A stretch of 64,000 nucleotides of DNA, taken from NCBI RefSeq assembly GCF_003990725.2, contig NZ_CP030064.1:1736001-1800000 (forward strand), read 5' to 3'. Made by a program: the position numbers and the translations under genes. This stretch comes from Halorubrum sp. PV6. GTDB taxonomy: Archaea; Halobacteriota; Halobacteria; Halobacteriales; Haloferacaceae. This document shows positions 1-64,000 of this stretch, piece after piece (positions within the stretch are counted from its first letter, which is position 1; every line of letters begins with the position of its first letter). Under the pieces are notes generated by a model. It ran no database searches. It was given only the letters and a program-made list of their open reading frames with translations, and was not told the DNA's origin.

Positions 1-476
1 AACTCCTCGACGACCGATTCGAACATCGCTTTCATCTCGGTCGGCACGCCGGGGAGGACGTACACGGCCTCGACGACGGCGCCGGGGGCGACGCCGGCCT
101 CGTTGGGGAGGGGACGGCAGTCGGCCGGGAGGTGCGTGGTCTCGGCGACGAGATCGTCCGCGCTGTACCCCTGACTTGCGAGCCACGCCGCGGCCTCGTC
201 GTTGGCGACGAGGTCGCGCCCGAACGCGGCCGCGACCGCGTCCATCGTCACGTCGTCGTGAGTGGGTCCGAGCCCGCCGGTGACGATCACGGCGTCGTAC
301 TCGGCGTGGTACTCGTTGACGACGCGCGCTATCTCGCCGACCTCGTCCGGGACGACGGTCACCCGCCGGACCGACACGCCGCGGGCGTCGAGCCGATCGC
401 AGAGCCACGTCGCGTTCGTGTTCTCGGTGTCGCCGACGAGGAGTTCGTCCCCGACGGTGACGATTGCGGCGTCCAT
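1..476 (-). CDS. CinA-like molybdopterin-binding domain protein (3' end outside window)
   Basis: The frame starts at the ATG complement at 474-476 and runs off the left edge, so only about 158 N-terminal residues are visible. It begins MDAAIVTVGDELLVGDTEN and contains VTGGLGPTHDD and VLPGVPTEM, the hallmark motifs of the MoaB/MogA-like molybdopterin-binding fold in CinA-type proteins (nicotinamide-nucleotide amidohydrolase or related enzymes). Haloarchaea usually have the short stand-alone version without the C-terminal amidase, but the length here cannot be checked. The exact substrate is not known from the sequence. Confidence 0.85.
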   Translation of the reverse strand, partial: MDAAIVTVGDELLVGDTENTNATWLCDRLDARGVSVRRVTVVPDEVGEIARVVNEYHAEYDAVIVTGGLGPTHDDVTMDAVAAAFGRDLVANDEAAAWLASQGYSADDLVAETTHLPADCRPLPNEAGVAPGAVVEAVYVLPGVPTEMKAMFESVVEE

Positions 477-536
477 GCTCGCTCATGGCGGCGCACAGTA
501 AAAAGGGCGTCAGTCGGTCGAGGGGCCCGGCGTCGG

Positions 537-1301
537 CTACTCTTCGTCGTCGGAGTCGCGGAGGCCCATCTCCAGGCGTCGCTCGCGCAGCTCCGCCAGC
601 TGCCGTCGGAAATACACCGTCCCGACGACGGCGGCGACGGCGGCGATGACGAGGATGACCCCGAAGACGACCAGATCGGTCTCGCGGTACGACTGGACCA
701 CGACCGACCCGCTCGTGACGGAGTCCCAGGTGATCCGGTCGCGACCGTCGACCGTCTCGATTTCGTGATCGCGCGGTGAGATGTGGCCGACGATGGGCAC
801 CTCGGTGCTGAAGCCGGGCGGGAGCGTCACGGCGTACGACCCTTCGACGTAGGTGAGCGTCGTGAACCGGCGGGGCGAGCCGGCGGCGGAGAGCGCCATA
901 CGGCCGCCCTCCATCTCGGGGGCGAACCGGACCCACGTCTCGTCGGGCGTCCGGTCGACCTCGCCGCCGCGGGCGCGGAACTCGGTCCCGTTTATCACCT
1001 CGCCGTCGGGGTACTGGTACCGGAACGCCTCGAACTCGAAGGGCAGATCGCCCTGATACGGCGTCTGTCTGTAGAACCGGATCTCGTCGACGCCGGAGAC
1101 GTTGTACACGACGGTGTACTGGGTGCCCGACGAGAGGTTGATCGCCGCGTCGCGGTCGGTCGCGAAGTCGTACGCCTGCGGCGGCTCGGCGTCCAGCGTC
1201 TCGTTGGCGACGTCGCCGCCGTCGTTGACGTAGGTGAGACAGCCGGCGCTGACGGCCAGCAGCGCGACGACGGCGACCGCGAGGGCGAAGCGTCGGTTCA
1301 C
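537..1301 (-). CDS. Membrane-anchored lipoprotein, DUF5803-like
   Basis: 254 residues. The N-terminus MNRRFALAVAVVALLAVSAGC is a signal sequence with a lipobox-like AGC, so Cys21 is a probable lipid anchor. A soluble beta-rich middle is followed by one C-terminal transmembrane segment (about residues 212-232, VVFGVILVIAAVAAVVGTVY) and a basic tail ending RDSDDEE. It probably sits on the outer face of the membrane, tethered at both ends. It lies three bases downstream of the DUF2110 gene on the same strand, an arrangement I recall as typical for haloarchaea. The family assignment is from memory of that neighbourhood; no enzymatic motif is visible. Confidence 0.7.
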   Translation of the reverse strand: MNRRFALAVAVVALLAVSAGCLTYVNDGGDVANETLDAEPPQAYDFATDRDAAINLSSGTQYTVVYNVSGVDEIRFYRQTPYQGDLPFEFEAFRYQYPDGEVINGTEFRARGGEVDRTPDETWVRFAPEMEGGRMALSAAGSPRRFTTLTYVEGSYAVTLPPGFSTEVPIVGHISPRDHEIETVDGRDRITWDSVTSGSVVVQSYRETDLVVFGVILVIAAVAAVVGTVYFRRQLAELRERRLEMGLRDSDDEE

Positions 1302-1304
1302 GGC

Positions 1305-2000
1305 TCAGACGACACAGCGCATCTCCGCCGGGAGATACGAGCCGATGGCGGCCAACAGCCCCGGCGGGTCGGTGTCTTCGGTACAGACGACGCTCTGCTC
1401 TAAGAGGCCGAGTCGGTCGACGGTGATGATGTCCTGGGCGTGTCCGGCGCGGTTCACGGTCGCGCGGACCTCGCCGCGGGTCGCCGAGTTGACGTTGAGG
1501 CGGCCGTCACCGCGCTGCCAGTCGTACAGTCGGTCGCGCTCGGCGTCCGACAGCCGGCTCGGGTCGGCGTCGGGGTCGCCGACGTCGCCGCCGTACACGA
1601 ACCTGACCGGGAGGTGTTGGACCAGCCCGAAGCGCTCGACGACCTGCTGGGGCGACCCCCTACCGAGGCCGATATCGTCGGCCGGAATCCGCACGTCGAC
1701 GCCGGCGTCGACGACGAAGCCGTCGTCGTCCCACGATTCGAGCGTCCCGACGTACTCTTCGCCGGCCGTCAACCCCTCGTCGTGGGCGACGATTTCGCCC
1801 CACGTCTCCGCGAGGACGTTGCGGGCGACTTCGGCGTCCTCGCCGCTCACGTCGACCTGCACGAAGTCGTCGTCGCGGACGCCGACGTTCCACTCTACGT
1901 CGAGCTCGCCGATGTCGTTGGCGACCAGCGATCCCATGCCGTCGAGTGCGCGGTCGCGGGCGTCGCCCTCGACGTAGCACTTGGTTGCGAGGACGACCAT
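1305..2000 (-). CDS. DUF2110 family protein
   Basis: 231 residues starting MVVLATKCYVEGDARDRALD. It is acidic and soluble, with no membrane segment and no catalytic motif I recognise. The start overlaps the last base of the TFE gene, so the two are translationally coupled. DUF2110 proteins are archaeal and commonly sit next to TFE; the internal repeat-like layout (residues 1-75 and 78-150 each with a small beta barrel feel, for example AGEEYVGTLESWDDDGFVVDAG) suggests RNA or nucleic-acid binding, which is inference only. Confidence 0.75.
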   Translation of the reverse strand: MVVLATKCYVEGDARDRALDGMGSLVANDIGELDVEWNVGVRDDDFVQVDVSGEDAEVARNVLAETWGEIVAHDEGLTAGEEYVGTLESWDDDGFVVDAGVDVRIPADDIGLGRGSPQQVVERFGLVQHLPVRFVYGGDVGDPDADPSRLSDAERDRLYDWQRGDGRLNVNSATRGEVRATVNRAGHAQDIITVDRLGLLEQSVVCTEDTDPPGLLAAIGSYLPAEMRCVV

Positions 2001-2524
2001 TAGCCGGTCACGTCCACGTTGAGTTCGTCACGGAGCTCCGCGACGCGCTGTCCCATCGCCTCGCGGAGCCGGTCGTTCTCCATCGCTTCGACCGGAGAGC
2101 CGCACTCGGGGCACTCGAAGCCGAAGTCCATCGCCTCGCCGAACTCGAAGCGGATCGAACACACCTCACAGAGGTAGAACTCGTGGGTGCGCTCGTACTC
2201 CTCGCGCTCCTCTAAGGCGTCGAGCAGGCGGTACATCTCCTCTTCGAGGTTCTCCGGGATGTTGTCGTAGTGGAACGTCCAGAGGTACGTGAGCCAGCCC
2301 GAGTCCTCGTCGCGCACCCGGCGGTAGGTGGCGAGGTCGTTCTCGTACAGGATAAACAGCGCGCGTCGGACGTCGTTGAGCTCCAGTCCGAGCTCCTCTG
2401 CCAACTCTTCGTCGGTGACCTCGCCGTCGGGCGGCGCGGCCGCGACCGGCATCCCCGTCGGCCCCACCAGCTCGTGGAGGTACTTTTGGATGACGGGGTC
2501 GTTCAGTAGATCCTCAAAAGCCAT
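2000..2524 (-). CDS. tfe: Transcription initiation factor E subunit alpha (TFE)
   Basis: Archaeal homologue of TFIIE alpha, which helps TBP/TFB/RNA polymerase open the promoter. I place the start at MAFEDLLNDPVIQKYLHELVG (ATG at 2522-2524), giving 174 residues; an upstream in-frame start would add 16 atypical residues. The N-terminal winged helix (about residues 1-90) includes ELGLELNDVRRALFILYEND, and the C-terminal zinc ribbon has CEVC and CPEC pairs (about residues 119-145). First gene of a three-gene operon with DUF2110 and the DUF5803-like lipoprotein. Clear family member. Confidence 0.95.
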   Translation of the reverse strand: MAFEDLLNDPVIQKYLHELVGPTGMPVAAAPPDGEVTDEELAEELGLELNDVRRALFILYENDLATYRRVRDEDSGWLTYLWTFHYDNIPENLEEEMYRLLDALEEREEYERTHEFYLCEVCSIRFEFGEAMDFGFECPECGSPVEAMENDRLREAMGQRVAELRDELNVDVTG

Positions 2525-2658
2525 TACCTGAAACTGGCGGCGGAATCGGGTTAAAAGCTCCGAAAGGGCCACCGTCGTCCCCTCAAGCGGCGGGGTCGCC
2601 GGCGACGCTCAACCGCGGCTCCGGCAAAGTTTTACCACGCCACTCGGACCACCTGTGC

Positions 2659-3669
2659 GTGATGAGCGACTCCCGACCCGCACCCGGCCCGGCCGACCGA
2701 GCCCGCGTCCGTCGGACGCTGGCCGCCGCCCTGCTCGCGACGGTCCCGCCGCTTCTCGTCGCGGCGCCGCTACTCCCCGCGGCCGTCCTCCTCGGACCGG
2801 CCGGACTGGGCGTGCTCGGTCCCGGCGCGTTCGGGGGTGTCCCGCCCGTGTTCGTCGCCGCGCTCGCGTCGGCGGGGCTCGGTCTCGGCGCGTCGGCGCT
2901 TCTCGGCCCGGTCCTCGTCGACCGGCGGATCGCCCGGCTGCCCGAGGCGGAACTCGACGACCGCCCGGCCGACTTCGTCGCCGACCGCGTCGAGACCATC
3001 GCCGACGAGGTCGGCGTGGCCGTCCCCGAGGTGACCGTCGTCCGGGCCGACGCCGTCAACGTCGCCGTCGCCGACGGCTACCGCGGCTCGCGGCTGGTCG
3101 TCTCCACGCGCCTGCTCTCGCTTCCGAAGGCCGACCGCGACGCCGCGATCCGGCACGGCCTCGTTCGCCTCCGGACGCGCGAGGCGACGCTCACGACGGC
3201 CCTGCTCCCGGCGCTGGCGCTCGTCGAGACGGTCGCGCTGCTGGCGACGCTGCTCGTCGGCCGCCGCACCGACCGGACGGCGGCCGACCGGCGCGTGAAC
3301 CGGATCCATGGGTACGAGCCTGAGCGGAATCGAATCCCCGCGAAGGCGTACACGCTCGCCGGGGTCCTCCTGTGGCTGGTGCTGTTGCCGGCGTGGGTCC
3401 CCGCCGCCCTCGGCGAGCGGTTCTACGTGAGCGGCGGGCGCCGCGACGCCGACGCCGCGGTCGCACGCTTCGGCGAGACGGAACGCGAGGGGCTCGGGAA
3501 CGCGGTCGCGTTCGCCGGCGAGGCAGCGGGCGCCGCCGACTGGCCGCCCCTCCTCGACCGGCTGTCGTTCGTCTCCATGGCCGACGCCGAGACGGGGCGG
3601 GTGCGCGGGACGAGTCGGCAGGAGGCGCGCCTCCGACTGGCGCTGTTGCGCTCGAAGCGCGCGCTGTAG
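2659..3669 (+). CDS. M48-like membrane protein lacking the peptidase motif
   Basis: 336 residues from GTG 2659 (ATG at 2662 is equally good). Two hydrophobic segments lie near residues 20-50 and 62-88, a third near 178-198 and a fourth near 226-245, the topology of HtpX/M48 membrane peptidases. The stretch VPEVTVVRADAVNVAVADGYRGSRLVVSTRLLSL matches the M48 pattern just before the active site, but where HExxH should be it reads IRHGLVRLRTREA, so the zinc ligands are not intact. I infer an inactive pseudo-protease. It stands alone between convergent and divergent neighbours. Confidence 0.65.
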   Translation: MMSDSRPAPGPADRARVRRTLAAALLATVPPLLVAAPLLPAAVLLGPAGLGVLGPGAFGGVPPVFVAALASAGLGLGASALLGPVLVDRRIARLPEAELDDRPADFVADRVETIADEVGVAVPEVTVVRADAVNVAVADGYRGSRLVVSTRLLSLPKADRDAAIRHGLVRLRTREATLTTALLPALALVETVALLATLLVGRRTDRTAADRRVNRIHGYEPERNRIPAKAYTLAGVLLWLVLLPAWVPAALGERFYVSGGRRDADAAVARFGETEREGLGNAVAFAGEAAGAADWPPLLDRLSFVSMADAETGRVRGTSRQEARLRLALLRSKRAL

Positions 3670-3732
3670 TGCACGGCGACCGCCGCCGGTCGATATTTAT
3701 AAACCGAATAAAAGATCGCGTCGCCGACGGGG

Positions 3733-4356
3733 TCAGGCCGACTCGTCGCCCGCGTCGTTCGCGTCTCCAGTCTCTCCCGCGTCCACGACCGTCTTCCCCG
3801 TCGCCTCGGGCATCACCCGGCGGTCGGCGTCGACCCACTCGCGCTCCAGTTCCTCGCCCGCGAACAGCCGGTCCAGAAAGACGGCGAGGCCGGCGACCTC
3901 GGAGTGCGGCTGGTTCGTCACGCCGACGTTGAAGTCTGCGCGCTCGTAGAGCGCCCACGGGACCTTCTCCCCGCCGACGACCACGAGGAGGTCCCGCGGC
4001 GCGGTCGGGTCTGCTTCGGCGTCGGCCTCGGCTCTCTCGTCCGGCAGTCCGACCGCCTCTCGGACCTCCGCCTCGACGTCTTGGACGCGCTCGCCGTACA
4101 TCGTGAGGTGGACGACGACGCCGTCCCAGTCCCTGACGATCGCCTTCTGGTCCTCGCGGAGTTCGACCGCGAACGGGCCGCCGAACCGGTCCGTGATGTC
4201 TCGGACCGTCTCCGCGGACTGGCCGGCGTTGTCGGGGAACACCACGCGGTCGGCTCCGAGCGCTCGGGCGGTGAGCCCGACGTGAGTCGTCATGCGGTCG
4301 TCGCGTCCGGGTCGGTGGCCGTACCGGAGGACGACGACCTCGCGCGCCTCGTGCAT
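3733..4356 (-). CDS. trm56: tRNA (cytidine(56)-2'-O)-methyltransferase, aTrm56
   Basis: SPOUT-family enzyme that 2'-O-methylates C56 in the T loop of archaeal tRNAs using S-adenosylmethionine. 207 residues beginning MHEAREVVVLRYGHRPGRDDRMTTH; the SPOUT knot region is DLLVVVGGEKVPWALYERADFNVGVTNQPHSEVAGLAVFLDRL (about residues 122-165). The acidic C-terminal tail after residue 185 is a haloarchaeal extension. It is transcribed convergently with the M48-like gene and divergently from purC. Confidence 0.92.
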   Translation of the reverse strand: MHEAREVVVLRYGHRPGRDDRMTTHVGLTARALGADRVVFPDNAGQSAETVRDITDRFGGPFAVELREDQKAIVRDWDGVVVHLTMYGERVQDVEAEVREAVGLPDERAEADAEADPTAPRDLLVVVGGEKVPWALYERADFNVGVTNQPHSEVAGLAVFLDRLFAGEELEREWVDADRRVMPEATGKTVVDAGETGDANDAGDESA

Positions 4357-4514
4357 GGTCGGCGATGCGCCCGCGAGGGGTGTGGTCCTTTCGATGCAGT
4401 CGCGGGTGGCGACGCGCCGAGTACCCCCACGCTCGTGGATCGATGTCCGGCACAGACGCGAGAGGTGACCACGTAAGTGAAAGGTTCATGGGGGAGGCGG
4501 TCGCGGGATGAGGT

Positions 4515-5591
4515 ATGACGAGCGTCAAGGAGTTCCGCGTCGACGAGCCCGCGACCGCCGACTCCCTCGGCCGCGGTCGGTTCGTCTTCACGGACGCGTA
4601 CTCGGTGTTCGACTGGGGGCAGATGCCCGACGCGGTTCCGCGGAAGGGCGCGAGCCTCTGTACGATGGGCGCGTTCAACTTCGAACTGCTGGAGTCCGAG
4701 GGGGTTCCGACCCACTACCGCGGCGTGGTCGACCCGGGCGAGTCGGGCGACGAGGCCGGGAGCGAGTCGGACGCGGTCGTCCCCCTCGCCGACGCGACCG
4801 CCCCGCCGACGCAGATGGCAATCGATCTGACGCAGGTCCCCGACCTCCCGTACGAGGGCCCGGACGCCGGCTACGACTACGACGCGTTCCACGCCGCGGG
4901 CGGAGCGAACTACCTCGTCCCGTTGGAGGTCGTCTTCCGGAACCGCGTCCCGATCGGGTCCAGTCTCCGCCGCCGGGCGGCCCCGGCCGACTTCGGCCTG
5001 GATTCCGATCCCGCCATCGACGCCGACGAGTGGCCCGACGAGCCCGTGGACCTCCCGGAACCAGTCGTGGAGTTCTCCACGAAGTACGAGGAGCAGGACC
5101 GCTACCTGACCCGCGAGGAGGCGGACCGGATCGCGGGCACCGCCGACGTCGACGCCCTCGAATCGCTCGCGCTGGACGTGAACCGCGTCGTCACCGAGCG
5201 CGCGGAGGCGGCCGGCTTCGCCCACGACGACGGCAAGATCGAGTGTCTGTACTCCGATGGCCAACTCCGCGTCGCCGACGTGGTCGGCACGTTCGACGAG
5301 AACCGCTTCTCGTACGGCGGGCGAGGCATCTCCAAAGAGGTCGTCCGCCAGTGGTACCGGGCGAACGACTCCGAGTGGGTCGAGGCAGTCACGGAAGCGA
5401 AGTCGGCAGTCGCCGAGCGCGATATCGACGACTGGCGCGAACTCTGCGAGCGCGACCCCGACCCCCTCCCGCCGGCGGTCGTCGACGCGGTCTCCGAGCT
5501 GTACGCGGCCGGGACCAACGCCTACACCGGGCGGGCGTGGTTCGACGCGCCCGATATCGAGGCGGCGCTCGACGCGGCCGACGACTTATAA
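4515..5591 (+). CDS. purC: Phosphoribosylaminoimidazole-succinocarboxamide synthase (SAICAR synthetase)
   Basis: ATP-dependent ligase joining aspartate to CAIR in purine synthesis. 358 residues, longer than the roughly 240-residue bacterial enzyme, as in the haloarchaeal form. Recognisable parts are [21 protein letters not shown] near the N-terminus (SAICAR family nucleotide region), [16 protein letters not shown] (about 135-150), [16 protein letters not shown], and the late [27 protein letters not shown]. Single gene with its own upstream region shared with divergent trm56. Confidence 0.93.
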
Positions 5592-5726
5592 GCGAGCGAA
5601 GCCGCTGACGCCGGCGGGAGCGCGCCCACCGGGGCGAGCGGGCCGCCCGCAGACCGGCCGCAGAAACCCTCACGATCGACGAAACGCGAGGGAACCTCTT
5701 TACTTCTGACGCGCGTGGATCCGGAC

Positions 5727-6443
5727 ATGTCCACCGACGCCGGCTTCGGAGCGCGGCTGGAGTCACGCACCGTGACGTACCTCGACCGGGTCGACGACTG
5801 CGTCGCCCTGCTCCCGCGGGCCCTCGACGAGTACGCCGAGGACGGGTCCGCCCGCGAGACGGTCGACGAGATCGCCGCGGTCGAGAGCGAGTGCGACGAG
5901 CTGGTCCGGGAGATCACCGGACTCATCACCGACGCCGGGCCGGACGACATCGGCCTCCTGAACACGCGGATCAACTTCAACGAGTCCGCGCTGCTCGACT
6001 TCTACAAGGAGCTCGACGTGGTGGCGAACCACACCGAGCGGATCGTTCAGGAGGTGACCATGATGCGGCCCGAGGCCGACGCGGCCCCGTTCCGCGACAT
6101 GCGCGAGATGGCCACCCGCATCGTCGAGATGGTCGCGGTCCTCGTCGACGTGGTCGAGCGGTTCGTCCGCGGGCTCGCGCGCAGCGACGCGGCCGAGACG
6201 CTCACGGACGGCATCGAGTCGATCCGCGGGCTGGAGAGCGAGTGCGACGACCTCCGCAACGACGCCATCGCGACCGCCTTCGCCGACGACGGGATCGACC
6301 AGCCGCTCGTCTACCGGGAGCTCGCGATCCTGCTGGACGAGCTCGCGAACACGATCGAGGACCTCACCGACCGGATGGTCGTCATCGCCAGCAAGGAACC
6401 GGGGATCGTCACCGAGACGGGGCCCGACGCGAGCGAGGAGTAG
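5727..6443 (+). CDS. DUF47 (PhoU-like) family protein
   Basis: 238 residues from ATG 5727; an upstream in-frame GTG at 5715 would add four residues. All-helical with repeated acidic helices such as DEIAAVESECDELVREITGLI and ESIRGLESECDDLRNDAIATAF, the PhoU/DUF47 pattern of metal-binding helical bundles. DUF47 proteins usually accompany Pit phosphate permeases and are thought to regulate them; no permease is adjacent here. Cytoplasmic, function inferred from family only. Confidence 0.85.
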   Translation: MSTDAGFGARLESRTVTYLDRVDDCVALLPRALDEYAEDGSARETVDEIAAVESECDELVREITGLITDAGPDDIGLLNTRINFNESALLDFYKELDVVANHTERIVQEVTMMRPEADAAPFRDMREMATRIVEMVAVLVDVVERFVRGLARSDAAETLTDGIESIRGLESECDDLRNDAIATAFADDGIDQPLVYRELAILLDELANTIEDLTDRMVVIASKEPGIVTETGPDASEE

Positions 6444-6474
6444 GCGTATAAATACGGACGGCGCGGCGACCGCC

Positions 6475-9177
6475 TCACCGCCGCGCCCAGTCGAGCATCC
6501 GCTCGTAGAACGGCTCCGAGGCGAGCGCGCCGGCGTCGCCGACGAGCGTCAACTGCTTTTTGGCTCGGGTGAGCGCGACGTTCATCCGCCGGTGGTCCTC
6601 GAAGATGGGGCCGTCGAGGTCGCCGGTCGCGACGAGCGAGACGACGATCACCGCCTTCGAGGAGCCCTGGAACCGGTCGACGGTGTCGACCGTGACGGAC
6701 GTTCGCCGACCGATCTCCGCGACCTGCGCGCGGAACGGGGCGATGACGCCGATCGCGTCCGGGTCGACGCCGGCCGCGACGTAGGCGTCGACGACCTCGG
6801 CGACGCGCTCGGCCCCCCGAACGTTTCGGTTGCCGTCGCGGCTCCCGTCCGGGTCGACGAAGTTGACGCCGCCCGCGAGCCCCTCGGGGAGGTCGGCGGG
6901 GTCGACGCCGAGGTCGCGGAGGGTCTGGCCCGCCACCTCGGGCGTGGCCGGGCGGAGCGCGCCGTCGTAGAACTCCGCGGAGGCGAACGCCTGAATCCGC
7001 TGGCTCATCCGGTACTGGCGGTCGAGCATGACGCTCGCGGCGGGGTACGCCTCGATGAGCCGCTGGAACAGCGAGGTCGTGAGGTCGTTCTCGGCGCGCA
7101 CGACCGGGGGTAACTGTTCGTGGTCGCCGACGAGGACGAACCGGTCCGCGCGGTTGATCGCGGCGTGCGTGCCCGGCTCCGTGAGCTGTGAGGCCTCGTC
7201 GACGACGGCCACGTCGAACTCGCACTCGCGGAGGACGCGAGAGCCGCAGGCCGCGGTGGTGGCGGCGACGACGGGGGCGTCACGCAGTTCGGCGGCCTTC
7301 TCGTTCGGGTCGCCGCGCTGGACGAGCCGCACGTCCTGCATATCGCCGCGGACGCCGGTCTCGGTCCCCACCCGGAGAACGGATTCGAAACCCTGATCGC
7401 GCAGCGCTTCGAGCGCGTTGTCGACCGCGCGGTTGGTGAACGCCGAGAGCAACACCCGGTTTCCGTCCTCGACGAGCGCCCGGATCGTCCGGGCGATGGT
7501 GTACGTCTTCCCGGTGCCCGGCGGGCCGTGAATCAGCGCGCAGTCCTCGGCGTCGACGGCGAGTTCGACGGCGTCGTTCTGGGCGGCGTTGTTGTCGATG
7601 TAGGCGTCGGGGGCGTCGTCGGGGCGGTCGGCTCTGTCGCGGAACTTCGGCTCCTTTCGCCCGAACAGCACGTCCTTGCGCCGCTCGCTCCCTTTTAACA
7701 CCGCGTCGTGGAGCGCGGTGAGCGAGCGGTCGACGGATATCTCGGAGGGGTAGACGTCGAGCCGTCGCAGTTCGACCGGCTCGTCCGTCTCGAAGACGAC
7801 CTCCTCGCCGAGCTCGACGATCCGGCCGAGTTCCCCGTGGCCGGTCACCGGGTCGCCGTCGCTGGCGAGCGCCACGTCGCCCTCGCGGAGCTTCGAGACG
7901 GCGTCGCCGGGCTTGCGGGCGCGGAGCCGCCAGCGGGCGTCGTCGATTTCGGTCTGTGAGACGGGCTCCAAGTCGATCAGCGCGCGGTCGTCCGCGGCGC
8001 GCTCCTCGGGGGTCTGCTCCCACAGTTTCCGGTACTCGACGTGGGTCTCCCGGCGCTCCTCCTCCAAGGCGGTATAAAAGCGGTCGAAGTAGTCGCGCTC
8101 CGCGTCCGGAACGGGCGTCCCGACTGATCCGGCCTTCGACTCCTGATCGAGGCGCCCGGAAACGACCATGCAGGTGTCCTGCTCGAAGCAGTACTGGCAC
8201 TTGGCGTCGGCCTCGTACCCCGTCGGGACGGTGGGTCGCTCGCCGGGGTCGTTGAGCGCGCGCCACTCCATCGCCGCGAGGGCGTTGCGCTCGCGGACGA
8301 CGAACTCCAGGAGCCCTCGGCCCACGGAGAACTCCTTTGCCGGCGCTAAGTCCCCGCTCTCTTCGTTGCGGTCCAGGGCGGTGTTTTTGGTGTACAGCAG
8401 CGTCCCGATGTCGGGGTCGACGCCGCGCTCGTCGAGCATCAGGGCGTAACAGGCCGCCTGAATCTTGTCGTGGAAGCGCGGCTCGCGGTTGGTGTTTTTG
8501 CCCGTCTTCAGTTCGACGGGGGTCCCGCGCCGGAGCGCGTCGGCGCGCCCTTTTAAGCCGAACGTCGGCGAGATGAGGGTGAACTCCGACCGCCAGGTGT
8601 CCTCGTCGCTCAACGTTCCTTGCGCGAGCCATCCCTCAATCGCGGCCGCGTTGCGGCGCACCTCGTCGGCGACCTCGTCGGGTTCGTATCCCAAGAGGCC
8701 GAGTTCGAGGCCCGCCTCCTCGACGCGGTCCGCGACCGACGCTTCGAGATCCATCCCGCGGAGCAGGTCGCCGAACACCTCGTGGACGACGGTCCCCTTG
8801 ACGACGGGGTAGTTGAGCGGGATGCCCGAGAGTTTATTTAAATAGTACATCCGCGGACACTGGACCCACGAGCGGATTCCGGTCACGTCGACGAGGAAGT
8901 CAGGCTCCAACACGACCCACGAGTCGCCGGTGGTCGCGTACCCCGTCTCGCCGCCGAACTCGTCCTCCTCGGCGTCGGTGACGAGCAGTTCCATGCCCGT
9001 CTCGGCGTGTTCGGCGGTCTCCGTCCACTTGCCCCACAGGGTCACGTCGACGGGGTCGCCCGCCCCGCGGTCGGGCCGGACCCGAATCTCGCGGAGTTCC
9101 CGGTCCCCGTACGACGTCGACACCGTCCGCGCCTCTCCGACGGAGAGGATCGGCCCCCGAACGTTCACGGCCGTCAT
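6475..9177 (-). CDS. Cas4-like nuclease fused to Dna2/Upf1-type superfamily 1 helicase
   Basis: 900 residues from ATG complement 9175-9177. Residues 1-95 look like a small OB-type domain. Residues about 100-340 are a RecB/Cas4-type nuclease: C107 plus C327, C330 and C336 should ligate a [4Fe-4S] cluster, and the nuclease core shows GRAD (D213), ELKTGK (E222, K224) and a following QAACY. Residues about 525-900 are an SF1B helicase with Walker A GPPGTGKT (552-559), DEASQ (661-665), a GDHEQLPPV motif III and the C-terminal VDTVDRFQG and NVALTRAKKQL. This is the layout of Dna2, which processes flaps and DNA ends in replication and repair. The frame extends 227 codons upstream, but those overlap the divergent gene and are not protein-like. 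Confidence 0.93.
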   Translation of the reverse strand: MTAVNVRGPILSVGEARTVSTSYGDRELREIRVRPDRGAGDPVDVTLWGKWTETAEHAETGMELLVTDAEEDEFGGETGYATTGDSWVVLEPDFLVDVTGIRSWVQCPRMYYLNKLSGIPLNYPVVKGTVVHEVFGDLLRGMDLEASVADRVEEAGLELGLLGYEPDEVADEVRRNAAAIEGWLAQGTLSDEDTWRSEFTLISPTFGLKGRADALRRGTPVELKTGKNTNREPRFHDKIQAACYALMLDERGVDPDIGTLLYTKNTALDRNEESGDLAPAKEFSVGRGLLEFVVRERNALAAMEWRALNDPGERPTVPTGYEADAKCQYCFEQDTCMVVSGRLDQESKAGSVGTPVPDAERDYFDRFYTALEEERRETHVEYRKLWEQTPEERAADDRALIDLEPVSQTEIDDARWRLRARKPGDAVSKLREGDVALASDGDPVTGHGELGRIVELGEEVVFETDEPVELRRLDVYPSEISVDRSLTALHDAVLKGSERRKDVLFGRKEPKFRDRADRPDDAPDAYIDNNAAQNDAVELAVDAEDCALIHGPPGTGKTYTIARTIRALVEDGNRVLLSAFTNRAVDNALEALRDQGFESVLRVGTETGVRGDMQDVRLVQRGDPNEKAAELRDAPVVAATTAACGSRVLRECEFDVAVVDEASQLTEPGTHAAINRADRFVLVGDHEQLPPVVRAENDLTTSLFQRLIEAYPAASVMLDRQYRMSQRIQAFASAEFYDGALRPATPEVAGQTLRDLGVDPADLPEGLAGGVNFVDPDGSRDGNRNVRGAERVAEVVDAYVAAGVDPDAIGVIAPFRAQVAEIGRRTSVTVDTVDRFQGSSKAVIVVSLVATGDLDGPIFEDHRRMNVALTRAKKQLTLVGDAGALASEPFYERMLDWARR

Positions 9178-9309
9178 CGGCGGCGGCCGCGAAAAACGCT
9201 GTCGGTGGCGCGGGTCGCGCGCGAGCGAGTCGGGCGGGTCGGACCGGACAGCGGGCGAGCCGGACCCGACCGATACGCTCATGCGGATCTGCGGATAAAC
9301 ACGGGTGAC

Positions 9310-9861
9310 ATGCGCGTGCGAAACTGGGACGACATCCTCACCGACGTCGCCGGCGACTCGACCGACCCCGACGGCTGGCGCGCGGTCGCCGGCTCCAGAC
9401 GCGACGGGCTCGGCGAAGACCTCTACTTCGGGCATCCGAACGTCGGCGTCTACCACCTGAAGACGTACGCCAAGAACCCCCGCGACCTCCGCGGGGTCGG
9501 CGCCCGAGTCGCCCGCCGCGTCGACGACGAGCTCGACCCCCTGCTCCCGGACGAGGAGTCGGCGGGGCGGTTCGCGGTGCAGTCGCCGCCGGAAGACGAG
9601 GCGCAGGCGAAGGACGTGGCGACCCGGCTGCGCGAGACGCTGAAGGTCCACGCGGAGGCGCCGACCAGTCCCGACCACCTGTTCGAGGACGTGATGGAGG
9701 CGGTCGACTCGCCGGCGTTCGGCCCGATGGACTACGAGTTCGACGGCCGCCCGGACCAGCTCGACGACCTCGCCGACACCTTCGACGAGGCCGAGGAGTT
9801 GCTGTCGGCCGAACTGGAGGACCTGATCGACGAGGACGACGTGGACCGCGGCTTTCACTGA
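9310..9861 (+). CDS. Conserved haloarchaeal protein of unknown function
   Basis: 183 residues from ATG 9310, starting MRVRNWDDILTDVAGDSTDPDGW. It is soluble and acidic, with LGEDLYFGHPNVGVYHLKTYAKNPRDLRGVGARVARRVDDEL in the first half and a helical acidic tail. No known motif. It is divergent from the Dna2-like gene with about 130 bases between the starts. The open frame upstream of 9310 overlaps the opposite gene and was not used. Confidence 0.75.
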   Translation: MRVRNWDDILTDVAGDSTDPDGWRAVAGSRRDGLGEDLYFGHPNVGVYHLKTYAKNPRDLRGVGARVARRVDDELDPLLPDEESAGRFAVQSPPEDEAQAKDVATRLRETLKVHAEAPTSPDHLFEDVMEAVDSPAFGPMDYEFDGRPDQLDDLADTFDEAEELLSAELEDLIDEDDVDRGFH

Positions 9862-9887
9862 TTCCCCGTCTGACCCGCCGACGCCCC

Positions 9888-9895
9888 TTTATAAA
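9888..9895 (+). promoter_or_regulatory. TATA box giving a probable leaderless transcript
   Basis: TTTATAAA centred about 23 bases before the ATG at 9915. Archaeal TATA boxes lie about 26 bases upstream of the transcription start, so the message would begin at or next to the start codon, a common haloarchaeal arrangement. Confidence 0.6.
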
Positions 9896-9914
9896 CGACG
9901 CTCGTACGACTCAC

Positions 9915-10364
9915 ATGAGCTATCCGGTCACGTACTACTGTCCGCACTGCGGGACCCTCGTCGAACTGCCGCGAGACGGCTACCTGGCGGACAAGTCGGT
10001 GACGCCGTACCCCTTCGAGGGCTGGACGTACGTCGCCCCGACGGAGCCGTTCGAGGACGACGCGGCCGACGGCGTCCGGTTCGTCTGCGGCGAGAGCGAC
10101 GGGGTCGACTGGGACCCCCACGACGGCGTTCGCGGACCCGATCTGAACGACCCCGACCGAACCGGCTCGGGAGACGACACCGGCTGTGGCGAGCCCTTCT
10201 ACCTCTCGTTCGTGCGCTACGACGAGGGGGCCGAAATCGAACCGCACGCGGAGTCGGAACTGGTGACTATCGACCCAGACCCACGACCGAGCGGGCCGCG
10301 CGGGCCGGGCGGCCCGTCGGGGGCAGATCGCTCGGACGACGGCCCGAACGGCGGGTTCTGGTAG
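9915..10364 (+). CDS. Small cysteine-containing protein, unknown function
   Basis: 149 residues. The N-terminus MSYPVTYYCPHCGTLVELPRDGYL has a CPHC knuckle, and C58 (FVCGE) with C91 (GCGEPFYLSF) could complete a zinc ribbon. The last 40 residues are low-complexity (PSGPRGPGGPSG) and probably disordered. No transmembrane segment. The near-leaderless promoter at 9888 supports this start. Confidence 0.7.
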   Translation: MSYPVTYYCPHCGTLVELPRDGYLADKSVTPYPFEGWTYVAPTEPFEDDAADGVRFVCGESDGVDWDPHDGVRGPDLNDPDRTGSGDDTGCGEPFYLSFVRYDEGAEIEPHAESELVTIDPDPRPSGPRGPGGPSGADRSDDGPNGGFW

Positions 10365-10475
10365 CGAAAGGGTGAGAGCGCGACTCGCCTCTCGCCTCAG
10401 TCAGTTCGCGTAAAATCGGCACGCGAAGCGGGAATCGACCGTAGCATTATATTGTTGAAGAGAGAGGGAGCAGGT

Positions 10476-10805
10476 ATGGCAGACACGAAATCGGGGCGCG
10501 ACAAGCAGGCGCGGAATCAAGAGCGTCGACGGATCGAGCGGGACATCTCCGAGGCTCGCGAGCGCGGGGACGAACCCGAGCCGAGCCCCGAGCCGCCGAC
10601 CGAGTGCCACCGTCGCGGCTGCTCCGAGCCCGTCGCGTACACAGTCACCGAGCGGTACCAGGAGGAGACCGGCGCGGGGGCGGTCGAGGCGACCGCGTTC
10701 CTCTGTGTCGACCACGCCGCCGGCGAGTTCCCGACCAACCTCGACGGCACGTACGACGACTACGAGTTCCGGATCGTCCCGGTCGCCGCCGACGGCGACG
10801 ACTGA
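10476..10805 (+). CDS. Small hypothetical protein with Cys/His residues
   Basis: 109 residues from ATG 10476, starting MADTKSGRDKQARNQERRR. The basic N-terminus is followed by an acidic linker and then CHRRGCSEPVAYTVTERYQEETG and FLCVDHAAGEFPTN. The CxxxxC and CxxH pairs suggest a zinc-binding fold. It is 35 bases upstream of mch on the same strand, but mch has spacing enough for its own promoter. Function unknown. Confidence 0.7.
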   Translation: MADTKSGRDKQARNQERRRIERDISEARERGDEPEPSPEPPTECHRRGCSEPVAYTVTERYQEETGAGAVEATAFLCVDHAAGEFPTNLDGTYDDYEFRIVPVAADGDD

Positions 10806-10840
10806 CAAACCACTTACTACGCGAGCGAGAACGGGCGGGC

Positions 10841-11779
10841 ATGGAAAGCATCAACCGGACCGCGATCGAGCTCGTCGACGAGGCGCTCGACTTCGCCGGC
10901 GAACTCGACGTCGTCGGCTACGAACTTGATAACGGCGCCACCGTCGTCGACTTCGGCGTCGACGCCGCCGGCGGCGTCGAGGCGGGCCTCCTCCTCGCAG
11001 AGATACAGACCGCCGGCCTCGCGAACCTCCGGACCCGCATGGGCGAGGTCGCGGGCGCGCCGCGCCAGTACGTCGAACTCTCGACCGACCACCCAGCGAT
11101 CGCGCTGCTCTGCTCGCAGAAGGCCGGGTGGGAGCTCGCCTTCGAGTCCGGCTTCGAGGGGCTCGGCTCCGGCCCGGCGCGGGCCCTCGTCGGGCAGGAG
11201 ACCGAGTTCGAGCGCGTCGGCTACTACGACTCCTCCGAGTTCGCGACGCTCACCGTCGAGTCGACGACGCTCCCGACCGAGGAGGTCGCGGAACACGTCT
11301 CCGACCTCGCCGAGGTCGATCCCGAGGGCGTCTTCCTGCCGGCGTACGCCACCGGCTCGACCGCGGGGTCGGTCGCGACCGCGGCCCGCGCCGCCGAACT
11401 CGCCGTCTTCCGCCTGTTGGAACTCGGCTACGAGCCGACCGACGTGCTCCACGCGTCCGGCTCTGCGCCGATGGCGCCGGCCACCCGCGACGAGGATCTG
11501 GCCATGGGGCGGACGAACGACGCGCTCGCGTACGGCGGGGAGGTCCACCTGCAGGTCGCCCGCGACGACGACCGCTTCGACCAGATCGTCTCGACCGCCC
11601 GCAAGGAGTACGGAACGCCTTTCGTCGAGGTGTTCGAGGAGGCCGACTGGGACTTCTACGAGGTCGACGAGCGCGTCTTCGCCCCTGCGACGGTCACCGT
11701 CGACGTCGTCGACGGCCCCGTCTACACGGTCGGTGAGACCGACGAGGATCTGTTGGCGGAGTCGTTCGGCTACCGCTGA
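10841..11779 (+). CDS. mch: Methenyltetrahydromethanopterin cyclohydrolase
   Basis: 312 residues beginning MESINRTAIELVDEALDFAGEL. Family signatures include QYVELSTDHPAIALLCSQKAGW and DVLHASGSAPMAPATRDEDLAMGRTNDALAYGG. In methanogens the enzyme interconverts methenyl- and formyl-tetrahydromethanopterin. Haloarchaea are not methanogens and are thought to use folates, so this enzyme probably serves C1-folate interconversion; that substrate shift is inference. Cytoplasmic. Confidence 0.93.
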   Translation: MESINRTAIELVDEALDFAGELDVVGYELDNGATVVDFGVDAAGGVEAGLLLAEIQTAGLANLRTRMGEVAGAPRQYVELSTDHPAIALLCSQKAGWELAFESGFEGLGSGPARALVGQETEFERVGYYDSSEFATLTVESTTLPTEEVAEHVSDLAEVDPEGVFLPAYATGSTAGSVATAARAAELAVFRLLELGYEPTDVLHASGSAPMAPATRDEDLAMGRTNDALAYGGEVHLQVARDDDRFDQIVSTARKEYGTPFVEVFEEADWDFYEVDERVFAPATVTVDVVDGPVYTVGETDEDLLAESFGYR

Positions 11780-11808
11780 CGCCGACCCCCGCACCCACTC
11801 GTCAGCCG

Positions 11809-12372
11809 ATGAAACTCAAGCCCGTCCCCGAACCGCCCGACGACCTCGACGCCCTCCGCGCGTTCCAGCGCGCCGTCCCGCTCGTTCCGGGCAGCACTGA
11901 CGACTGCTGTGCCCGACTCCGCGAGCGACGCGGCCTTCCGGACCGCCAGACGGCGAACGACTGGCTGGCGTTCCTGCGCGCGCTCGGGCTGGTCCGCGAG
12001 ACCGATCGCGGGTTCGTCAGGGCCGACGCCGAGCCGACCCCGGAGCGCGTTCGCGAGGGGCTCCGCGAGGGCGTACTCTTCGCTTCGGAGGCGCTCGCGG
12101 CGCTGCGAGCCGCCTCCCCCGCGGAGCCGGTCACTCCTCGGACCCTGTTCGACGCGACGCGCGAGTCGGTGCCGAGGCACGCCCGCGCTCGCGACCCGGA
12201 CTGGGAGCGGGCGTGGCGCGAGCGCGCAGACCGACTGCTCCGCTGGCTCGCGCTCGTCGGCTGCGCCGAGCCGGTCTCCGGAGGCGGGTCAAACGGGAGC
12301 GAACGCGGGACGCGAGAGGGTGAAAGCGGCGGACCCGACCGCGCCGCGTACGTCGCGGGAGACGCGGCCTGA
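11809..12372 (+). CDS. Conserved haloarchaeal protein, unknown
   Basis: 187 residues, MKLKPVPEPPDDLDALRAFQRAVPLVP. Two helical modules (DWLAFLRALGLVRETDRGFVRAD and WRERADRLLRWLALVGCAEPV) look like winged-helix ends, so DNA or protein binding is possible but unproven. It follows mch by 29 bases on the same strand and may be cotranscribed. Two adjacent cysteines (DDCCARL) occur near residue 34. Confidence 0.65.
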   Translation: MKLKPVPEPPDDLDALRAFQRAVPLVPGSTDDCCARLRERRGLPDRQTANDWLAFLRALGLVRETDRGFVRADAEPTPERVREGLREGVLFASEALAALRAASPAEPVTPRTLFDATRESVPRHARARDPDWERAWRERADRLLRWLALVGCAEPVSGGGSNGSERGTREGESGGPDRAAYVAGDAA

Positions 12373-12441
12373 GCCGTCCGGACTCGGCGACGCGCGCCGG
12401 TTCGTGGTAAGCCTTTTACTCGGAGCCGGAGAGTGTGGCCC

Positions 12442-13647
12442 ATGGGACGATTCGACGAGCGGGACGGGCCGCTGACGGTCCGGTACGAGCCGGCGACGGT
12501 CAAAGACCTGCTCGTGGAGATGAAAGACACCGCCGAGCTGTTGATCGACCTCTCGTACTCCGCGGTCCTCCACGGGAGCCCGACGATCGCTCACGAGGTC
12601 GTCGAACTCGAACACCGGATGGACGTCCTCCAGATGCGGGCGCGGATGAGCCTCATGCTCGCGGCCCGGAGTCCGGACGAGGCGGAGACGCTCGCGCCGG
12701 TGTTGGGCGTGGTCGGCGCGGCCGACAAGATCTCCGACGCCGCCGGCGACATCGCGCAGATCGTCACCGAGGAGATCGGCCTCCCGGACGCGATGCGCGG
12801 CGCGCTCAGCGAGGGCGTCGAGACGCTGGTTCGCGCGACCGTCTCTGCGGAGTCGGGGTACGCGGGGCGGACGCTGGCCGACGTCGACCTGGAGTCGGTG
12901 ACGGGCGTCCGCGTCATCGCGATCCGGCGCGACGACGACTGGATACTCAACCCCGGCCCGACGACGCGGATCGAGGCCGGCGACGTGGCGCTCCTCCGCG
13001 GCCCCGAGACGGGAGTCACCGACGTGCACCCGACGCTGACGGGCGAGCCCTTCGATCCGGACGAGCCGCCGGACCCCGACATCGACGACTTGGAGCGCGC
13101 GGTCGACTCCATCGTGCTGATGAAGAACCTCTCGGAGCTCGCGGTCGATCTGGCGTACGGCTCGGTGCTCTTCGACAACGAGACGCTCGCCGAGGAGGTG
13201 TCGAACCTCGAGATCGAGGTCGACGCGCTCCAGTCGCGCTTCGAGGCGTGGACCCTCCGGGCGGCCCGCGAGGCCGACGACCCCGTGTCGCTGCGCGGGC
13301 TGATCCACCTCGGCGTCGCGACCGAGGAGATCTCCGACGCCGCCTTGGAGATCACCGAGGGCGTCATGCGCGACATCGGCGTCCACCCGGTCGTGGAGAT
13401 GGCGGTCCAGGAGTCCGACGAGATCATCACCCGGACCGTGATCCGCGAGGGGAGCGCCCTCGACGGGACCCGGATCGAAGACGGGATCCCCGCGACCGAC
13501 ATCTCGACGAGCGTCATCGCGATCCGGCGGCCCGACGACGGGTGGCTCGTCGGCCACGACATCGACACCACCCTCCGCGCCGGCGACGCCATCATCGCGA
13601 AGGGGACGCGAACGTCCGCCGAGGAGTTCGAGGCGCTCGCGACGTGA
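12442..13647 (+). CDS. Double PhoU / TrkA_C domain regulatory protein
   Basis: 401 residues from ATG 12442 (a GTG at 12433 is the alternative). The protein is an internal duplication: a PhoU-like helical block (KDLLVEMKDTAELLIDLSYSAVLHGSPTIAHEVVELEHRMD) followed by a TrkA_C-type ligand-binding block (GVRVIAIRRDDDWILNPGPTTRIEAGDVALLRG), then both again (ESIV-type helix KNLSELAVDLAYGSVLFDNETLAEEVSNLE and SVIAIRRPDDGWLVGHDIDTTLRAGDAIIAKG). TrkA_C domains sense small ligands in K+ channel and transporter control. No transmembrane part, so it probably regulates a partner encoded elsewhere. Confidence 0.85.
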   Translation: MGRFDERDGPLTVRYEPATVKDLLVEMKDTAELLIDLSYSAVLHGSPTIAHEVVELEHRMDVLQMRARMSLMLAARSPDEAETLAPVLGVVGAADKISDAAGDIAQIVTEEIGLPDAMRGALSEGVETLVRATVSAESGYAGRTLADVDLESVTGVRVIAIRRDDDWILNPGPTTRIEAGDVALLRGPETGVTDVHPTLTGEPFDPDEPPDPDIDDLERAVDSIVLMKNLSELAVDLAYGSVLFDNETLAEEVSNLEIEVDALQSRFEAWTLRAAREADDPVSLRGLIHLGVATEEISDAALEITEGVMRDIGVHPVVEMAVQESDEIITRTVIREGSALDGTRIEDGIPATDISTSVIAIRRPDDGWLVGHDIDTTLRAGDAIIAKGTRTSAEEFEALAT

Positions 13648-14000
13648 CGGCGCCCTCGACCGCCGACCCCGCCGAACTCGCTCGGGCCTACTACGACGCG
13701 CTCGACGCCGGCGACTACGACCGGCTCGCCGCCCTGCTCGACCCCGCGTTCGTCCAACGGCGACCCGATCGGACCTTCGAGGGTCGCGACCGCTTCGTCG
13801 CGTTCATGCGCGACGAGCGACCGATGACCGACACCACGCACGCCGTCGACGCGGTGTACCCCCACGGCCCCGGCGTCGCCGTCCGCGGGCGACTGCTCGA
13901 CGCCGACGGCGACGAGGTGTTCGCCTTCGTCGACGTCTTCTCGGTCGATTCCGGGCGGCTCAGTTCGCTGGCGACGTACGCTCGGGGGGACGACGGCTGA
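13644..14000 (+). CDS. SnoaL/NTF2-like fold protein
   Basis: 118 residues from GTG 13644, which overlaps the stop of the preceding gene by four bases (GTGA). LARAYYDALDAGDYDRLAALLDPAFVQRRPDRTFEGRDRFVAFMRD is a textbook SnoaL-like N-terminal helix and pocket, and the rest gives the curved sheet (AVRGRLLDADGDEVFAFVDVFSVDSGRLSSL). Such proteins are ester hydrolases, isomerases or ligand binders; the substrate cannot be told. Confidence 0.8.
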   Translation: MTAPSTADPAELARAYYDALDAGDYDRLAALLDPAFVQRRPDRTFEGRDRFVAFMRDERPMTDTTHAVDAVYPHGPGVAVRGRLLDADGDEVFAFVDVFSVDSGRLSSLATYARGDDG

Positions 14001-14021
14001 ACGGCGGCCGACAGAGCGCGG

Positions 14022-14618
14022 TTACGACTCGTAAGCGGCCCAGATGTACCGCGTCCCGTAGCTCCGGTACGGTCGCCACGCCACGCCGATATCGCGCATC
14101 TCCGAGCGGCTGAGCGGCTCCCCGTCGTTGTACACCTGCTCGATGCCCTTCCGCACGGCCAGATCCCCAAGCGGAAGCACGTCCTCGCGACCCAGCGCGA
14201 AGATGCAGTACATCTGTGCGGTCCACTCGCCGACGCCGCGAATGTCGGTGAGCGCCGCCACGGCCGCCTCGTCGCTCGCGTCCGCGAGGCCCTCGCGAGT
14301 CAGATCGCGGTCGCCGTCTCGGAACGCCGCGGCTGCCTCGCGGAGGTACTCGACTTTCGTGCCGCTGAGGCCGGCGTCGCGGAGGGCGTCGGTGTCGGCG
14401 GCGAGCACGCGGTCAGGGGTCGGGTCGCCGCCAAGCGTGTCGAGAAATCGCTCGTGGATCGCCGCCGCGGAGGCGGTCGAGAGCTGCTGGTTCACGATGG
14501 AGGTACAGAGCCGCGCGAACTCGTCTGCGGCCGGCTCGACCGTGAGCGGACCGTGTCGGTCGATCAGCCGGGCCATCGTCGGATCGTCTCGGAGAGTCGC
14601 CGCGACTCGCTCGTTCAT
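14022..14618 (-). CDS. DNA-3-methyladenine glycosylase (AlkA-type, HhH-GPD)
   Basis: 198 residues. Base-excision repair enzyme removing alkylated purines. The helix-hairpin-helix is LTDIRGVGEWTAQM (about 123-136), followed by the catalytic aspartate D152 in PLGDLAVRKG. It lacks the N-terminal AlkA domain, like other short archaeal members. No iron-sulphur cysteines follow the HhH, which argues against the EndoIII/MutY branch. Convergent with the SnoaL-like gene. Confidence 0.88.
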   Translation of the reverse strand: MNERVAATLRDDPTMARLIDRHGPLTVEPAADEFARLCTSIVNQQLSTASAAAIHERFLDTLGGDPTPDRVLAADTDALRDAGLSGTKVEYLREAAAAFRDGDRDLTREGLADASDEAAVAALTDIRGVGEWTAQMYCIFALGREDVLPLGDLAVRKGIEQVYNDGEPLSRSEMRDIGVAWRPYRSYGTRYIWAAYES

Positions 14619-14697
14619 CGCTACGCGCTCCGCACGCGAGACGGGAGTGTGTTTCTCCCGACGAACGGACGCGGGTTCGCTTCCGACGAACGCACAT

Positions 14698-14707
14698 AGA
14701 TAAACTT
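14698..14707 (+). promoter_or_regulatory. TATA-like element before the HAD/ECH fusion gene
   Basis: AGATAAACTT centred about 28 bases before the ATG at 14731. The spacing favours 14731, nearly leaderless, over the internal ATG at 14770. Confidence 0.4.
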
Positions 14708-14730
14708 ACAGGGAGTTTTCCGTTTGGAAG

Positions 14731-16749
14731 ATGGAAACGTTCAACCATGATGGTTCCGACCGTTTCGGTATGCAGGTTGAAGACGTTCAGCGCGTAACGG
14801 TCCTCGGCGCCGGAAACATGGGCCACGGTATCGCAGAGGTGGCCGCGCTCGCCGGCTACGACGTGGCGCTCCGGGACATCAAAGAGGAGTTCGTCGAGAA
14901 GGGGTACGACCAGATCGAGTGGTCGCTCGGCAAGCTCGCCGAGCGGGACCGAATCGACGAGGAGGAGGCCGACGCCGCGCTCGACCGCGTGGACGCGTTC
15001 GTCGACCTCGAGGCGTCGCTCGCCGACGCCGACGTGGTCGTTGAAGTCGTCCCCGAGAAGATGGAGATTAAAAAGGACGTGTACGACGAGGTCGTCGAGT
15101 ACGCGCCCGAGGAGGCCGTCTTCGTCACCAACACCTCCAGCCTCTCGATCACCGAACTCTCGGAGGTCACCGACCGACCCGAGCGCTTCTGCGGGATGCA
15201 CTTTTTCAACCCGCCGGTGCGGATGGACCTGGTCGAAGTCATCTCCGGTGAACACACCGCAGACGACACCCTCGAACTGATCGAGGACCTCGCGGAGTCG
15301 ATGGAGAAGACCCCGGTACGCGTCCGGAAGGACAGTCCCGGCTTCATCGTCAACCGCATCCTCGTCCCCCTGATGAACGAGGCGGCGTGGATCGTCGAGT
15401 CCGGCGACGCCACGATGGAGGCGGTCGACTCCACGACGAAGTTCGACATGGGCCTCCCGATGGGGTCGTTCGAACTCGCGGACCAGGTCGGTATCGACGT
15501 GGGGTACCACGTCTTAGAGTACATGCACGAGGTCCTCGGCGAGGCGTATCGCCCCTGCCCGCTGCTCGTCGAGAAGGTCGAAGCCGAGACCCTCGGCAAA
15601 AAGACCGGCTCCGGCTTCTACGACTACGAGAACGGCGGCGCCGAGATTCCGTCGGACGCGATCGACAGCGACGTGCGCAAGCGACTGCTCGCCGTGATGG
15701 CCAACGAGGTCGCCGGACTCGTCGGCAACGACGTCGCCGACCCGGCCGCCATCGACCGCGCGGTGATGCTCGGTGCGGGCTTCCCGGACGGCCCGGCGAA
15801 GCTCGCCGACAACGAGGGGCTCGCCGACCTCGTCGCCGTCCTCGATTCCCTCCACGAGGAGACGGGCGAGGAGCGCTACGAGGTCACGGACTACCTCCGC
15901 GAGGCCGCCGAGGCGGGCGGGTTCCACGGCGGGAGCGACGAGGACGACGACGGCGACACGCTCGCCGGCTACGACACCCTCAACGTCTCCGTGGAAGACC
16001 GGATTGGCCACATCGAGGTCGACCGACCGCACCGCATGAACACGATCAGCGGCGAACTGCTCGACGAACTCGCCGACGCGGTCGACCGGTTGGACGACGA
16101 CGACGCGGTCCGAGCCATCCTCCTCTCCGGCGCGGGCGACCGCGCCTTCTCGGCGGGCGCCGACGTCCAGAGCATGGCCGCGGGCGGTGCCGACCCGATC
16201 ACGGCTGTCGAACTCTCGCGACACGGCCAGCAGACGTTCGGGAAACTGGAGGACTCCGACAAGCCGGTCCTCGCCGCCATCGACGGCTACTGTCTCGGCG
16301 GCGGGATGGAGTTCGCCACCGCGGCGGACATCCGCATCGCCTCCGAGCGCTCGGAGCTCGGCCAGCCCGAACACAACCTCGGGCTGCTCCCCGGCTGGGG
16401 CGGGACCCAGCGGCTCGCCCGCATCGTCGGCGAGGGGCGCGCAAAGGAGATCATCTTCACCGCAGAGCGCTACGACGCGGAGACGCTGGCGGAGTACGGA
16501 TTCATCAACGAGGTCGTCCCCAGCGACGAGATCGACGAGCGGGCGTGGGAGCTGGCCGAGTCGCTCGCCGCCGGCCCGCCGATCGCACAGAAGTACACGA
16601 AGCGCGCGATGCACGCCGGCCGCACCGACGGCGAGGCGGGCCTCGAAGTGGAGTCGCTCGGCTTCGGGCACGTGATGAACACGGACGACCTGATGGAGGG
16701 GATCACGGCGTTCATGGGCGACGGCGAGCCCGACTTCGAAGGGAAGTAG
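14731..16749 (+). CDS. 3-hydroxyacyl-CoA dehydrogenase / enoyl-CoA hydratase fusion
   Basis: 672 residues. The N-terminal NAD-binding Rossmann motif is VLGAGNMGHGIAEVAALAGYDV (about 24-45); the dehydrogenase substrate region has MHFFNPPVRMDLVEVI and DSPGFIVNRIL. After an acidic linker (about 395-410) comes a crotonase domain with GDRAFSAGADVQSMA and CLGGGMEFATAADIRIAS forming the oxyanion hole. The order dehydrogenase-hydratase is reversed relative to bacterial FadB and is the archaeal form. It carries out two steps of fatty-acid beta-oxidation. Starting at MQVEDVQ (14770) is an alternative. Confidence 0.92.
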   Translation: METFNHDGSDRFGMQVEDVQRVTVLGAGNMGHGIAEVAALAGYDVALRDIKEEFVEKGYDQIEWSLGKLAERDRIDEEEADAALDRVDAFVDLEASLADADVVVEVVPEKMEIKKDVYDEVVEYAPEEAVFVTNTSSLSITELSEVTDRPERFCGMHFFNPPVRMDLVEVISGEHTADDTLELIEDLAESMEKTPVRVRKDSPGFIVNRILVPLMNEAAWIVESGDATMEAVDSTTKFDMGLPMGSFELADQVGIDVGYHVLEYMHEVLGEAYRPCPLLVEKVEAETLGKKTGSGFYDYENGGAEIPSDAIDSDVRKRLLAVMANEVAGLVGNDVADPAAIDRAVMLGAGFPDGPAKLADNEGLADLVAVLDSLHEETGEERYEVTDYLREAAEAGGFHGGSDEDDDGDTLAGYDTLNVSVEDRIGHIEVDRPHRMNTISGELLDELADAVDRLDDDDAVRAILLSGAGDRAFSAGADVQSMAAGGADPITAVELSRHGQQTFGKLEDSDKPVLAAIDGYCLGGGMEFATAADIRIASERSELGQPEHNLGLLPGWGGTQRLARIVGEGRAKEIIFTAERYDAETLAEYGFINEVVPSDEIDERAWELAESLAAGPPIAQKYTKRAMHAGRTDGEAGLEVESLGFGHVMNTDDLMEGITAFMGDGEPDFEGK

Positions 16750-16773
16750 CGACGACTCGCTCCCCGTCTCTCC

Positions 16774-17400
16774 TTACCCCTCCAGCCGCGCCGCGAAGAA
16801 CGTCCAGCGCGCGTCCTCGCCCTCGGCGAGCGAGTCGTCGACCGCCGACTCGCGTTCGACGGCGAACCCGGCGGTCTGAAGGTGGTCCCGCGTCGCCTCG
16901 GCGCCCGCGATGTGCCACTGCATCTCGACGCCGGTGCCGAGCCAGTCCGGGTTCGATCCGTCCCACTCTTCCGGGCCCTCGCTGAGGAGCAGCCGGCCCC
17001 CGTCATCGAGGACGCGAGCGAACTCGTCGACGACCGCTTGATGCTGCTCGCGCGGCACGTGAATCAGCGAGTGGTACGCGGTCACCGCGTCGAAGGCGCC
17101 GTCACGGAAGGGGAGCGCGGCGATGTCGCCCTGCGCGAGCGACGCCGCGGGGACGTTCTCGCTGGCGAGTCCCAGCTGCGCACGCGAGATGTCCAGCCCG
17201 ACCGCGGCCGCCGCCGCGCTCAACTCGCGGAGGACCGGCGTCCCCTGCCCGCAGCCGGCGTCGAGGACGCGTGCCGTCGCCGGCAGCGACGCTCGGAAGC
17301 GTTCGAGCACGTCTCGGCCGCGCCCGTCCTGGACCCGGTCGGCGGCGTACGTCTCGGCGAGCTCGTCGTACCCCCGGCGCACGGCGTCTTTCTCGACCAT
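16774..17400 (-). CDS. Class I SAM-dependent methyltransferase
   Basis: 208 residues from ATG complement 17398-17400 (MVEKDAVRRGYDELAETYAADR). The SAM-binding motif I is VLDAGCGQGTPVLRE, followed by VGLDIS (acidic end of strand 2), GDIAALPFRDGAFDAVTAYHSLIHVP and a UbiE/MenG-like RVLDDGGRLLLSEGP. This is a Methyltransf_11 type; the methyl acceptor is unknown. A start ten residues further upstream is possible. Confidence 0.85.
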   Translation of the reverse strand: MVEKDAVRRGYDELAETYAADRVQDGRGRDVLERFRASLPATARVLDAGCGQGTPVLRELSAAAAAVGLDISRAQLGLASENVPAASLAQGDIAALPFRDGAFDAVTAYHSLIHVPREQHQAVVDEFARVLDDGGRLLLSEGPEEWDGSNPDWLGTGVEMQWHIAGAEATRDHLQTAGFAVERESAVDDSLAEGEDARWTFFAARLEG

Positions 17401-17463
17401 ACGCCAGAGGTCTCTCGTCGGCCGGTTCAACGTTGTGCCGCGAAAAGCGACGCGTCGCGCCGA

Positions 17464-18510
17464 TCAGACGTAGCCTTCCTCGACGAGCAGCTCGCCGTTC
17501 AGCACCGAGGCGCCCGCGGCGCCCCGGATCGTGTTGTGTGCGAGGCAGTTGTACTTCGCCCCGGCGTCGGTCGCCTGCACGCCGCCGGCGACGATACCCA
17601 TGCCGTCGGCGTACGTGCGGTCGAGTCGCGGCTGCGGTCGCTCGGGCTCGTCGTCGCCGAACACCTTGATAAGCTGGTCGGGGGAGCTGGGGAGTTCGCC
17701 GGCGCCCTCGAACGAGCGCATCGCCTCGCGGAGGTCCGCGGGCGAGGGGTCCGCGGCGAACTCGGCGAAGACGTTCTCCAGGTGGCCGTCGAGCGTCGGG
17801 ATGCGGTTACAGGAGGCGGCGACGTCGGCCTCGTGGAGGCGCAGTTCCGCGCCGTCGAACTCGCCGAGGAGTTTCCGCGACTCCGTCTCCATCTTCTCCT
17901 CTTCGCCGCCGATGTGCGGGATCGCGTTGTCGATGATCTCCATCGAAGTGACGCCGGAGTAGCCCGCGCCCGAGACGGCTTGGAGCGTGGAGACGCGGAC
18001 GCTCTCTAACCCGAACTCGTCGATGGCCGCGAGCGTCGGGACCATCGTGATCGTCGAGCAGTTCGGGTTCTTGACGAGCGCGCCGTCCCAGCCGCGCTCG
18101 TCGCGCTGGACCTCGATCAGGTCGAGGTGGTCGGGGTTGATCTCGGGGATCGTGAGCGGGACGTCTTCGGCCATGCGATCGTTCGAGGAGTTCGAGGAGA
18201 CGACGTAGCCCGCCTCGAGGAACCCCGGCTCGACCTCGGCGGCGACCGACGACGGCAGCGACGAGAAGAGCAGGTCCACGTCGGCGTCGGCGATACCCTC
18301 GGGGGTCGTCTCCGCGACTTCCATCTCGGCGACGTCGTCGGGGATCGGCGTGTTGACGCGCCACTTGGCGGCTTCGCGGTACGTCTTCCCGGCGCTGTCC
18401 GCGCTCGCGGTGACCGCCGCGAGGTCGAACGTCGGGTGGTCGTCGAGCAACTGGATGAACCGCTGTCCCACGGCGCCGGTGGCACCGAGGATGCCGACTT
18501 GTACAGACAT
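17464..18510 (-). CDS. asd: Aspartate-semialdehyde dehydrogenase
   Basis: 348 residues from ATG complement 18508-18510. It reduces aspartyl phosphate to aspartate semialdehyde with NADPH, the branch point to lysine, threonine and methionine. NADP motif GATGAVG (9-15), catalytic C151 in KNPNCST, and HEADVAASCNRIPTLDGH holding the substrate arginine and histidine region. Length and motifs match the archaeal/fungal-type enzyme. Confidence 0.95.
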   Translation of the reverse strand: MSVQVGILGATGAVGQRFIQLLDDHPTFDLAAVTASADSAGKTYREAAKWRVNTPIPDDVAEMEVAETTPEGIADADVDLLFSSLPSSVAAEVEPGFLEAGYVVSSNSSNDRMAEDVPLTIPEINPDHLDLIEVQRDERGWDGALVKNPNCSTITMVPTLAAIDEFGLESVRVSTLQAVSGAGYSGVTSMEIIDNAIPHIGGEEEKMETESRKLLGEFDGAELRLHEADVAASCNRIPTLDGHLENVFAEFAADPSPADLREAMRSFEGAGELPSSPDQLIKVFGDDEPERPQPRLDRTYADGMGIVAGGVQATDAGAKYNCLAHNTIRGAAGASVLNGELLVEEGYV

Positions 18511-18941
18511 TGCACGAGACTGTGTCGCAGGGACGTAAGTGCGTTCGGATACGCGCCGATGCCGCCGGGAGTGTCGGCACCGGGGCGACACGCCGCCGAG
18601 GGTGGCCGCCGCCAGCCCGGATTCTTAAATACGGCGGCGGAGTACGGGACGACACGCGCCCTTAGTCCCCGCCCGAGTACTCCCCGATGGGAGCGATGAC
18701 AGCGCGGAGAACCCAGGCGCGTTACATTCGGTCGCTGACGCGACCCGCTCGTCGCCGCGCAGGCGACCGCCCGCCACGAGGGTTTCCCGGTTGACGCGGC
18801 ACGCCGCCGGAGATGAGACCGGTCGTTAGTGTTGCGGGCGACATTCCGTCGATGCCCCCGAGAGCACCGTCTCTCCGCCGAGCGGGGCTATCGAGTCGAC
18901 TGCCCGGACCGTCAGGTGATCTGCTCGACCCGCCGTCGCGC
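18511..18941. other. Intergenic stretch without a convincing gene
   Basis: 431 bases between asd and the sensor kinase end. A TTCTTAAATA element at about 18623-18632 could be a promoter, and a 35-codon basic frame begins at 18687, but it has no ribosome-binding or family support. I see no RNA gene, repeat or convincing coding sequence. Confidence 0.5.
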
Positions 18942-21248
18942 TCACTCAGCGGCGCCGACGCCGGTGAACTCGAACCGGGCCCCACCCTCTTCGCTGTCGG
19001 TAACGCGTATCGTCCACCCGTGTGCCTCCGCGATCTGTTTGACGATTCGGAGCCCAAAGCCGGTCCCGTCGCCCGCAGTCGAGTAGCCGACCTCGAAGAC
19101 CTCCTCGCGGGCGTCTTCGGGGATTCCGGTGCCGTCGTCCGCGACGTAGAACCCGTCGTCGACCGCGCCGACCGTCACGGCCACGTCTTCTCCGCCGTGT
19201 TCGATGGCGTTGATAAAGAGGTTCTCCAGCAGTTGGCGGAGGCGACTGCGATTCGCAGAAATCGTCTGATCCGTGTCGACGGACAGCGTGGCGTCGGCGG
19301 TCGGCACGACCTCCCAACAGTTCGCTGCTAGCTCGGCCACCGAGACGGCCTCCGTGTTCCCCGCCGCGTCGCCAGCCTGCGCGAGCGCCGTCAGGTCCTC
19401 GACCAGTTGCTCGGCGCGGTCAAGCGCCGCGGCCGCTCCCGCCAGGTGGTCGCTCTCGCATTCGGTTCGCGCCAGTTCGACCCGCCCGCCGGCGACTTGG
19501 AGCGGGCTCCGCAGGTCGTGGCTGACGACCCTCGCGAACTCCGCCAAGCGCTCGTTTTGGGCTTCGAGCCGCTCTCTGCGCGCTACCCTGTCGGTGACGT
19601 TCTGTGTCAACGCCAGTCCGTACGCGACCGACCCGTCGTCGTCTTCGACCGGGACCGTCCGGTTCTGGTAGGTCTCCTCGCCGAACGTCTGCGTGAACGT
19701 GTGGCCCGTCCCGTTTAGGGCGGCGGTGTAGTAGTGAGTGAGTTCCTCGGCCGTCTCCGGGGGGAAGATATCGTGCGGGGTGGCCCCTTCGAGCGTTTCC
19801 GGCGAGAGACCGACCGCCTCGAGCTCCGTGCCGCGAGCCCGGACGTACTGCAGGTCCTCGTCAAATAGGAACACCGCCCCGTTCGGGATGTTCTCGGCGA
19901 GCGTCTGGTACTGGCGTTGTAGTTCTACCACCTCGGCCGTGCGCGCTTCGCGCTCCGTGACGTTGCGGAGCGTGCCGACCGACCCCTCGAAGCTGTCGCC
20001 CTCGTACGGGAGGACGCTCATGTAGTCTTCACAGACGACCGGGTCACCGTCACGCGGCCGGATCGTCGCCGTGAACGCGACCGTGTCGGGGCCGTCACGA
20101 GAGAGCACCCGTCCGAGCTGTCGTTCCGCGTTCGCTGCCGTCTCCGCATCCTTGATCAGCGAGGGGGCGGCGCCGATGATCGTCTCCCGGTCGTACTCGA
20201 CCAGTTCCACGAACGCGTCGTTGACGTACGTGAACCGACCGTCCTCGTCGAGGATGTACACCGCGTCACTCAGCGACTCGATCACCGTCTCGTACTCGCG
20301 AAGCTCCTGCTGACGGGACTCTTGTCGGAGAGCACTGGTGATCAGGCGCCCGGTTATCTGGAGAATGTCGACAAACTCGTCGCTCCAGACGTCGGTGGTG
20401 TCGAGCCAGTCGAACCCGATGAATCCGGTGAGCTCATCGCCCTCGACCATCGGCGCGACGATCAGCGAACTAATCTGCTGTTCTTCGAGTAGCTCCCGCT
20501 CTTCTTCGGCCGCTGCGGGCAGCTCCGAGACGTCGGGTATCGTGATGGGTTCGCGCTGATCGAGGTGTTCCATCCACCACGCGAGCGTGTCAGTCGAGAG
20601 CTCCTGTAGCGACTCCATTTGTGGTGCGACGCCGTCGGCACACCACTCGTGGGTGTTGCTGACCGTCCCGGCGCTCCGGTCGAGACGGAAGACGTAGCTC
20701 CGGTCGACCCCGGCGTGGGCACCGATTCGTCCGAGCGCCTGCTCGATTCGGTCGTCGACCGCTTCGTCCTCGGCTTCGAGCAGGGCGATCGAAAGCTCGA
20801 TCAGTTCCGTCCGGAGCGACCGGTGTCGCGACTTCGTCTCGGTCAGGGCGTCGCTGGCCTGCCGGCGGTCGACCGCGTTGCTGATGCGATTGGCCAACAG
20901 CTGGTACTGTTCGGTCCCGGACTTCTTCTGGAGGTAGTCGGTGACGCCCGCCGAGATGGCTTCGCTGGCTATCTCCTCGCTACCCTTGCCGGTGAACAGG
21001 ATAAACGGCAACTCCGGATGCTCGTCGCGGACGTCTCGGAGGAACTCAAGCCCGTTTCGGCCGGGCATGTCGTAGTCAGAGACGATACAGTCGGGCGATG
21101 TCTCGCTGATTTCATCGAGGGCGTTGTCGGCGCTGTGGGCGGTTTGGACCGCGAACTGCTCGTCTTCGCGTTCGAGAAACGTTCGCGTCAGATCCGCGAG
21201 GTCCGGCTCGTCGTCAACGTGTAGAACGTGGACCGTCGCCTCGGGCAT
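18942..21248 (-). CDS. Soluble hybrid sensor histidine kinase (receiver-GAF-PAS-PAS-HisKA-HATPase)
   Basis: 768 residues from ATG complement 21246-21248. An N-terminal receiver domain has the acidic pair VDDEPD (11-16), phospho-acceptor D58 (SDYDMPG) and K88 (FTGKG). Then come a GAF-like domain (about 135-300, GVDRSYVFRLD), two PAS domains (YILDEDGRFTYVNDAFVELVEYDRETIIG and FLFDEDLQYVRARGTELEAVGLS), HisKA with FARVVSHDLRSPLQ, and HATPase with ENLFINAIEHG, VADDGTGIP and GTGFGLRIVKQ. No transmembrane segment, so it senses an internal signal. This receiver-first architecture is common in haloarchaea; the partner output is unknown. Confidence 0.92.
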   Translation of the reverse strand: MPEATVHVLHVDDEPDLADLTRTFLEREDEQFAVQTAHSADNALDEISETSPDCIVSDYDMPGRNGLEFLRDVRDEHPELPFILFTGKGSEEIASEAISAGVTDYLQKKSGTEQYQLLANRISNAVDRRQASDALTETKSRHRSLRTELIELSIALLEAEDEAVDDRIEQALGRIGAHAGVDRSYVFRLDRSAGTVSNTHEWCADGVAPQMESLQELSTDTLAWWMEHLDQREPITIPDVSELPAAAEEERELLEEQQISSLIVAPMVEGDELTGFIGFDWLDTTDVWSDEFVDILQITGRLITSALRQESRQQELREYETVIESLSDAVYILDEDGRFTYVNDAFVELVEYDRETIIGAAPSLIKDAETAANAERQLGRVLSRDGPDTVAFTATIRPRDGDPVVCEDYMSVLPYEGDSFEGSVGTLRNVTEREARTAEVVELQRQYQTLAENIPNGAVFLFDEDLQYVRARGTELEAVGLSPETLEGATPHDIFPPETAEELTHYYTAALNGTGHTFTQTFGEETYQNRTVPVEDDDGSVAYGLALTQNVTDRVARRERLEAQNERLAEFARVVSHDLRSPLQVAGGRVELARTECESDHLAGAAAALDRAEQLVEDLTALAQAGDAAGNTEAVSVAELAANCWEVVPTADATLSVDTDQTISANRSRLRQLLENLFINAIEHGGEDVAVTVGAVDDGFYVADDGTGIPEDAREEVFEVGYSTAGDGTGFGLRIVKQIAEAHGWTIRVTDSEEGGARFEFTGVGAAE

Positions 21249-21382
21249 ACGGCAGACTCGACTGAAGAAAACGTAACACTTTCTCCGGAGTATCACCGGT
21301 GATACCGCCGGAGGCGCCGACGCGAGCCGGATATCGTGACTCGAAGGGGAGACAAATGCGCTCCGTGGGCCACCCCGCGCAA

Positions 21383-22462
21383 CTACTCGGTGTCCCGCAA
21401 CACCAGCGGGCCGATGGCGAGCGTCCGCTTCGCGAGCGTCAAGATCCGGAAGACGTACGCGACGAAAAGCGAGAACGGGAGCAGCGCGACCGCGAACGCA
21501 CCGCCGACCGCGACCGTGAGGTGGTCGATTCCGAGCGTCTGGCCCGGAAACGTCCCGGCGTCGACCACCGCGACCATCAGACCGGCGACGACCAGCGCCG
21601 GGACCGCGGCGTACAAGATCAGCCGCGAGAGGTCGATCAGCGCCCACTGGAAGTACAGCGTCTTCACGTGTTCTCTCGCCGGCGGAAACAGCGTCAGCGT
21701 CTCCCTGAGGTCGTCGAGCAGGTCGCGCTCGCGGTCGGTGAGCCGCTCGCCGTGGTCGTCCGCGAGCCGTTCGAGCCGGGCGAGCTTCCGACCGTACTCG
21801 AAGTTCAGCGCAGCGAAGACCACGTCGAACGACCCGAACCGCGTGTCTTCGAGTTGGCTCTGCACCTCGTCGGCGTCCCCCGCGACGCTGTCGGTGAGCG
21901 CGTCGGCATCCGCCCGGAGCGTGTCCGCGGTGCCCTCCGACGCGGTTCGGTCGTGAACCGACTCGCGCAGCCCCGTCGCCCGCGTCGACGCGGCGCCGAG
22001 GAGCGCCGCGAGGAACGCGGCCGGGTCCGTCGGCGCCGGCGCGCCGATCACGCTCGCGACGGACTGTCGAACCTCCATCGAGTCGTTCATCCGCTCGCGC
22101 TGGTCGCCGAGCGGCCCGTTCTCCTGTGTCAACACGAGCTGGCCGATGGTGACGACGAGCGTGGCGCCGGTGACGATGGCCGTTATCATCGCCGCAAACA
22201 GCGTCTCCACGGGATCGCTCGCCCCGGCCTTCGTCGCGAGCGACGGCGAGAGCCCCGACGCCACCGCGACGAACGCGACGAAGACGACGACGGTTACTCC
22301 GCCGGCGACGACGAGCCGGTTCGCGCGCAACAAAACCCAGAGTTTCAGCCGGCTCTCGCCGGCCCGCCCTCGCATCGTGTCGGCGGTGTCTGCGCCGCGG
22401 TCGGCCGCGGAGGCATTCTCCGTCTTGCTCGCGTTCCCAGACGAGTCGCCGTCGTCCGTCAT
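21383..22462 (-). CDS. Haloarchaeal membrane protein, unknown
   Basis: 359 residues from ATG complement 22460-22462 (MTDDGDSSGNASKTENA); the open frame continues upstream but is Arg-rich there and unlikely translated. Four hydrophobic segments: LVVAGGVTVVVFVAFVAVAS, LFAAMITAIVTGATLVVTIGQLVL, LILYAAVPALVVAGLMVAVV and LTVAVGGAFAVALLPFSLFVAYV. A large helical soluble loop of about 150 residues lies between the second and third. No known family motif. Confidence 0.75.
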   Translation of the reverse strand: MTDDGDSSGNASKTENASAADRGADTADTMRGRAGESRLKLWVLLRANRLVVAGGVTVVVFVAFVAVASGLSPSLATKAGASDPVETLFAAMITAIVTGATLVVTIGQLVLTQENGPLGDQRERMNDSMEVRQSVASVIGAPAPTDPAAFLAALLGAASTRATGLRESVHDRTASEGTADTLRADADALTDSVAGDADEVQSQLEDTRFGSFDVVFAALNFEYGRKLARLERLADDHGERLTDRERDLLDDLRETLTLFPPAREHVKTLYFQWALIDLSRLILYAAVPALVVAGLMVAVVDAGTFPGQTLGIDHLTVAVGGAFAVALLPFSLFVAYVFRILTLAKRTLAIGPLVLRDTE

Positions 22463-22700
22463 CGGCGGTCGATTCGGTCGCCGTGGTCGTCGACGCGACC
22501 GGACTCGTCCGCGTCTCGGCCGGCGACCGCGCCGGCGCTCTCGACCGTCCCGCGCGTCCCCGGTGAGTCCCGGCGGCTCAGGACGCGACACCTCCGTTCA
22601 TTATGGGGAACACGACGCCCGACCGGCACATAAGTACACGGCCCGTCGCCCGCGTGTGTTCACCCGGCAGCGGCCCGCGAAGTTGCTCGGCGTGAAGACG

Positions 22701-22722
22701 GTCCGGGTGCGAGAATTGAACC
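22701..22722 (-). repeat. Relic copy 1 of the tRNA-His 3' end
   Basis: 22 bases matching 22827-22848 of the intact tRNA-His in the same orientation with one mismatch. Partial tRNA 3' duplications are the footprints left by integrases that target tRNA genes. Confidence 0.65.
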
Positions 22723-22725
22723 ACG

Positions 22726-22748
22726 GTCCGGATGCGAGAATCGAACCC
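22726..22748 (-). repeat. Relic copy 2 of the tRNA-His 3' end
   Basis: 23 bases matching 22827-22849 of tRNA-His with one mismatch, immediately after copy 1. Together they suggest at least two past integration or excision events at this tRNA. Confidence 0.65.
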
Positions 22749-22826
22749 GAGGCGAGACTCGCTCCGCTCGTCTCGCGTGATTCAATCTCACCTTCCGTCC
22801 CTCTTCGTCACTACGTTCCTCAGAAG

Positions 22827-22900
22827 GTCCGGGTGCGAGAATCGAACCCGCGTCTCAGCCTCCACAAGGCTGAAGGATAGTCCACTACCCTAACCCGGAC
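22827..22900 (-). tRNA. tRNA-His (anticodon GTG)
   Basis: Read on the minus strand, the acceptor helix TCCGGGT/ACCCGGA is seven perfect pairs and is preceded by an encoded extra G that pairs with the discriminator C, the G-1:C73 identity mark of tRNA-His. The anticodon arm is CAGCC-TTGTGGA-GGCTG with anticodon GTG. The T arm holds GGTTCGATTC. No CCA is encoded. No intron is visible. Confidence 0.95.
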
Positions 22901-23048
22901 ACGCGTCGACAACTATCCTGCTTTGATAAATAACCGTTACGACTCCCGGACGGGCGTGCGACGCGGTGTCGTCCGAGGACCTGCGCGTCGGCCGGCGCGT
23001 CGACGACCACGTCGTTTTTACTCTCGCCGGGCGTATCGCGAGCCACTC

Positions 23049-23504
23049 GTGGCGTTTACCGACAAGATATACGTCAAAAACCACCGGCAGCTCGCCTCCC
23101 AACTGGAGACGAACATCCCCAAGGGGGCCTTCGCCGGCGCCACCCTCGACATGCTGTTCACCGGCGACGGGCTCTCGAAGCTCGACTCGACGACGCAGGA
23201 CCGAATCCTGGACTTCGCCGAGGACTTCCTCGATTGCGACTGTCAGGCGAACCCCTACTGCGGCTGTCCCGAGGAGAAGTTCATGCGGTACGTCCTCGAA
23301 CTCCGCGCCGAGGGGCTCGGCCCGCAGGCCATCGTCGACGTGATGACCGACGACTACATGGTGTACGCGTACACCGGCGACGTGCTCTCGTTTCTCGACG
23401 ACTCGGTGCGCCAGCTGGAGGCCGTCGAGACCCTCGCCGACGTCGAAGGCAACGAGGAGATGTCGGAGCGAGCACGGCGGGCGAAACGGGAGCTGTCCGG
23501 CTGA
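23049..23504 (+). CDS. Conserved haloarchaeal protein with a Cys-rich motif
   Basis: 151 residues from GTG 23049 (VAFTDKIYVKNHRQLASQLETNIPKG); the frame is open further upstream but Arg-rich and not protein-like. The centre has FLDCDCQANPYCGCPEEKF, five closely spaced cysteines that could bind zinc or an iron-sulphur cluster. The C-terminal half is helical. I recall this as a conserved haloarchaeal protein related to C-terminal domains of DUF5814-type helicases, but that link is weak. Function unknown. Confidence 0.75.
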   Translation: MAFTDKIYVKNHRQLASQLETNIPKGAFAGATLDMLFTGDGLSKLDSTTQDRILDFAEDFLDCDCQANPYCGCPEEKFMRYVLELRAEGLGPQAIVDVMTDDYMVYAYTGDVLSFLDDSVRQLEAVETLADVEGNEEMSERARRAKRELSG

Positions 23505-23549
23505 TCGCGAACCGACGGGAGGGCCGTCGGGCGTCGCCCCCCGCGTTTG

Positions 23550-23557
23550 TTTATATA
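23550..23557 (+). promoter_or_regulatory. TATA box upstream of the heme A synthase gene
   Basis: TTTATATA, a strong archaeal TATA box. The ctaA-like ATG is 88 bases downstream, so the transcript would have a leader of roughly 65 bases. Confidence 0.5.
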
Positions 23558-23644
23558 CCCCCGCTACCGCCAACGGCGTGACCGGCTTCTCGGCTGCGTA
23601 GAGCGTCCGAACGGTCTAAGTGCACTCGCACCCGTATTCCGATA

Positions 23645-24538
23645 ATGAGTCTTCGGCCCGCGTGGCTTACCTTCAGGCGGTACGCGGCGGCGACAACGGG
23701 GATGACGCTGACGCTGTTCGCGCTCGGTGTGTACACCGCAGCGACCGGCTCGGGACTGGCGTGTGAGGCCCAGTGGCCCCTCTGTTCCGACCAACTCATC
23801 CCCGCACTGACGATCAACCCGGACTTCATCGAGTGGTTCCACCGCGTCTGGGCGATGGTGACCGGCTTCCTCATCATCGGCCTCGCCGGATGGACGTGGA
23901 CCGGCGACCGCGACCGGCGGACCCGGCTGGCGGCGACGCTCGCGGTCATGATCCTCCCGCTGCAGATCACCGTCGGCGCGATCACCGTCACGGTCGGCGG
24001 GCTCGTCCCCGGCGGCTACACCGTCTCGACGCACGCGGCCCACCTGATCGTGGCGCTGACTATCTTCACCCTCCTCGGATTGGCAACGATCTGGGGCGGG
24101 AGTCGCGGCTCCCCGCGCCTGCTCCGGGCGGCGATCGGTGTCGCGACGGTCGGCATCGTCGCCAGCGCGGTGTTTTCGCGCGCAGTTCCGTTCGTCACCT
24201 ACGCGCCGGTCGCACAGGGCGGCTTCTACGTGACCGGCCTCGCGGGACACCTCGGGCTGGTGGCGACCATCGCGTACGCTACTGAGGCCGTTCGCACCGG
24301 GTACGCGGGGATCAGCCGTTCGACCGCGAGGACCGTTCGGCTGCTCGCCGCCGGCTCGATGGTCGCGTTGGTCGGAACGCTCCTCTTAGGGCGCGATCTG
24401 GTGTTGTACACCGCGTTCTGGGAGCAGGTCAACCTCGCGGCGCTCGGCGTCGCCGCCGCGCTCGCCGTGGGTGCCGTCGTCGCCCTCCGCGGCAGCGGTC
24501 GCAGCGAGCCGGCGTCGGAGCCGATCGGCGGCGACTGA
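23645..24538 (+). CDS. ctaA: Heme A synthase, COX15/CtaA family
   Basis: 297 residues with eight hydrophobic segments. It hydroxylates heme O to heme A for cytochrome oxidase. Family marks are TGSGLACEAQWPLCSDQLIP (the first-loop cysteine pair C38 and C46), IEWFHRVWAMVTG with the conserved histidine, and THAAHLIVAL with a second heme-ligand histidine; GHLGLV gives another. Single gene; no oxidase subunits nearby. Confidence 0.92.
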   Translation: MSLRPAWLTFRRYAAATTGMTLTLFALGVYTAATGSGLACEAQWPLCSDQLIPALTINPDFIEWFHRVWAMVTGFLIIGLAGWTWTGDRDRRTRLAATLAVMILPLQITVGAITVTVGGLVPGGYTVSTHAAHLIVALTIFTLLGLATIWGGSRGSPRLLRAAIGVATVGIVASAVFSRAVPFVTYAPVAQGGFYVTGLAGHLGLVATIAYATEAVRTGYAGISRSTARTVRLLAAGSMVALVGTLLLGRDLVLYTAFWEQVNLAALGVAAALAVGAVVALRGSGRSEPASEPIGGD

Positions 24539-24732
24539 CCGCCCCCGGCGAACGTTAGCGGAGAGCGGGCCTTCTCTGCAGACACCTGCCTGCTCGCGGA
24601 CACCTCTGCCGGCGTGGACCTGTACAGTATGCGGGCGCTCGATGCAGAGATGTTACAGTATTCGCACGAAATTCGCAAACAGTAACCGCACCAGCCGAAA
24701 CGTTGAAGCCGCGATCAGCCAACTGGCCGTGT

Positions 24733-25557
24733 ATGGCTAACAATCGGTCCGTCGATCGGAGATCGTATTTGACAGCGTGTGGCGCGGTCGGGCTGACCGC
24801 GCTGGCCGGCTGCTCGGGCGACGATGGCGGCGATGGGCAGGAGACGATAACGATCGGATCGGACATCCCGTACCCGCCGTTCGAGTACCGCACCGAGTCC
24901 GGCGAACTCACCGGCTTCGACGTCGACATCGCCGAGGCGGTGTTCGCCGACCAGCTCGGCTACGACTACGAGTTCCAGGAGACCGGCTTCGACGGGATCA
25001 TCGCGTCGCTGAACAACGCGAACTTCCGGGTCATCATGAGCGCGATGACGATAAACGAAGAGCGCGCGGAGCGGGTCGACTTCTCGGACCCGTACTTCAC
25101 CGCCTACCAGACCGTGCTGATTCTCGACGACGGCGAGATCGGCGAACTCGACGACCTCCGCGGAGAGACAGTCGGCGTGCAGCGCGGGACGACCGGCGAG
25201 GCGGCCGCGGAGAGCCTCCAGTCCGACTTCGACGGCGAGTTGACGATCCAGAGCTACGACCAGATCACCGGCGCGTTCGACGCGCTGCTCAACAACCAGG
25301 TGTCGGCCGTCATCAACGACAACACCGTGAGCGGCGAGTTCGCGTCGGAAAACGACGCGGTGGTCTTCCTGGAGGGCGACGGCGTCGCCGCCGACCGCGA
25401 GGACGCGCCGCCATACCTCACCCTCACCATCGAGGAGTACGGCATCGCCTTCCGGCAGGACGACGACGACTTCCGCGAGGAGGTCAACGGTGCCCTCGCG
25501 ACGCTCCGCGAAGAGGGCACCTACGACGAGATCTACAGCGAGTACTTCAGCGCCTAA
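24733..25557 (+). CDS. Amino-acid ABC transporter substrate-binding lipoprotein
   Basis: 274 residues from ATG 24733. The leader NRSVDRRSYLTACGAVGLTALAGC combines a twin-arginine pattern (RRSYL) with a lipobox ending at C28, so it is probably Tat-exported and lipid-anchored, as is usual in haloarchaea. The mature part is a SBP_bac_3 fold: IGSDIPYPPFEYRTESGELTGFDVDIAEAVF, VIMSAMTINEERAERVDFSDPYF and VGVQRGTTGEAAAE. It binds a polar amino acid, exact ligand unknown. First gene of a three-gene transporter operon. Confidence 0.93.
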   Translation: MANNRSVDRRSYLTACGAVGLTALAGCSGDDGGDGQETITIGSDIPYPPFEYRTESGELTGFDVDIAEAVFADQLGYDYEFQETGFDGIIASLNNANFRVIMSAMTINEERAERVDFSDPYFTAYQTVLILDDGEIGELDDLRGETVGVQRGTTGEAAAESLQSDFDGELTIQSYDQITGAFDALLNNQVSAVINDNTVSGEFASENDAVVFLEGDGVAADREDAPPYLTLTIEEYGIAFRQDDDDFREEVNGALATLREEGTYDEIYSEYFSA

Positions 25558-25584
25558 ATCGACGTATTTCCCACGTACAAACAC

Positions 25585-26463
25585 ATGGCGACACAGACTG
25601 AGACGGAGTCGGACACCGGCGGGGTAATGATGCGCGATGGAGCCGTCAGACGCATCGGAGAGATAGCCGCCGCCGGCTTCGTGTTGGCGATCGGCGGGCT
25701 CCTCGTGTGGATTCTGGCGACGCAGGTCAACTACACGCTGCTCTCGTCGCCGCTCATCGCCGGGCGCTTCGCCGAGGCGTTCTTCCTGGTGATCCGGATC
25801 GTGGCCATCTCGAGTGTGTTGTCCGTGACGTTCGGGATCATGGTCGGGCTGGGCCGGATATCCACGTCGCCGATCACCGGTCGGATCGCGAAAGGCTACG
25901 TGGAGTTCTTCCGCGGCACGCCGCTGCTGTTCCAGCTGTTCGTGATCTTCTTCGGCATCCCGCGGCTGTGGGCGACGGGACAGTTCCCGTTCGAGAACTG
26001 GGCGGTGCCCGCCGCGATCATCGGACTGACGCTCAACCACGCCGCGTACGTCGGCGAGGCGGTACGCGGGGGTATCGACGCGGTGCCCGACGGACAGATG
26101 GAGGCCGCTCGGTCGCTTGGCATGTCGCGGGTGATGGCCCTGCGTGAGGTCGTGCTTCCGCAAGCGTGGCGCAACGCGCTGGCCGCCATCGGCAACGACC
26201 AGATCATCCTCGTCAAGGACACCTCGCTTCTGACGGTCATCGCCGTCCCCGAGATCATGAGCGTCTTCCGGAACATCAACAGCAACCAACTCGACCCCTG
26301 GACGCCGCTCGTGTGGGTCTGTGTCCTCTATCTCGCCATCACGATGTCGATGAGTCAACTGGTGAACGGACTCGAACGGCGCTCCGACTGGGGCTCCGAC
26401 AGCAGCATGTTCGGTCGGTTCTCGCTGAGCTCCTCCGGCGGCTCCGACGGGGGTGACGACTGA
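25585..26463 (+). CDS. Amino-acid ABC transporter permease (HisM/GlnP type)
   Basis: 292 residues, about five transmembrane segments after a polar N-terminus. The coupling-helix EAA motif is EAARSLGMSRVMALREVVLPQAWRNALAAIGNDQIILVKDTSLLTVI (about residues 172-218). It sits 27 bases after the binding protein and overlaps the ATPase gene by one base, so the three form one operon. A homodimeric channel is likely since only one permease is encoded. Confidence 0.93.
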   Translation: MATQTETESDTGGVMMRDGAVRRIGEIAAAGFVLAIGGLLVWILATQVNYTLLSSPLIAGRFAEAFFLVIRIVAISSVLSVTFGIMVGLGRISTSPITGRIAKGYVEFFRGTPLLFQLFVIFFGIPRLWATGQFPFENWAVPAAIIGLTLNHAAYVGEAVRGGIDAVPDGQMEAARSLGMSRVMALREVVLPQAWRNALAAIGNDQIILVKDTSLLTVIAVPEIMSVFRNINSNQLDPWTPLVWVCVLYLAITMSMSQLVNGLERRSDWGSDSSMFGRFSLSSSGGSDGGDD

Positions 26464-27191
26464 TGGCAGCGCCGATAATGGAGTTCGAGGGCGTAGACAA
26501 GTTCTTCGGCGACCAACAGGTGCTGTACGACATCGACCTCAGCGTCGACGAACAGGAGGTGGTGGTCGTGATCGGTCCCTCGGGCTCCGGTAAATCGACG
26601 CTCCTGCGGTGTGCGAACCGGCTCGAAACCATCCGCGGCGGAGAGATTCGGCTCGACGGCCGGTCGGTGGTGGACGCGAACGTCAACGAGATCCGCCAGC
26701 AGATCGGGATGGTGTTCCAGTCGTTCAACCTCTTCCCGCACAAGACGGCGTTGGAGAACGTCGCGCTCGGGCCGAGGAAGATCAAAGGCCTCTCCGAGGA
26801 GGCCGCGAACGAGCAGGCACACGAACTGCTCGGTCGGGTCGGCCTCGCCGCGGAGACCGGTTCGTATCCGGGCGCGCTTTCGGGCGGGCAACAGCAGCGC
26901 GTGGCGATCGCCCGCGCGCTCGCGATGGAGCCCAGAGTGATGCTGTTCGACGAGGTGACGAGCGCGCTCGACCCCGAACTCGTCGGCGAGGTCCTCGACG
27001 TGATCGAAGGCCTCGCCGCCGAAGGGATGACGATGATGCTCGTGACCCACGAGATGGGGTTCGCCCGCGAGGTCGCAGACCGGATCGTGTTGATGGCGGA
27101 CGGCCGCGTCGTCGAACGCACCGAGGTCGACACGTTCTTCGACCGGCCGGAGACGGAGCGCGGCCAGCAGTTCCTCTCGCGGCTCCTTTAA
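26463..27191 (+). CDS. Amino-acid ABC transporter ATPase (GlnQ type)
   Basis: 242 residues. Walker A GPSGSGKST (about 37-45), Q loop at MVFQSFNLFPHKTALENV, signature SGGQQQRVAIARALAMEP, Walker B VMLFDEVTSALDPE and H loop THEMGFAREVADRI. It powers uptake with the preceding permease and binding protein. Stop is followed by a short AT-rich region before the convergent RfcL gene. Confidence 0.95.
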   Translation: MAAPIMEFEGVDKFFGDQQVLYDIDLSVDEQEVVVVIGPSGSGKSTLLRCANRLETIRGGEIRLDGRSVVDANVNEIRQQIGMVFQSFNLFPHKTALENVALGPRKIKGLSEEAANEQAHELLGRVGLAAETGSYPGALSGGQQQRVAIARALAMEPRVMLFDEVTSALDPELVGEVLDVIEGLAAEGMTMMLVTHEMGFAREVADRIVLMADGRVVERTEVDTFFDRPETERGQQFLSRLL

Positions 27192-27359
27192 AAACGGCAG
27201 CTGAAGGAGTTCCGCGGAGCCGACCGTCAGATGCTATTCGTCGAACGCAGGTTTAAACCGTATATAAATAAGCCGCGCGGTCACACGGTCTCCGCAGCGG
27301 CATCAGGCGAACGGTGTACCCGACGGCGGAGTCACTCGCCGTCCGCGGGACCACGCGCC

Positions 27360-28835
27360 TCACACGAAGTCGCTCAGCCCGGCCTGTCCGTCGTCCTCGG
27401 AATCGTCGTCGCCGGCTGGCTCGTCGGTGGCGTCGCGCTCGTCGCCAGCGGTCGACTCGTCGCGCTCCGCGCCGGCATCGTCGGCCGCATCGTCGATCGC
27501 TGCCGTCTGTCGTCCCCCGGCAAAGGCACCCTCGGCGTTGTCCTCCATCTGCTCGTCCCGAAGGTTCTGCGCGTCCTCGACGACTGATTCAACCTTGTTC
27601 GTCGACTCGCCAGAGCCGGTGACGAACGCGACTCCCGCTTCGTCGAGGTCGTAGGCGGCCGCCATCGCGATCGTCAGTTCGCGGGGCTTGCAGTGGTGGG
27701 TGATCGCTTTCAGGAACGGGAGCACTTCCCGGCGCGCGGTCGCGACGCTACAGCCGCTGGCGGCGGCAATCTGTCCGACGACTTCGTCGGCGGTCGCGTC
27801 CGAGGAACTCCAGAACTGCGGGCGGCCGTAGCGCGTCCACCCGCCCTTTGTCCCGTCGCGTGCGGCGGCGACGCCGGCAGCGGCGTTGTCGGTGGCGTAG
27901 CGCCAGTAGGTGTAGTTTTGCGTGGCGCGGACGCGGCCCAGCCACACGTCGGCGTTCGCGAGGAAGTCGTACGCCCGGACCTCCTCGCCCGAATCGTACA
28001 CGTCGAGGACGTTGTTCTCGATCCACTTGGTGAGGTCGTCGGGCGTCTCGTCGACCGCGTACGCCGACTGCAGCGCCTCCTCTGCGGACTCCTCTTTTAA
28101 TACCGCATCGAGAAACGGGAAGAGTCCGAGCGCCTTATCGCGGTCGCCGGTGACGACATCTTCGAGCGATATCGACGCTCGCCCCTCCGTCGCCGCCTGA
28201 AGATCGTTGATCGCGCCGCGGAGGTCGCCGCGGTTGCGCTCGGCGATGCGTTCGAGCGCGTCCGACTCGAACTCGATGTCCTCCCTCCGGCAGATATCCC
28301 GCAGAACGGGGACGATGGAGCGTGCAGAGACATCGCGGAACTCGATTTCTTGGGTGGCGCTCCGGAGCCCGCGGGCCATGTCGTAGTAGTCGTTCGCGAT
28401 GAGGACGATGGGCTGGCCCGACTCCTTGACCAGTTTCGTTATCGCGCTCGCGCCGCCGCGGTCGTAGTTGCCGTGGATGTTGTCGGCCTCGTCTAAGATG
28501 ACGAGCTGTCGGGAGGCGGTGTCGCCCCCGGCCGCGCCGCCGCCGGCCGCGCTCCCGCCGAGGGTGGCGTTGCGGGCGGCTCGGCCGGCGAACCGCTCGA
28601 TGACGTCGGCGGTGCGTTGGTCGGAGGCGTTCAGTTCGACCGTCTCCCAGCCCATGTCGTTTGCGAGCGCGTGGGCCGCGCTCGTCTTCCCGACCCCCGG
28701 ACTCCCGTGGAGGACGACGGCCTCGCGGTGGTCGTCCCACGAGCGTGCCCAGTCTGCGAACGCGTCGCGGGCCTTGTCGTTGCCGCGGACCTCCGAGAGC
28801 GTGCTCGGGCGGTACCGCTCGGTCCAATCGGCCAT
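27360..28835 (-). CDS. rfcL: Replication factor C large subunit
   Basis: 491 residues. Part of the clamp loader that opens PCNA. Walker A GSPGVGKT (44-51), Walker B LVILDEADNI, and the clamp-loader helical collar after about residue 230. An acidic, probably disordered tail (about 415-482) ends in QAGLSDFV, a PCNA-interacting peptide variant. The AAG-rich insert near residues 95-105 (GGSAAGGGAAGG) is a haloarchaeal loop expansion. Single gene. Confidence 0.95.
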   Translation of the reverse strand: MADWTERYRPSTLSEVRGNDKARDAFADWARSWDDHREAVVLHGSPGVGKTSAAHALANDMGWETVELNASDQRTADVIERFAGRAARNATLGGSAAGGGAAGGDTASRQLVILDEADNIHGNYDRGGASAITKLVKESGQPIVLIANDYYDMARGLRSATQEIEFRDVSARSIVPVLRDICRREDIEFESDALERIAERNRGDLRGAINDLQAATEGRASISLEDVVTGDRDKALGLFPFLDAVLKEESAEEALQSAYAVDETPDDLTKWIENNVLDVYDSGEEVRAYDFLANADVWLGRVRATQNYTYWRYATDNAAAGVAAARDGTKGGWTRYGRPQFWSSSDATADEVVGQIAAASGCSVATARREVLPFLKAITHHCKPRELTIAMAAAYDLDEAGVAFVTGSGESTNKVESVVEDAQNLRDEQMEDNAEGAFAGGRQTAAIDDAADDAGAERDESTAGDERDATDEPAGDDDSEDDGQAGLSDFV

Positions 28836-28969
28836 TACCGATGGAAGGAGCGAGCCGCGTTTAGTGGTTGCGGAGCGGGGCCTGCCTCGGGCGCCCGACG
28901 GTCCGGGCGTTTCCGGCGGCGAATCGTGGCCGGCCCGTCGACCGTGTGTCGGGTAGCCTCCGCGAACGC

Positions 28970-30067
28970 TCAGTCAGCCGCGAGGACCGTCTCGTTGTCG
29001 AGCGCGGGCCGGCCGACCAAGCGGTCGAACGAGAGCGGGCCGGACCCGAGGGTGAAGACGGCGGAGGCCATCCCGAACAGCGCGACGTGGGCGAGAACGG
29101 GGTCGTCCGGCAGGCCGAACAGCGTCGTCGTGAACAACACGAACGAGAGCGCGGCCGCGCCGCGGGTGAAGAACCCGGCGATGAGCGCGAGGCCGACCGC
29201 GATCTCCGTGACGCCGGCGCCGACGACCCATAGTCCCGGATCGACGGGGACGACCGACGTGAGGTCGTACTTCTCGACGACGAGCAGCGCCCTACCGGGG
29301 TCCGCGAGCTTCTCGATGAGCCCGAGGTAGACGAACGTGACGCCCATGCCGACGCGCAAGACCGTCGGGACGTATCGGCGCAGCGGGCCGACCACGGCGT
29401 CGAGCGACGACTTGAGGCGGTGAACCGGATCGATGCGGCCGTAGTACGAGCCCGGCGTACTCGCGACCGCGAGCAGCATGTCGTCGGCGCTCGGCCGACC
29501 GCCTCCGAGTATCGCGAGCGCGACCAACACCGGGACGTACTCCATCGCGATGACGACGCCGGGGGCGACCGCGAGGAGGACCCACGCGTACGTCAGCAGT
29601 CCCACCGTCGCGACGAGCCGCGTCGCGAGGCCGAAGAGGGTGAAAAAGCCCAGTCCGATGAACAACACCCGAAGGAACGGGCTCGCCCCGGTGTCGAACG
29701 CGAGCGTCGGCGCGAAGAGGTACCCCTGAAAGCCGGCGCCGACGAGCGGGAGCCCGATCGCGAGCCGGAGCATCCACGGGACGAGGTCGGCGTACCCGGC
29801 GAGCTTCTCTCGGAGGACGACCACGTCGGTGATCGTCGGCCGCACCCAGAGGTACACGGCGAGTCCGGCGACCGCGGCGAGTCCGGCGACCGCGAACACT
29901 GCGGCGTTTATCGGCTCGGCCAACACGTCGAGGGTGAACCGCACCGCGTCGATCGGGTCTCCCGTGTCGTCGGTGACGTAGTCGACGTGGGCCGCGACCG
30001 GACGCGCGACGAGGGTCCCGAGCAAGATCAGCGCGGTCAGGGCGGCTGGTCGAGGGCGGACGGACAT
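28970..30067 (-). CDS. DoxX-like multi-pass membrane protein
   Basis: 365 residues from ATG complement 30065-30067 (MSVRPRPAALTALILLGTLVARPVAAHVDYV). An N-terminal signal or first membrane helix is followed by about eight more hydrophobic segments. The C-terminal half (TVLRVGMGVTFVYLGLIEKLADPGRALLVVEKYDL ... EIAVGLALIAGFFTRGAAALSFVLFTTTLFGLPDDPVLAHVALFGMASAVF) fits DoxX/SURF4-type proteins. Possible quinone or redox role, unproven. It is the last chromosomal gene before the integrated element. Confidence 0.8.
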   Translation of the reverse strand: MSVRPRPAALTALILLGTLVARPVAAHVDYVTDDTGDPIDAVRFTLDVLAEPINAAVFAVAGLAAVAGLAVYLWVRPTITDVVVLREKLAGYADLVPWMLRLAIGLPLVGAGFQGYLFAPTLAFDTGASPFLRVLFIGLGFFTLFGLATRLVATVGLLTYAWVLLAVAPGVVIAMEYVPVLVALAILGGGRPSADDMLLAVASTPGSYYGRIDPVHRLKSSLDAVVGPLRRYVPTVLRVGMGVTFVYLGLIEKLADPGRALLVVEKYDLTSVVPVDPGLWVVGAGVTEIAVGLALIAGFFTRGAAALSFVLFTTTLFGLPDDPVLAHVALFGMASAVFTLGSGPLSFDRLVGRPALDNETVLAAD

Positions 30068-30249
30068 ACCTCTGCTACGGCCTGAACACACCTAACGCTG
30101 TTTCCTCATAGACGTTCGGTAGGAACTCTGAGAGGGTGGTTCTGTCTCGGGCCGCTCGCCGAAATCGAGAGACGAAACGGCGATGAAAATCGGCGTGTGA
30201 GAAGGTCGGAAACGCAGCGAGGCTCGACAGATTGGCTTCGCGTGAAAAG

Positions 30250-30268
30250 TTCGTATGGGACCGCTGAG
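30250..30268. repeat. attL: left direct repeat of the element
   Basis: TTCGTATGGGACCGCTGAG, identical to 47868-47886. The flanking bases (CGTGAAAAG here, CGTGTAAAAT at the other end) are also similar, so the core may be slightly longer with one indel. Confidence 0.85.
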
Positions 30269-30288
30269 CGGCCGTCATACGGGCTATT

Positions 30289-30312
30289 CGCTTCGCTTAT
30301 CGCTTCGTTTAT
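30289..30312. repeat. Tandem 12-base repeats next to attL
   Basis: CGCTTCGCTTAT followed directly by CGCTTCGTTTAT (11 of 12 identical), lying between attL and the recombinase stop. Their position suits integrase arm-binding sites; this is inference. Confidence 0.4.
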
Positions 30313-31412
30313 CATTGTAAATCCTCAAACTGTGTGCGTCGGTTCTCTAAGCGTTTCATCTCCGCACTGAAGTCGTAGTGCTGCCGCACGGTCTCCGGCG
30401 TCGCGTCGACGCGTTCGGCCACGTCCTCGACCGAGATCCCCTGCTCCCGCATGTTGGATATCGCCCCCGTCCGGATGCGGTGGGGCGAGTGGGTCGACGG
30501 ACAGCCGCTCTCGTGGCCGTGTTCCAAGAACTCGCAATCGTCCGTGTCGCGGTCGTGGGGACAGCCGCCGATCAGGCAGGGCTGTGTCATCATGTACATC
30601 CACCGGCGGACACTCGCGTCCGTCGGGCGCCCCTGAACCGTCGTCACGAGCGGCTCGCGGCCCGCGTCGTCGGTCTTGTCGATCCGCTTCGTCTCGATGT
30701 AGTCGCGGAGTACCTGAACCTCCTCAGCCGTGAGCGAGACGACGCGCTGGCTCTTCAGGTGGTTCTTGAGCCGCGTTCCGGACTCCGGGCGGCTCACCAT
30801 GTACAGGTGCGGGCCGATCTCGTCGGGGAGGTTCTCCGGCTCCTCGCCGATCTCCCGCAGGCGCTCTTCCTTGAGATCGCCGTCGAGCGAGAGGTCTCGG
30901 AGGTCGATCGCTCGGAGGTCGCTGTAGCGGAACGCGAAGCGCCACATCAGGAGCATGACGACGTGGTCGCGGCTCGCGTACTCGAAGCGCTCCAGATGCG
31001 CGAGGATCTCCCGAGCCCGAGCCGGGGCGATCTTCTCCGTGTTGGTCTGCTCGTCGGCCGTCGCCGTCGGCTTGAGCAGTTGGACCTTGTCGGGCATCTC
31101 CGGCTCGGTCGCTTCGATCGCGACCAGGAACTCGAAGAACTTCTTGAGCGTCCCGAACTCGTTGTTCAGCGTCGTCTTGTTACACGACTCCTGTCGGTGT
31201 GCGAGGTACTCCTGGAGCGTCCGGCCGTCGACGTCGTTGATGTTCAGGATCTCCTCGGCTTCGAGCCAGCGCACGAGGCGCATCAGGCGGTCGCGGTAGC
31301 TCCGGAGCGTCTGCTCGGTGCTGTCCGTTTCCCGCTTCGAGAGGAAGCGGTCGACCGCCGACCGGGGCGGTATCGGACGGAGCCCGTCCCCGCTTTCGGC
31401 GCCGAGGCTCAC
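30312..31412 (-). CDS. Tyrosine recombinase / integrase of the element
   Basis: 366 residues from GTG complement 31410-31412; this GTG overlaps the stop of the upstream zinc protein (GTGA), which decides the start. An N-terminal SAM-like core-binding domain (about 20-110, TLRSYRDRLMRLVRWLEAEEI) precedes the catalytic domain with the first arginine in FRYSDLRAIDLRDL, the HxxR box in HSPHRIRTGAI and the late RVDATPETVRQHYDF holding the nucleophile tyrosine. It lies beside attL, as expected for an enzyme that integrates at tRNA-Pro. Last gene of an operon starting at 32330. Confidence 0.9.
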   Translation of the reverse strand: MSLGAESGDGLRPIPPRSAVDRFLSKRETDSTEQTLRSYRDRLMRLVRWLEAEEILNINDVDGRTLQEYLAHRQESCNKTTLNNEFGTLKKFFEFLVAIEATEPEMPDKVQLLKPTATADEQTNTEKIAPARAREILAHLERFEYASRDHVVMLLMWRFAFRYSDLRAIDLRDLSLDGDLKEERLREIGEEPENLPDEIGPHLYMVSRPESGTRLKNHLKSQRVVSLTAEEVQVLRDYIETKRIDKTDDAGREPLVTTVQGRPTDASVRRWMYMMTQPCLIGGCPHDRDTDDCEFLEHGHESGCPSTHSPHRIRTGAISNMREQGISVEDVAERVDATPETVRQHYDFSAEMKRLENRRTQFEDLQ

Positions 31413-31537
31413 GAGCCGAGCCCCCGCGTGGCCACCCGGTCCGACGTGCGACAGCCGCAGCCCGGACAGGTGTTCCCGTTGACGAACCGATCGACGAGGA
31501 TCCCGCAGTTCCGGCAGCGCCACAGCTTCCGGCTCAC
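31409..31537 (-). CDS. 42-residue zinc-ribbon protein
   Basis: Frame from GTG complement 31535-31537: it begins SRKLWRCRNCGILVDRF after the initiator and continues NGNTCPGCGCRTSD. CRNC and CPGC pairs form a compact zinc ribbon (rubredoxin-like knuckles). Start and stop overlap both neighbours (GTGA on each side), which is good evidence that this very short frame is translated. Probably DNA- or protein-binding; exact role unknown. Confidence 0.65.
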   Translation of the reverse strand: MSRKLWRCRNCGILVDRFVNGNTCPGCGCRTSDRVATRGLGS

Positions 31538-31698
31538 GGCGCGACCACCTCCCCCCGGAGGAATCGCTCGGGCGCGATGCCCGCCTGTCGGCGGGCCATG
31601 TCCACGGCGGCCGCGTCGGTCGCGAGCACGCTCGCCTCGACGCGTTCGAGGCGCGTGCCCTCGGGCGTCAGCAGCCGGACGGTCGCGCGGCGGATCAC
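31534..31698 (-). CDS. 54-residue protein, unknown
   Basis: From GTG complement 31696-31698: begins VIRRATVRLLTPEGTRLERV and ends FLRGEVVAP. The first part forms a beta hairpin pattern followed by a helix (ATDAAAVDMARRQAG). Its stop overlaps the start of the zinc ribbon gene and its start overlaps the previous small gene, so it is part of the coupled operon. No recognised family. Confidence 0.55.
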   Translation of the reverse strand: MIRRATVRLLTPEGTRLERVEASVLATDAAAVDMARRQAGIAPERFLRGEVVAP

Positions 31699-31814
31699 CG
31701 CCAACCCTCCGCGGCCTGCCGCAGGCTCACGTCGTCGAGGCGGCCCGCCAGCACGTCGCGGGCGTCGAAGCCCGCTCGGTCGCGGGCGGGCTCAGCGCGG
31801 CGCTCGCGCGTCAT
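31695..31814 (-). CDS. 39-residue peptide, unknown
   Basis: From ATG complement 31812-31814: begins MTRERRAEPARDRAGFDARD and ends AAEGWR. Strongly charged, probably helical. ATGA overlap with the PadR-like gene upstream and a four-base overlap with the next gene. Translation is supported only by this coupling. Confidence 0.5.
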   Translation of the reverse strand: MTRERRAEPARDRAGFDARDVLAGRLDDVSLRQAAEGWR

Positions 31815-32152
31815 GCGTCGCCCTCGCTCACGGTCTCGGTCTCGCCGGCGGTCCACGCGTCGTGTTTCGCGAGAGCGTCGCGGGCCGCGTCGGTGAGCGC
31901 GTAGTCGTTCGTCCGGCGATTGCGCTCGGTCTTCTCGATCAGTCCCTTCTCGACGAGCTGGTCAAGGTTGGGGTAGAGGCGGCCGTGGCTCACGTCGACG
32001 CCGTAGTACGCCTCCAGTCCGGCGCGGATCGCGGTTCCCTTGCGGTGGTCCTCGCGATCGAGTGTTCGAAGAATATCCCGCTGGAACGCGGTGAGACCGG
32101 CGAGCCCGTCCGGCTCGTCGTCGTCGCGTTCGTCGGCGATGACGCTACGCAT
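31811..32152 (-). CDS. PadR-like winged-helix regulator
   Basis: 113 residues from ATG complement 32150-32152 (MRSVIADERDDDEPDGLAGLTAFQRDILRTLD). The wing-helix pattern TAIRAGLEAYYGVDVSHGRLYPNLDQLVEKGLIEKTERNRRTNDYALTDAARDAL is typical of PadR proteins (the ..GRLYPNLDQLVEKGLI.. recognition helix). The encoded regulator probably controls its own operon or the divergent genes at 32559. Upstream gene overlaps by eight bases. Confidence 0.85.
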   Translation of the reverse strand: MRSVIADERDDDEPDGLAGLTAFQRDILRTLDREDHRKGTAIRAGLEAYYGVDVSHGRLYPNLDQLVEKGLIEKTERNRRTNDYALTDAARDALAKHDAWTAGETETVSEGDA

Positions 32153-32330
32153 CGCGCACCTCCACGTCGCGGCGCTCGGCGAGCGGCTTCGCCGCACAGT
32201 CGGCGCACAGGTGGCGTTTCACCTGCGCGCAGAACCCGTCGGCCGGGTCGCCGCAGATCTCGCAGCCGCCGTCGTTGTGTCCGCTCGGTTCCTCGGTCGT
32301 CGCGCAGGGCTTATGCCCCGCAGTTGCCAT
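32145..32330 (-). CDS. Small zinc-finger protein
   Basis: 61 residues from ATG complement 32328-32330 (MATAGHKPCATTEEPSGHND); an ATG nine bases upstream is an alternative. CEICGDPADGFCAQVKRHLCADCA supplies two CxxC pairs plus another cysteine, suggesting one treble-clef zinc site. First gene of the integrase operon, starting just downstream of the palindrome at 32341-32363. Confidence 0.65.
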   Translation of the reverse strand: MATAGHKPCATTEEPSGHNDGGCEICGDPADGFCAQVKRHLCADCAAKPLAERRDVEVRDA

Positions 32331-32340
32331 CGTCAGCATG

Positions 32341-32363
32341 GTTCTGTGGTTTCAGCACAGAAC
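32341..32363. promoter_or_regulatory. Perfect 8-7-8 inverted repeat, operator candidate
   Basis: GTTCTGTG and CACAGAAC separated by GTTTCAG. It lies 10 bases upstream of the first gene of the integrase operon, in the regulatory region shared with the divergent winged-helix genes, so it could be the operator of the PadR-like or the phiH1-type repressor. Confidence 0.5.
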
Positions 32364-32497
32364 CCGACCCGGCCGGGCGTTGCACCGCCGCGGCCGGGAT
32401 CCTACATTTTCTCACACTGCCGAGAGTCTCTCACTCGGGCTCCGTGGCTACACCAAGTGAGCGATATAACTTATAGTTTATCGTGCCTACCCTGATT

Positions 32498-32510
32498 TGT
32501 TCTCTGAACA
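32498..32510. promoter_or_regulatory. 5-3-5 inverted repeat, second operator candidate
   Basis: TGTTC-TCT-GAACA, about 50 bases before the rightward gene at 32559. It shares the GTTC...GAAC ends with the larger palindrome at 32341, which suggests binding by the same protein. Confidence 0.4.
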
Positions 32511-32558
32511 TCTTATTATTATCCAATGTAATAGATACTAGCACCTCCATGGTCCGAT

Positions 32559-32900
32559 ATGAGATATTCTGGTGACTGGATGACCCTCGTCGACGATCGT
32601 ATTCTAGAATATCTTCACGAGAATGAGACAGGCTCCCCGAAGAAGATGAAAGACGAAGGTCCAATTCGATATTCCGACGCGTACATCGGTAGACGCTGTA
32701 AGCGCTTGGCGGAGGAAGGGCTTGTCCGACATCTAGGCAACGCCGTGTATACGATTACTGACGACGGTGAGGCCTATCTAGACGGTCGGCTCGACACCGA
32801 AGACTGGCGCTACATTGAGGACGACGCCGACGACGTAAGCGTGGACAGCACGACCGATCGGGAGCCCGGAAACTCGCCCGCAAACGGAGGGCCGATGTGA
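32559..32900 (+). CDS. Winged-helix repressor resembling halovirus phiH1 repressor
   Basis: 113 residues, MRYSGDWMTLVDDRILEYLHENETGSPKKMKDEG. The sequence DWMTLVDDRILEYL, IGRRCKRLAEEGLVRHLGNAVYTITDDGEAYLDGRLD is the haloarchaeal phiH1-type repressor pattern (winged helix with a GxxYxITxxGxxYL wing). It overlaps the next winged-helix gene by four bases. It probably represses the integrase operon or itself, by analogy with provirus lysogeny control. Confidence 0.8.
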   Translation: MRYSGDWMTLVDDRILEYLHENETGSPKKMKDEGPIRYSDAYIGRRCKRLAEEGLVRHLGNAVYTITDDGEAYLDGRLDTEDWRYIEDDADDVSVDSTTDREPGNSPANGGPM

Positions 32901-33232
32901 TGCGGTTGTCTGCCCCGTGGATGGAGCAGGTCGACGAACGGATCCTCGAACGCCTCGCTGAGCGCGACCGCGACGCGTGGGAGCTAGCGATCGACCTCGA
33001 CGGCGCCGTCTCTGCCGGACGTGTGAGAGAGCGCCTCCACGTCCTCGCTGATGTCGAGTTTGTTGAGCCCTACGAGCGGCAGATAACCGAGGATCGGTCG
33101 GAGAAGTACTGGTCGATCTCGACGTGGGGGACGCTCTACCTCGCCGGTGAAGTCGATCCGAACCTCGACATACCGACACCGAGTCCGCGGCCTAGTTATG
33201 CGACGCGACCAGGAGAGTGGGCGGGGTTTTGA
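32897..33232 (+). CDS. Second winged-helix protein of phiH1-repressor type
   Basis: 111 residues, MMRLSAPWMEQVDERILERLAERDRDAWELAIDLDGAVSAGRVRERLHVLADVEFVEPYER. It has the same WM..VDERILE opening as its upstream neighbour, so the two are likely paralogues, with a more divergent wing (YWSISTWGTLYLAGEVDPNLD). Coupled by ATGA overlap. It is host-like in base composition while the gene immediately after it is AT-rich. Confidence 0.75.
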   Translation: MMRLSAPWMEQVDERILERLAERDRDAWELAIDLDGAVSAGRVRERLHVLADVEFVEPYERQITEDRSEKYWSISTWGTLYLAGEVDPNLDIPTPSPRPSYATRPGEWAGF

Positions 33233-33238
33233 CAAAAC

Positions 33239-33679
33239 GTGACTCTCAATAGTACCGCAGTTGCGTTTCGAATCTTAGAGATTGTCTCGTTGTTACTTCC
33301 GTTAGTATTAATTCTTTTTCAGATCACCATTAGAAATCATCTGGAAGATAGAGTCAAAACTCTCGACTTTTCTCAGGTCGCAATTCTCCTATCGATAGGG
33401 AGCGCAGTAGTACTACTGGTAGTTGCTGGAATCGACGCGATCAATCTGTTATTAGGAAAGCAGTATTCTGAGCAATTGGGCCGTAGCCTCAAGTTTATTC
33501 GACTAGCACTCTGGGTGCTTATTTTGCCTATCGCTCTTTTCTTACTTTCTGCTATTTTTGACGTTTACCGTCAATCAGACCATGAAAACATGACCGATTG
33601 GGTACGTCAGATTTTGAGTACCAAGCCCTCTTTTTCAGAATCCCAGACAGATACAGACGAACAAAACGAAGGATCGTAA
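33239..33679 (+). CDS. Small membrane protein at the start of the AT-rich cargo
   Basis: 146 residues from GTG 33239, seven bases after the regulator. Three hydrophobic segments (about 8-29 FRILEIVSLLLPLVLILFQI, 47-70 VAILLSIGSAVVLLVVAGIDAI, 86-108 FIRLALWVLILPIALFLLSAIF) and a polar tail rich in Ser, Thr, Asp and Gln. No family recognised. Codon and base use are clearly AT-richer than the preceding gene. Position suggests it belongs with the STAS-GHKL genes, but a 285-base gap separates them. Confidence 0.6.
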   Translation: MTLNSTAVAFRILEIVSLLLPLVLILFQITIRNHLEDRVKTLDFSQVAILLSIGSAVVLLVVAGIDAINLLLGKQYSEQLGRSLKFIRLALWVLILPIALFLLSAIFDVYRQSDHENMTDWVRQILSTKPSFSESQTDTDEQNEGS

Positions 33680-33964
33680 ACAGGCAAATGAGACCAATTT
33701 AGACACCACATCTTTTGAAGACCAGCCGGGTAACTCTCCGGTATCGTGGGAACCTTGAGAATTACTGGTTGATCGCAACGCGTGGCTTCGGACACCCTGT
33801 AATTTCGTTGGTGTCAATTTTATTCGCCTGTCTTCCGCCCCTCGACAGATGTATGCGATGCCTCCCAGTTGGTGGTGGGACTCAAGTCATCCTCTAAACG
33901 AGACTCGGAACAGCGTGACAACAATCCGAACAAATTAGTACCGATAATTCAAACCGGATTATGA

Positions 33965-34855
33965 ATGACTTCTACGGTTACTCCGAGCGGGCTTGACGGA
34001 GACGATCTTATCAAACATCTTCAAATTGGTCTAGATACTAAGCACGAACTTCGACGTGAAGCTGACGAGAGTGGTTCTGTAGTTCTTGATCTATCTAGCG
34101 CAAACTGGTTTGCTCCGACGTTCCTAACTCCGGTCTCCGTTGTTTATAATCAGTTAGTAGCCGAGGGCTATGATATCACAGTGCGATACCCAGATAGTTA
34201 TCAGGTAAAGCGATATCTGAAAATGATTGACTTCCCAGAGGGTACTCCGGATCCTCCAGATCGCTACAGGAATACACTACCTCTCTGTTCAATGAATACA
34301 AGCAGAGACGCGGATGCGGTTGATATTGTCTCAGAAAAGATGGGGCAGCTGCTCAAAGACCAGTTCCTCTCTGATTCGGATATTGACCAAGTGATGTGGC
34401 TGAAATACCCTTTCAGCGAGACGATCGACAATGTGGATACCCACTCTAAATGTGACTTTGGCGCTCTTCTCATTCAGAACTATCCTTCAAAGAATTTCTT
34501 TGATTTCTGTATCGCTGATGACGGAATCAGCATTCCAGGGAACTTCGAAGAACACAACATCACCTTCCCTTCAGATGACGAAGCGAATAGAATGGCAATG
34601 GAAGATGGGTACTCAACCCGGCAGACTGACGACGGTAGGCGAGGATTCGGTCTGAGAACGACTGTGGAGATGGTTTGTGACGGTCTGATGGGCGAGGTTC
34701 TAATATCTTCCCGAGACTCGACTCTATCCAGATACAGAAATAATAAAATCACACGAGAGATCAAAAGTCGCTCGTGGAGTGGGACAATATTCGCAGCAAG
34801 GCTCCATCCGCCTAGTGATGATTTCTCTTATATAGAGTATTTAATGCCAGATTAA
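33965..34855 (+). CDS. STAS-like domain fused to GHKL (HATPase) ATPase
   Basis: 296 residues. Residues about 35-95 (VVLDLSSANWFAPTFLTPVSVVYNQLVAEGYDITVRYPDSYQVKRYLKMIDF) have the strand-helix order of a STAS-like domain. Residues about 145-280 form a GHKL ATPase: N box with E152, N156, H160 and S161 (SETIDNVDTHS), G1 box IADDGIS (about 183-189), G2 box GRRGFGLRTT (224-233) and a closing WSGTIFAARL strand. No histidine-phosphorylation domain, transmembrane part or transducer is present, so it is not a normal sensor kinase; it resembles anti-sigma-type switch kinases such as SpoIIAB or RsbW combined with their STAS partner. AT-rich. Substrate and output unknown. Confidence 0.75.
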   Translation: MTSTVTPSGLDGDDLIKHLQIGLDTKHELRREADESGSVVLDLSSANWFAPTFLTPVSVVYNQLVAEGYDITVRYPDSYQVKRYLKMIDFPEGTPDPPDRYRNTLPLCSMNTSRDADAVDIVSEKMGQLLKDQFLSDSDIDQVMWLKYPFSETIDNVDTHSKCDFGALLIQNYPSKNFFDFCIADDGISIPGNFEEHNITFPSDDEANRMAMEDGYSTRQTDDGRRGFGLRTTVEMVCDGLMGEVLISSRDSTLSRYRNNKITREIKSRSWSGTIFAARLHPPSDDFSYIEYLMPD

Positions 34856-34906
34856 AAACCCAAACTGATTTATGCCATCTCGTATGAATGTAGGTTGGGA
34901 AGGCCA

Positions 34907-35158
34907 ATGAGCGACATATACAAGGTGGAACAGGAATCGATCCACCTCCGTCGGCAGGCCAAAGAGATGGTAGACAACGCGGCTGAAGAAGGCTATTCTA
35001 CCATCGATCTGTCCGCTGTCGAGTTTGTCAGTCGCTCGGTTGCTGACGAACTTATCCACAGGTCCGAACAACATGATGTCGAACTTGCCGGCCTCGAAGG
35101 CGATGTCGACATGATGATCGAAGCCGTTTCGGGACAGCTGCGACAGACCGCTGATTGA
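34907..35158 (+). CDS. Stand-alone STAS-like (DUF4325-type) protein
   Basis: 83 residues from ATG 34907. The central STIDLSAVEFVSRSVADELIHRSEQHDVELAGLEGDVDMMIEAVSG matches the STAS/DUF4325 pattern of a conserved DLS strand followed by a switch-loop helix beginning with serines (S47 or S49 in VEFVSRS are candidate phospho-sites, by analogy with SpoIIAA). It starts 51 bases after the STAS-GHKL gene on the same strand, so the two probably act as a kinase-antagonist pair. Confidence 0.7.
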   Translation: MSDIYKVEQESIHLRRQAKEMVDNAAEEGYSTIDLSAVEFVSRSVADELIHRSEQHDVELAGLEGDVDMMIEAVSGQLRQTAD

Positions 35159-35216
35159 GCGGAAACTGAGGTTCGTTGTTTTTCGAACTCCCTAGTCGCT
35201 ACACTGAGGTCCCCAC

Positions 35217-35226
35217 AAAATATATC
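35217..35226 (+). promoter_or_regulatory. TATA box before the small membrane peptide
   Basis: AAAATATATC centred about 29 bases upstream of the ATG at 35251, so the transcript would be essentially leaderless. This is the main support for the small frame that follows. Confidence 0.45.
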
Positions 35227-35250
35227 TTGGTACGGCTACCAGTCAACCGT

Positions 35251-35391
35251 ATGTCAGGAAAAGAAGTTGGTGGAATTATGGGCCTATTGGCTCTGTACTT
35301 CGTTTTCGACCTCTTCATCTGGAATGGCGGAATATTGAATCCGAGTATCCTATCTCGGATCGCGAATGTTGGGGTAATTACCCCGTTCTGA
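35251..35391 (+). CDS. 46-residue single-span membrane peptide
   Basis: From ATG 35251: MSGKEVGGIMGLLALYFVFDLFIWNGGILNPSILSRIANVGVITPF. One transmembrane helix (about 8-26). Its own leaderless promoter at 35217 and its place directly after the STAS genes suggest a small effector or toxin-like peptide; that role is speculation. No homologue is recognised. Confidence 0.4.
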   Translation: MSGKEVGGIMGLLALYFVFDLFIWNGGILNPSILSRIANVGVITPF

Positions 35392-35426
35392 ATCCCTGAA
35401 GGGGAAATGGCCCGATCAGTAGAGAG

Positions 35427-36005
35427 TCAGCAAATATCCACGACCTCAACAGGTCCTTCCATCACGATCTCCAGTTTCGGCTGTGCCGTCAGAGTTCCTT
35501 TCCAGTACTCCTGAATACCCTTCTGGCTATCCAGAAGGGACATATCGTGGAGTTCAAAATCTGATGGAACGACCTTATAAACTGGAACATTATCGTCACC
35601 AAATGTATCAATTACACCCCCACTTGGCCATGCGAAGTACGATTGTAGTCGAGAGTGCTTTTTAGGGAACCGCTCGCGACGAGTGCGTTCCGCGAGCCAT
35701 TCGTTGATCCCGTTTTTGACGTGTAGATACTGGCACTCACTGCCTGAAACAGGAGTTGGTATCCGTTTGTAGGCATACTGTAGGTAGTATTCCCGATTGT
35801 GGTCAATCTCGTAGAATGGGTGGAAGTAACGAGACCCGTGCGCGGATAGACCCTCTTGAAAGTCCTCGCGCACTTGGCCCTCATACTGAGAATCAACAGT
35901 GTGGGTTTCATCCGCTCTGTAGATCGTCAGATCCCAGTTGATATCCAGCGTATCTCCTACCGATAAGTCTCCTCGACGGTCAACGTGGTAAAATGGCGGT
36001 TCCAT
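35427..36005 (-). CDS. DUF2441-like protein downstream of the restriction enzyme
   Basis: 192 residues, MEPPFYHVDRRGDLSVGDTLDINWDLTIYRAD. The opening FYHVDRxGxLxxGDxLxL is what I recall for DUF2441 proteins; the rest is HPFYEIDHNREYYLQYAYKRIPTPVSGSECQYLHVKNGINEWLAERTRRERFP. The FYHVDR start recalls small ADP-ribosyltransferase-like folds, but I cannot confirm any catalytic residues. It follows the restriction-modification gene by 17 bases on the same strand, so the two are probably cotranscribed. AT-rich like the neighbouring cargo. Confidence 0.6.
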   Translation of the reverse strand: MEPPFYHVDRRGDLSVGDTLDINWDLTIYRADETHTVDSQYEGQVREDFQEGLSAHGSRYFHPFYEIDHNREYYLQYAYKRIPTPVSGSECQYLHVKNGINEWLAERTRRERFPKKHSRLQSYFAWPSGGVIDTFGDDNVPVYKVVPSDFELHDMSLLDSQKGIQEYWKGTLTAQPKLEIVMEGPVEVVDIC

Positions 36006-36022
36006 ATCGATAGCGTATGTGA

Positions 36023-39000
36023 CTAGTTTTCCCCGACAGCTTCCTCAACGATCTCGATCTCCCCGTCAGTCAGCCCGTACAACTCATACACGATCTCGTC
36101 GATCAGTGCGTCCGTCTGTTCGATCTTCGCGTCGAGCTCCTCGGCGCGCTCCTTCGTCTCCAGGTAGTTCTCCAAGTCGTCGGCCACGTCGTCGACGTCG
36201 GGCAGTTCGATCGCCTTCAGCCGGTCGATCAGCGAGTTCGTCTTCGTCGCCGTCTCGCGGAAGTTCGCGAAGCCGCCCGCCTCGTCGACCGCGACCGGCA
36301 CGAAGTGCTCGATCAGGTCCGCCTCGCGCTCGGTGAGGTCCGTGATCCGGAACGCCGGCAGGTACTCCGTCTCCGTGTAGCCCCATCGGTCAGTTTCGTG
36401 TGCGTCCTCGTCGTCAGGCTTGTAGCGAGCCGTGGCCTCGACGAGGACCGTGTTGGGTGACTCGCGATCGACGCGAGCGGTGCCGACTCGGAGGTTTGGA
36501 TATGTTTCTGCGGTGTCTGAAAGAGGACTATTTGGTTTAGAAACGGGCTGAACAAGCCCCATACTTGTCACTGATTTGTTTCTCTGATCAGAGATGTAGT
36601 CTCTAAAGTTTGTATTTAGTCGGAATTTCCGAGAATGGAATTTTGAAAGCTGTCGTGCCAACCAGCCGATGTATTCTCTGAGTACGCTGTCCTCACTCGA
36701 CTGGACTCGGTTGAGGAAATCAGGATCCCAGTTGAAAGAATGATCCTCAAGATGTTCCTGTAGATTAGATAGTTGACTCGCATTAGAATCACCTGAAATC
36801 TCAACAATTGGTAGGTCTTTCACGTGAGTTGTCCGCATCTCTAATCTTCCTCCCTGCTGTTCGTCCCCAAGGACAGAAACACGGAGCTTAGCGGATTCAA
36901 ACAAGAGTTTAGAATTCAGAACAGCCAGTAAGAAGTAGTTCTCTTCAGGTATTACGTAGCACTTGTTATTTGGATAATACCCCTGATCATCAATCGCAAA
37001 ACGAGGAGACATTGCTATTTCTGGGTAGATAATCTTTGACTCCTCGAACTCATGATAGTAGTCACAAGGTCTGAGTTCCCACCAAAATTCTCCCTGATCG
37101 TATCTCTCCCTCGCCTTCTCTTCAAATTCGGATAAGTGGTCTGCAACAGCAGGATACTCTCTAGAGAACCATTTCCATGCGTCTTCCTCAGCGGTGGTAC
37201 CCGCTCTTTTACCGGTCCATCCAGACTTGATAACGAGTAGATATTGATCGCTGTACTCTACATTGTACTGACGAATATCATCGCCAATGACCAGCGGTTG
37301 TATGAGATCCTTTGATTTCTCATGTTGGGACACAAGTTGATCCCGAGTTTCTCTGTCAAGTATGAATGCCTCGTTGAGTCCCGTTTTTATTCCCCAGTGA
37401 ATTTCGTCATTGATGTAGTCACCGAGCGCCGTACTCTGTTGTTCAATTTTGTCATGTATCTCGGCAATTCGCTGGGGGGCAAGCGACCAACCGGCCGTCT
37501 TTAATCCAGTATTTGACACCGTGTACTGGTGATCCTCCTCGTACGCTTTCAATGAGCTAAATGATAGTGTTCTGACCCGTGTAACTGTGACTGATTGTTC
37601 AGATACAGTCTGATTGTTTCCAATGAAAATTAGCGGGAACGTGGAGGCATCGTCGAACACCGGTAGTTCCCCGAAGTCGAGCAAACTCCGGATCTCGATG
37701 TTATTTCTCAGATATTCACGGATATTGCGGCCGTATTCCGCCCTCATGAATTTATTTGAGGTGATGTACCCTAAGTCACCAGATGTGGAAAGAATCTGAG
37801 TTGCTTTCTCGATGAAATAGACATACAGATCCGCAGAACTGCGATATGAGTCATATTCGACCTTCAAATACGGTTTGAGCTGGGTTATCTGTTCTTGGCG
37901 GACGTACGGCGGATTCCCTACGACCGCATCAAACCCCGCCACGCCCATTTTCTCGCCTTCCGCGTCGAAGAACACCTCAGGGAACTCCAGTTCCCAGTGG
38001 AAGAAGTCCTGCTCGGCGGCCGTCGCCTGTGCCGATTTGAACCACGGCTCCTCGCGGATCTCCGCCCAATCGTCCTCCGCTTCGATCGCTCCCGCCATCT
38101 GCTCGTAGGCGCCCTCCGGCACGTCACAGCCGAACTCCTCGGCGGTGTGGACGTTCGCCAACTCGAAGAGGCGCTTGTAGAGGGGATCGTCGCGGATCTC
38201 GTCGTACAGTTCCTCCATCGACTTGATTTCGTCGAGCGTCTCGTTGTCGTACGCGAGCAGGTCCGCCATCAGGTCCATCACGTGTTCGAGGGTGTCCTGC
38301 CGAACGCGCGCAAACGCCTGTGTGAGCGTGATCTGCCCGTCGTCGTCGCCCGGCCCATCGTCGCTCAGGACCTCCGTGATGTCGCTCCCGACGAGCGAGT
38401 TGCCCGGCTTCACGTGGTGATCGAGGAACGCGAGCGGCTGGTCCGCGGCGAGCGTCTCCAGCCACATTGAGAGCTTCGACAGCTCGACCGCCATCTCGTT
38501 GATGTCGACCCCGTAGATGACCTCCTTCGAGATCTGACGGCGGATGTGCTGCTCGTCTAAGAACCCCGCCTGCTCGTCGAGCGCCCGCACTTCGTCCATC
38601 ACCTGCTTCGAGAGGTAGCCCGTCGCCTTCGTGAGGAAGTGCCCCGACCCCATCGCCGGGTCGAGGATGCTCAGTTCCTGAATCCGATTGAAGAACTCCG
38701 CGGCGTACTCCACCGTCTCGGGTTCGTACCCCTCCGCGCGGAGGTCCTCGTGAATCTCGTCGAGCAGCGGGTCCACCGTCTCCTCAACGATGTAGGTGAC
38801 CACGTAGTCCGGCGTGTAGTACGCACCCGTCGCCTTCCGCTCGCCCTCGTCGTTGACGACGTACAGCCCGCCCTCGTCGACGACCTCGACCGCGTCCGAA
38901 ACCGAAACCTCGTCGCCCGACTTCCACACTTGTCCGCCGTCCTCGGCGACCGCCGCGACGCCCTCCGGCCCCGCGATCCGGAACTCGTGTTCTAGGAGCC

Positions 39001-40303
39001 CCTCGTAGATCGACCCGAGGTGCCGCGTGTCGAGGTCGGCGTAGTCCGCCGGAACGTGCTCGCCTTTGTCGTTCTCCGTGGTCGACAGCCAGAAGATGAC
39101 CTCCGCGATGTACGGGTCCTTCACGTCGTTCTCGGTCAGGAACGCGTGGTCATCGCGGCTGAACAGGCCGCCGTTGTACGGTGGGATGTCCAGGTCCTCC
39201 TCGCCCTCGTCGATCAGCTCGAACAGCTCCGAGAGCCGCCCCCAGATCGACGAGGAGTACTGACTGAACTCCTGCTCGAATGCAGCGCCTGACTCGACGT
39301 CGAGCCCGTCGACCTCGTCGAGTATCTCTTCGCGCTTCGCTTCAAGGCTGAAGTACTCCTGGTACTCCTCGCTGGCGGCCGGATCGTCGGGATCGATCAG
39401 TCCGCGCGATTCCGCGTAGAGCACGAACATCAGCCGATAGAGTAGCACCAACGACTGTTCTTTCAGTTCGTCGGCACTGAGCCCGTCCTCGTCGTTGGGA
39501 TCGATTTCCAGATCGTTCGACTCGACGAACCCCTTCCCGAGCACTCGCAGCGCTCGGAACACGTTGTCTTGGAGGTCCTCACCGAGTTCCTGTGCGGCCG
39601 TTTCCGATTCGGACCACACGTCGTCGAGGAAGGAACTGCCGGCCGTCTCGACGAACGCACCGGGCCGGAAGAAGACGTAGAAGTACTTGAACGCCTCTAC
39701 GTTCCCGCTCTCCAGAATCTCCGGGAGGTCGACCTCGTAGTAGGTCTGTGTCTCGTAGTCTTTCGTCCCGTAGAGCCGCCACTTCTTCCCGTCAGTGAGG
39801 ATCCCCCAGTTCAGATCGCCGGGAGTCCGTTCGAGGTAGAACTTGACCTGGTGAGAGGCGTCGCGATACGACCGCTGTTCGGAGAAGAACTTCTCGAAGT
39901 CGGCGTCCCACTGCTTTGCTTCAAGGATCGACAGCGCCCGAGAGAAGTGTCCTTCCGTCCCGCTGTCGAGCGCCTGCCGGGCGCTCTCGCGGCGCACGTC
40001 CTTGCTCTCGAAGAGCAGCCTGTCGACGTAGCCGCCGCCGTCCGGAAGCGTCACCTCAGAACTCGTGCCGTACCCGAGAATGTCGAGGACTTCGGCGATC
40101 CACGTATCGATCAGTTCGTCCTCCTTGTAGGATGGAAGGAGCGCTCCCTCCTGGTTCCAGAGGTCACGAATCTGCTCGAAGGCTTCCTCGGCTTCGGCGT
40201 CACAGTCCCACGCGTCGAGATCGGCAACGCGCTCGTCGAGATAGTAGCCAGAGAAGAGGCTGGAGTTCCGATAGGGACCACTTCCGAGCGTCGCTTGGCT
40301 CAT
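36023..40303 (-). CDS. Type IIG (Eco57I-like) restriction-modification enzyme
   Basis: 1426 residues combining nuclease, methyltransferase and specificity parts. Residues about 88-135 hold a PD-(D/E)XK-type site (D94 in YVDRLLFES, E128 and K130 in ILEAKQW). The methyltransferase has motif X ATGAYYTPDYVVTYIV (491-506), motif I DPAMGSGHF (548-556) and motif IV NPPY (797-800), an N6-adenine gamma-class pattern. The region from about residue 801 to 1275 is the target-recognition part and is distinctly AT-rich in DNA (about 36480-37900) compared with the GC-rich flanks. The C-terminal helical domain (about 1300-1420) closes the protein. It probably protects the element and host from unmodified DNA. 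A TATTTAAT box lies 31 bases upstream of the start. Confidence 0.92.
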   Translation of the reverse strand: MSQATLGSGPYRNSSLFSGYYLDERVADLDAWDCDAEAEEAFEQIRDLWNQEGALLPSYKEDELIDTWIAEVLDILGYGTSSEVTLPDGGGYVDRLLFESKDVRRESARQALDSGTEGHFSRALSILEAKQWDADFEKFFSEQRSYRDASHQVKFYLERTPGDLNWGILTDGKKWRLYGTKDYETQTYYEVDLPEILESGNVEAFKYFYVFFRPGAFVETAGSSFLDDVWSESETAAQELGEDLQDNVFRALRVLGKGFVESNDLEIDPNDEDGLSADELKEQSLVLLYRLMFVLYAESRGLIDPDDPAASEEYQEYFSLEAKREEILDEVDGLDVESGAAFEQEFSQYSSSIWGRLSELFELIDEGEEDLDIPPYNGGLFSRDDHAFLTENDVKDPYIAEVIFWLSTTENDKGEHVPADYADLDTRHLGSIYEGLLEHEFRIAGPEGVAAVAEDGGQVWKSGDEVSVSDAVEVVDEGGLYVVNDEGERKATGAYYTPDYVVTYIVEETVDPLLDEIHEDLRAEGYEPETVEYAAEFFNRIQELSILDPAMGSGHFLTKATGYLSKQVMDEVRALDEQAGFLDEQHIRRQISKEVIYGVDINEMAVELSKLSMWLETLAADQPLAFLDHHVKPGNSLVGSDITEVLSDDGPGDDDGQITLTQAFARVRQDTLEHVMDLMADLLAYDNETLDEIKSMEELYDEIRDDPLYKRLFELANVHTAEEFGCDVPEGAYEQMAGAIEAEDDWAEIREEPWFKSAQATAAEQDFFHWELEFPEVFFDAEGEKMGVAGFDAVVGNPPYVRQEQITQLKPYLKVEYDSYRSSADLYVYFIEKATQILSTSGDLGYITSNKFMRAEYGRNIREYLRNNIEIRSLLDFGELPVFDDASTFPLIFIGNNQTVSEQSVTVTRVRTLSFSSLKAYEEDHQYTVSNTGLKTAGWSLAPQRIAEIHDKIEQQSTALGDYINDEIHWGIKTGLNEAFILDRETRDQLVSQHEKSKDLIQPLVIGDDIRQYNVEYSDQYLLVIKSGWTGKRAGTTAEEDAWKWFSREYPAVADHLSEFEEKARERYDQGEFWWELRPCDYYHEFEESKIIYPEIAMSPRFAIDDQGYYPNNKCYVIPEENYFLLAVLNSKLLFESAKLRVSVLGDEQQGGRLEMRTTHVKDLPIVEISGDSNASQLSNLQEHLEDHSFNWDPDFLNRVQSSEDSVLREYIGWLARQLSKFHSRKFRLNTNFRDYISDQRNKSVTSMGLVQPVSKPNSPLSDTAETYPNLRVGTARVDRESPNTVLVEATARYKPDDEDAHETDRWGYTETEYLPAFRITDLTEREADLIEHFVPVAVDEAGGFANFRETATKTNSLIDRLKAIELPDVDDVADDLENYLETKERAEELDAKIEQTDALIDEIVYELYGLTDGEIEIVEEAVGEN

Positions 40304-40330
40304 TGAATATCAAACCCACACGTCAGCGCG

Positions 40331-40338
40331 ATTAAATA
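40331..40338 (-). promoter_or_regulatory. TATA box of the restriction-modification gene
   Basis: TATTTAAT on the minus strand centred about 31 bases before the ATG at 40303, predicting a leader of only about five bases. It indicates the restriction gene has its own promoter, separate from the toxin upstream. Confidence 0.5.
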
Positions 40339-40475
40339 GATGACGGAGCGGTTACCAGATATGAGTTGTACGAGAACCTTCTGACTTCTCCCCGTCTTCA
40401 GTATATTTTAGAATGGGTTACGTAGAAAAATACGGATTGGCTAGACATCTCGGATCAGATCCGCAGTACTCTCTT

Positions 40476-40742
40476 CTACCGGTAGAGGTTCTCGCGGTGG
40501 CGGGCCTCATGGACGATGATCTCATTGGTGTCGACATCGATGTCCGCAAAGACACGGTACGAACCCCAGTTGAACTTGCCACCAGCCTGCCCCGCCCACG
40601 CACTGTACCCCCAATCGTACGGCGTCCGCCACTCGTCGTTCGCGACACGCTCCAGTTTCTTCTCAACCTTCGACGCGGCCTCAGTATCGAGCGTCTCAAA
40701 GGCCTCCTCAACTCCGCCTGCGAAAGAGATCGTGTAAGCCAT
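40476..40742 (-). CDS. Orphan RelE/ParE-type toxin
   Basis: 88 residues, MAYTISFAGGVEEAFETLDTEAASKVEKKLERVANDEW. The C-terminal block KFNWGSYRVFADIDVDTNEIIVHEARHRENLYR is the RelE/ParE fold signature (G-Y-R-V, then I-V-H-x-x-x-HR-x-x-x-Y). Family toxins cleave mRNA in the ribosome or poison gyrase. No antitoxin gene of normal length lies on either side (40304-40475 and 40743-41051), so it may be a relic, a stabilising module with a distant partner, or an uncoupled toxin. A hairpin lies 12 bases upstream. Confidence 0.8.
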   Translation of the reverse strand: MAYTISFAGGVEEAFETLDTEAASKVEKKLERVANDEWRTPYDWGYSAWAGQAGGKFNWGSYRVFADIDVDTNEIIVHEARHRENLYR

Positions 40743-40753
40743 TTTAGGTCTCC

Positions 40754-40776
40754 CCAGAGCCGTGTAGCGGCTCTGG
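40754..40776. promoter_or_regulatory. 9-base-pair hairpin in the toxin leader
   Basis: CCAGAGCCG-TGTAG-CGGCTCTGG, a perfect 9-bp stem with a 5-base loop, ending 12 bases from the toxin start. In RNA it could mask the start region; in DNA it could be an operator. Confidence 0.5.
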
Positions 40777-40840
40777 AGTGACTTCCTCAGTTTGACGACG
40801 AGGTTGGCTTTCTTTGTGCTATCACATACGCTAATTGATT

Positions 40841-40851
40841 ATATAAATATT
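40841..40851 (-). promoter_or_regulatory. TATA box of the toxin gene
   Basis: AAATATTTATAT-type box on the minus strand. It predicts transcription from about 40818 and a leader of roughly 75 bases that includes the hairpin. Confidence 0.5.
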
Positions 40852-41051
40852 TCGTAAGGTGGGATTTGACGATTGGTAGTCGGATCCCATCCATCGATTT
40901 CGGCATCTGTGCCTTCCTCCATCCCGCGGGGGGGGTGGGGGGCTGGCGTACGCGCGAGCGCGTAATCTCCCGCCAGCGCGGTTCGCCAAGATTTTTTGCT
41001 CCGATCGAAATCGGAACTTCGAACTCGTCGAGACTCCGAGACGGGCTCCAG

Positions 41052-41663
41052 TCAGACCCGATCGATGTGGTCGTAGACCCGTTCAGTCGTCTGAATGCTC
41101 GCGTGCCTCAGCCGGTTCCGAACGTCGTAGAACGTGTTCCCCTCCTCGACGTTCAGCATCCGATACGCGACGCTGTGCCGGAGCGTGTGCGGCGTCACAT
41201 CTTCCGGCTCGCCTCGGCCGGTGAGCGTCATCGGTCGCACATCGGCGGCGACGGCGGCCGCTCGAACCACGTTTCGCACCGACTCGGTCGACATCCGCTC
41301 GGTCTGTCTCGACGGCCACAGCGCCGGCGACTCCTTCCATCGCCCGCCGAGGTACATCCGGAGCGTCCGGACGGTCTCGTCGGCGAGCCCGATCTCGGTG
41401 TAGCTCGGGGAGCGATCCGTCGGGTAGTCCTTCTGGAGTCCGGCTGGCAGCGCTATCACGCCGTCGTCGAGGTCGACGTGATCCTCGACGTCGAGCGCGA
41501 CCGCTTCGCTCACTCGAATGCCCGTGTCGTACAGCGTCGCGATCAGCGCGTCGTTGCGCGCGGCTAGGTACGTCGCGCTCGCCTCCACGGTCGCGCTCCG
41601 CATCTGGTCGACCTGCTCCGGCTTCAGCCAGACGGTCGCTTTCTCCTCAGTTTGGGTTTTCAT
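41052..41663 (-). CDS. Short tyrosine recombinase (catalytic domain only)
   Basis: 203 residues, MKTQTEEKATVWLKPEQVDQMRSATVEASATYLAARNDALIATLYDTGIRVSEAVALDVEDHVDLDD. The first arginine is in YDTGIRVSEA, HxxR in TPHTLRHSVA, and the C-terminus has the H of LRHASIQ with Y in ERVYDHIDRV. It lacks an N-terminal core-binding domain, like resolvase-type or virus-borne XerC/D relatives. Possible roles are element resolution or inversion. Confidence 0.88.
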   Translation of the reverse strand: MKTQTEEKATVWLKPEQVDQMRSATVEASATYLAARNDALIATLYDTGIRVSEAVALDVEDHVDLDDGVIALPAGLQKDYPTDRSPSYTEIGLADETVRTLRMYLGGRWKESPALWPSRQTERMSTESVRNVVRAAAVAADVRPMTLTGRGEPEDVTPHTLRHSVAYRMLNVEEGNTFYDVRNRLRHASIQTTERVYDHIDRV

Positions 41664-41764
41664 TATTCGGTGTGTTTCGCAGGGTGTCTTTTATAAGCGG
41701 TACAGCGAGGAAGCGCGGTGAGTTTTGGATTCTATAACAAGAATCCAAAACTCGTCTGAGGCTT

Positions 41765-43156
41765 TCACACACCTCCGTCGGTGAACGCCGATAGCGGTCT
41801 CTCGCCGTCGTCGAGAAGCCGTTCAGGGTCATCAACGTCGACACCGACTCGGCGCTGTGCCATCGCGACGTACTCCGGGTTCAGGTCGATCCCGATGAAC
41901 TGGCGCCCGAGGCGCTTCGCTACCAGGGCTGTCGTTCCGGCGCCTGCGAACGGGTCCAACACGATCCCCGATTCAGTCTCGCTTGTCTCACAGTCGCAGG
42001 CCTGACTCCAGCCATCAGTCTCTCGGCCGGTCATTGTGATCTCGCGGAAGTACCCGCCGAGTACGTCTTTCGCCTCGCGAGCCAGTTGTTCTGTCTCGTC
42101 AGTGTTGCGTCCGGCGCCGGACTGCTCTTTTCCTGCCGCAGCGTCTGAGAACCCGGTCGCACGGGCCGCCTTCAGGTGCTCTTCGGAGAGGTCAGAGTTG
42201 TCGAACCGTTCGAGCGCCTTCCGTAACTGCGGCCGCTCGATTGTCGAGCGATCGCGTTTCCAGACCGGTACGTCGCGCGTGGTCCGCTCGTAGGGTGTGC
42301 TACACTCCGCGCACACCCGTTCCGGGCACGACGACTTGATCGGCGTCTCGCAGAGTTCCGGCGGGTATACAGCGAAGTGTGCCTCCGGGAACGGCTTGGT
42401 CGTGATCTCCAGCACGTCTCCGGGGTTCTTCCCATTCGGGTGGCAGGCGTCCTTGGGATCCATTCGAGCATGTTCCTCAGCGTTCTCACGAGGGCACGCA
42501 GCCATCTGGAGCCCGCCAGTGTAGTTTCCGGACTCCTTTGCTCGCTCGATTCGGTCGAACGACGCGTCTGCGTGCGGCTCGCGGACAGCGTCGAGGTCGA
42601 ACCAGTAATTCGGCGCCGGCGTCAGGTGAAACAGGAACTCCTTGTGTTCGTTGAGCCGGTCTTTCACCGGATTCGGCATCGCCGCTGGCTTCGACCAGAC
42701 CGCATCAGAGCGAACGATCCAGCCCGCGTCTTGGAGCGCGATAGCGACCCGGTGCGGGATCAGCATCTTCGACTTCCGACGGAAGCGGGTCGCCTGCTTG
42801 GGGAGTTGGTCCGAGTCGGGGCGATAGCTCTCCTTCGGCTCGCCGTCGTCGTCGGTCCACTGACCTCGGCCGCTCCCCGCGAAAGAGTCGCCGAGGTTCA
42901 ACCACCAGTTTCCGTCGTCCCGAAGCACTCGCCGGAGCTCGAGGGCGACGCCCTCCAGTTCGGAGATGTACTTGTCGACCGTCTCCTCTAAGCCGATCTG
43001 GCCGTCTACTTCGTAGTCGCGTAGGCCAAAGTACGGCGGGGAAGTCATTACACAGTGGACCGACGACTCCGGCATCTCGCGGAGCGTCTCGACCGCGTCG
43101 CCCTGGTGGATGTCGTTGATCCAGCGGTCGATCGCGTCACCGGATCGATCAGTCAC
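41765..43156 (-). CDS. DNA methyltransferase, beta class
   Basis: 463 residues from GTG complement 43154-43156, which overlaps the previous gene's stop by four bases (GTGA). Motif IV TSPPY (38-42) comes first and motif I DPFAGAGTT near residue 410, so the order is permuted (beta class; N4-cytosine or N6-adenine). A cysteine-rich insert CPERVCAECSTPYERTTR suggests a small zinc site, as in virus-borne enzymes. No restriction partner is adjacent; an orphan methyltransferase is typical for evading host restriction. Last gene of the 47811-41765 operon. Confidence 0.9.
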   Translation of the reverse strand: MTDRSGDAIDRWINDIHQGDAVETLREMPESSVHCVMTSPPYFGLRDYEVDGQIGLEETVDKYISELEGVALELRRVLRDDGNWWLNLGDSFAGSGRGQWTDDDGEPKESYRPDSDQLPKQATRFRRKSKMLIPHRVAIALQDAGWIVRSDAVWSKPAAMPNPVKDRLNEHKEFLFHLTPAPNYWFDLDAVREPHADASFDRIERAKESGNYTGGLQMAACPRENAEEHARMDPKDACHPNGKNPGDVLEITTKPFPEAHFAVYPPELCETPIKSSCPERVCAECSTPYERTTRDVPVWKRDRSTIERPQLRKALERFDNSDLSEEHLKAARATGFSDAAAGKEQSGAGRNTDETEQLAREAKDVLGGYFREITMTGRETDGWSQACDCETSETESGIVLDPFAGAGTTALVAKRLGRQFIGIDLNPEYVAMAQRRVGVDVDDPERLLDDGERPLSAFTDGGV

Positions 43157-43641
43157 GCTGAACCACCCGCCCACTTGTTAAGCGTATGCTGGTTCTCGGG
43201 TTCAGGAACCGCGAATTCCATCTTCTCATCAGTATCGATCTGATGGACATCAGCGAGGTGCCAGCCGAAGGCGTTCCCTGACGGGAAGCGCTCGTGGCAG
43301 AGAGTGCACCGAGCCGGATTGGAGATGTCGATCACGACAGGCTCCGGTTCTCCGAGCTGCTCGCGATAGACGTAGGACCATCCAGTGAACTGCGAGTGGC
43401 CGTCAATAGATCTGACTAGGCTATCTCTGAGTACCTCGTCGATGTGGTAGAGACCTCGCTTCCACTGGCCGAGGCTCTCTGAGTACTTGAGACGTTCCAG
43501 GCGCCCGTGCGGACCGCGGAACAGGTAGTCGTCCTTCCCGCTCCAGTCGTTGATGATCTGAACGCCGAGCCGGGCAGAGATCTCTCCGAGGACCACATCG
43601 GCCGGATGATCGACACCTCTTCCAGACGACTCACTCCCCAT
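43153..43641 (-). CDS. C2H2 zinc-finger protein
   Basis: 162 residues from ATG complement 43639-43641 (MGSESSGRGVDHPADVVLGEISARLGV). The C-terminal half has CTLCHERFPSGNAFGWHLADVHQID, a C2H2 finger (CxxC-x12-HxxxxH). The N-terminal part has a beta pattern (DYLFRGPHGRLERLKYSESLGQWKRGLYHIDEVL). Probably DNA-binding. Overlaps the methyltransferase start by four bases. Confidence 0.75.
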   Translation of the reverse strand: MGSESSGRGVDHPADVVLGEISARLGVQIINDWSGKDDYLFRGPHGRLERLKYSESLGQWKRGLYHIDEVLRDSLVRSIDGHSQFTGWSYVYREQLGEPEPVVIDISNPARCTLCHERFPSGNAFGWHLADVHQIDTDEKMEFAVPEPENQHTLNKWAGGSA

Positions 43642-43912
43642 CGTAGACCTCCGGTTCGAGGCGGGTTCGTGCGTCGCACAGTCGGTTCCAGCCGGCCACG
43701 GCGGTTTCGGCTCCACGAAAGAGCCCGTACATCAGCGCCGCCGCACCGACGTAGAACGTCGCGAGGAACGGGTAGACCGCGAGCAGCGGCGCGAGTCGAG
43801 CGCGGCCGTAGGCGGTCCGCTCTCGCCACTCAGTCCGGAGGTGCGATACGTCGAGCCGGACGCCGTCGACGATGGCGACGAACGCGTCCGCGAGTTCCTC
43901 ACGCCCCGACAT
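43631..43912 (-). CDS. Small membrane protein, unknown
   Basis: 93 residues, MSGREELADAFVAIVDGVRLDVSHLRTEWRERTAYGR. One clear hydrophobic segment (PLLAVYPFLATFYVGAAALMYGLF, about 42-65). It overlaps the zinc-finger gene and follows the next small membrane gene by only three bases. Unknown function. Confidence 0.6.
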   Translation of the reverse strand: MSGREELADAFVAIVDGVRLDVSHLRTEWRERTAYGRARLAPLLAVYPFLATFYVGAAALMYGLFRGAETAVAGWNRLCDARTRLEPEVYDGE

Positions 43913-43915
43913 CGG

Positions 43916-44125
43916 TCACCTCCATAGCAGCTCACGCTCAGTTGACCGCGACATCGTTCGGAGGTAGCCGATGCTCAGCGCGTACCCGCCGAAGAACGCC
44001 ACCAGCGCTCCCGCGAGCGCGAGGTACCGGCCCATTCCGAGCGCGGTGATGTAGCCAGCGGCAGTGCCGCCGAGCGCCGCGAGCATCGGCCCCGCGTGTA
44101 GCACCTGCTCGTCGGCGACTCTCAC
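43916..44125 (-). CDS. Two-span small membrane protein
   Basis: 69 residues from GTG complement at 44125, MRVADEQVLHAGPMLAALGGTAAGYITALGMGRYLALAGALVAFFGGYALSIGYL. Two adjacent hydrophobic segments (about 12-31 and 35-53) form a hairpin. It overlaps the neighbouring upstream gene by four bases. Together with the 93-residue protein it may be a membrane pair; unknown role. Confidence 0.6.
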   Translation of the reverse strand: MRVADEQVLHAGPMLAALGGTAAGYITALGMGRYLALAGALVAFFGGYALSIGYLRTMSRSTERELLWR

Positions 44126-44436
44126 GCTTCATCACCCCTGGCAGCGCTCTCGTCGATCTCCGTGGCCCCGAAGCGTTTAGCCGTCCTCTCGATGCTCTCC
44201 GGCACGCCGGCGAGTGATGCTTCCAGCTCCGCGGCCGAGATCCCGGCCGGCGCTTCCACGACGAGCGAGATGTCTCCCTTCTCGACGCTCGCCAGTGTTC
44301 GATCGCCGATCACGTCGACGTTGAGGACCGCCGGGTGTTCGGTCGCCGCTGTCTCCGGTGTCTTCCTCGTGGCAGTTCTCCCGTCCATCGTGAGCCCCTG
44401 GCGACTCTCCGGCGCCGTGGAGTCCGGTTCAGTCAT
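44122..44436 (-). CDS. Acidic helical protein, unknown
   Basis: 104 residues, MTEPDSTAPESRQGLTMDGRTATRKTPETAATEHPAVLNVDVIGDRTLASVEKGDISLVVEAPAGISAAELEASLAGVPESIERTAKRFGATEID. The first 45 residues look disordered, then a compact alpha-beta segment. Overlaps the AbrB-type gene (eight bases) and the next gene (GTGA). No family recognised. Confidence 0.55.
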   Translation of the reverse strand: MTEPDSTAPESRQGLTMDGRTATRKTPETAATEHPAVLNVDVIGDRTLASVEKGDISLVVEAPAGISAAELEASLAGVPESIERTAKRFGATEIDESAARGDEA

Positions 44437-44665
44437 CGGTAGGCCCCACGGAGAAACCGCCCTCGCTTCCGGGCTCGTAGATCGTTGCTTTGCTCTCTCC
44501 CTCTTCGGCCATGAACAGGAGCTCGTCGCCCCCTTCGAGCCCCCATTCGTTCGCGAGCGCCTTCGGGATCGTGACGCTGTAGCTCCCGTCGCCGTCCTGA
44601 ACTCGCCGTCCTTCCGCTAGGAGGTGCGTGATACCGCCGTCCTTGTAGCCTTCTGTCTTACTCAT
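44429..44665 (-). CDS. AbrB/MazE-type DNA-binding protein
   Basis: 78 residues from ATG complement 44663-44665 (MSKTEGYKDGGITHLLAEGRRV). The swapped-hairpin signature is GDGSYSVTIPKALANEWGLEGGDELLFMAEEG. These proteins are transition-state regulators or antitoxins. No toxin gene is directly beside it. The RelE-type toxin at 40476 lies 4 kb away, so any pairing is speculative. Confidence 0.8.
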   Translation of the reverse strand: MSKTEGYKDGGITHLLAEGRRVQDGDGSYSVTIPKALANEWGLEGGDELLFMAEEGESKATIYEPGSEGGFSVGPTDD

Positions 44666-44870
44666 TGTTGGATCCTCCACAGAGCGCTTTGCCAGCGGTA
44701 CACCCGTTGTAACGGCACCTCGAACAGAATCGCAGCCCGCCGTTCCCCTCGTCGCACGCGGGGCACTCACAGTCGCGCGAGGAGTGCCGCTCTTGCCGCT
44801 CCTGCCGAGCCCCGTTGGTCGACCCGGAAGCGGTCCCGATGGCCGCACGAGCCGAGTCTGCCCGGCTCAT
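44658..44870 (-). CDS. Zinc-ribbon protein
   Basis: 70 residues from ATG complement 44868-44870 (MSRADSARAAIGTASGSTNGARQERQERHSSRD). The C-terminus CECPACDEGNGGLRFCSRCRYNGCTAGKALC has a CPAC...CSRC pair plus more cysteines, so it probably binds one or two zinc ions. It overlaps both neighbours. Confidence 0.65.
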   Translation of the reverse strand: MSRADSARAAIGTASGSTNGARQERQERHSSRDCECPACDEGNGGLRFCSRCRYNGCTAGKALCGGSNNE

Positions 44871-45094
44871 GCTTCCCTCCAGTAGTCGACGACGTGACTC
44901 GCGTGCTGATCGTCGTGTTCCCACGGCGAGTCGTCGCCCGCTTCCAGCAGCATCGTCGTCGTCGCCTCGCACGTACAGCAGTACGCCGAGACGACCCGCC
45001 GCTCGTCGACGTCGACCTCGTAGGGCTCGGGCTCAGACGGGCCGCGCATGTCGACGTTCTCCGCGGCGCCGACCACGTGCTCTCTACGCGCCAT
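44867..45094 (-). CDS. Small protein with paired cysteines
   Basis: 75 residues, MARREHVVGAAENVDMRGPSEPEPYEVDVDERRVVSAYCCTCEATTTMLLEAGDDSPWEHDDQHASHVVDYWREA. CCTC (39-42) together with histidines at 60, 64 and 67 could form a zinc site. It overlaps the zinc-ribbon gene (ATGA) and the 178-residue gene (11 bases). Unknown. Confidence 0.55.
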   Translation of the reverse strand: MARREHVVGAAENVDMRGPSEPEPYEVDVDERRVVSAYCCTCEATTTMLLEAGDDSPWEHDDQHASHVVDYWREA

Positions 45095-45620
45095 CGGTCA
45101 CCTCCGCGCCAGCCGCCGCCAGCTCGTCGAGCCGGTCGCGCGGGTCTCCCCCGTCCGTCGCCGCTTCCGACGGCGCCGACGACGCTCCGGGCGTCGGCTC
45201 CTGCTCGGGAGCGTTCAGCATCTGTCCGTCTCGGCGCCCGACTACGAGCCAGACCTCATCGTATTCCCAATCCTTCCAGAGCAGGTTCTCGTTGACGAGC
45301 GGCTTGATGACCCGCGATAGCACGCCCGCCTTCGGGATGTTCAGCTTGTTCGCCAGCACGGACTCCGCGGTCCCGAGTTCGATCCGGCCGCCGACATCGG
45401 TCCAGTCGACGAGTTCCCAGTAGCCCTCCAGCGCTTTCGTCGGAACGTTGGCCGCGTCGGGGTCGGTCTCGGCTTCCGTCTCACGGGCGTCCGCGAGCCT
45501 ATCGAGCGCGTACCGGACCGCGTCGGCCATCGAGCCGTGTTCTTGCTCAGCCTCCTGGAGCGCTTTGAGTCGCTTCTCGTCGCGGATCGGCGCCTTCGCG
45601 ACGCGTTCCTTCTCAGTCAT
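45084..45620 (-). CDS. Protein with winged-helix-like middle, unknown
   Basis: 178 residues, MTEKERVAKAPIRDEKRLKALQEAEQEHGSMADAVRYALDRL. A ribbon-helix-helix or helical start is followed by a possible winged helix (AESVLANKLNIPKAGVLSRVIKPLVNENLLWKDWEYDEVWLVVG, about 85-135) and a disordered acidic tail. Plausibly a DNA-binding regulator; no named family. Confidence 0.6.
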   Translation of the reverse strand: MTEKERVAKAPIRDEKRLKALQEAEQEHGSMADAVRYALDRLADARETEAETDPDAANVPTKALEGYWELVDWTDVGGRIELGTAESVLANKLNIPKAGVLSRVIKPLVNENLLWKDWEYDEVWLVVGRRDGQMLNAPEQEPTPGASSAPSEAATDGGDPRDRLDELAAAGAEVTDGA

Positions 45621-46206
45621 CGAGCATCACCTCCTCAGCCTCAACGACGCGCTGGAACTCGTCGCGGTCGCCTCCGTTGTCGGGGTGCGTCTCTGCCTTT
45701 CGCGCCCGTGCCGCTGACTCGACGACGTTCGCCGGCGCGTCCGGCGCGACACCGAGGACCTCGTGTGCCGGTTGGCTCGTAGCAGTTCCGGCGGCTACGT
45801 CGCCGTCGCCGTCGTCTCCCGGCGGCAGCCGGGCCGCAGCGAACTCTGAGTCACCCGTCTCAACGGGGCGCTGTCCGCGCATCCGCGTCTCGTGGACCCA
45901 CTTCAACACGGTTCGGACGTTGTCGCGGAGTCGCGGCGACGCGTCGCACGCGACCGCGAACTGCTCGCCGTCGTCGACCCATCGCAGCACGAATCCGGGA
46001 TCGTCCGGGCTCGCGTTGTGGAGCGGCAGCCCGTTCGACTTCGTGTGAGCGTTCGCGATCTCGCCGCGCCACTCGTCGACGTCCATCCGGCTCATCTCGG
46101 TCGCGAGTTCTTTGGTCGTCGCGCCGAGCGTCGCCTCGTAGCTCCGGTTCCGCTCGCGCTCCGCCGCAGGCGTCCGCTCGAAGCCGGTGGGCCAGTCGAG
46201 GTTCAC
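45613..46206 (-). CDS. J-domain protein of the element
   Basis: 197 residues from GTG complement at 46206. The N-terminal about 120 residues (EATLGATTKELATEMSRMDVDEWRGEIANAHTKSNGLPLHNASPDDPGFVLRWVD) are unknown. The C-terminus AHEVLGVAPDAPANVVESAARARKAETHPDNGGDRDEFQRVVEAEEVML is a J domain with the HPD tripeptide, which stimulates DnaK. Element-borne J domains may recruit host DnaK to replication complexes; that is inference. Its start overlaps the PCNA-like gene. Confidence 0.78.
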   Translation of the reverse strand: MNLDWPTGFERTPAAERERNRSYEATLGATTKELATEMSRMDVDEWRGEIANAHTKSNGLPLHNASPDDPGFVLRWVDDGEQFAVACDASPRLRDNVRTVLKWVHETRMRGQRPVETGDSEFAAARLPPGDDGDGDVAAGTATSQPAHEVLGVAPDAPANVVESAARARKAETHPDNGGDRDEFQRVVEAEEVMLDD

Positions 46207-47006
46207 GCCGAGTCACCTCCGGTCTCCTCGTCGTCGCCCGGAAGCTGCGGTGCAACCGCGTACTCCACGCGGTCATCAACCTGTACCTCGATCGGCTTGT
46301 CCTGGCCGAACTGAATCTCAACGTCGCTCTCAGCCTGAATCCGGTCGCAGATATCTGGCCAGAACCACGAACTGAACCGTGCGCTGTCGAACGCCGTCTC
46401 AGTCACAACGTCTTCAATCGTCGTCTTCCACGGCGTATCTCGGCTCGACACCTCGATGTCGTTGAGGCCGGCGTCGAACACGAAGCCGAGGTCAGTCGCG
46501 CCGCAGGCGCCGCCGACCGCACCACAGAATTCCCAACCCTGCATCCGGGCGGTCGTTCCGTGGTCGACATCGATCCAGCGTTGCGACCGCGTCGCCGACA
46601 CCGGCCTGATGTCGACCGTTTCTGCCAGCGGTGGCTCTTTCAGCGTCAGTTCCTCGTTGGCCCGGTCGATCTCAACCTCGATGTCTTGGCCACTCAGGAG
46701 GAAGCCCGCCTGGAAGTCGTTGAGCGTGTCGACGCGGACGCCGACCTCACAGTGCGCGCCGGCAGTTTCGATCTTCTCTCCGGGAACGACGCTCCGGCCC
46801 ATCACGACGTGTGACTTGTCGAGCGCTCGCCCGACGATTCCGGACGGGTGGAACTCGATGACGGCCCAGTCGGCGAGCGTTTCGAGGTCCTCCAGCAGCA
46901 TCCAGAAGTCTGCGGCGGGAACCTCGTAGGAGGTGTTCCAGCCGTCGTCGGCGAACGTCATTGCGTCGGGCATGGCGGAGCGCCCGGACTCGTCGACGAG
47001 GCTCAT
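46203..47006 (-). CDS. PCNA-like sliding clamp homologue
   Basis: 267 residues from ATG complement 47004-47006, overlapping the previous gene (ATGA). Residues about 32-72 (DFWMLLEDLETLADWAVIEFHPSGIVGRALDKSHVVMGRSVV) match the first PCNA domain pattern (F-x-x-L-x-x-L, EF..SG, ALD-S-V-M), and the end (IQFGQDKPIEVQVDDRVEYAVAPQL) matches the PCNA C-terminus with its conserved ..P..V.....V.Y.xAP.. ending. The middle is divergent. It is probably an element-specific clamp or clamp decoy. Moderately sure. Confidence 0.62.
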   Translation of the reverse strand: MSLVDESGRSAMPDAMTFADDGWNTSYEVPAADFWMLLEDLETLADWAVIEFHPSGIVGRALDKSHVVMGRSVVPGEKIETAGAHCEVGVRVDTLNDFQAGFLLSGQDIEVEIDRANEELTLKEPPLAETVDIRPVSATRSQRWIDVDHGTTARMQGWEFCGAVGGACGATDLGFVFDAGLNDIEVSSRDTPWKTTIEDVVTETAFDSARFSSWFWPDICDRIQAESDVEIQFGQDKPIEVQVDDRVEYAVAPQLPGDDEETGGDSA

Positions 47007-47269
47007 GCCGCCACCCCGCTACGCCTGCGGACACCCGCGGGGCCGCATAATGCGCGCCGCCGCGCGCGCCGCGCCAAGTTTGCGCGCACATCCACGCCCA
47101 CGCTACGAGGACACCGATTTTCGGACGCCCCCGTACGTCCGTACGGTTCGACAAATCCGCGGGTAGACGGCTCAGGAGCAGCGATAAGCGCCGAACCGCC
47201 ACCGTACGGGTGGGTCGTCCGACCGTACGGTTCGTACGCTCCAGTTGATCCAGTTGAAACGGAGGTCAT
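47003..47269 (-). CDS. 88-residue protein with PYG repeats
   Basis: From ATG complement at 47269: MTSVSTGSTGAYEPYGRTTHPYGGGSALIAAPEP, then VEPYGRTGASENR and a basic end (RANLARRARRRALCGPAGVRRR). EPYGR and PYGG repeats are encoded by copies of CCGTACGG. Both ends overlap neighbours as ATGA, which supports translation. It could be a real small basic protein, or a DNA-signal region (see the octamer repeats) that happens to be open. Confidence 0.5.
   Translation of the reverse strand: MTSVSTGSTGAYEPYGRTTHPYGGGSALIAAPEPSTRGFVEPYGRTGASENRCPRSVGVDVRANLARRARRRALCGPAGVRRRSGVAA
47131..47238. repeat. Cluster of CCGTACGG palindromic octamers
   Basis: CCGTACGG at 47139-47146, 47202-47209 and 47223-47230, with a partial CCGTACG at 47131-47137 and a CGTACG core at 47233-47238. 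The 12-mer CCGTACGGTTCG is repeated exactly at 47139 and 47223. These lie just upstream of the PCNA-like gene and inside a small frame. Iteron-like arrangement; origin or regulator binding is inference. Confidence 0.5.
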
Positions 47270-47811
47270 CGGTCACCACCCCGACGGCCGCCGTCAGCCA
47301 TCGCACTCTCAATGTGGTAGTCGGCCCGAGCGGTCCCGATGTCGTCGGCCGCGAAGATTGTGACTACGTCGCCGTAAACATCTTCGATGCCGCCGAACGC
47401 CGCCTTCCGGACCGTACACTGGTGAGCACACGGCTCTTCGGAGTCGTTGTACTTCCGTGCCGGGCACTGCTCCCCGCTCTCGGCGAGCACACACTCGCCG
47501 ACGAGGGCTCCGTGGTCTCGCTGGAGGGTGACAAGGTGCGCGTCTTCGCTGTCCGGAAGCGTGACGAGCCACGCGTTCCAGGCCCGCCGCTCGATCAGCG
47601 CCGCTTTCGGATCAGCGCGCTTCCAGCTCGCGCTCTCGGCGTCGCGTTGGCGTTCGAAGTCCAGTGGGTCCGTTCCACTCGGTGCCGTTGTCTGCCGCTC
47701 TGTGTCGCTCTGCTCGCTGATCTCACAGCGCGGACAGTACACTCTCGGAACGTCGTAACTCGCGTCCTCAACGAGCGTAACTGACGGGTGAATCGGACAG
47801 GTTCCCGTCAT
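47266..47811 (-). CDS. Zinc-binding protein with a SWIM-like motif
   Basis: 181 residues, MTGTCPIHPSVTLVEDASYDVPRVYCPRCEISEQ. The N-terminal CxxH and CPRC suggest a zinc ribbon; the second half has ECVLAESGEQCPARKYNDSEEPCAHQCTVRKAAFGG, whose C...CxH pattern resembles a SWIM zinc finger. First gene of the 47811-41765 operon; a TTTTACA element on the minus strand at about 47860-47867 could be its promoter. Likely DNA-binding; not firmly assigned. Confidence 0.6.
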   Translation of the reverse strand: MTGTCPIHPSVTLVEDASYDVPRVYCPRCEISEQSDTERQTTAPSGTDPLDFERQRDAESASWKRADPKAALIERRAWNAWLVTLPDSEDAHLVTLQRDHGALVGECVLAESGEQCPARKYNDSEEPCAHQCTVRKAAFGGIEDVYGDVVTIFAADDIGTARADYHIESAMADGGRRGGDR

Positions 47812-47867
47812 GCCAGATCACCGTAATAGCGGCTAGGCTGGCCGTTTTCAGACGTTTCGTGTAAAAT

Positions 47868-47886
47868 TTCGTATGGGACCGCTGAG
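47868..47886. repeat. attR: right direct repeat within tRNA-Pro
   Basis: TTCGTATGGGACCGCTGAG, identical to attL. It covers the 3' acceptor and T-stem end of tRNA-Pro plus six flanking bases, so integration restored the gene. Confidence 0.85.
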
Positions 47887-47944
47887 AGTCGAACTCAGGT
47901 CATACGGACCCCATCCGCATAGGATACCACTACCCCACGGTCCC
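47874..47944 (-). tRNA. tRNA-Pro (anticodon GGG)
   Basis: On the minus strand the acceptor GGGACCG pairs with CGGTCCC and the discriminator is A. The anticodon arm TGCGG-ATGGGGT-CCGTA gives anticodon GGG for CCC codons, and the T loop has GTTCGACTC. No CCA or intron. It is the integration target of the element at 30250-47886. Confidence 0.95.
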
Positions 47945-48037
47945 TGTCTGCACGCGAAAAAATGAGAGTCCGGTAATTAAGGACTTCGTTTCACGCGTCG
48001 TCGAACGGGCCCGTTCACGCCTCGCCGGCCGCGACAC

Positions 48038-48073
48038 GCTCAGACGAGGACGCGCTCAGACGAGGACGCGCTC
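48038..48073. repeat. 16-base tandem duplication at the cbf5 stop
   Basis: GCTCAGACGAGGACGC occurs twice in a row (48038-48053 and 48054-48069) plus four bases of a third. The unit covers the last codons and stop of cbf5, so one copy is a silent tail. Confidence 0.6.
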
Positions 48074-49021
48074 CAGCGAGACGACGACGCCGGAGTCGGC
48101 GTCGGGGTCCCCGACCAGTCGCCCGAGACAGACCACGGCGCCGTCGGGAGTGTAACAGGCGACGAGGGGGTCGTCGGCGTCCTCCGAGTCGTTCCCCGAG
48201 GCCGCCTCCACGTTGATGACGCCGGGCGCGTACACGGGCGCACCGGTGGCCACGTTGCGCGCGGCGGACGGCGCGATGGTCACCGAGGGCAGGTGGACCA
48301 ACGCCGCCTCGGCCGGGCGGACCACGTCGCGAAGCAACTCCTCGTCCCCGCCCTCGGCCCACGCGAGCGCGTCGAAGAGGTCTTGGAGGGTGTGCAGGTC
48401 GGTGTCGTCGAACGGGTCGGTCGCGGTCCGTCGGAGGTGGCCCATGTGCGCTCCGACTCCCGCCGCGAGGCCGATGTCGTGACAGAGCTTTCGGACGTAC
48501 GTCCCGGACTCACACCGGATCCGGAGGAGCAACTGCCGGTCGTCGGCCGCTAACACGTCGAGGTCGTGGATCGTCCGCGTTCGGAGCCGGCGGGTGACGG
48601 CGCTCTTTCGAGGCGGCTTCTGGTAGATCTCCGCTTCGAACTCCGCGATCACCTCGCGGATGTCCGCCGGTGCCGAGCCGTGCAACTCCAGCACCGAGAC
48701 GTACTCTTTGCTCCCCGCTAAGAAGACCTGTGCGGCGCGGGTGGCGTCGCCGGTGAGCGTCGGGAGACAGCCGGTGACCTTCGGATCGAGCGTGCCAGCG
48801 TGCGCGACCCCGTCGATCTGGGAGCCGTCCGGGTCGACCGCCGCCAGGGTGTCGTTGATCGCGTCGCGGAGCCACGCGGAAAGCTGGTGTGAGGACGGGC
48901 CGGCGGGCTTGTCGACGTTGACGACGCCGAACCGGAGCAGTTCGGGGACTGACCGCTCGTCGGGAGCGGGTCGAAGCGGGTCGGTGGCGGGTCCTGCGGC
49001 GTCGTCGGGTGTCTTGGGCAT
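48056..49021 (-). CDS. cbf5: Cbf5, catalytic subunit of H/ACA RNP pseudouridine synthase
   Basis: 321 residues. It isomerises uridine in rRNA (guided by H/ACA RNAs) and at tRNA position 55. The catalytic aspartate D79 is in HAGTLDPKVTG, with motifs FGVVNVDKPAGPSSHQ and CESGTYVRKLCHDIG; a PUA domain occupies the last ~80 residues (PSVTIAPSAARNVATGAPVYAPGVINVE). The end of the gene is duplicated (see the repeat). Downstream of cmk and probably cotranscribed. Confidence 0.95.
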   Translation of the reverse strand: MPKTPDDAAGPATDPLRPAPDERSVPELLRFGVVNVDKPAGPSSHQLSAWLRDAINDTLAAVDPDGSQIDGVAHAGTLDPKVTGCLPTLTGDATRAAQVFLAGSKEYVSVLELHGSAPADIREVIAEFEAEIYQKPPRKSAVTRRLRTRTIHDLDVLAADDRQLLLRIRCESGTYVRKLCHDIGLAAGVGAHMGHLRRTATDPFDDTDLHTLQDLFDALAWAEGGDEELLRDVVRPAEAALVHLPSVTIAPSAARNVATGAPVYAPGVINVEAASGNDSEDADDPLVACYTPDGAVVCLGRLVGDPDADSGVVVSLERVLV

Positions 49022-49045
49022 GAGAGAGGCGGCGTTGGTCGCGGG

Positions 49046-49624
49046 TTAAAAGTCGTAGGTCACGCCTCGAATCGGCGCTTTCCCCTCGTCGGTGGCGGGC
49101 TCGTACGCCTCGACGGTGGCGACGAGAACGTCGAGGAACCGATCGGGGTTCCAGCGGGCGGTGTTGTACGCGGCGTCGTAGATCGACAGATCGTCGATGT
49201 CGATGCCGTACAGCTCTTCGTATCGCTTTCCCTCGGAGGCCTCGCGGCGTTCCGTCTCGGTTCGCGCGCGCTCGACGGACTTCTCCTCGCGGTCGGCGAT
49301 CCGGTCCGCGCGAACCGCGAGCGGGGCGTCGAACCAGAACCTGAAGTCGGCGTGGTCGGCCGCGAGCCAGCCGGCGAGCCGCGACTCCAAGACCAGTCCG
49401 TCGCGGGTCGTGGCGATCTCGCGCAGGCGACGGTCGAGCTTCCGATCGAACTGCGGGTCCTCCTCCGCGAACTCGTTGAACTCGACCGGCGTCATGTCGC
49501 GTTCGGCGGCCATCTCGCGGAAGATGTCGCCGCCGGAGACGTGGTCGAGTCCGAGCCGGTCGGCGAGTCCGGCAGCGTTCGTGCTCTTCCCGCTTCCCGG
49601 CGGGCCGGAGACGGTGATCAACAT
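49046..49624 (-). CDS. cmk: (d)CMP kinase
   Basis: 192 residues, [45 protein letters not shown] loop GPPGSGKST (7-15), the Asp in SGGDIFRE binding CMP, and [38 protein letters not shown] as the LID region of the archaeal type. It phosphorylates CMP/dCMP. Probably in an operon with cbf5, as in other haloarchaea where cmk and cbf5 follow each other. Confidence 0.95.
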
Positions 49625-49712
49625 ATCGCTACTGCGCGGGTGCCGTTCAAAACGGTTGTCGTTCGACGCGCCGGCACGCGACCGCGGATCGCAGTCGAGA
49701 GGGGCAGGAGCG

Positions 49713-50045
49713 TTACTCCGTTCGCGTCGCCGCGGTCATCGACCAGACGGCAACCAGGCCGAGCAGGACCGCCGGAACCAGCGGTAAGGCGAGGTACGTC
49801 GAGAAAAACGAGAAGCCGAACACGCCGGGAACGTACGGGTACGCGTAGATGACGCCGGGAATGACGAGAACGCAGGTGAAGAGGACCGCCGTCAGCACCC
49901 ACCCGGTTCGCCCGAACCCGTCGGCCGCGGGCTCCGACTCGGAGGCGGTCCGGCCGGCGGCGTCGCTCCCGTCGCCCTCGTCGGGCACGTGGACGTACCC
50001 GCCGTCTGTGCCCTCGCCCGCGTCGGCGTCGGCTTCGGAACTCAC
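49713..50045 (-). CDS. Two-span haloarchaeal membrane protein
   Basis: 110 residues, [28 protein letters not shown]. An acidic disordered head is followed by two membrane segments ([21 protein letters not shown] and [24 protein letters not shown]) and a short tail. It lies just upstream of cmk with the same orientation. Conserved in haloarchaea by recollection; no function known. Confidence 0.7.
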
Positions 50046-50198
50046 TATCGGGTGTTACGGCCACCGTGCCAAAGCCCTCACGGTTTTCGGGCATCTCGCG
50101 ACCTCGCCGGAGGTGTCGACCGGTGCCGGCGCGCCGCTCGTCGAACGGTCGATAGACCCGTGTGAACGGGGCACATTCGGGCCGTGGCTTTCGTGATG

Positions 50199-50206
50199 CT
50201 TAAGTA
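50199..50206 (+). promoter_or_regulatory. Promoter TATA box of the tRNA-Ser/S13 operon
   Basis: CTTAAGTA, a typical haloarchaeal TATA box. It predicts transcription from about 50230, 55 bases before tRNA-Ser. Confidence 0.5.
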
Positions 50207-50284
50207 CCGAAAGGTGAACCATACGGATGCACGAACTGCAGGGGCACCGGGTCCCGAGTCCACGAGGGCGATGATACGACGCGA

Positions 50285-50370
50285 GTTGCGGTAGCCAAGC
50301 CTGGCCCAAGGCGCAGGGTTGCTAACTCTGTGGCGTCACTGCCTCCGGGGTTCGAATCCCCGCCGCAACG
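50285..50370 (+). tRNA. tRNA-Ser (anticodon GCT)
   Basis: Acceptor GTTGCGG/CCGCAAC is perfect with discriminator G. The anticodon arm CAGGG-TTGCTAA-CTCTG has anticodon GCT, and a class II variable arm is present (GTGGCGTCACTGCC). The T loop is GGTTCGAATCC. It lies 57 bases before rps13, so it is probably part of the same transcript. Confidence 0.95.
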
Positions 50371-50427
50371 CTCGAACGGACCGAGTACCGCCGGAATCGC
50401 GCCGGTAGGGCTCACCACAACCAACAC

Positions 50428-50949
50428 ATGAGCACGGAAGAATCACAGGATGACTCGCCGGAGGAGGAAGAAGACCTCCAGTACTTCGTCCGTATCGGGG
50501 GCGCTGACCTCGACGGGACGAAGACGGTCGAGCGAAGCCTGTCCGAACTCGACGGCATCGGCACGCGCACGGCGCGGCTGGTCGCCGAGAAGGCCGACGT
50601 GGACAAAAACGCCACGTTCGGGCTCCTCGACGAGGATGACCTCGATGCGGTGGTCGACATCGCCGAGAACCTCGAAGACCACGTCCCGTCGTGGATGACG
50701 AACAGACAGAACGACTTCTACTCCGGAGAGACGACGCACCTCGTCGGCACCGACGTCAACGAGAAGCGCCGCCACGACATCAACCGGATGAAGATCATCG
50801 AATCGTACAAAGGCGTTCGCCACAAGCGCGGCCAGAAGGTACGCGGCCAGCGCACGAAGTCCACGGGGCGGTCCGAGGGCACCATCGGCGTCAACGTCGA
50901 GGAGATCCGCGAGGAGATGGCGGAAGACGAAGCGGGTGACGACGAATGA
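50428..50949 (+). CDS. rps13: 30S ribosomal protein S13
   Basis: 173 residues with an acidic N-terminal head ([17 protein letters not shown]). S13 core: [40 protein letters not shown], then [40 protein letters not shown], the C-terminal rRNA-binding tail. Contacts the head of the 30S subunit and the P-site tRNA. First protein of an S13-S4-S11-RpoD operon; ATGA overlap with rps4. Confidence 0.95.
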
Positions 50950-51473
50950 GCACCGGTAAGAACACGAAGGGCTACGAGACGCCGAACCACCCGTACCAGG
51001 GCGAGCGCATCGCCGAGGAGTCCGACCTCCTCTCGCGGTACGGTCTGAAGAACAAAGAGGAGTTCTGGCGTGCACAGTCCGAGCTGCGCAGCATGCGACG
51101 CGAGGCGCGTCGCCTGCTCGGTGAGGCCCAGGGTGACGCCGACATCGCACAGGAAGCCGGCGCGGAGTTCGTCGCACGACTCCGCCGCATCGGCATCCTC
51201 GGCGACAACGACGACATCTCTGCGGTCCTCTCGCTCGACGTGACCGACCTGCTTGAGCGCCGTCTCCAGACGGTCGCGTACCGGCAGGGGTTCGCGTCCT
51301 CGACCCAACAGGCCCGCCAGTTCATCGTTCACGGCCACATCACCGTCAACGGAGCCCGCGTCACGCGGCCCTCGGTGAAAGTCGACGTGGACGACGAAGG
51401 CGCCATCGCCTTCGACGAGAACAGCCCGCTCGCGGACGATCTCCACCCCGAGCGCGCGGAGTCACAGGAGTAA
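50946..51473 (+). CDS. rps4: 30S ribosomal protein S4
   Basis: 175 residues, [41 protein letters not shown]. The S4 RNA-binding domain is [45 protein letters not shown] (about 100-145). Early 16S rRNA binder. Starts overlapping rps13 stop (ATGA). Confidence 0.96.
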
Positions 51474-51479
51474 CTAACC

Positions 51480-51869
51480 ATGAGTGAATCCGAGGACGGA
51501 AAGTGGGGCATCGCCCACGTGTACGCGTCGTTCAACAACACGCTCATCACGGTCACCGACGAGACGGGCGCCGAGACGATCGCCAAGTCGTCCGGCGGCA
51601 CCGTGGTGAAACAGAACCGAGACGAGGCGTCGCCGTACGCCGCCATGCAGATGGCGGAAGTCGTCGCCGAGCGCGTCAAAGACGCCGGCTTAGAGGGCGT
51701 GCACGTTCGCGTGCGCGGCCCCGGCGGCAACCTCAACAAGTCCACCGGTCCCGGTGCCCAGGCGACGATTCGCGCGCTCTCGCGTGCGGGCGTCGAGATC
51801 GGCCGCATCGAGGACGTCACGCCCATCCCGCACGACGGGACGAAGGCGCCCAAGAACAAGCGAGTCTGA
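51480..51869 (+). CDS. rps11: 30S ribosomal protein S11
   Basis: 129 residues, [60 protein letters not shown]. The C-terminal [21 protein letters not shown] is the conserved rRNA-binding end. It occurs in the platform of the small subunit. Six bases downstream of rps4. Confidence 0.96.
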
Positions 51870-51870
51870 C

Positions 51871-52623
51871 ATGACGGAAGACGACTTCGACGTCCAGTAC
51901 GTCGAACGGGACGAACGCAGCGCGCGGGTGCTGATCCGCGGGCTCACGCCGGCGTTCGCGAACGGTATCCGCCGCGCGATGGTCGCCGACGTCCCGACGT
52001 TCTCGATCGACACCGTTCGGTTCGTCGAGAACTCCTCCGTCATGTTCGACGAGATGATCGGGCTTCGGCTGGGGCTCATCCCCCTGACGACGCCGCTCGA
52101 CGACTTCGAAATCGGCGACGAGGTCACCCTCGCGCTCGACGTCGAAGGCCCGGCGACCGCGTACTCCGGCGATATCGAGTGCGCGGACCCCCTCGTCGAG
52201 GTCGCCGACGACAACGTCCCGATCATCGAGCTGAAGGAGGGACAGCGGCTGGAGTTCGAGGCCGACGCGGTCCTCGACACCGGCAAGGAGCACGCCAAAC
52301 ATCAGGGCGGCGTCTCCGTCGGCTACCGCCACCTTCAGCACGTAACCGTCGAGGGCGACCTCGGCGAGTTCGACGACGACGAGCCGCGAATTCTCCGCGG
52401 AGTCATCGAGACCCCCGACGGAACGGTCGAGCTCACCGACGAGTTCGACAACGACCTCTCACAGCGGTTCCCCGGCAAGGAGGTCAGCGTCGAGGACATC
52501 CCCGGCGCGTTCGTGTTCCACATCGAGACGGACGGCTCGTTCGACGTCGAAGAACTACTGCTCCGCGCGATCGACTCCATCGAGGAGCGAGCGGACGAAC
52601 TACAGACGAAAGTCGCAGTCTAA
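51871..52623 (+). CDS. rpoD: DNA-directed RNA polymerase subunit D
   Basis: 250 residues from ATG 51871, [47 protein letters not shown]. Homologue of Rpb3 and bacterial alpha, assembling with subunit L as the platform. [41 protein letters not shown] are typical. Without the ferredoxin-like cluster cysteines seen in some archaea, as usual for haloarchaea. One base after rps11's stop. It is a polymerase subunit, not the bacterial sigma factor of the same symbol. Confidence 0.95.
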
Positions 52624-52790
52624 CGTAATGACGGACCTTCAGACCACACGGACGGCGCTCGCCCCTGCACGGAGCCGCGGCGCCGCGGTCCAGCGTCATC
52701 TCGGTTCGAACGGAACCGATGCCGACGCGGACTGTCCCGACCGCGGGACCGAAAGTGGTTTGAAGGGAGCCGGATTACGCAGGAGTGCAC

Positions 52791-52875
52791 GCAGGGATAG
52801 CCAAGTCAGGCCAACGGCGCAGCGTTCAGGGCGCTGTCCTGTAGAGGTCCGCAGGTTCAAATCCTGCTCCCTGCA
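52791..52875 (+). tRNA. tRNA-Leu (anticodon CAG)
   Basis: Acceptor GCAGGGA/TCCCTGC with discriminator A. The anticodon arm AGCG-TTCAGGG-CGCT gives CAG, and the class II variable arm is present. The T loop is GGTTCAAATCC. Flanking GGAGT and ACTCC could extend the acceptor helix, perhaps for processing. It leads the classic halobacterial S9 operon (tRNA-Leu, L18e, L13, S9, RpoN, RpoK, enolase, S2). Confidence 0.95.
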
Positions 52876-52914
52876 CTCCGTTTTCACTAACTCTCCACTT
52901 CAGGAGGGACAGCT

Positions 52915-53268
52915 ATGAGTAGCAAGACGAATCCGAAACTACAGAACCTCATCGCCCATTTGAAGTCGGTCTCGCGTGACTCCGGTGCCAACGTATGGCT
53001 GGACGTCGCCGACCGACTGGAGAAGCCACGGCGCACGCACGCTGAGGTCAACCTGGGCCGCATCGAGCGGTACGCTCAGGAAGACGAGACGGTCGTCGTC
53101 CCCGGCAAGGTGCTGGGCAGCGGTGTGCTTGAAAAGAACGTCACCGTCGCCGCCGTCGACTTCTCGGGAACCGCCCGAACGAAGATCGACCAGGCCGGCG
53201 AAGCGGTGTCACTCGAACAGTTCGCTGAACAGAATCCCGAAGGAAGCAACGTCCGGGTGATTCGATGA
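52915..53268 (+). CDS. rpl18e: 50S ribosomal protein L18e
   Basis: 117 residues, [72 protein letters not shown]. Archaeal-eukaryal relative of bacterial L15. A strong Shine-Dalgarno (AGGAGGGA) lies just before the start. Starts 39 bases after tRNA-Leu. Confidence 0.95.
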
Positions 53269-53714
53269 GTCTCGCGAAAATCGACGCGGACGTCGTCGTC
53301 GACGCTCGCGACTGCATCCTCGGTCGCGTCTCGTCGAAGGTCGCCCAGCGCGTCCTCGACGGCGAGACGGTCGCCGTCGTCAACGCCGAGCGCGCGGTCA
53401 TCACCGGCAACGAAGAGGCGACGATGGAGACGTACCACACCCGCGCGAACCTCGGTTCCGACAGCGGGCCGTACTACCCCAAGCGTCCCGACCGCATCTT
53501 CAAGCGTGCTATCCGCGGCATGTTACCGTACAAGACGGAGGACGGTCGCGAGGCGTTCGCGAACGTTCGCGTGTACGTCGGGAACCCCTACGAGCGCGAC
53601 GAGGACGCCGAAAGCGTCGTCCTCGACGGCACGTCGCTCGACCGCCTCTCGAACATCAAATTCACGACGCTCGGGGACATCTCCGAGTCTCTGGGAGCCA
53701 ACGTCACATGGTAA
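53265..53714 (+). CDS. rpl13: 50S ribosomal protein L13
   Basis: 149 residues, [86 protein letters not shown] is the conserved second half. Early-assembling large-subunit protein. Overlaps L18e by four bases (ATGA). Confidence 0.96.
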
Positions 53715-54106
53715 CTAACACCTCAGGCAAGAAGAAGACGGCCGTCGCCCGCGCCACCGTGCGCGACGGCGAGGGTCGCGTTCGAATCAACTCCCAGCCA
53801 GTCGAGCTGGTCGAACCGGAGCAGGCACGGCTCAAGATGTTAGAGCCGTTCCGCATCGCGGGCGAGGAGCTCCGCGCCGACGTCGACATCGACATCAACG
53901 TCGAGGGCGGCGGCTTCAGCGGGCAGGCAGACGCGACGCGGACCGCCATCGCGCGCGGTCTCGTCCAGCACCTCGGCGACGCCGAGCTGCGCGACGCGTA
54001 CATGAACTTCGACCGCACCCTGCTGGTCAACGACGTGCGCCAGTCCGAACCCAAGAAGTGGGGCGGACCCGGCGCGCGTGCCCGCTACCAGAAGTCCTAC
54101 CGCTGA
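53708..54106 (+). CDS. rps9: 30S ribosomal protein S9
   Basis: 132 residues, [74 protein letters not shown] and the C-terminal [17 protein letters not shown] reach the P-site tRNA. Overlaps L13 by seven bases. Confidence 0.96.
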
Positions 54107-54118
54107 GGTGATCCAGTC

Positions 54119-54313
54119 ATGATGATCCCCGTCCGGTGTTTCACGTGCGGCAACGTCGTGGGTGAACACTGGGAAGAATTCAGCGAGCGCGCCCGCGAGG
54201 GCGACGAGGATCCGGGCGAAGTGCTCGACGACCTCGGCGTCGACCGGCACTGCTGTCGCCGGATGTTAGTCAGTCACCGCGACCTCGTGGACGTCGTCTC
54301 ACCGTACCAGTAA
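54119..54313 (+). CDS. rpoN: DNA-directed RNA polymerase subunit N
   Basis: 64 residues, [21 protein letters not shown]. Homologue of Rpb10: zinc ligands from CFTCG and the adjacent CC (RHCCRRML). Starts 12 bases after S9. Confidence 0.96.
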
Positions 54314-54315
54314 CT

Positions 54316-54495
54316 ATGCCAGAACAGCGATACAATCGGTACGAGAAAGCACGAATCCTCGGCGCGCGAGCGCTGCAAGTGTCCTACGGGGCGCCCGTGC
54401 TTATCGACACCGACCAGACCGAGCCGATCCTCGTCGCCGCCGAAGAGTACGACGCGGGGGCGCTCCCCTTTACCGTCCGGAGGGAATCCAACTAA
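54316..54495 (+). CDS. rpoK: DNA-directed RNA polymerase subunit K
   Basis: 59 residues, [29 protein letters not shown]. Homologue of Rpb6 and bacterial omega: [21 protein letters not shown] is the signature, and the end [23 protein letters not shown] is typical. Starts two bases after rpoN and its TAA overlaps the enolase ATG. Confidence 0.95.
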
Positions 54496-55697
54496 TGACA
54501 CGAATTACCGGAATCTCGCTGCGTCGCGTCCTCGATTCACGAGGCAACCCCACCGTCGAAGCCGACGTGCTCACCGAGTCCGGCGGCTTCGGCCGCGGGG
54601 CAGCCCCCAGCGGGGCCTCAACCGGCGAGTACGAAGCGATAGAGCTCCCCGCCAACGAGTCCATCGCGGCAGCTCGCGAACACGCGGTCCCTCGCCTCGA
54701 GGGGCTCTACGCGGGCGACCAGCGCGCCGTCGACAACGCGCTCCGCGCGGCCGACGGCACGGACGACTTCTCCGCGATCGGCGCCAACAGCGCGGTCGCG
54801 ATCTCGATGGCGGCCGCGAAGGCCGCCGCCGACGTGCTCGGTGCGCCGCTGTACCAGCACCTCGGTGGCGCGTTCCGCGGCGAGAACTTCCCGATTCCGC
54901 TCGGCAATGTCGTCGGCGGCGGGGAACACGCCAAGGAGGCGACCCACATCCAGGAGTTCCTCGCTGCGCCGGTCGGCGCGCCGAGCGTCTCGGAGGCCGT
55001 CTTCGCGAACGCCGCGGTCCACGCGGCGGTCGCGGACGTGCTCGACGAGCGCGGCGTTCCGGCCGCGAAAGGCGACGAGGGCGCGTGGGCGCCCCCGATC
55101 TCGGACGCGGACGCGTTCGAGGTCGTCGACGAGGCGGTCGACCGCGTCGAAGACGACGTGGGCTTCGAGATCCGCTTCGGGCTCGATATGGCCGCCGCCG
55201 AACTGTACGACGCCGACGAGGGCGCGTACGTGTACGGCGACGAGACCAAATCGGCCGACGAGCAGATCGACTACGTCGCCGACCTCGTCGAGGAGTACGA
55301 CCTCGCGTACGTCGAGGACCCGCTCGACGAGAACGACTACGAGGCGTTCGCGGAGCTGACCGACCGGGTCGGCGACCGGACGCTGATCTGCGGCGACGAC
55401 CTGTTCGTCACCAACGTCGAGCGGCTCCAAGACGGGATCGACGCCGGCGCGGCAAACAGCATCCTGATCAAGCCGAACCAGATCGGGACGCTGTCGGACG
55501 CGTTCGACGCGGTCGAACTCGCCGCCCGCAACGGCTACGAGACGGTCATCTCCCACCGCTCGGGCGAGACCGAAGACACCACCATCGCACACCTCGCTGT
55601 GGCGACCGACGCCGGGTTCATCAAGACCGGCACGGTCGGCGGCGAGCGCACCGCCAAGCTGAACGAACTGGTCCGTATCGCGGACGACGCAGTATGA
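54495..55697 (+). CDS. eno: Enolase
   Basis: 400 residues, [48 protein letters not shown]. It dehydrates 2-phosphoglycerate to phosphoenolpyruvate. The C-terminal catalytic barrel has the Mg ligands D ([10 protein letters not shown]), E (YVEDPL) and D (ICGDDLFVT), the catalytic lysine [11 protein letters not shown], and [18 protein letters not shown]. Ribosomal operon location is an old observation in halobacteria. Confidence 0.96.
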
Positions 55698-55713
55698 CGG
55701 GCCCACACCACGC

Positions 55714-56499
55714 ATGAGCGAAGACAACGACGCGGTCGAACTCGACGACGACGCGGAGACCGAGGCGGTCGACGCGGCGGTCGAGGAGGAGGCCGACACG
55801 ACCGAGGAACCGACCGCCGACGCGGCCGACGTGGCCGCCGACGCCGAACCCGAAGCGACTGTCGACGACGAAGAGGAGGACGCCTCCCCGTTCGACGACG
55901 ACGTCATGCCCGACGACGACGTCGACCTGCTGATCCCGGTCGAGGACTACCTCTCCGCGGGTGTCCACATCGGGACCCAGCAGAAGACGTCCGACATGGA
56001 GCGGTTCATCCACCGCGTTCGCGACGACGGCCTGTACGTGCTCGACGTGAGCACGACGGACCAGCGGATCCGCACCGCCGCGGACTTCCTCGGGAACTAC
56101 GACCCCGAGCAGATCCTCGTCACGTCCTCGCGGCAGTACGGTCGGTTCCCGGCCGAGAAGTTCGCGGACGCCATCGGCGCCCGCGCTCGCACCGGCCGCT
56201 TTATCCCCGGTACGCTCACGAACCCCGACTACGCCGGCTACATCGAGCCGGACATCGTCGTGGTCACTGACCCGATCGGCGACGCGCAGGCCGTCAAAGA
56301 GGCCATCACGGTCGGCATCCCGGTCATCGCGATGTGCGACTCCAACAACCAGCTGTCGAACGTCGACCTCGTCATCCCGACGAACAACAAGGGTCGACGC
56401 GCGCTGTCGGTCGTCTACTGGCTCCTCGCCAACGAGACGCTCGACCGCCGCGGCGCCGACACGGTCTTCGCCCTCGACGACTTCGAGGACGAACTGTAA
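55714..56499 (+). CDS. rps2: 30S ribosomal protein S2
   Basis: 261 residues, longer than usual because of an acidic head (about 1-70, [29 protein letters not shown]). The S2 core starts [44 protein letters not shown], and [40 protein letters not shown] is characteristic. Starts 16 bases after enolase. Confidence 0.95.
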
Positions 56500-56628
56500 G
56501 GCGGCTTTCGACGCCGAGTTCGACTTTTATGCCCGCCTCGCTCCGTGAGCCGCGAGGCCGTTCGCCGCGCCTCCGCGAGCGGCCCGCCAAGCGCAACGCC
56601 TGTAAGCCCGCGGAGAGAGTGAACGCGT

Positions 56629-57645
56629 ATGACCGTCTGTGAAGCGCCGGGGAAGGTGTACCTCTTCGGCGAACACGCCGTCGTCTACGGGGAGCCGGCC
56701 GTCCCGGCGGCGATCGAGCGACGCGCCACGGTGACCGCCGAGCCCCGGTCGGACGACCACGTCCGCGTCGAGGCCGAGGACCTCTCGCTCGACGGGTTCA
56801 CCGTCGAGTACGCCGGCGAGTCCGGCGACCGGCCCGACGTTGACGTCCCGACGCCGCTCGTCGAGGCCGCGATGGGGTACGTCGACGCCGCGGTGCGACA
56901 GGCCCGAGACGCGGCCGACGCCCCCGACGCCGGCTTCGACATCACCGTCGAGAGCGACATCCCGCTCGGCGCGGGCCTCGGATCGTCGGCCGCCGTCGTC
57001 GTCGCGGGCATCGACGCCGCGACCCGCGCGCTCGGCCACCCGCTCGACCGCCGAGAACTGGCAGACCGCGCGTACCGCGCCGAGTTCGAGGTGCAAGACG
57101 GGCAGGCGTCGCGGGCCGACACGTTCTGCTCGACGATGGGCGGGGCAGTCAGGGTCGAGGGAGACGACTGCGAGCCCATCGACGCGCCCAACCTCCCCTT
57201 CGTCGTCGGGTTCGACGGCGGCGCGGGCGACACGGGCGAACTCGTCGCCGGCGTCGGCGAACTCCGAGACGAGTACGGATTCGCCGCCGACACGGTCGAA
57301 TCGATCGGCGATCTGGTGCGGGCGGGCGAGGACCTGCTCGCGGACGCCGCGCCCGAGTCCGAACCCTCGCCGGCGCTGCTCGCCGAACTGGGCGATCTGA
57401 TGGACTTCAACCACGGGCTGCTCGCCGCGCTCGGCGTCTCCGCCCGCTCGCTCGACGCGATGGTCTGGGCCGCTCGCGACGCCGGCGCTCACGGCGCGAA
57501 GCTCACCGGGGCGGGCGGCGGCGGCTGTATCGTCGCGCTCGACGCGAGCGACGCGACCGAGACCGCGCTCTCGTTCACGCACGGCTGCGAGGAGGCGTTC
57601 CGCGCGGAGCTCGCGACCGAGGGCGTCCGGGTGGTGGAGCCGTGA
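56629..57645 (+). CDS. mvk: Mevalonate kinase
   Basis: 338 residues, MTVCEAPGKVYLFGEHAVVYGEPAVPAAI. GHMP-kinase motifs: PGKVYLFGEHAVVYG, phosphate-loop SDIPLGAGLGSSAAVVVAG and the C-terminal GAKLTGAGGGGCIVAL. It phosphorylates mevalonate in isoprenoid lipid synthesis. Overlaps ipk (GTGA), a two-gene lipid operon next to the ribosomal genes. Own upstream gap of 129 bases. Confidence 0.95.
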   Translation: MTVCEAPGKVYLFGEHAVVYGEPAVPAAIERRATVTAEPRSDDHVRVEAEDLSLDGFTVEYAGESGDRPDVDVPTPLVEAAMGYVDAAVRQARDAADAPDAGFDITVESDIPLGAGLGSSAAVVVAGIDAATRALGHPLDRRELADRAYRAEFEVQDGQASRADTFCSTMGGAVRVEGDDCEPIDAPNLPFVVGFDGGAGDTGELVAGVGELRDEYGFAADTVESIGDLVRAGEDLLADAAPESEPSPALLAELGDLMDFNHGLLAALGVSARSLDAMVWAARDAGAHGAKLTGAGGGGCIVALDASDATETALSFTHGCEEAFRAELATEGVRVVEP

Positions 57646-58424
57646 CCGAGGAGACGGAGGCCCCCGAGACGCCCCCGGTGGTGCTCAAGCTCGGCGGGAG
57701 CCTGATCACGGAGAAGCATCGGCCGGAGACCCTCGACGCCGACGCCCTCGACGCGGCCTGTGACGCGGTCGCGAGCGCGCTCGCAGAGGGGGCGGTCGAA
57801 AGGCTCGTCGTCGTCCACGGCGGCGGGAGTTTCGGGCACCACCACGCCAGCGAGCACGGCGTCTCGACGACGGCGGGGACCGACGACGCCGACGCCGTGA
57901 TGGACATCCACGGCGCGATGACGGAACTGAACCGGGCGGTGATAGACCGGCTCCGCGACCGAGGCGTGCCGGCGATCCCCGTCCACCCGCTCTCGGTTTC
58001 GGCTCGCCCCGACGGGGCCGACGGCGACCTCGACCTGCCGCTCACCTCGACGGCGACCCTCCTCGGTGAGGGGTTCGTCCCGGTGTTGCACGGAGACGGC
58101 GTCGCCACCGCGGACGTCGGCGTCACCGTCGTCTCCGGGGACGAACTCGTCGTCGAACTGGCCGCCGGCCTCGGTGCGCGCCGGGTCGGCGTCTGCTCGA
58201 CGGTGCCGGGCGTCCTCGACGGCGACGGCGCAGTGATCCCGTCGATCGACTCGTTCGAGGCGGTCGCCGGCGCGCTCGGGGCGAGCGACGCGACCGACGT
58301 ATCGGGAGGGATGGCCGCGAAGGTCCGCGAGCTGCTCGCGCTCGACGCGCCGGCACACGTGTTCGGCGCCGACGGATTGGCGCCGTTCTTACGCGGCGAG
58401 GCCGCCGGCACCCGGATCGACTGA
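57642..58424 (+). CDS. ipk: Isopentenyl phosphate kinase
   Basis: 260 residues from GTG 57642, overlapping mvk by four bases. Amino-acid-kinase fold with KLGGSLITEK (N-terminal), the catalytic-histidine segment VHGGGSFGHHHASEHG, and SGGMAAKVRELL. It makes isopentenyl diphosphate in the alternative archaeal mevalonate pathway. Confidence 0.94.
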   Translation: MTEETEAPETPPVVLKLGGSLITEKHRPETLDADALDAACDAVASALAEGAVERLVVVHGGGSFGHHHASEHGVSTTAGTDDADAVMDIHGAMTELNRAVIDRLRDRGVPAIPVHPLSVSARPDGADGDLDLPLTSTATLLGEGFVPVLHGDGVATADVGVTVVSGDELVVELAAGLGARRVGVCSTVPGVLDGDGAVIPSIDSFEAVAGALGASDATDVSGGMAAKVRELLALDAPAHVFGADGLAPFLRGEAAGTRID

Positions 58425-58469
58425 TCGGCTGACCGAACCCTTATTCGAGCCACCGCCCTTCCTTCGAGC

Positions 58470-59513
58470 ATGAACGAAGCGGACGTGCGAGAGCGACTCG
58501 CCGACGTGCAAGACCCCGACCTCGGGGACGACATCGTCTCGCTCGGCCTCGTGAACGACGTCGCAGTCGACGAGGCCGCGGAGACGGTGCACATCTCGCT
58601 GGCGCTCGGGGCTCCCTTCTCGCCGAAGGAGTCGGCGATGGCGGACGAGGTGCGTGCGGTACTCGCCGACACCGGTCTCGACGTGGAGCTGTCGGCGTCG
58701 ATTCCCGACGAGTTGGATGTCGACGAACAGGTGCTGCCCGGCGTCAAAAACGTGATCGCCGTCGCCTCCGGAAAAGGCGGGGTCGGCAAGTCGACGATGG
58801 CCGTCAACCTCGCGGCGGGCCTTTCCGCGCTCGGCGCGCGGGTCGGCCTGTTCGACGCCGACGTGTACGGCCCGAACGTCCCCCGGATGGTGTCCGCCGA
58901 GGAGCGCCCGCAGACCGACGGCGAGACGATCGTTCCGCCCGAGCGCTTCGGCGTGAAACTGATGAGCATGGACTTTCTCACGGGCGAGGACGACCCGGTC
59001 ATCTGGCGCGGGCCGATGGTTCACAAGATCATCACGCAGCTGGTCGAAGACGTCGAGTGGGGCGAGCTCGACTACCTCGTGATGGACCTCCCGCCGGGGA
59101 CCGGCGACACCCAGCTGACGATCCTCCAGACGCTTCCCCTGACCGGGGCGGTGATCGTCACGACGCCGCAGGAGGTCGCGCTCGACGACGCGGTGAAGGG
59201 GTTACGCATGTTCGGCAAACACGACACCAACGTCCTCGGCATCGCCGAGAACATGGCCGGCTTCCGGTGTCCGGACTGCGGCGGGTTCCACGAGATATTC
59301 GGCTCCGGCGGCGGGAAGGCGCTGGCGCAGGAACAGGATTTACCGTTCTTGGGGGGCGTCCCGCTCGACCCCGCCGTCCGGACCGGCGGCGACGACGGGG
59401 AGCCGGCCGTGTTAGAGGAGGGTGAGACCGCGGACGCTTTTAAAGTGATCGTGGAGAACGTCGCGAACAACGCCGGCGTCGTGCGGCGTCGCGGGGTGAC
59501 TGAAGAGCGATGA
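58470..59513 (+). CDS. Mrp/NBP35-type P-loop ATPase
   Basis: 347 residues. An N-terminal MIP18 domain (DPDLGDDIVSLGLVNDVAVDE, about 15-35) precedes an ApbC/Mrp ATPase: deviant Walker A GKGGVGKST (101-109), VGLFDADVYGPNVPRM, YLVMDLPPGTGD and a CxxC (FRCPDCGG) that binds a bridging iron-sulphur cluster. A carrier for iron-sulphur cluster assembly. ATGA overlap with the next gene. Confidence 0.95.
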   Translation: MNEADVRERLADVQDPDLGDDIVSLGLVNDVAVDEAAETVHISLALGAPFSPKESAMADEVRAVLADTGLDVELSASIPDELDVDEQVLPGVKNVIAVASGKGGVGKSTMAVNLAAGLSALGARVGLFDADVYGPNVPRMVSAEERPQTDGETIVPPERFGVKLMSMDFLTGEDDPVIWRGPMVHKIITQLVEDVEWGELDYLVMDLPPGTGDTQLTILQTLPLTGAVIVTTPQEVALDDAVKGLRMFGKHDTNVLGIAENMAGFRCPDCGGFHEIFGSGGGKALAQEQDLPFLGGVPLDPAVRTGGDDGEPAVLEEGETADAFKVIVENVANNAGVVRRRGVTEER

Positions 59514-59836
59514 CCGACGGAGAAGAGGGGGCGCCCGCAGACGGCGAGCCCGACCCCGCAGACCCCCTCGCCGCCGCGGGCGTCGACCCAGTCGTGTCGG
59601 AGGCGGTCGCCGACGCGGCGGAGGAGTCGTTCCCGGACGACGACGCGGTTCGGTCGTTCCTCCGCGAGATCGCGACCGACGTGCGCGGTGAGAGCTCCGA
59701 GAGCAAACAGCTCTCGGCGATCCTCTACCGCGTCTCCGACCTGTACGACCCGGACGAGCAGACCTCGCCCGAGGAGATCTACCTCAACGTCCGGCACATC
59801 ATGCGGATCAAAGCGCAGGGCGGCATCGAACGGTGA
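59510..59836 (+). CDS. Conserved haloarchaeal protein, unknown
   Basis: 108 residues, MTDGEEGAPADGEPDPADPLAAAGVDPVVSEAVADAAEESFPDDDAVRSFLREIATDVRGESSESKQL. Acidic head followed by helices (SAILYRVSDLYDPDEQTSPEEIYLNVRHIMRIKAQGGIER). It is translationally coupled to the Mrp ATPase and may work with it. No family recognised. Confidence 0.7.
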   Translation: MTDGEEGAPADGEPDPADPLAAAGVDPVVSEAVADAAEESFPDDDAVRSFLREIATDVRGESSESKQLSAILYRVSDLYDPDEQTSPEEIYLNVRHIMRIKAQGGIER

Positions 59837-59957
59837 GCGGCGCCCCTCGGCGCGTGTGAGACGCGATGGAACGGCGTCGGACTCGTCCCGTCGTCGCCGC
59901 CCCCGCAACGGTCTCGCGGAGCGCAACGACTTTCCTGTGGCACGGTAAACGGAACGT

Positions 59958-60275
59958 ATGGACTGGCCACACGACCCCGACGGCGAACAGGGCAGCGAGG
60001 GCATGCGGCAGTACGGACACGCGGTGCTCGCGAAGAAGGTCAACGAGGAGGAGGACTTCCCGCTGTCGGCCGACGACTACGTCGAGGCGTACGGGGACCA
60101 CCCGATTCGGATCGACTTCGAGACGGTGGTCTCCGTCGAGGAGATCTTCGAGAACGTCGAGAAAGCGGAGTTCGCGGACTTCGTCGAGTTCCACCAGGAG
60201 CTCGGACGGGCGATGCGCGAGAACGGCTACTGGTTTTACGAGGGCGCAGAGCAGTTCGTCGACGGCAGCGCGTAG
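59958..60275 (+). CDS. DUF5785-like haloarchaeal protein
   Basis: 105 residues, MDWPHDPDGEQGSEGMRQYGHAVLAKKVNEEEDFPLSADDYVEAYGDHPIRIDFETVVSVEEIFENVEKAEFADFVEFHQELGRAMRENGYWFYEGAEQ. The opening MDWPHDPDGExGSEGM is very typical of this family. No catalytic motif; cytoplasmic. Confidence 0.8.
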   Translation: MDWPHDPDGEQGSEGMRQYGHAVLAKKVNEEEDFPLSADDYVEAYGDHPIRIDFETVVSVEEIFENVEKAEFADFVEFHQELGRAMRENGYWFYEGAEQFVDGSA

Positions 60276-60283
60276 GTTGCGGG

Positions 60284-61711
60284 CTATCGACGCGGTTCGG
60301 CGATCGCGTCTCGATTGCGGATCTCGATTCGGCCTTCGATTCTGGGGTCGATCCCGTGTTCGCGAGCGTAGTCGGCGAGGACCTCGTACTGGATGCCCGC
60401 CTCGTCGACCCGGTGGCGCTGGGCGAGCGTCGGGAACTCGTGGTCCGAGTGGAGCAGGTACTCGGAGACGGCGACCGTGTAACGCGCTTCGGGGTCGATC
60501 GGTTCGCCGCCGACCGTCGCTTCCAAGAGGAGTTCGGCGTCGGCGTCCCAGACGACCTGCGCGTTCGAGACGTGACCGTGCCACCACGCGTCCTCGCCGA
60601 AGTCGACGTCGGGAGCGGCCATCTCGCGCAACACGTCGCGAAGCTCCGCGCCGGTGATCGACGCGAGGGCCACCGGCTCCTCGAACGGGATCAGACTGAT
60701 CAGGTCGGCCTTCGTCACGTCGCCGGCCCACGGGTCGCCCTGACGGAGCCCGCCGGCGTTCGACAGCCCCACGTCGGCGTCGAGCGCCCAGCGGAACGCG
60801 TCGGCGACGAAGTTGCCGACGCGGCACTCGCCGCCGTGGACGACCGCCCCGGTCCGTTCGATCGGCTCCGTCACCCGACCGACGACCTCGCCGAGGTCTG
60901 CCGCGGCCATCCGGCCTTCGAGGGCGCCCGCGAGTCCGTCGACCGGCTCGGCGCCGTCCGGCTCGTGGAGGGTCGCGGCGGGGCGGGGTTCCCCGTCGGC
61001 GGTCGCCGCCTCGCCGAGTTCGACCTCGACGACCGCTTCGCCGTTGACGCCGGGACGGACGAGCAGGGTGTCGGCGACGCGTTCGTTTCGCGGGCTGTGA
61101 ACGTGCCCGCCGAGGATCACGTCGACGTCGAGTTCGCGGGCGAGGTCGTCGTCGCCGGCGCCGAGGTGCGACAGGACGACCGTGTGGTCGAGCCCGTCGC
61201 CCGCTTCGGCCGCCGCTTTGCGCAGCTCCGCGAGCGCGTCTCGGACGGAGACGACCGGGTCGTCGAAGGAGAGTTCGGCGGCCATCGGGTTCAGCGAGTG
61301 CGTTGCGGGGTCGGTGACGCCGACGAACCCGACGGCGGCGCCGTCGACGCGACGGATCGTCCAGGGGACCACGCCCTCGGCGCGACCGAACGGCTCGCCG
61401 GACTCGTCCCGGACGTTCGCGGAGACGAACGTCGCGGTGGCGTCACGGATCAACGAGCGAAGCGGGTCCGGACCGTAGTCGAACTCGTGGTTGCCGAAGG
61501 TGTCGAGGAGGGTGTCGGTCGCGGCGTAAAAGTCGAGAATCTGCCGGCCGGTGGCGACGAGCGAGAGGACGCCCGGCGCGGTGGTGTCGCCGGTGGCGAC
61601 GACGGCCGCGTCCGGTCCGGAGAGTTCGCGGATGCGCCCGGCGAGCCGGGCCGCCCGCTCCGGCGTGTCGAAGACGTTCTCGATGTCGGAGTAGTGAACG
61701 AGGCGGGGCAT
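60284..61711 (-). CDS. 5'-nucleotidase/metallophosphatase of UshA type, cytoplasmic
   Basis: 475 residues, MPRLVHYSDIENVFDTPERAARLAGRIRELSG. No signal peptide, unlike most UshA enzymes. Metallophosphatase ligands: HYSDIEN (in place of HTND), TGDTTAPG, FGNHEFDYG, LSHLGAGDD and GGHVHS. A C-terminal 5'-nucleotidase domain starts near residue 280 (GNFVADAFRWALDADVGLSNAGGLRQG). It probably hydrolyses intracellular nucleotides or a related phosphate ester; exact substrate unknown. Confidence 0.85.
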   Translation of the reverse strand: MPRLVHYSDIENVFDTPERAARLAGRIRELSGPDAAVVATGDTTAPGVLSLVATGRQILDFYAATDTLLDTFGNHEFDYGPDPLRSLIRDATATFVSANVRDESGEPFGRAEGVVPWTIRRVDGAAVGFVGVTDPATHSLNPMAAELSFDDPVVSVRDALAELRKAAAEAGDGLDHTVVLSHLGAGDDDLARELDVDVILGGHVHSPRNERVADTLLVRPGVNGEAVVEVELGEAATADGEPRPAATLHEPDGAEPVDGLAGALEGRMAAADLGEVVGRVTEPIERTGAVVHGGECRVGNFVADAFRWALDADVGLSNAGGLRQGDPWAGDVTKADLISLIPFEEPVALASITGAELRDVLREMAAPDVDFGEDAWWHGHVSNAQVVWDADAELLLEATVGGEPIDPEARYTVAVSEYLLHSDHEFPTLAQRHRVDEAGIQYEVLADYAREHGIDPRIEGRIEIRNRDAIAEPRR

Positions 61712-61875
61712 TCGATACGCGGAGAACGGGCGAGCCCCGTTTAAAAAGCGCGGAGTTCGACGCCGACCCCCGGCGGGCCGCGACGAGCGACCCCGATCGA
61801 ACCGTCACGCAGACGGCGAACGCCGGACGGAACCCCGTGAGCCCCGCTCGCACACCCGCACGACATTGAAAGCGC

Positions 61876-61883
61876 TTTTATGG
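61876..61883 (+). promoter_or_regulatory. Probable TATA box of the L7Ae operon
   Basis: TTTTATGG about 117 bases before the L7Ae ATG. Predicts a leader of roughly 90 bases; the leader has no clear riboswitch fold visible by eye. Confidence 0.4.
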
Positions 61884-61996
61884 ATGTCCGGATAACGTCG
61901 GGTCACAGCCTCTGTGGGGTTGATGATGTGCCGTTCCGTTAGGGACCGACCACGGTACGGACACGCGAGCCCGCACGGAGGGTAGGAGAACAACAT

Positions 61997-62359
61997 ATGC
62001 CCGTTTACGTAGACTACGAAACCCCAGCCGACCTCGCCGAGCGATCGCTTGAGGCGCTCGAGGTCGCCCGAGACACCGGTACCGTGAAGAAAGGAACCAA
62101 CGAGACCACGAAGGCCGTCGAGCGCGGCAACGCGGACCTCGTCATCGTCGCCGAAGACGTCTCCCCCGAGGAGATCGTGATGCACCTCCCCGAGCTCGCA
62201 GAGGAGAAGGGCATCCCGGTCGTCTTTGTCGACACGCAGGACGAAGTCGGCCACGCCGCCGGCCTCGAAGTCGGCTCGGCCGCCGCCGCCGTCGTCGACG
62301 CCGGCGACGCCGCCGACGATGTCGAGGACATCGGCGAGAAGGTCGCGGAGCTTCGATAA
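61997..62359 (+). CDS. rpl7ae: 50S ribosomal protein L7Ae
   Basis: 120 residues, [96 protein letters not shown]. Binds kink-turns in rRNA, H/ACA and C/D RNAs and RNase [17 protein letters not shown] is the RNA-binding signature. First of the L7Ae-S28e-L24e-Ndk operon. Confidence 0.96.
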
Positions 62360-62365
62360 CCACCC

Positions 62366-62590
62366 ATGAGCGCAGAAGAGGGCACCGGCGACTCGACGAC
62401 CGCGGAGGTCATCGAGGTCGTCGGCAAGACCGGGATGCACGGCGAGGCCATGCAGGTCAAATGCCGCATCCAAGAGGGATCGAACCAGGGCCGGATCATC
62501 ACCCGGAACGTCCTGGGCCCCGTCCGCATGGGCGACGTGCTCCAGCTCCGGGAGACCCAGCGGGACGCCGACTCCATCGGAGGTCGATAA
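62366..62590 (+). CDS. rps28e: 30S ribosomal protein S28e
   Basis: 74 residues, [74 protein letters not shown]. Archaeal-eukaryal S28e, six bases downstream of L7Ae. Clear. Confidence 0.95.
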
Positions 62591-62593
62591 CCA

Positions 62594-62782
62594 ATGGTCG
62601 AGACACGCACCTGCGATTACACCGGCGAGGAGATCGAGCCCGGCACGGGCACGATGTACGTCAAGACGAACGGACAGATCCTCCACTTCGTCGACTCGAA
62701 GGCGGAGAAGAACTACTTCCTCGGCCGCGAGGCGCGCGACCTCGAGTGGACCGAGGAAGGGCGCAACCAGGGTGGCGAGTAG
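62594..62782 (+). CDS. rpl24e: 50S ribosomal protein L24e
   Basis: 62 residues, MVETRTCDYTGEEIEPGTGTMYVKTNGQILHFVDSKAEKNYFLGREARDLEWTEEGRNQ. Small zinc-type fold: family members carry four cysteines, while this one retains only C7 visibly, common in haloarchaea. Three bases after S28e. Confidence 0.94.
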   Translation: MVETRTCDYTGEEIEPGTGTMYVKTNGQILHFVDSKAEKNYFLGREARDLEWTEEGRNQGGE

Positions 62783-63262
62783 ATGAGCCACCACGACGAG
62801 CGCACCTTCGTGATGGTCAAGCCCGACGGCGTCCAGCGCGGGCTCATCGGCGAAATCGTCTCCCGCTTCGAGGAGCGCGGGCTGAAGCTCGTCGGCGGGA
62901 AGTTCATGCAGATCGACGAGGACCTCGCACACGACCACTACGGTGAACACGAGGGCAAGCCGTTCTTCGACGGTCTCGTCGAGTTCATCACCTCCGGACC
63001 CGTCTTCGCGATGGTGTGGGAAGGCGCCGACGCGACCCGGCAGGTCCGCGCGATGGTCGGCGAGACCGACCCCGCCGAGTCCGCACCGGGCACGATCCGC
63101 GGCGACTTCGGCTTGGACCTCGGCCACAACGTGATCCACGCGTCGGACCACGAGGACGAGGGCGCGAACGAGCGCGAGATCGACCTGTTCTTCGACGAGG
63201 ACGAGCTCGTCGACTACGGCCTCGACACCGCCGCCTGGGTGTACGAGGACGAACAGCACTGA
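62783..63262 (+). CDS. ndk: Nucleoside diphosphate kinase
   Basis: 159 residues, [43 protein letters not shown]. The active-site histidine is in NVIHASD, with [11 protein letters not shown] before it. Transfers phosphate between nucleotides. It directly abuts L24e (ATG next to TAG), so they are cotranscribed. Confidence 0.96.
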
Positions 63263-63417
63263 GCGCGCGAACGCTCGCTTTTCCGTGTTCTCGGCCGCCG
63301 AGCGGTAGCTATTCCGACACACCGCGTTTCCGGTGAAATCCGTTTTCAAAACGCCGGCCCGCGAACGGGTGTGCGACGTGTCGTTCTGATAAACCGGCGT
63401 CCGCTCCGTCGCGGCTC

Positions 63418-64000
63418 TCAGTCGGAAAACGCCACGATTCGGCCGGTCTGTGTGACGACGAGTACGTCGTCGCTGCCGTCGCCGGTCACGTCGGCGAACA
63501 GCGGGCCGCTGTAGACGACTCCCCCGACGTCGCCGCGGGCGATCGGTTCGCCCTGCTGGTTCAACGCGAGCATCCCGCCGTCCCGGTTCACCGCGACCGG
63601 TCCCGGCGACCCGTCGCCGTTCACGTCGCCGATGTACGGCGTGTTCACCCGCGTGTCGCCGCCGTACTGCTGTTTCCAGACCACTTCGCCGTCGAGTAAG
63701 TCGACGGCCCAGACGCTCCCGCTGCCGGCGACGTGGACGCGACCGGGGTCCGCGTCGCCCACGGCGACCGGGAGGTCCTGTAACCCAATCTCGTAGCGAG
63801 TGCCTCCGTCCGCGACATCGACGGTCTCTACGTTCCCGTTCGTCCCGCCGATGGCGATTACCGGGCCGTCGCGGGAGTCGGCCGCGCTCCACGTGAACGG
63901 CGTCACTGACGGGGTCGTCGTCCACTGCGCCCGTCCCGACCCGTCGAGCAGGCTGATCGTCCGACCGCCGTCGGTCGCCGTCGCGACCGCGAGGCCGCGG
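63418..64000 (-). CDS. Beta-propeller (PQQ/VCBS-like) repeat protein, 5' end outside window
   Basis: The frame is open from the right edge to the stop at 63418; about 194 C-terminal residues are visible, and the true start lies beyond 64000. Repeats such as VWAVDLLDGEVVWKQQYGG, GDVNGDGSPGPVAVN and ADVTGDGSDDVLVVTQTGRIVAF alternate PQQ-type blades with DxxGDG calcium-loop segments. Likely exported, with a calcium-stabilised propeller; the signal peptide cannot be seen. Confidence 0.8.
   Translation of the reverse strand, partial: RGLAVATATDGGRTISLLDGSGRAQWTTTPSVTPFTWSAADSRDGPVIAIGGTNGNVETVDVADGGTRYEIGLQDLPVAVGDADPGRVHVAGSGSVWAVDLLDGEVVWKQQYGGDTRVNTPYIGDVNGDGSPGPVAVNRDGGMLALNQQGEPIARGDVGGVVYSGPLFADVTGDGSDDVLVVTQTGRIVAFSD

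Follow-up and report, generated by a model that had tools for sequence, protein, structure and literature searches.

Hairpin units with copies of tRNA 3' ends lie downstream of haloarchaeal tRNA genes and may be gene-less inserted cassettes

Introduction

Downstream of the tRNA gene tyrT of Escherichia coli, tandem repeats of 178 bp (rtT RNA) are found, each of which contains a segment of the tRNA's 3' end. In integrons, short cassettes build up beside a fixed site, and the imperfect inverted arms of attC, whose core is GTTRRRY / RYYYAAC, fold one strand into a duplex core. An integrase acting in the T-loop of a tRNA gene would leave a block of identity extending from the T-loop to the tRNA 3' end. 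For archaeal elements which target tRNA genes and which carry genes including an integrase, a tRNA 3'-end repeat at the target and the use of tRNA loops as att sites have been described (PMC8371274), and island DV11 of Haloquadratum targets tRNA-His (PMC3119063). Haloquadratum walsbyi moreover harbors the SMR-A repeats and PATEs, gene-less palindromic sequences of about 110 bp. No target duplication is reported for SMR-A, the repeats sit in other mobile elements, they are not specific for tRNA genes and the mobilization route of the SMRs is reported as unknown (PMC3119063). MITEs, too, are small, non-autonomous palindromic units (PMC3119063), and their ends are set by a transposase.

The window analyzed here, a stretch of 64,000 nucleotides from Halorubrum sp. 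PV6 (NZ_CP030064.1, positions 1,736,001 to 1,800,000), contains a tRNA-His gene followed by two copies of its own 3' end. The sequence between them and the gene belongs to a type of unit of about 100-120 bp that contains no gene. Compared to the tyrT repeats, which are longer and confined to one tRNA, the haloarchaeal units stand behind many tRNAs and in many members of the class and possess an inverted arm and two hairpins. Like integron cassettes, they are predicted to fold one strand into a duplex by imperfect inverted arms and build up beside a fixed site, the copy nearest to the platform usually being the most faithful one. By contrast, the tRNA units are gene-less and have many platforms per genome, and the attC core is absent from them, as none of the 31 near-perfect copies has a base other than C or T after GTT. 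With the tRNA-targeting integrase elements (PMC8371274) they share the tRNA 3'-end repeat, whereas they measure only about 100 bp and carry neither genes nor an integrase. Unlike the ends of MITEs, those of the units vary with the target tRNA; fixed terminal inverted repeats were not found, since the arms follow the host tRNA. Size and inverted arms match the description of SMR-A, yet in the units a tRNA segment of 20-22 nt is repeated.

A paper on archaeal integrons does not contain the terms Halobacter, haloarchaea or tRNA in the text consulted (PMC9668308), and the parts examined of an integron survey of halophiles including 47 archaeal genomes do not describe units at tRNA ends (PMC7923331). 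As no description of hairpin units behind haloarchaeal tRNA genes turned up in the open-access library searched, the arrangement is apparently undescribed, with the SMR-A repeats and integron cassettes as its nearest counterparts.

Results and Discussion

The tRNA-His gene of the window and its downstream region are composed of the following features, listed from the gene outwards:

22827..22899, minus strand: tRNA-His (GTG), the target gene (ARAGORN, 22826-22899; Rfam RF00005, 49.7 bits, 22827-22899)
22793..22826, minus strand: E module, trailer hairpin abutting the tRNA-His 3' end, in sense direction CTTCTGAGGAACGTAGTGACGAAG...; comparable hairpins behind other tRNAs, by eye
22780..22792, plus strand: inverted, imperfect copy of the T-arm of tRNA-His, predicted by folding to pair with the direct copy
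22748..22779, minus strand: H module of family H1, hairpin GCGAGAC..GTCTCGC; with up to two mismatches, this hairpin adjoins nine tRNA species
22726..22747, minus strand: direct copy 2, T-loop to 3' end of tRNA-His, 1 mismatch in 22
22701..22722, minus strand: direct copy 1, differing from the tRNA-His 3' end at one position of 22
22671..22700, minus strand: presumed degenerate E-like hairpin past copy 1, by eye like the GCGGCTCGCGGTGTTGCTCGCCGCGAGAAG type of relatives

On the plus strand, the 3' end of tRNA-His reads GTCCGGGTGCGAGAATCGAACC from position 22827. Copy 1 (GTCCGGGTGCGAGAATTGAACC) and copy 2 (GTCCGGATGCGAGAATCGAACC) start 126 and 101 bases to the left of the tRNA-His end, have the same orientation as the gene and deviate from it by one mismatch each, as had been noticed in a previous sequence-only reading of the window. 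This reading had placed copy 1 correctly, whereas copy 2 ends at 22747 and not at 22748, and is thus one base shorter. It had also stated that no element is left between the copies. This is true of the 3 bp that separate copies 1 and 2, but the 79 bp between copy 2 and tRNA-His form an ordered palindromic module. Remnants of an integrase or of other element genes were not detected between the repeats, these 79 bp consisting of hairpin sequence only, and a search of Rfam with positions 22650-22950 returned the tRNA itself (RF00005) as the sole match and none to the unit. With only 3 bp between it and copy 2, copy 1 is probably the remnant of an older, collapsed unit.

To survey tRNA genes, 300 bases on each side of the tRNAs of the window's genome and of four other haloarchaeal genomes were inspected. 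ARAGORN called 47, 6, 28, 26 and 6 tRNAs in them (113 altogether); all 46 listed tRNAs of the window's genome were covered, while the four others were represented partially, by the top of the tRNA score list. A copy was recorded if the last 22 bases of a tRNA recurred with at most four mismatches and at most 300 bases away. Downstream copies were obtained for 42 of the 113 tRNAs, or 40 after subtraction of two tRNA-Asp hits on a neighboring tRNA-Asp gene. Upstream copies numbered two, both of which were again the neighboring tRNA-Asp gene. The outgroup consisted of nine genomes from other classes within the phylum. Their 52 tRNAs gave two raw hits downstream and two upstream, all of which were excluded because they were real neighboring tRNA genes, so that 0/52 remained downstream (40/113 versus 0/52, Fisher p 2.4e-8). 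Since downstream copies are frequent while upstream hits are neighboring genes only and the outgroup has none, a chance origin of the copies can be ruled out. Plain tandem duplication of tRNA genes was rejected as well: the copies stop at the T-loop, and hits on real neighboring tRNA genes had been removed.

The unit is widespread in Halobacteria. The palindromic pattern GATTYGAAC-N18-46-GTTCRAATC was found in 117 of 145 genomes of the class, representing 53 of 58 genera; its reversal, used as control, matched none of the 145 genomes. Thirty palindrome loci, one each from 30 genomes, were inspected, and 26 of them were located downstream of a tRNA at a distance of 18 to 269 bases, 19 with no more than four mismatches to the 3' end of that tRNA. 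At the other four, no tRNA was called nearby. In the window's own genome this strict pattern has no exact counterpart, owing to the imperfect arms of its units. In this genome, tRNA-Phe (L226) and tRNA-Tyr (L239) are followed by tandem units of 122 bp and 135 bp, respectively, which look identical in print, suggesting recent amplification. Behind its tRNA-Arg (CCG) lies a tandem hairpin repeat of about 81 bp with an acceptor-like end and without a full T-loop copy (L220), possibly a variant unit, and at L235 two tRNA-Asp genes about 30 bp apart precede a unit.

Within the genus of the window, tRNA-His was present in all 52 genomes searched. Allowing up to five mismatches in 24, a downstream copy of its 3' end was found in 24 genomes and was absent from 28. 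The nearest copy was 98-157 bases away from tRNA-His, and in 21 of the 24 filled genomes 101-116 bases. The sequence-only reading had held that copies conserved in all relatives regardless of elements would point to another function; such copies do occur in relatives, but in a part of them only. A 22-mer scan of named genomes yielded at least 119 stretches. The best 80 of 119 were examined, a sample picked by motif and hence not an estimate of prevalence. Three of the 80 lacked tRNA-His and one was interrupted by a contig end, leaving 76, two of which had fewer than 90 bases downstream. Among the matches listed, a downstream copy with at most four mismatches in 24 was present in 32 of these 76 motif-selected stretches, and the genera with tRNA-His copies among the matches listed included Natrinema, Natronorubrum, Halogeometricum, Halobellus, Halorientalis and Halapricum.

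The units have a common anatomy and are specific for the tRNA that they adjoin. In a typical unit, hairpin E follows the tRNA 3' end and precedes the inverted imperfect T-arm, after which come hairpin H and the direct copy. The inverted T-arm sometimes includes acceptor bases, and a second hairpin of the E type often follows past the direct copy. The repeated segment comprises the T-loop, the 3' strand of the T-stem, the acceptor 3' strand and the discriminator base, while the 5' strand of the T-stem is not retained in direct copies. In 19 of 31 near-perfect cases, the direct copy started two nucleotides before the TTC of the T-loop, in the others 1, 3, 4 or 7 before it; the two preceding bases being mostly GG, the edge may lie at the TTC. 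The opposite end coincided exactly with the annotated tRNA 3' end in 16 of the 31 cases and was at most four bases off in 28, the other three copies extending 23 bases or more beyond it.

In 37 of 40 units, nine or more direct-copy bases are paired to the inverted arm according to the predicted fold, though the duplex is imperfect. The variable part of the inverted arm resembled the unit's own tRNA with a mean score of 12.75, compared to 10.10 (sd 0.34) after permutation, and none of 20,000 permutations reached as high a value. With whole-arm scores, the adjoining tRNA ranked ahead of all others in the set for just nine of 40 inverted arms, since the T-loops are alike. An inverted T-loop (at most one mismatch in nine) was present in 22 of 40 units versus seven of 71 tRNAs without copy, and these seven may be partial units. 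A mobile element with a fixed att site was ruled out, as the arms follow the tRNA. Within the tRNA-His units (n=36), the T-loop base of the copy and that of the inverted arm did not covary significantly (p 0.22). In 22 of these 36 inverted arms the same single T is missing (ATC for ATTC), which leaves one bulged base and is reminiscent of the extrahelical bases of attC.

The units fold better in sense (mean z -4.15) than in antisense direction (-3.03) and better than the sequence downstream of the 71 copy-less tRNAs (-1.06). A hairpin motif, CGAnC..GnGAG, which would form tandem G-A pairs, was found in 33 of 40 units in sense and in four in antisense direction, as well as downstream of 10 of the 71 copy-less tRNAs and in the upstream flanks of 13 of the 113 tRNAs. 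It is conceivable that the unit acts as RNA, in that inverted arm, H and direct copy would form a tRNA-like acceptor/T-arm minihelix within the 3' trailer, serving in processing, decoying or regulation. Better folding of the sense strand, the G-A motif on it and the tRNA-specific arms are in line with such a role, and so is the end of the direct copy, which in the 16 cases mentioned above coincides with the mature 3' end, where tRNase Z cuts. On the other hand, the units are patchy among relatives of the genus (24/52), their copy number varies and Rfam knows no family for the unit of the window besides the tRNA. Taken together, a functional RNA appears somewhat unlikely, but it is a live rival of the insertion model set out below.

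Further information came from the H1 hairpin. Allowing two mismatches, it gave 24 hits in 20 of the 145 class genomes, belonging to several genera, two genomes contributing two hits of one array each; its backward control gave no hit in the 145 genomes. Eighteen of the 24 hits followed a tRNA gene of the same strand, the distance being 44-63 bases in 17 cases. The adjoining tRNAs belong to nine species, namely His, Arg (two kinds), Gly (two kinds), Ala (two kinds), Lys and Val, and by eye the arms flanking H1 are mostly those of the adjoining tRNA. One hairpin thus occurs beside nine tRNA species, mostly together with the arms of the adjoining tRNA, from which it follows that the modules are shared while the arms are local. 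At six of the 24 loci no tRNA was called in the right place. H1 hairpins at L316, L319 and L338 adjoin CGATTCGAATTCGCGCCGGCCCA and no called tRNA, perhaps due to an intron-containing tRNA missed by ARAGORN.

These data also bear on the question of whether the units arise as a mutational by-product, i.e., whether hairpin-prone tRNA 3' ends yield direct and inverted copies by template switching and palindrome correction, without any dedicated enzyme. Such an origin would be compatible with units that are palindromic throughout, with arms matching the local tRNA and with tandem units that are nearly identical (122 bp at tRNA-Phe, 135 bp at tRNA-Tyr, 111 bp at L093). However, the occurrence of H1 beside nine tRNA species and in several genera indicates that modules travel, the ends are similarly sharp over many tRNAs, and none of the 52 outgroup tRNAs has a copy. 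We regard plain template switching as unlikely, though it, too, is a live competitor of the cassette model.

That tRNA-His is an attachment site, as the sequence-only reading had suggested, was corroborated in relatives. In genome G042, a stretch of 21 kb lies between tRNA-His and a repeat of 42-43 nt, and the integrase adjoining the tRNA, the one integrase which was subjected to a Pfam test, belongs to PF00589 (E 1.6e-18). A repeat was found 42 kb away in G029, and an imperfect one of 45 nt 3 kb away in G048; the published Haloquadratum island points in the same direction (PMC3119063). By eye, the distal 43-nt att of the 42-kb stretch in G029 (L057) is flanked by the apparent end of a second integrase element, probably reflecting tandem integration at tRNA-His. 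The large elements at tRNA-His have repeats of 42-47 nt that reach into the anticodon arm, whereas the copies in the units comprise 22-24 nt and end at the T-loop. Both kinds exist side by side in L093 and L145.

The proposal that the 22-nt copies are scars of earlier integrations, left by degraded elements, did not withstand this comparison. It would agree with the fact that in G042, and probably in other genomes, an integrase element uses tRNA-His, and a T-loop integrase would be expected to leave a repeat of this kind, from the T-loop to the 3' end. Nevertheless, full elements in relatives bounded by the same 22-base core, for which the sequence-only reading had proposed to look, were not what was found, the elements at tRNA-His having a different att with the longer repeats. 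The short spacing, the inverted arm, the hairpins and the presence of copies at about a third of the sampled tRNAs argue against scars as well, making them a most improbable explanation. Palindromic elements of haloarchaea moved by transposases of the IS200/IS605 type (PATE, SMR-like), which happen to prefer tRNA ends, are another candidate. The SMR-A repeats of Haloquadratum are similar in length (about 110 bp), have inverted ends and insert into palindromes, but in the sections consulted they are described as entering other mobile elements and are not reported to duplicate their target (PMC3119063), while the units repeat the tRNA segment. This origin seems very unlikely.

To compare filled and empty sites, the 120 bases to the left of the outer copy in the 24 filled genomes were aligned with the sequence to the left of tRNA-His in the 28 copy-less genomes. 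Five of the 24 filled genomes had a convincing empty partner. For G022/G010, G028/G027 and G031/G009, 115, 103 and 99 of 120 positions were identical, respectively, and the alignments extended to the same base. Two pairs concern the end of an integrated element, G034/G029 with 32/33 identical positions and the same base, and G023/G042 with 60/62 and one base off. In ten further filled genomes the best alignment reached the junction but was short or diverged, and may merely reflect common E modules; in nine, including that of the window (G000), it fell short of the junction. In part, the pairs could represent losses by recombination between the 22-bp repeats.

The order of events differs between genomes. 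In G023 and G034, the unit is located between tRNA-His and the element end, while in G042 and G029 nothing separates the element from the tRNA; judged from this arrangement, the unit would most simply have arrived after the element. In Halorubrum ezzemoulense (L145) and Haloarchaeobius sp. FL176 (L093), units lie beyond the 43-47-nt att of a large element and therefore arrived before it. At L093 (2631-3080), there are five copies of the tRNA-His end at a spacing of 111-116 bp, the last of which is the 43-nt att. No tRNA was called in the 8 kb, and this array has apparently been displaced by the large element.

The polarity of arrays was determined in a sample of 301 distinct tRNA loci enriched for units, 155 with a copy and 37 with two or more. 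In these 37 arrays, the tRNA-proximal copy was more faithful in 20 cases and the distal one in three, 14 being equal (p 0.0005). Such a polarity agrees with array growth at the tRNA; gene conversion by the tRNA could likewise keep proximal copies faithful.

To account for these observations, we propose, at slightly less than an even chance, that the units are gene-less hairpin cassettes inserted in trans at the T-loop and 3' end of tRNA genes in an integron-like manner, perhaps as folded single strands; both the enzyme and this intermediate are inferred. A putative site-specific recombinase acting in the T-loop would insert the cassettes. Its substrate may be a single strand folded into a dumbbell, in which E and H form the caps and the tRNA 3' end the stem. 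New cassettes would enter adjacent to the tRNA, and the inverted arm may be kept tRNA-like by pairing or palindrome correction. Other conceivable routes are tRNA-primed reverse transcription and insertion of the Cas1/casposase type. Of the cassettes in the window, one would then be complete (22726-22826) and another, represented by copy 1, collapsed. A folded strand as substrate would account for the absence of the 5' strand of the T-stem from the copy and for the presence of one faithful and one imperfect arm. On the other hand, this missing strand is unlike an ordinary double-stranded attP core and counts against the cassette model, as do the lack of T-loop covariation within the tRNA-His units and the three arrays whose distal copy is more faithful. 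The small number of convincing empty partners and the palindrome and H1 loci without a called tRNA likewise speak against it. Collections of viral contigs, plasmids and phages were scanned for the cassette without a match at the settings used.

Halobacteria may use their own tRNA genes as the platforms of an integron-like system, a wider proposal which we consider possible but doubtful. Gene-less cassettes folding as single strands, with the 3' end of the target tRNA as recombination core, would be inserted next to the T-loop by a tyrosine recombinase of the host or of a mobile element. The tRNA would remain intact, ordered arrays would result, and hairpin modules might be exchanged among tRNAs by way of the common T-loop sequence.

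Conclusions

With units at about a third of the sampled haloarchaeal tRNA genes, tRNA 3' ends would serve as a platform throughout the genome, as opposed to occasional landing sites of viruses. If the units are inserted, they would represent a novel process of small-DNA insertion that leaves tRNA function unharmed and fits its arms to the respective target. Should they instead act as RNA, they would be a novel class of tRNA-mimicking trailers. Either reading bears on the question of why tRNA genes are hot spots of recombination, and can be tested in genetically tractable haloarchaea.
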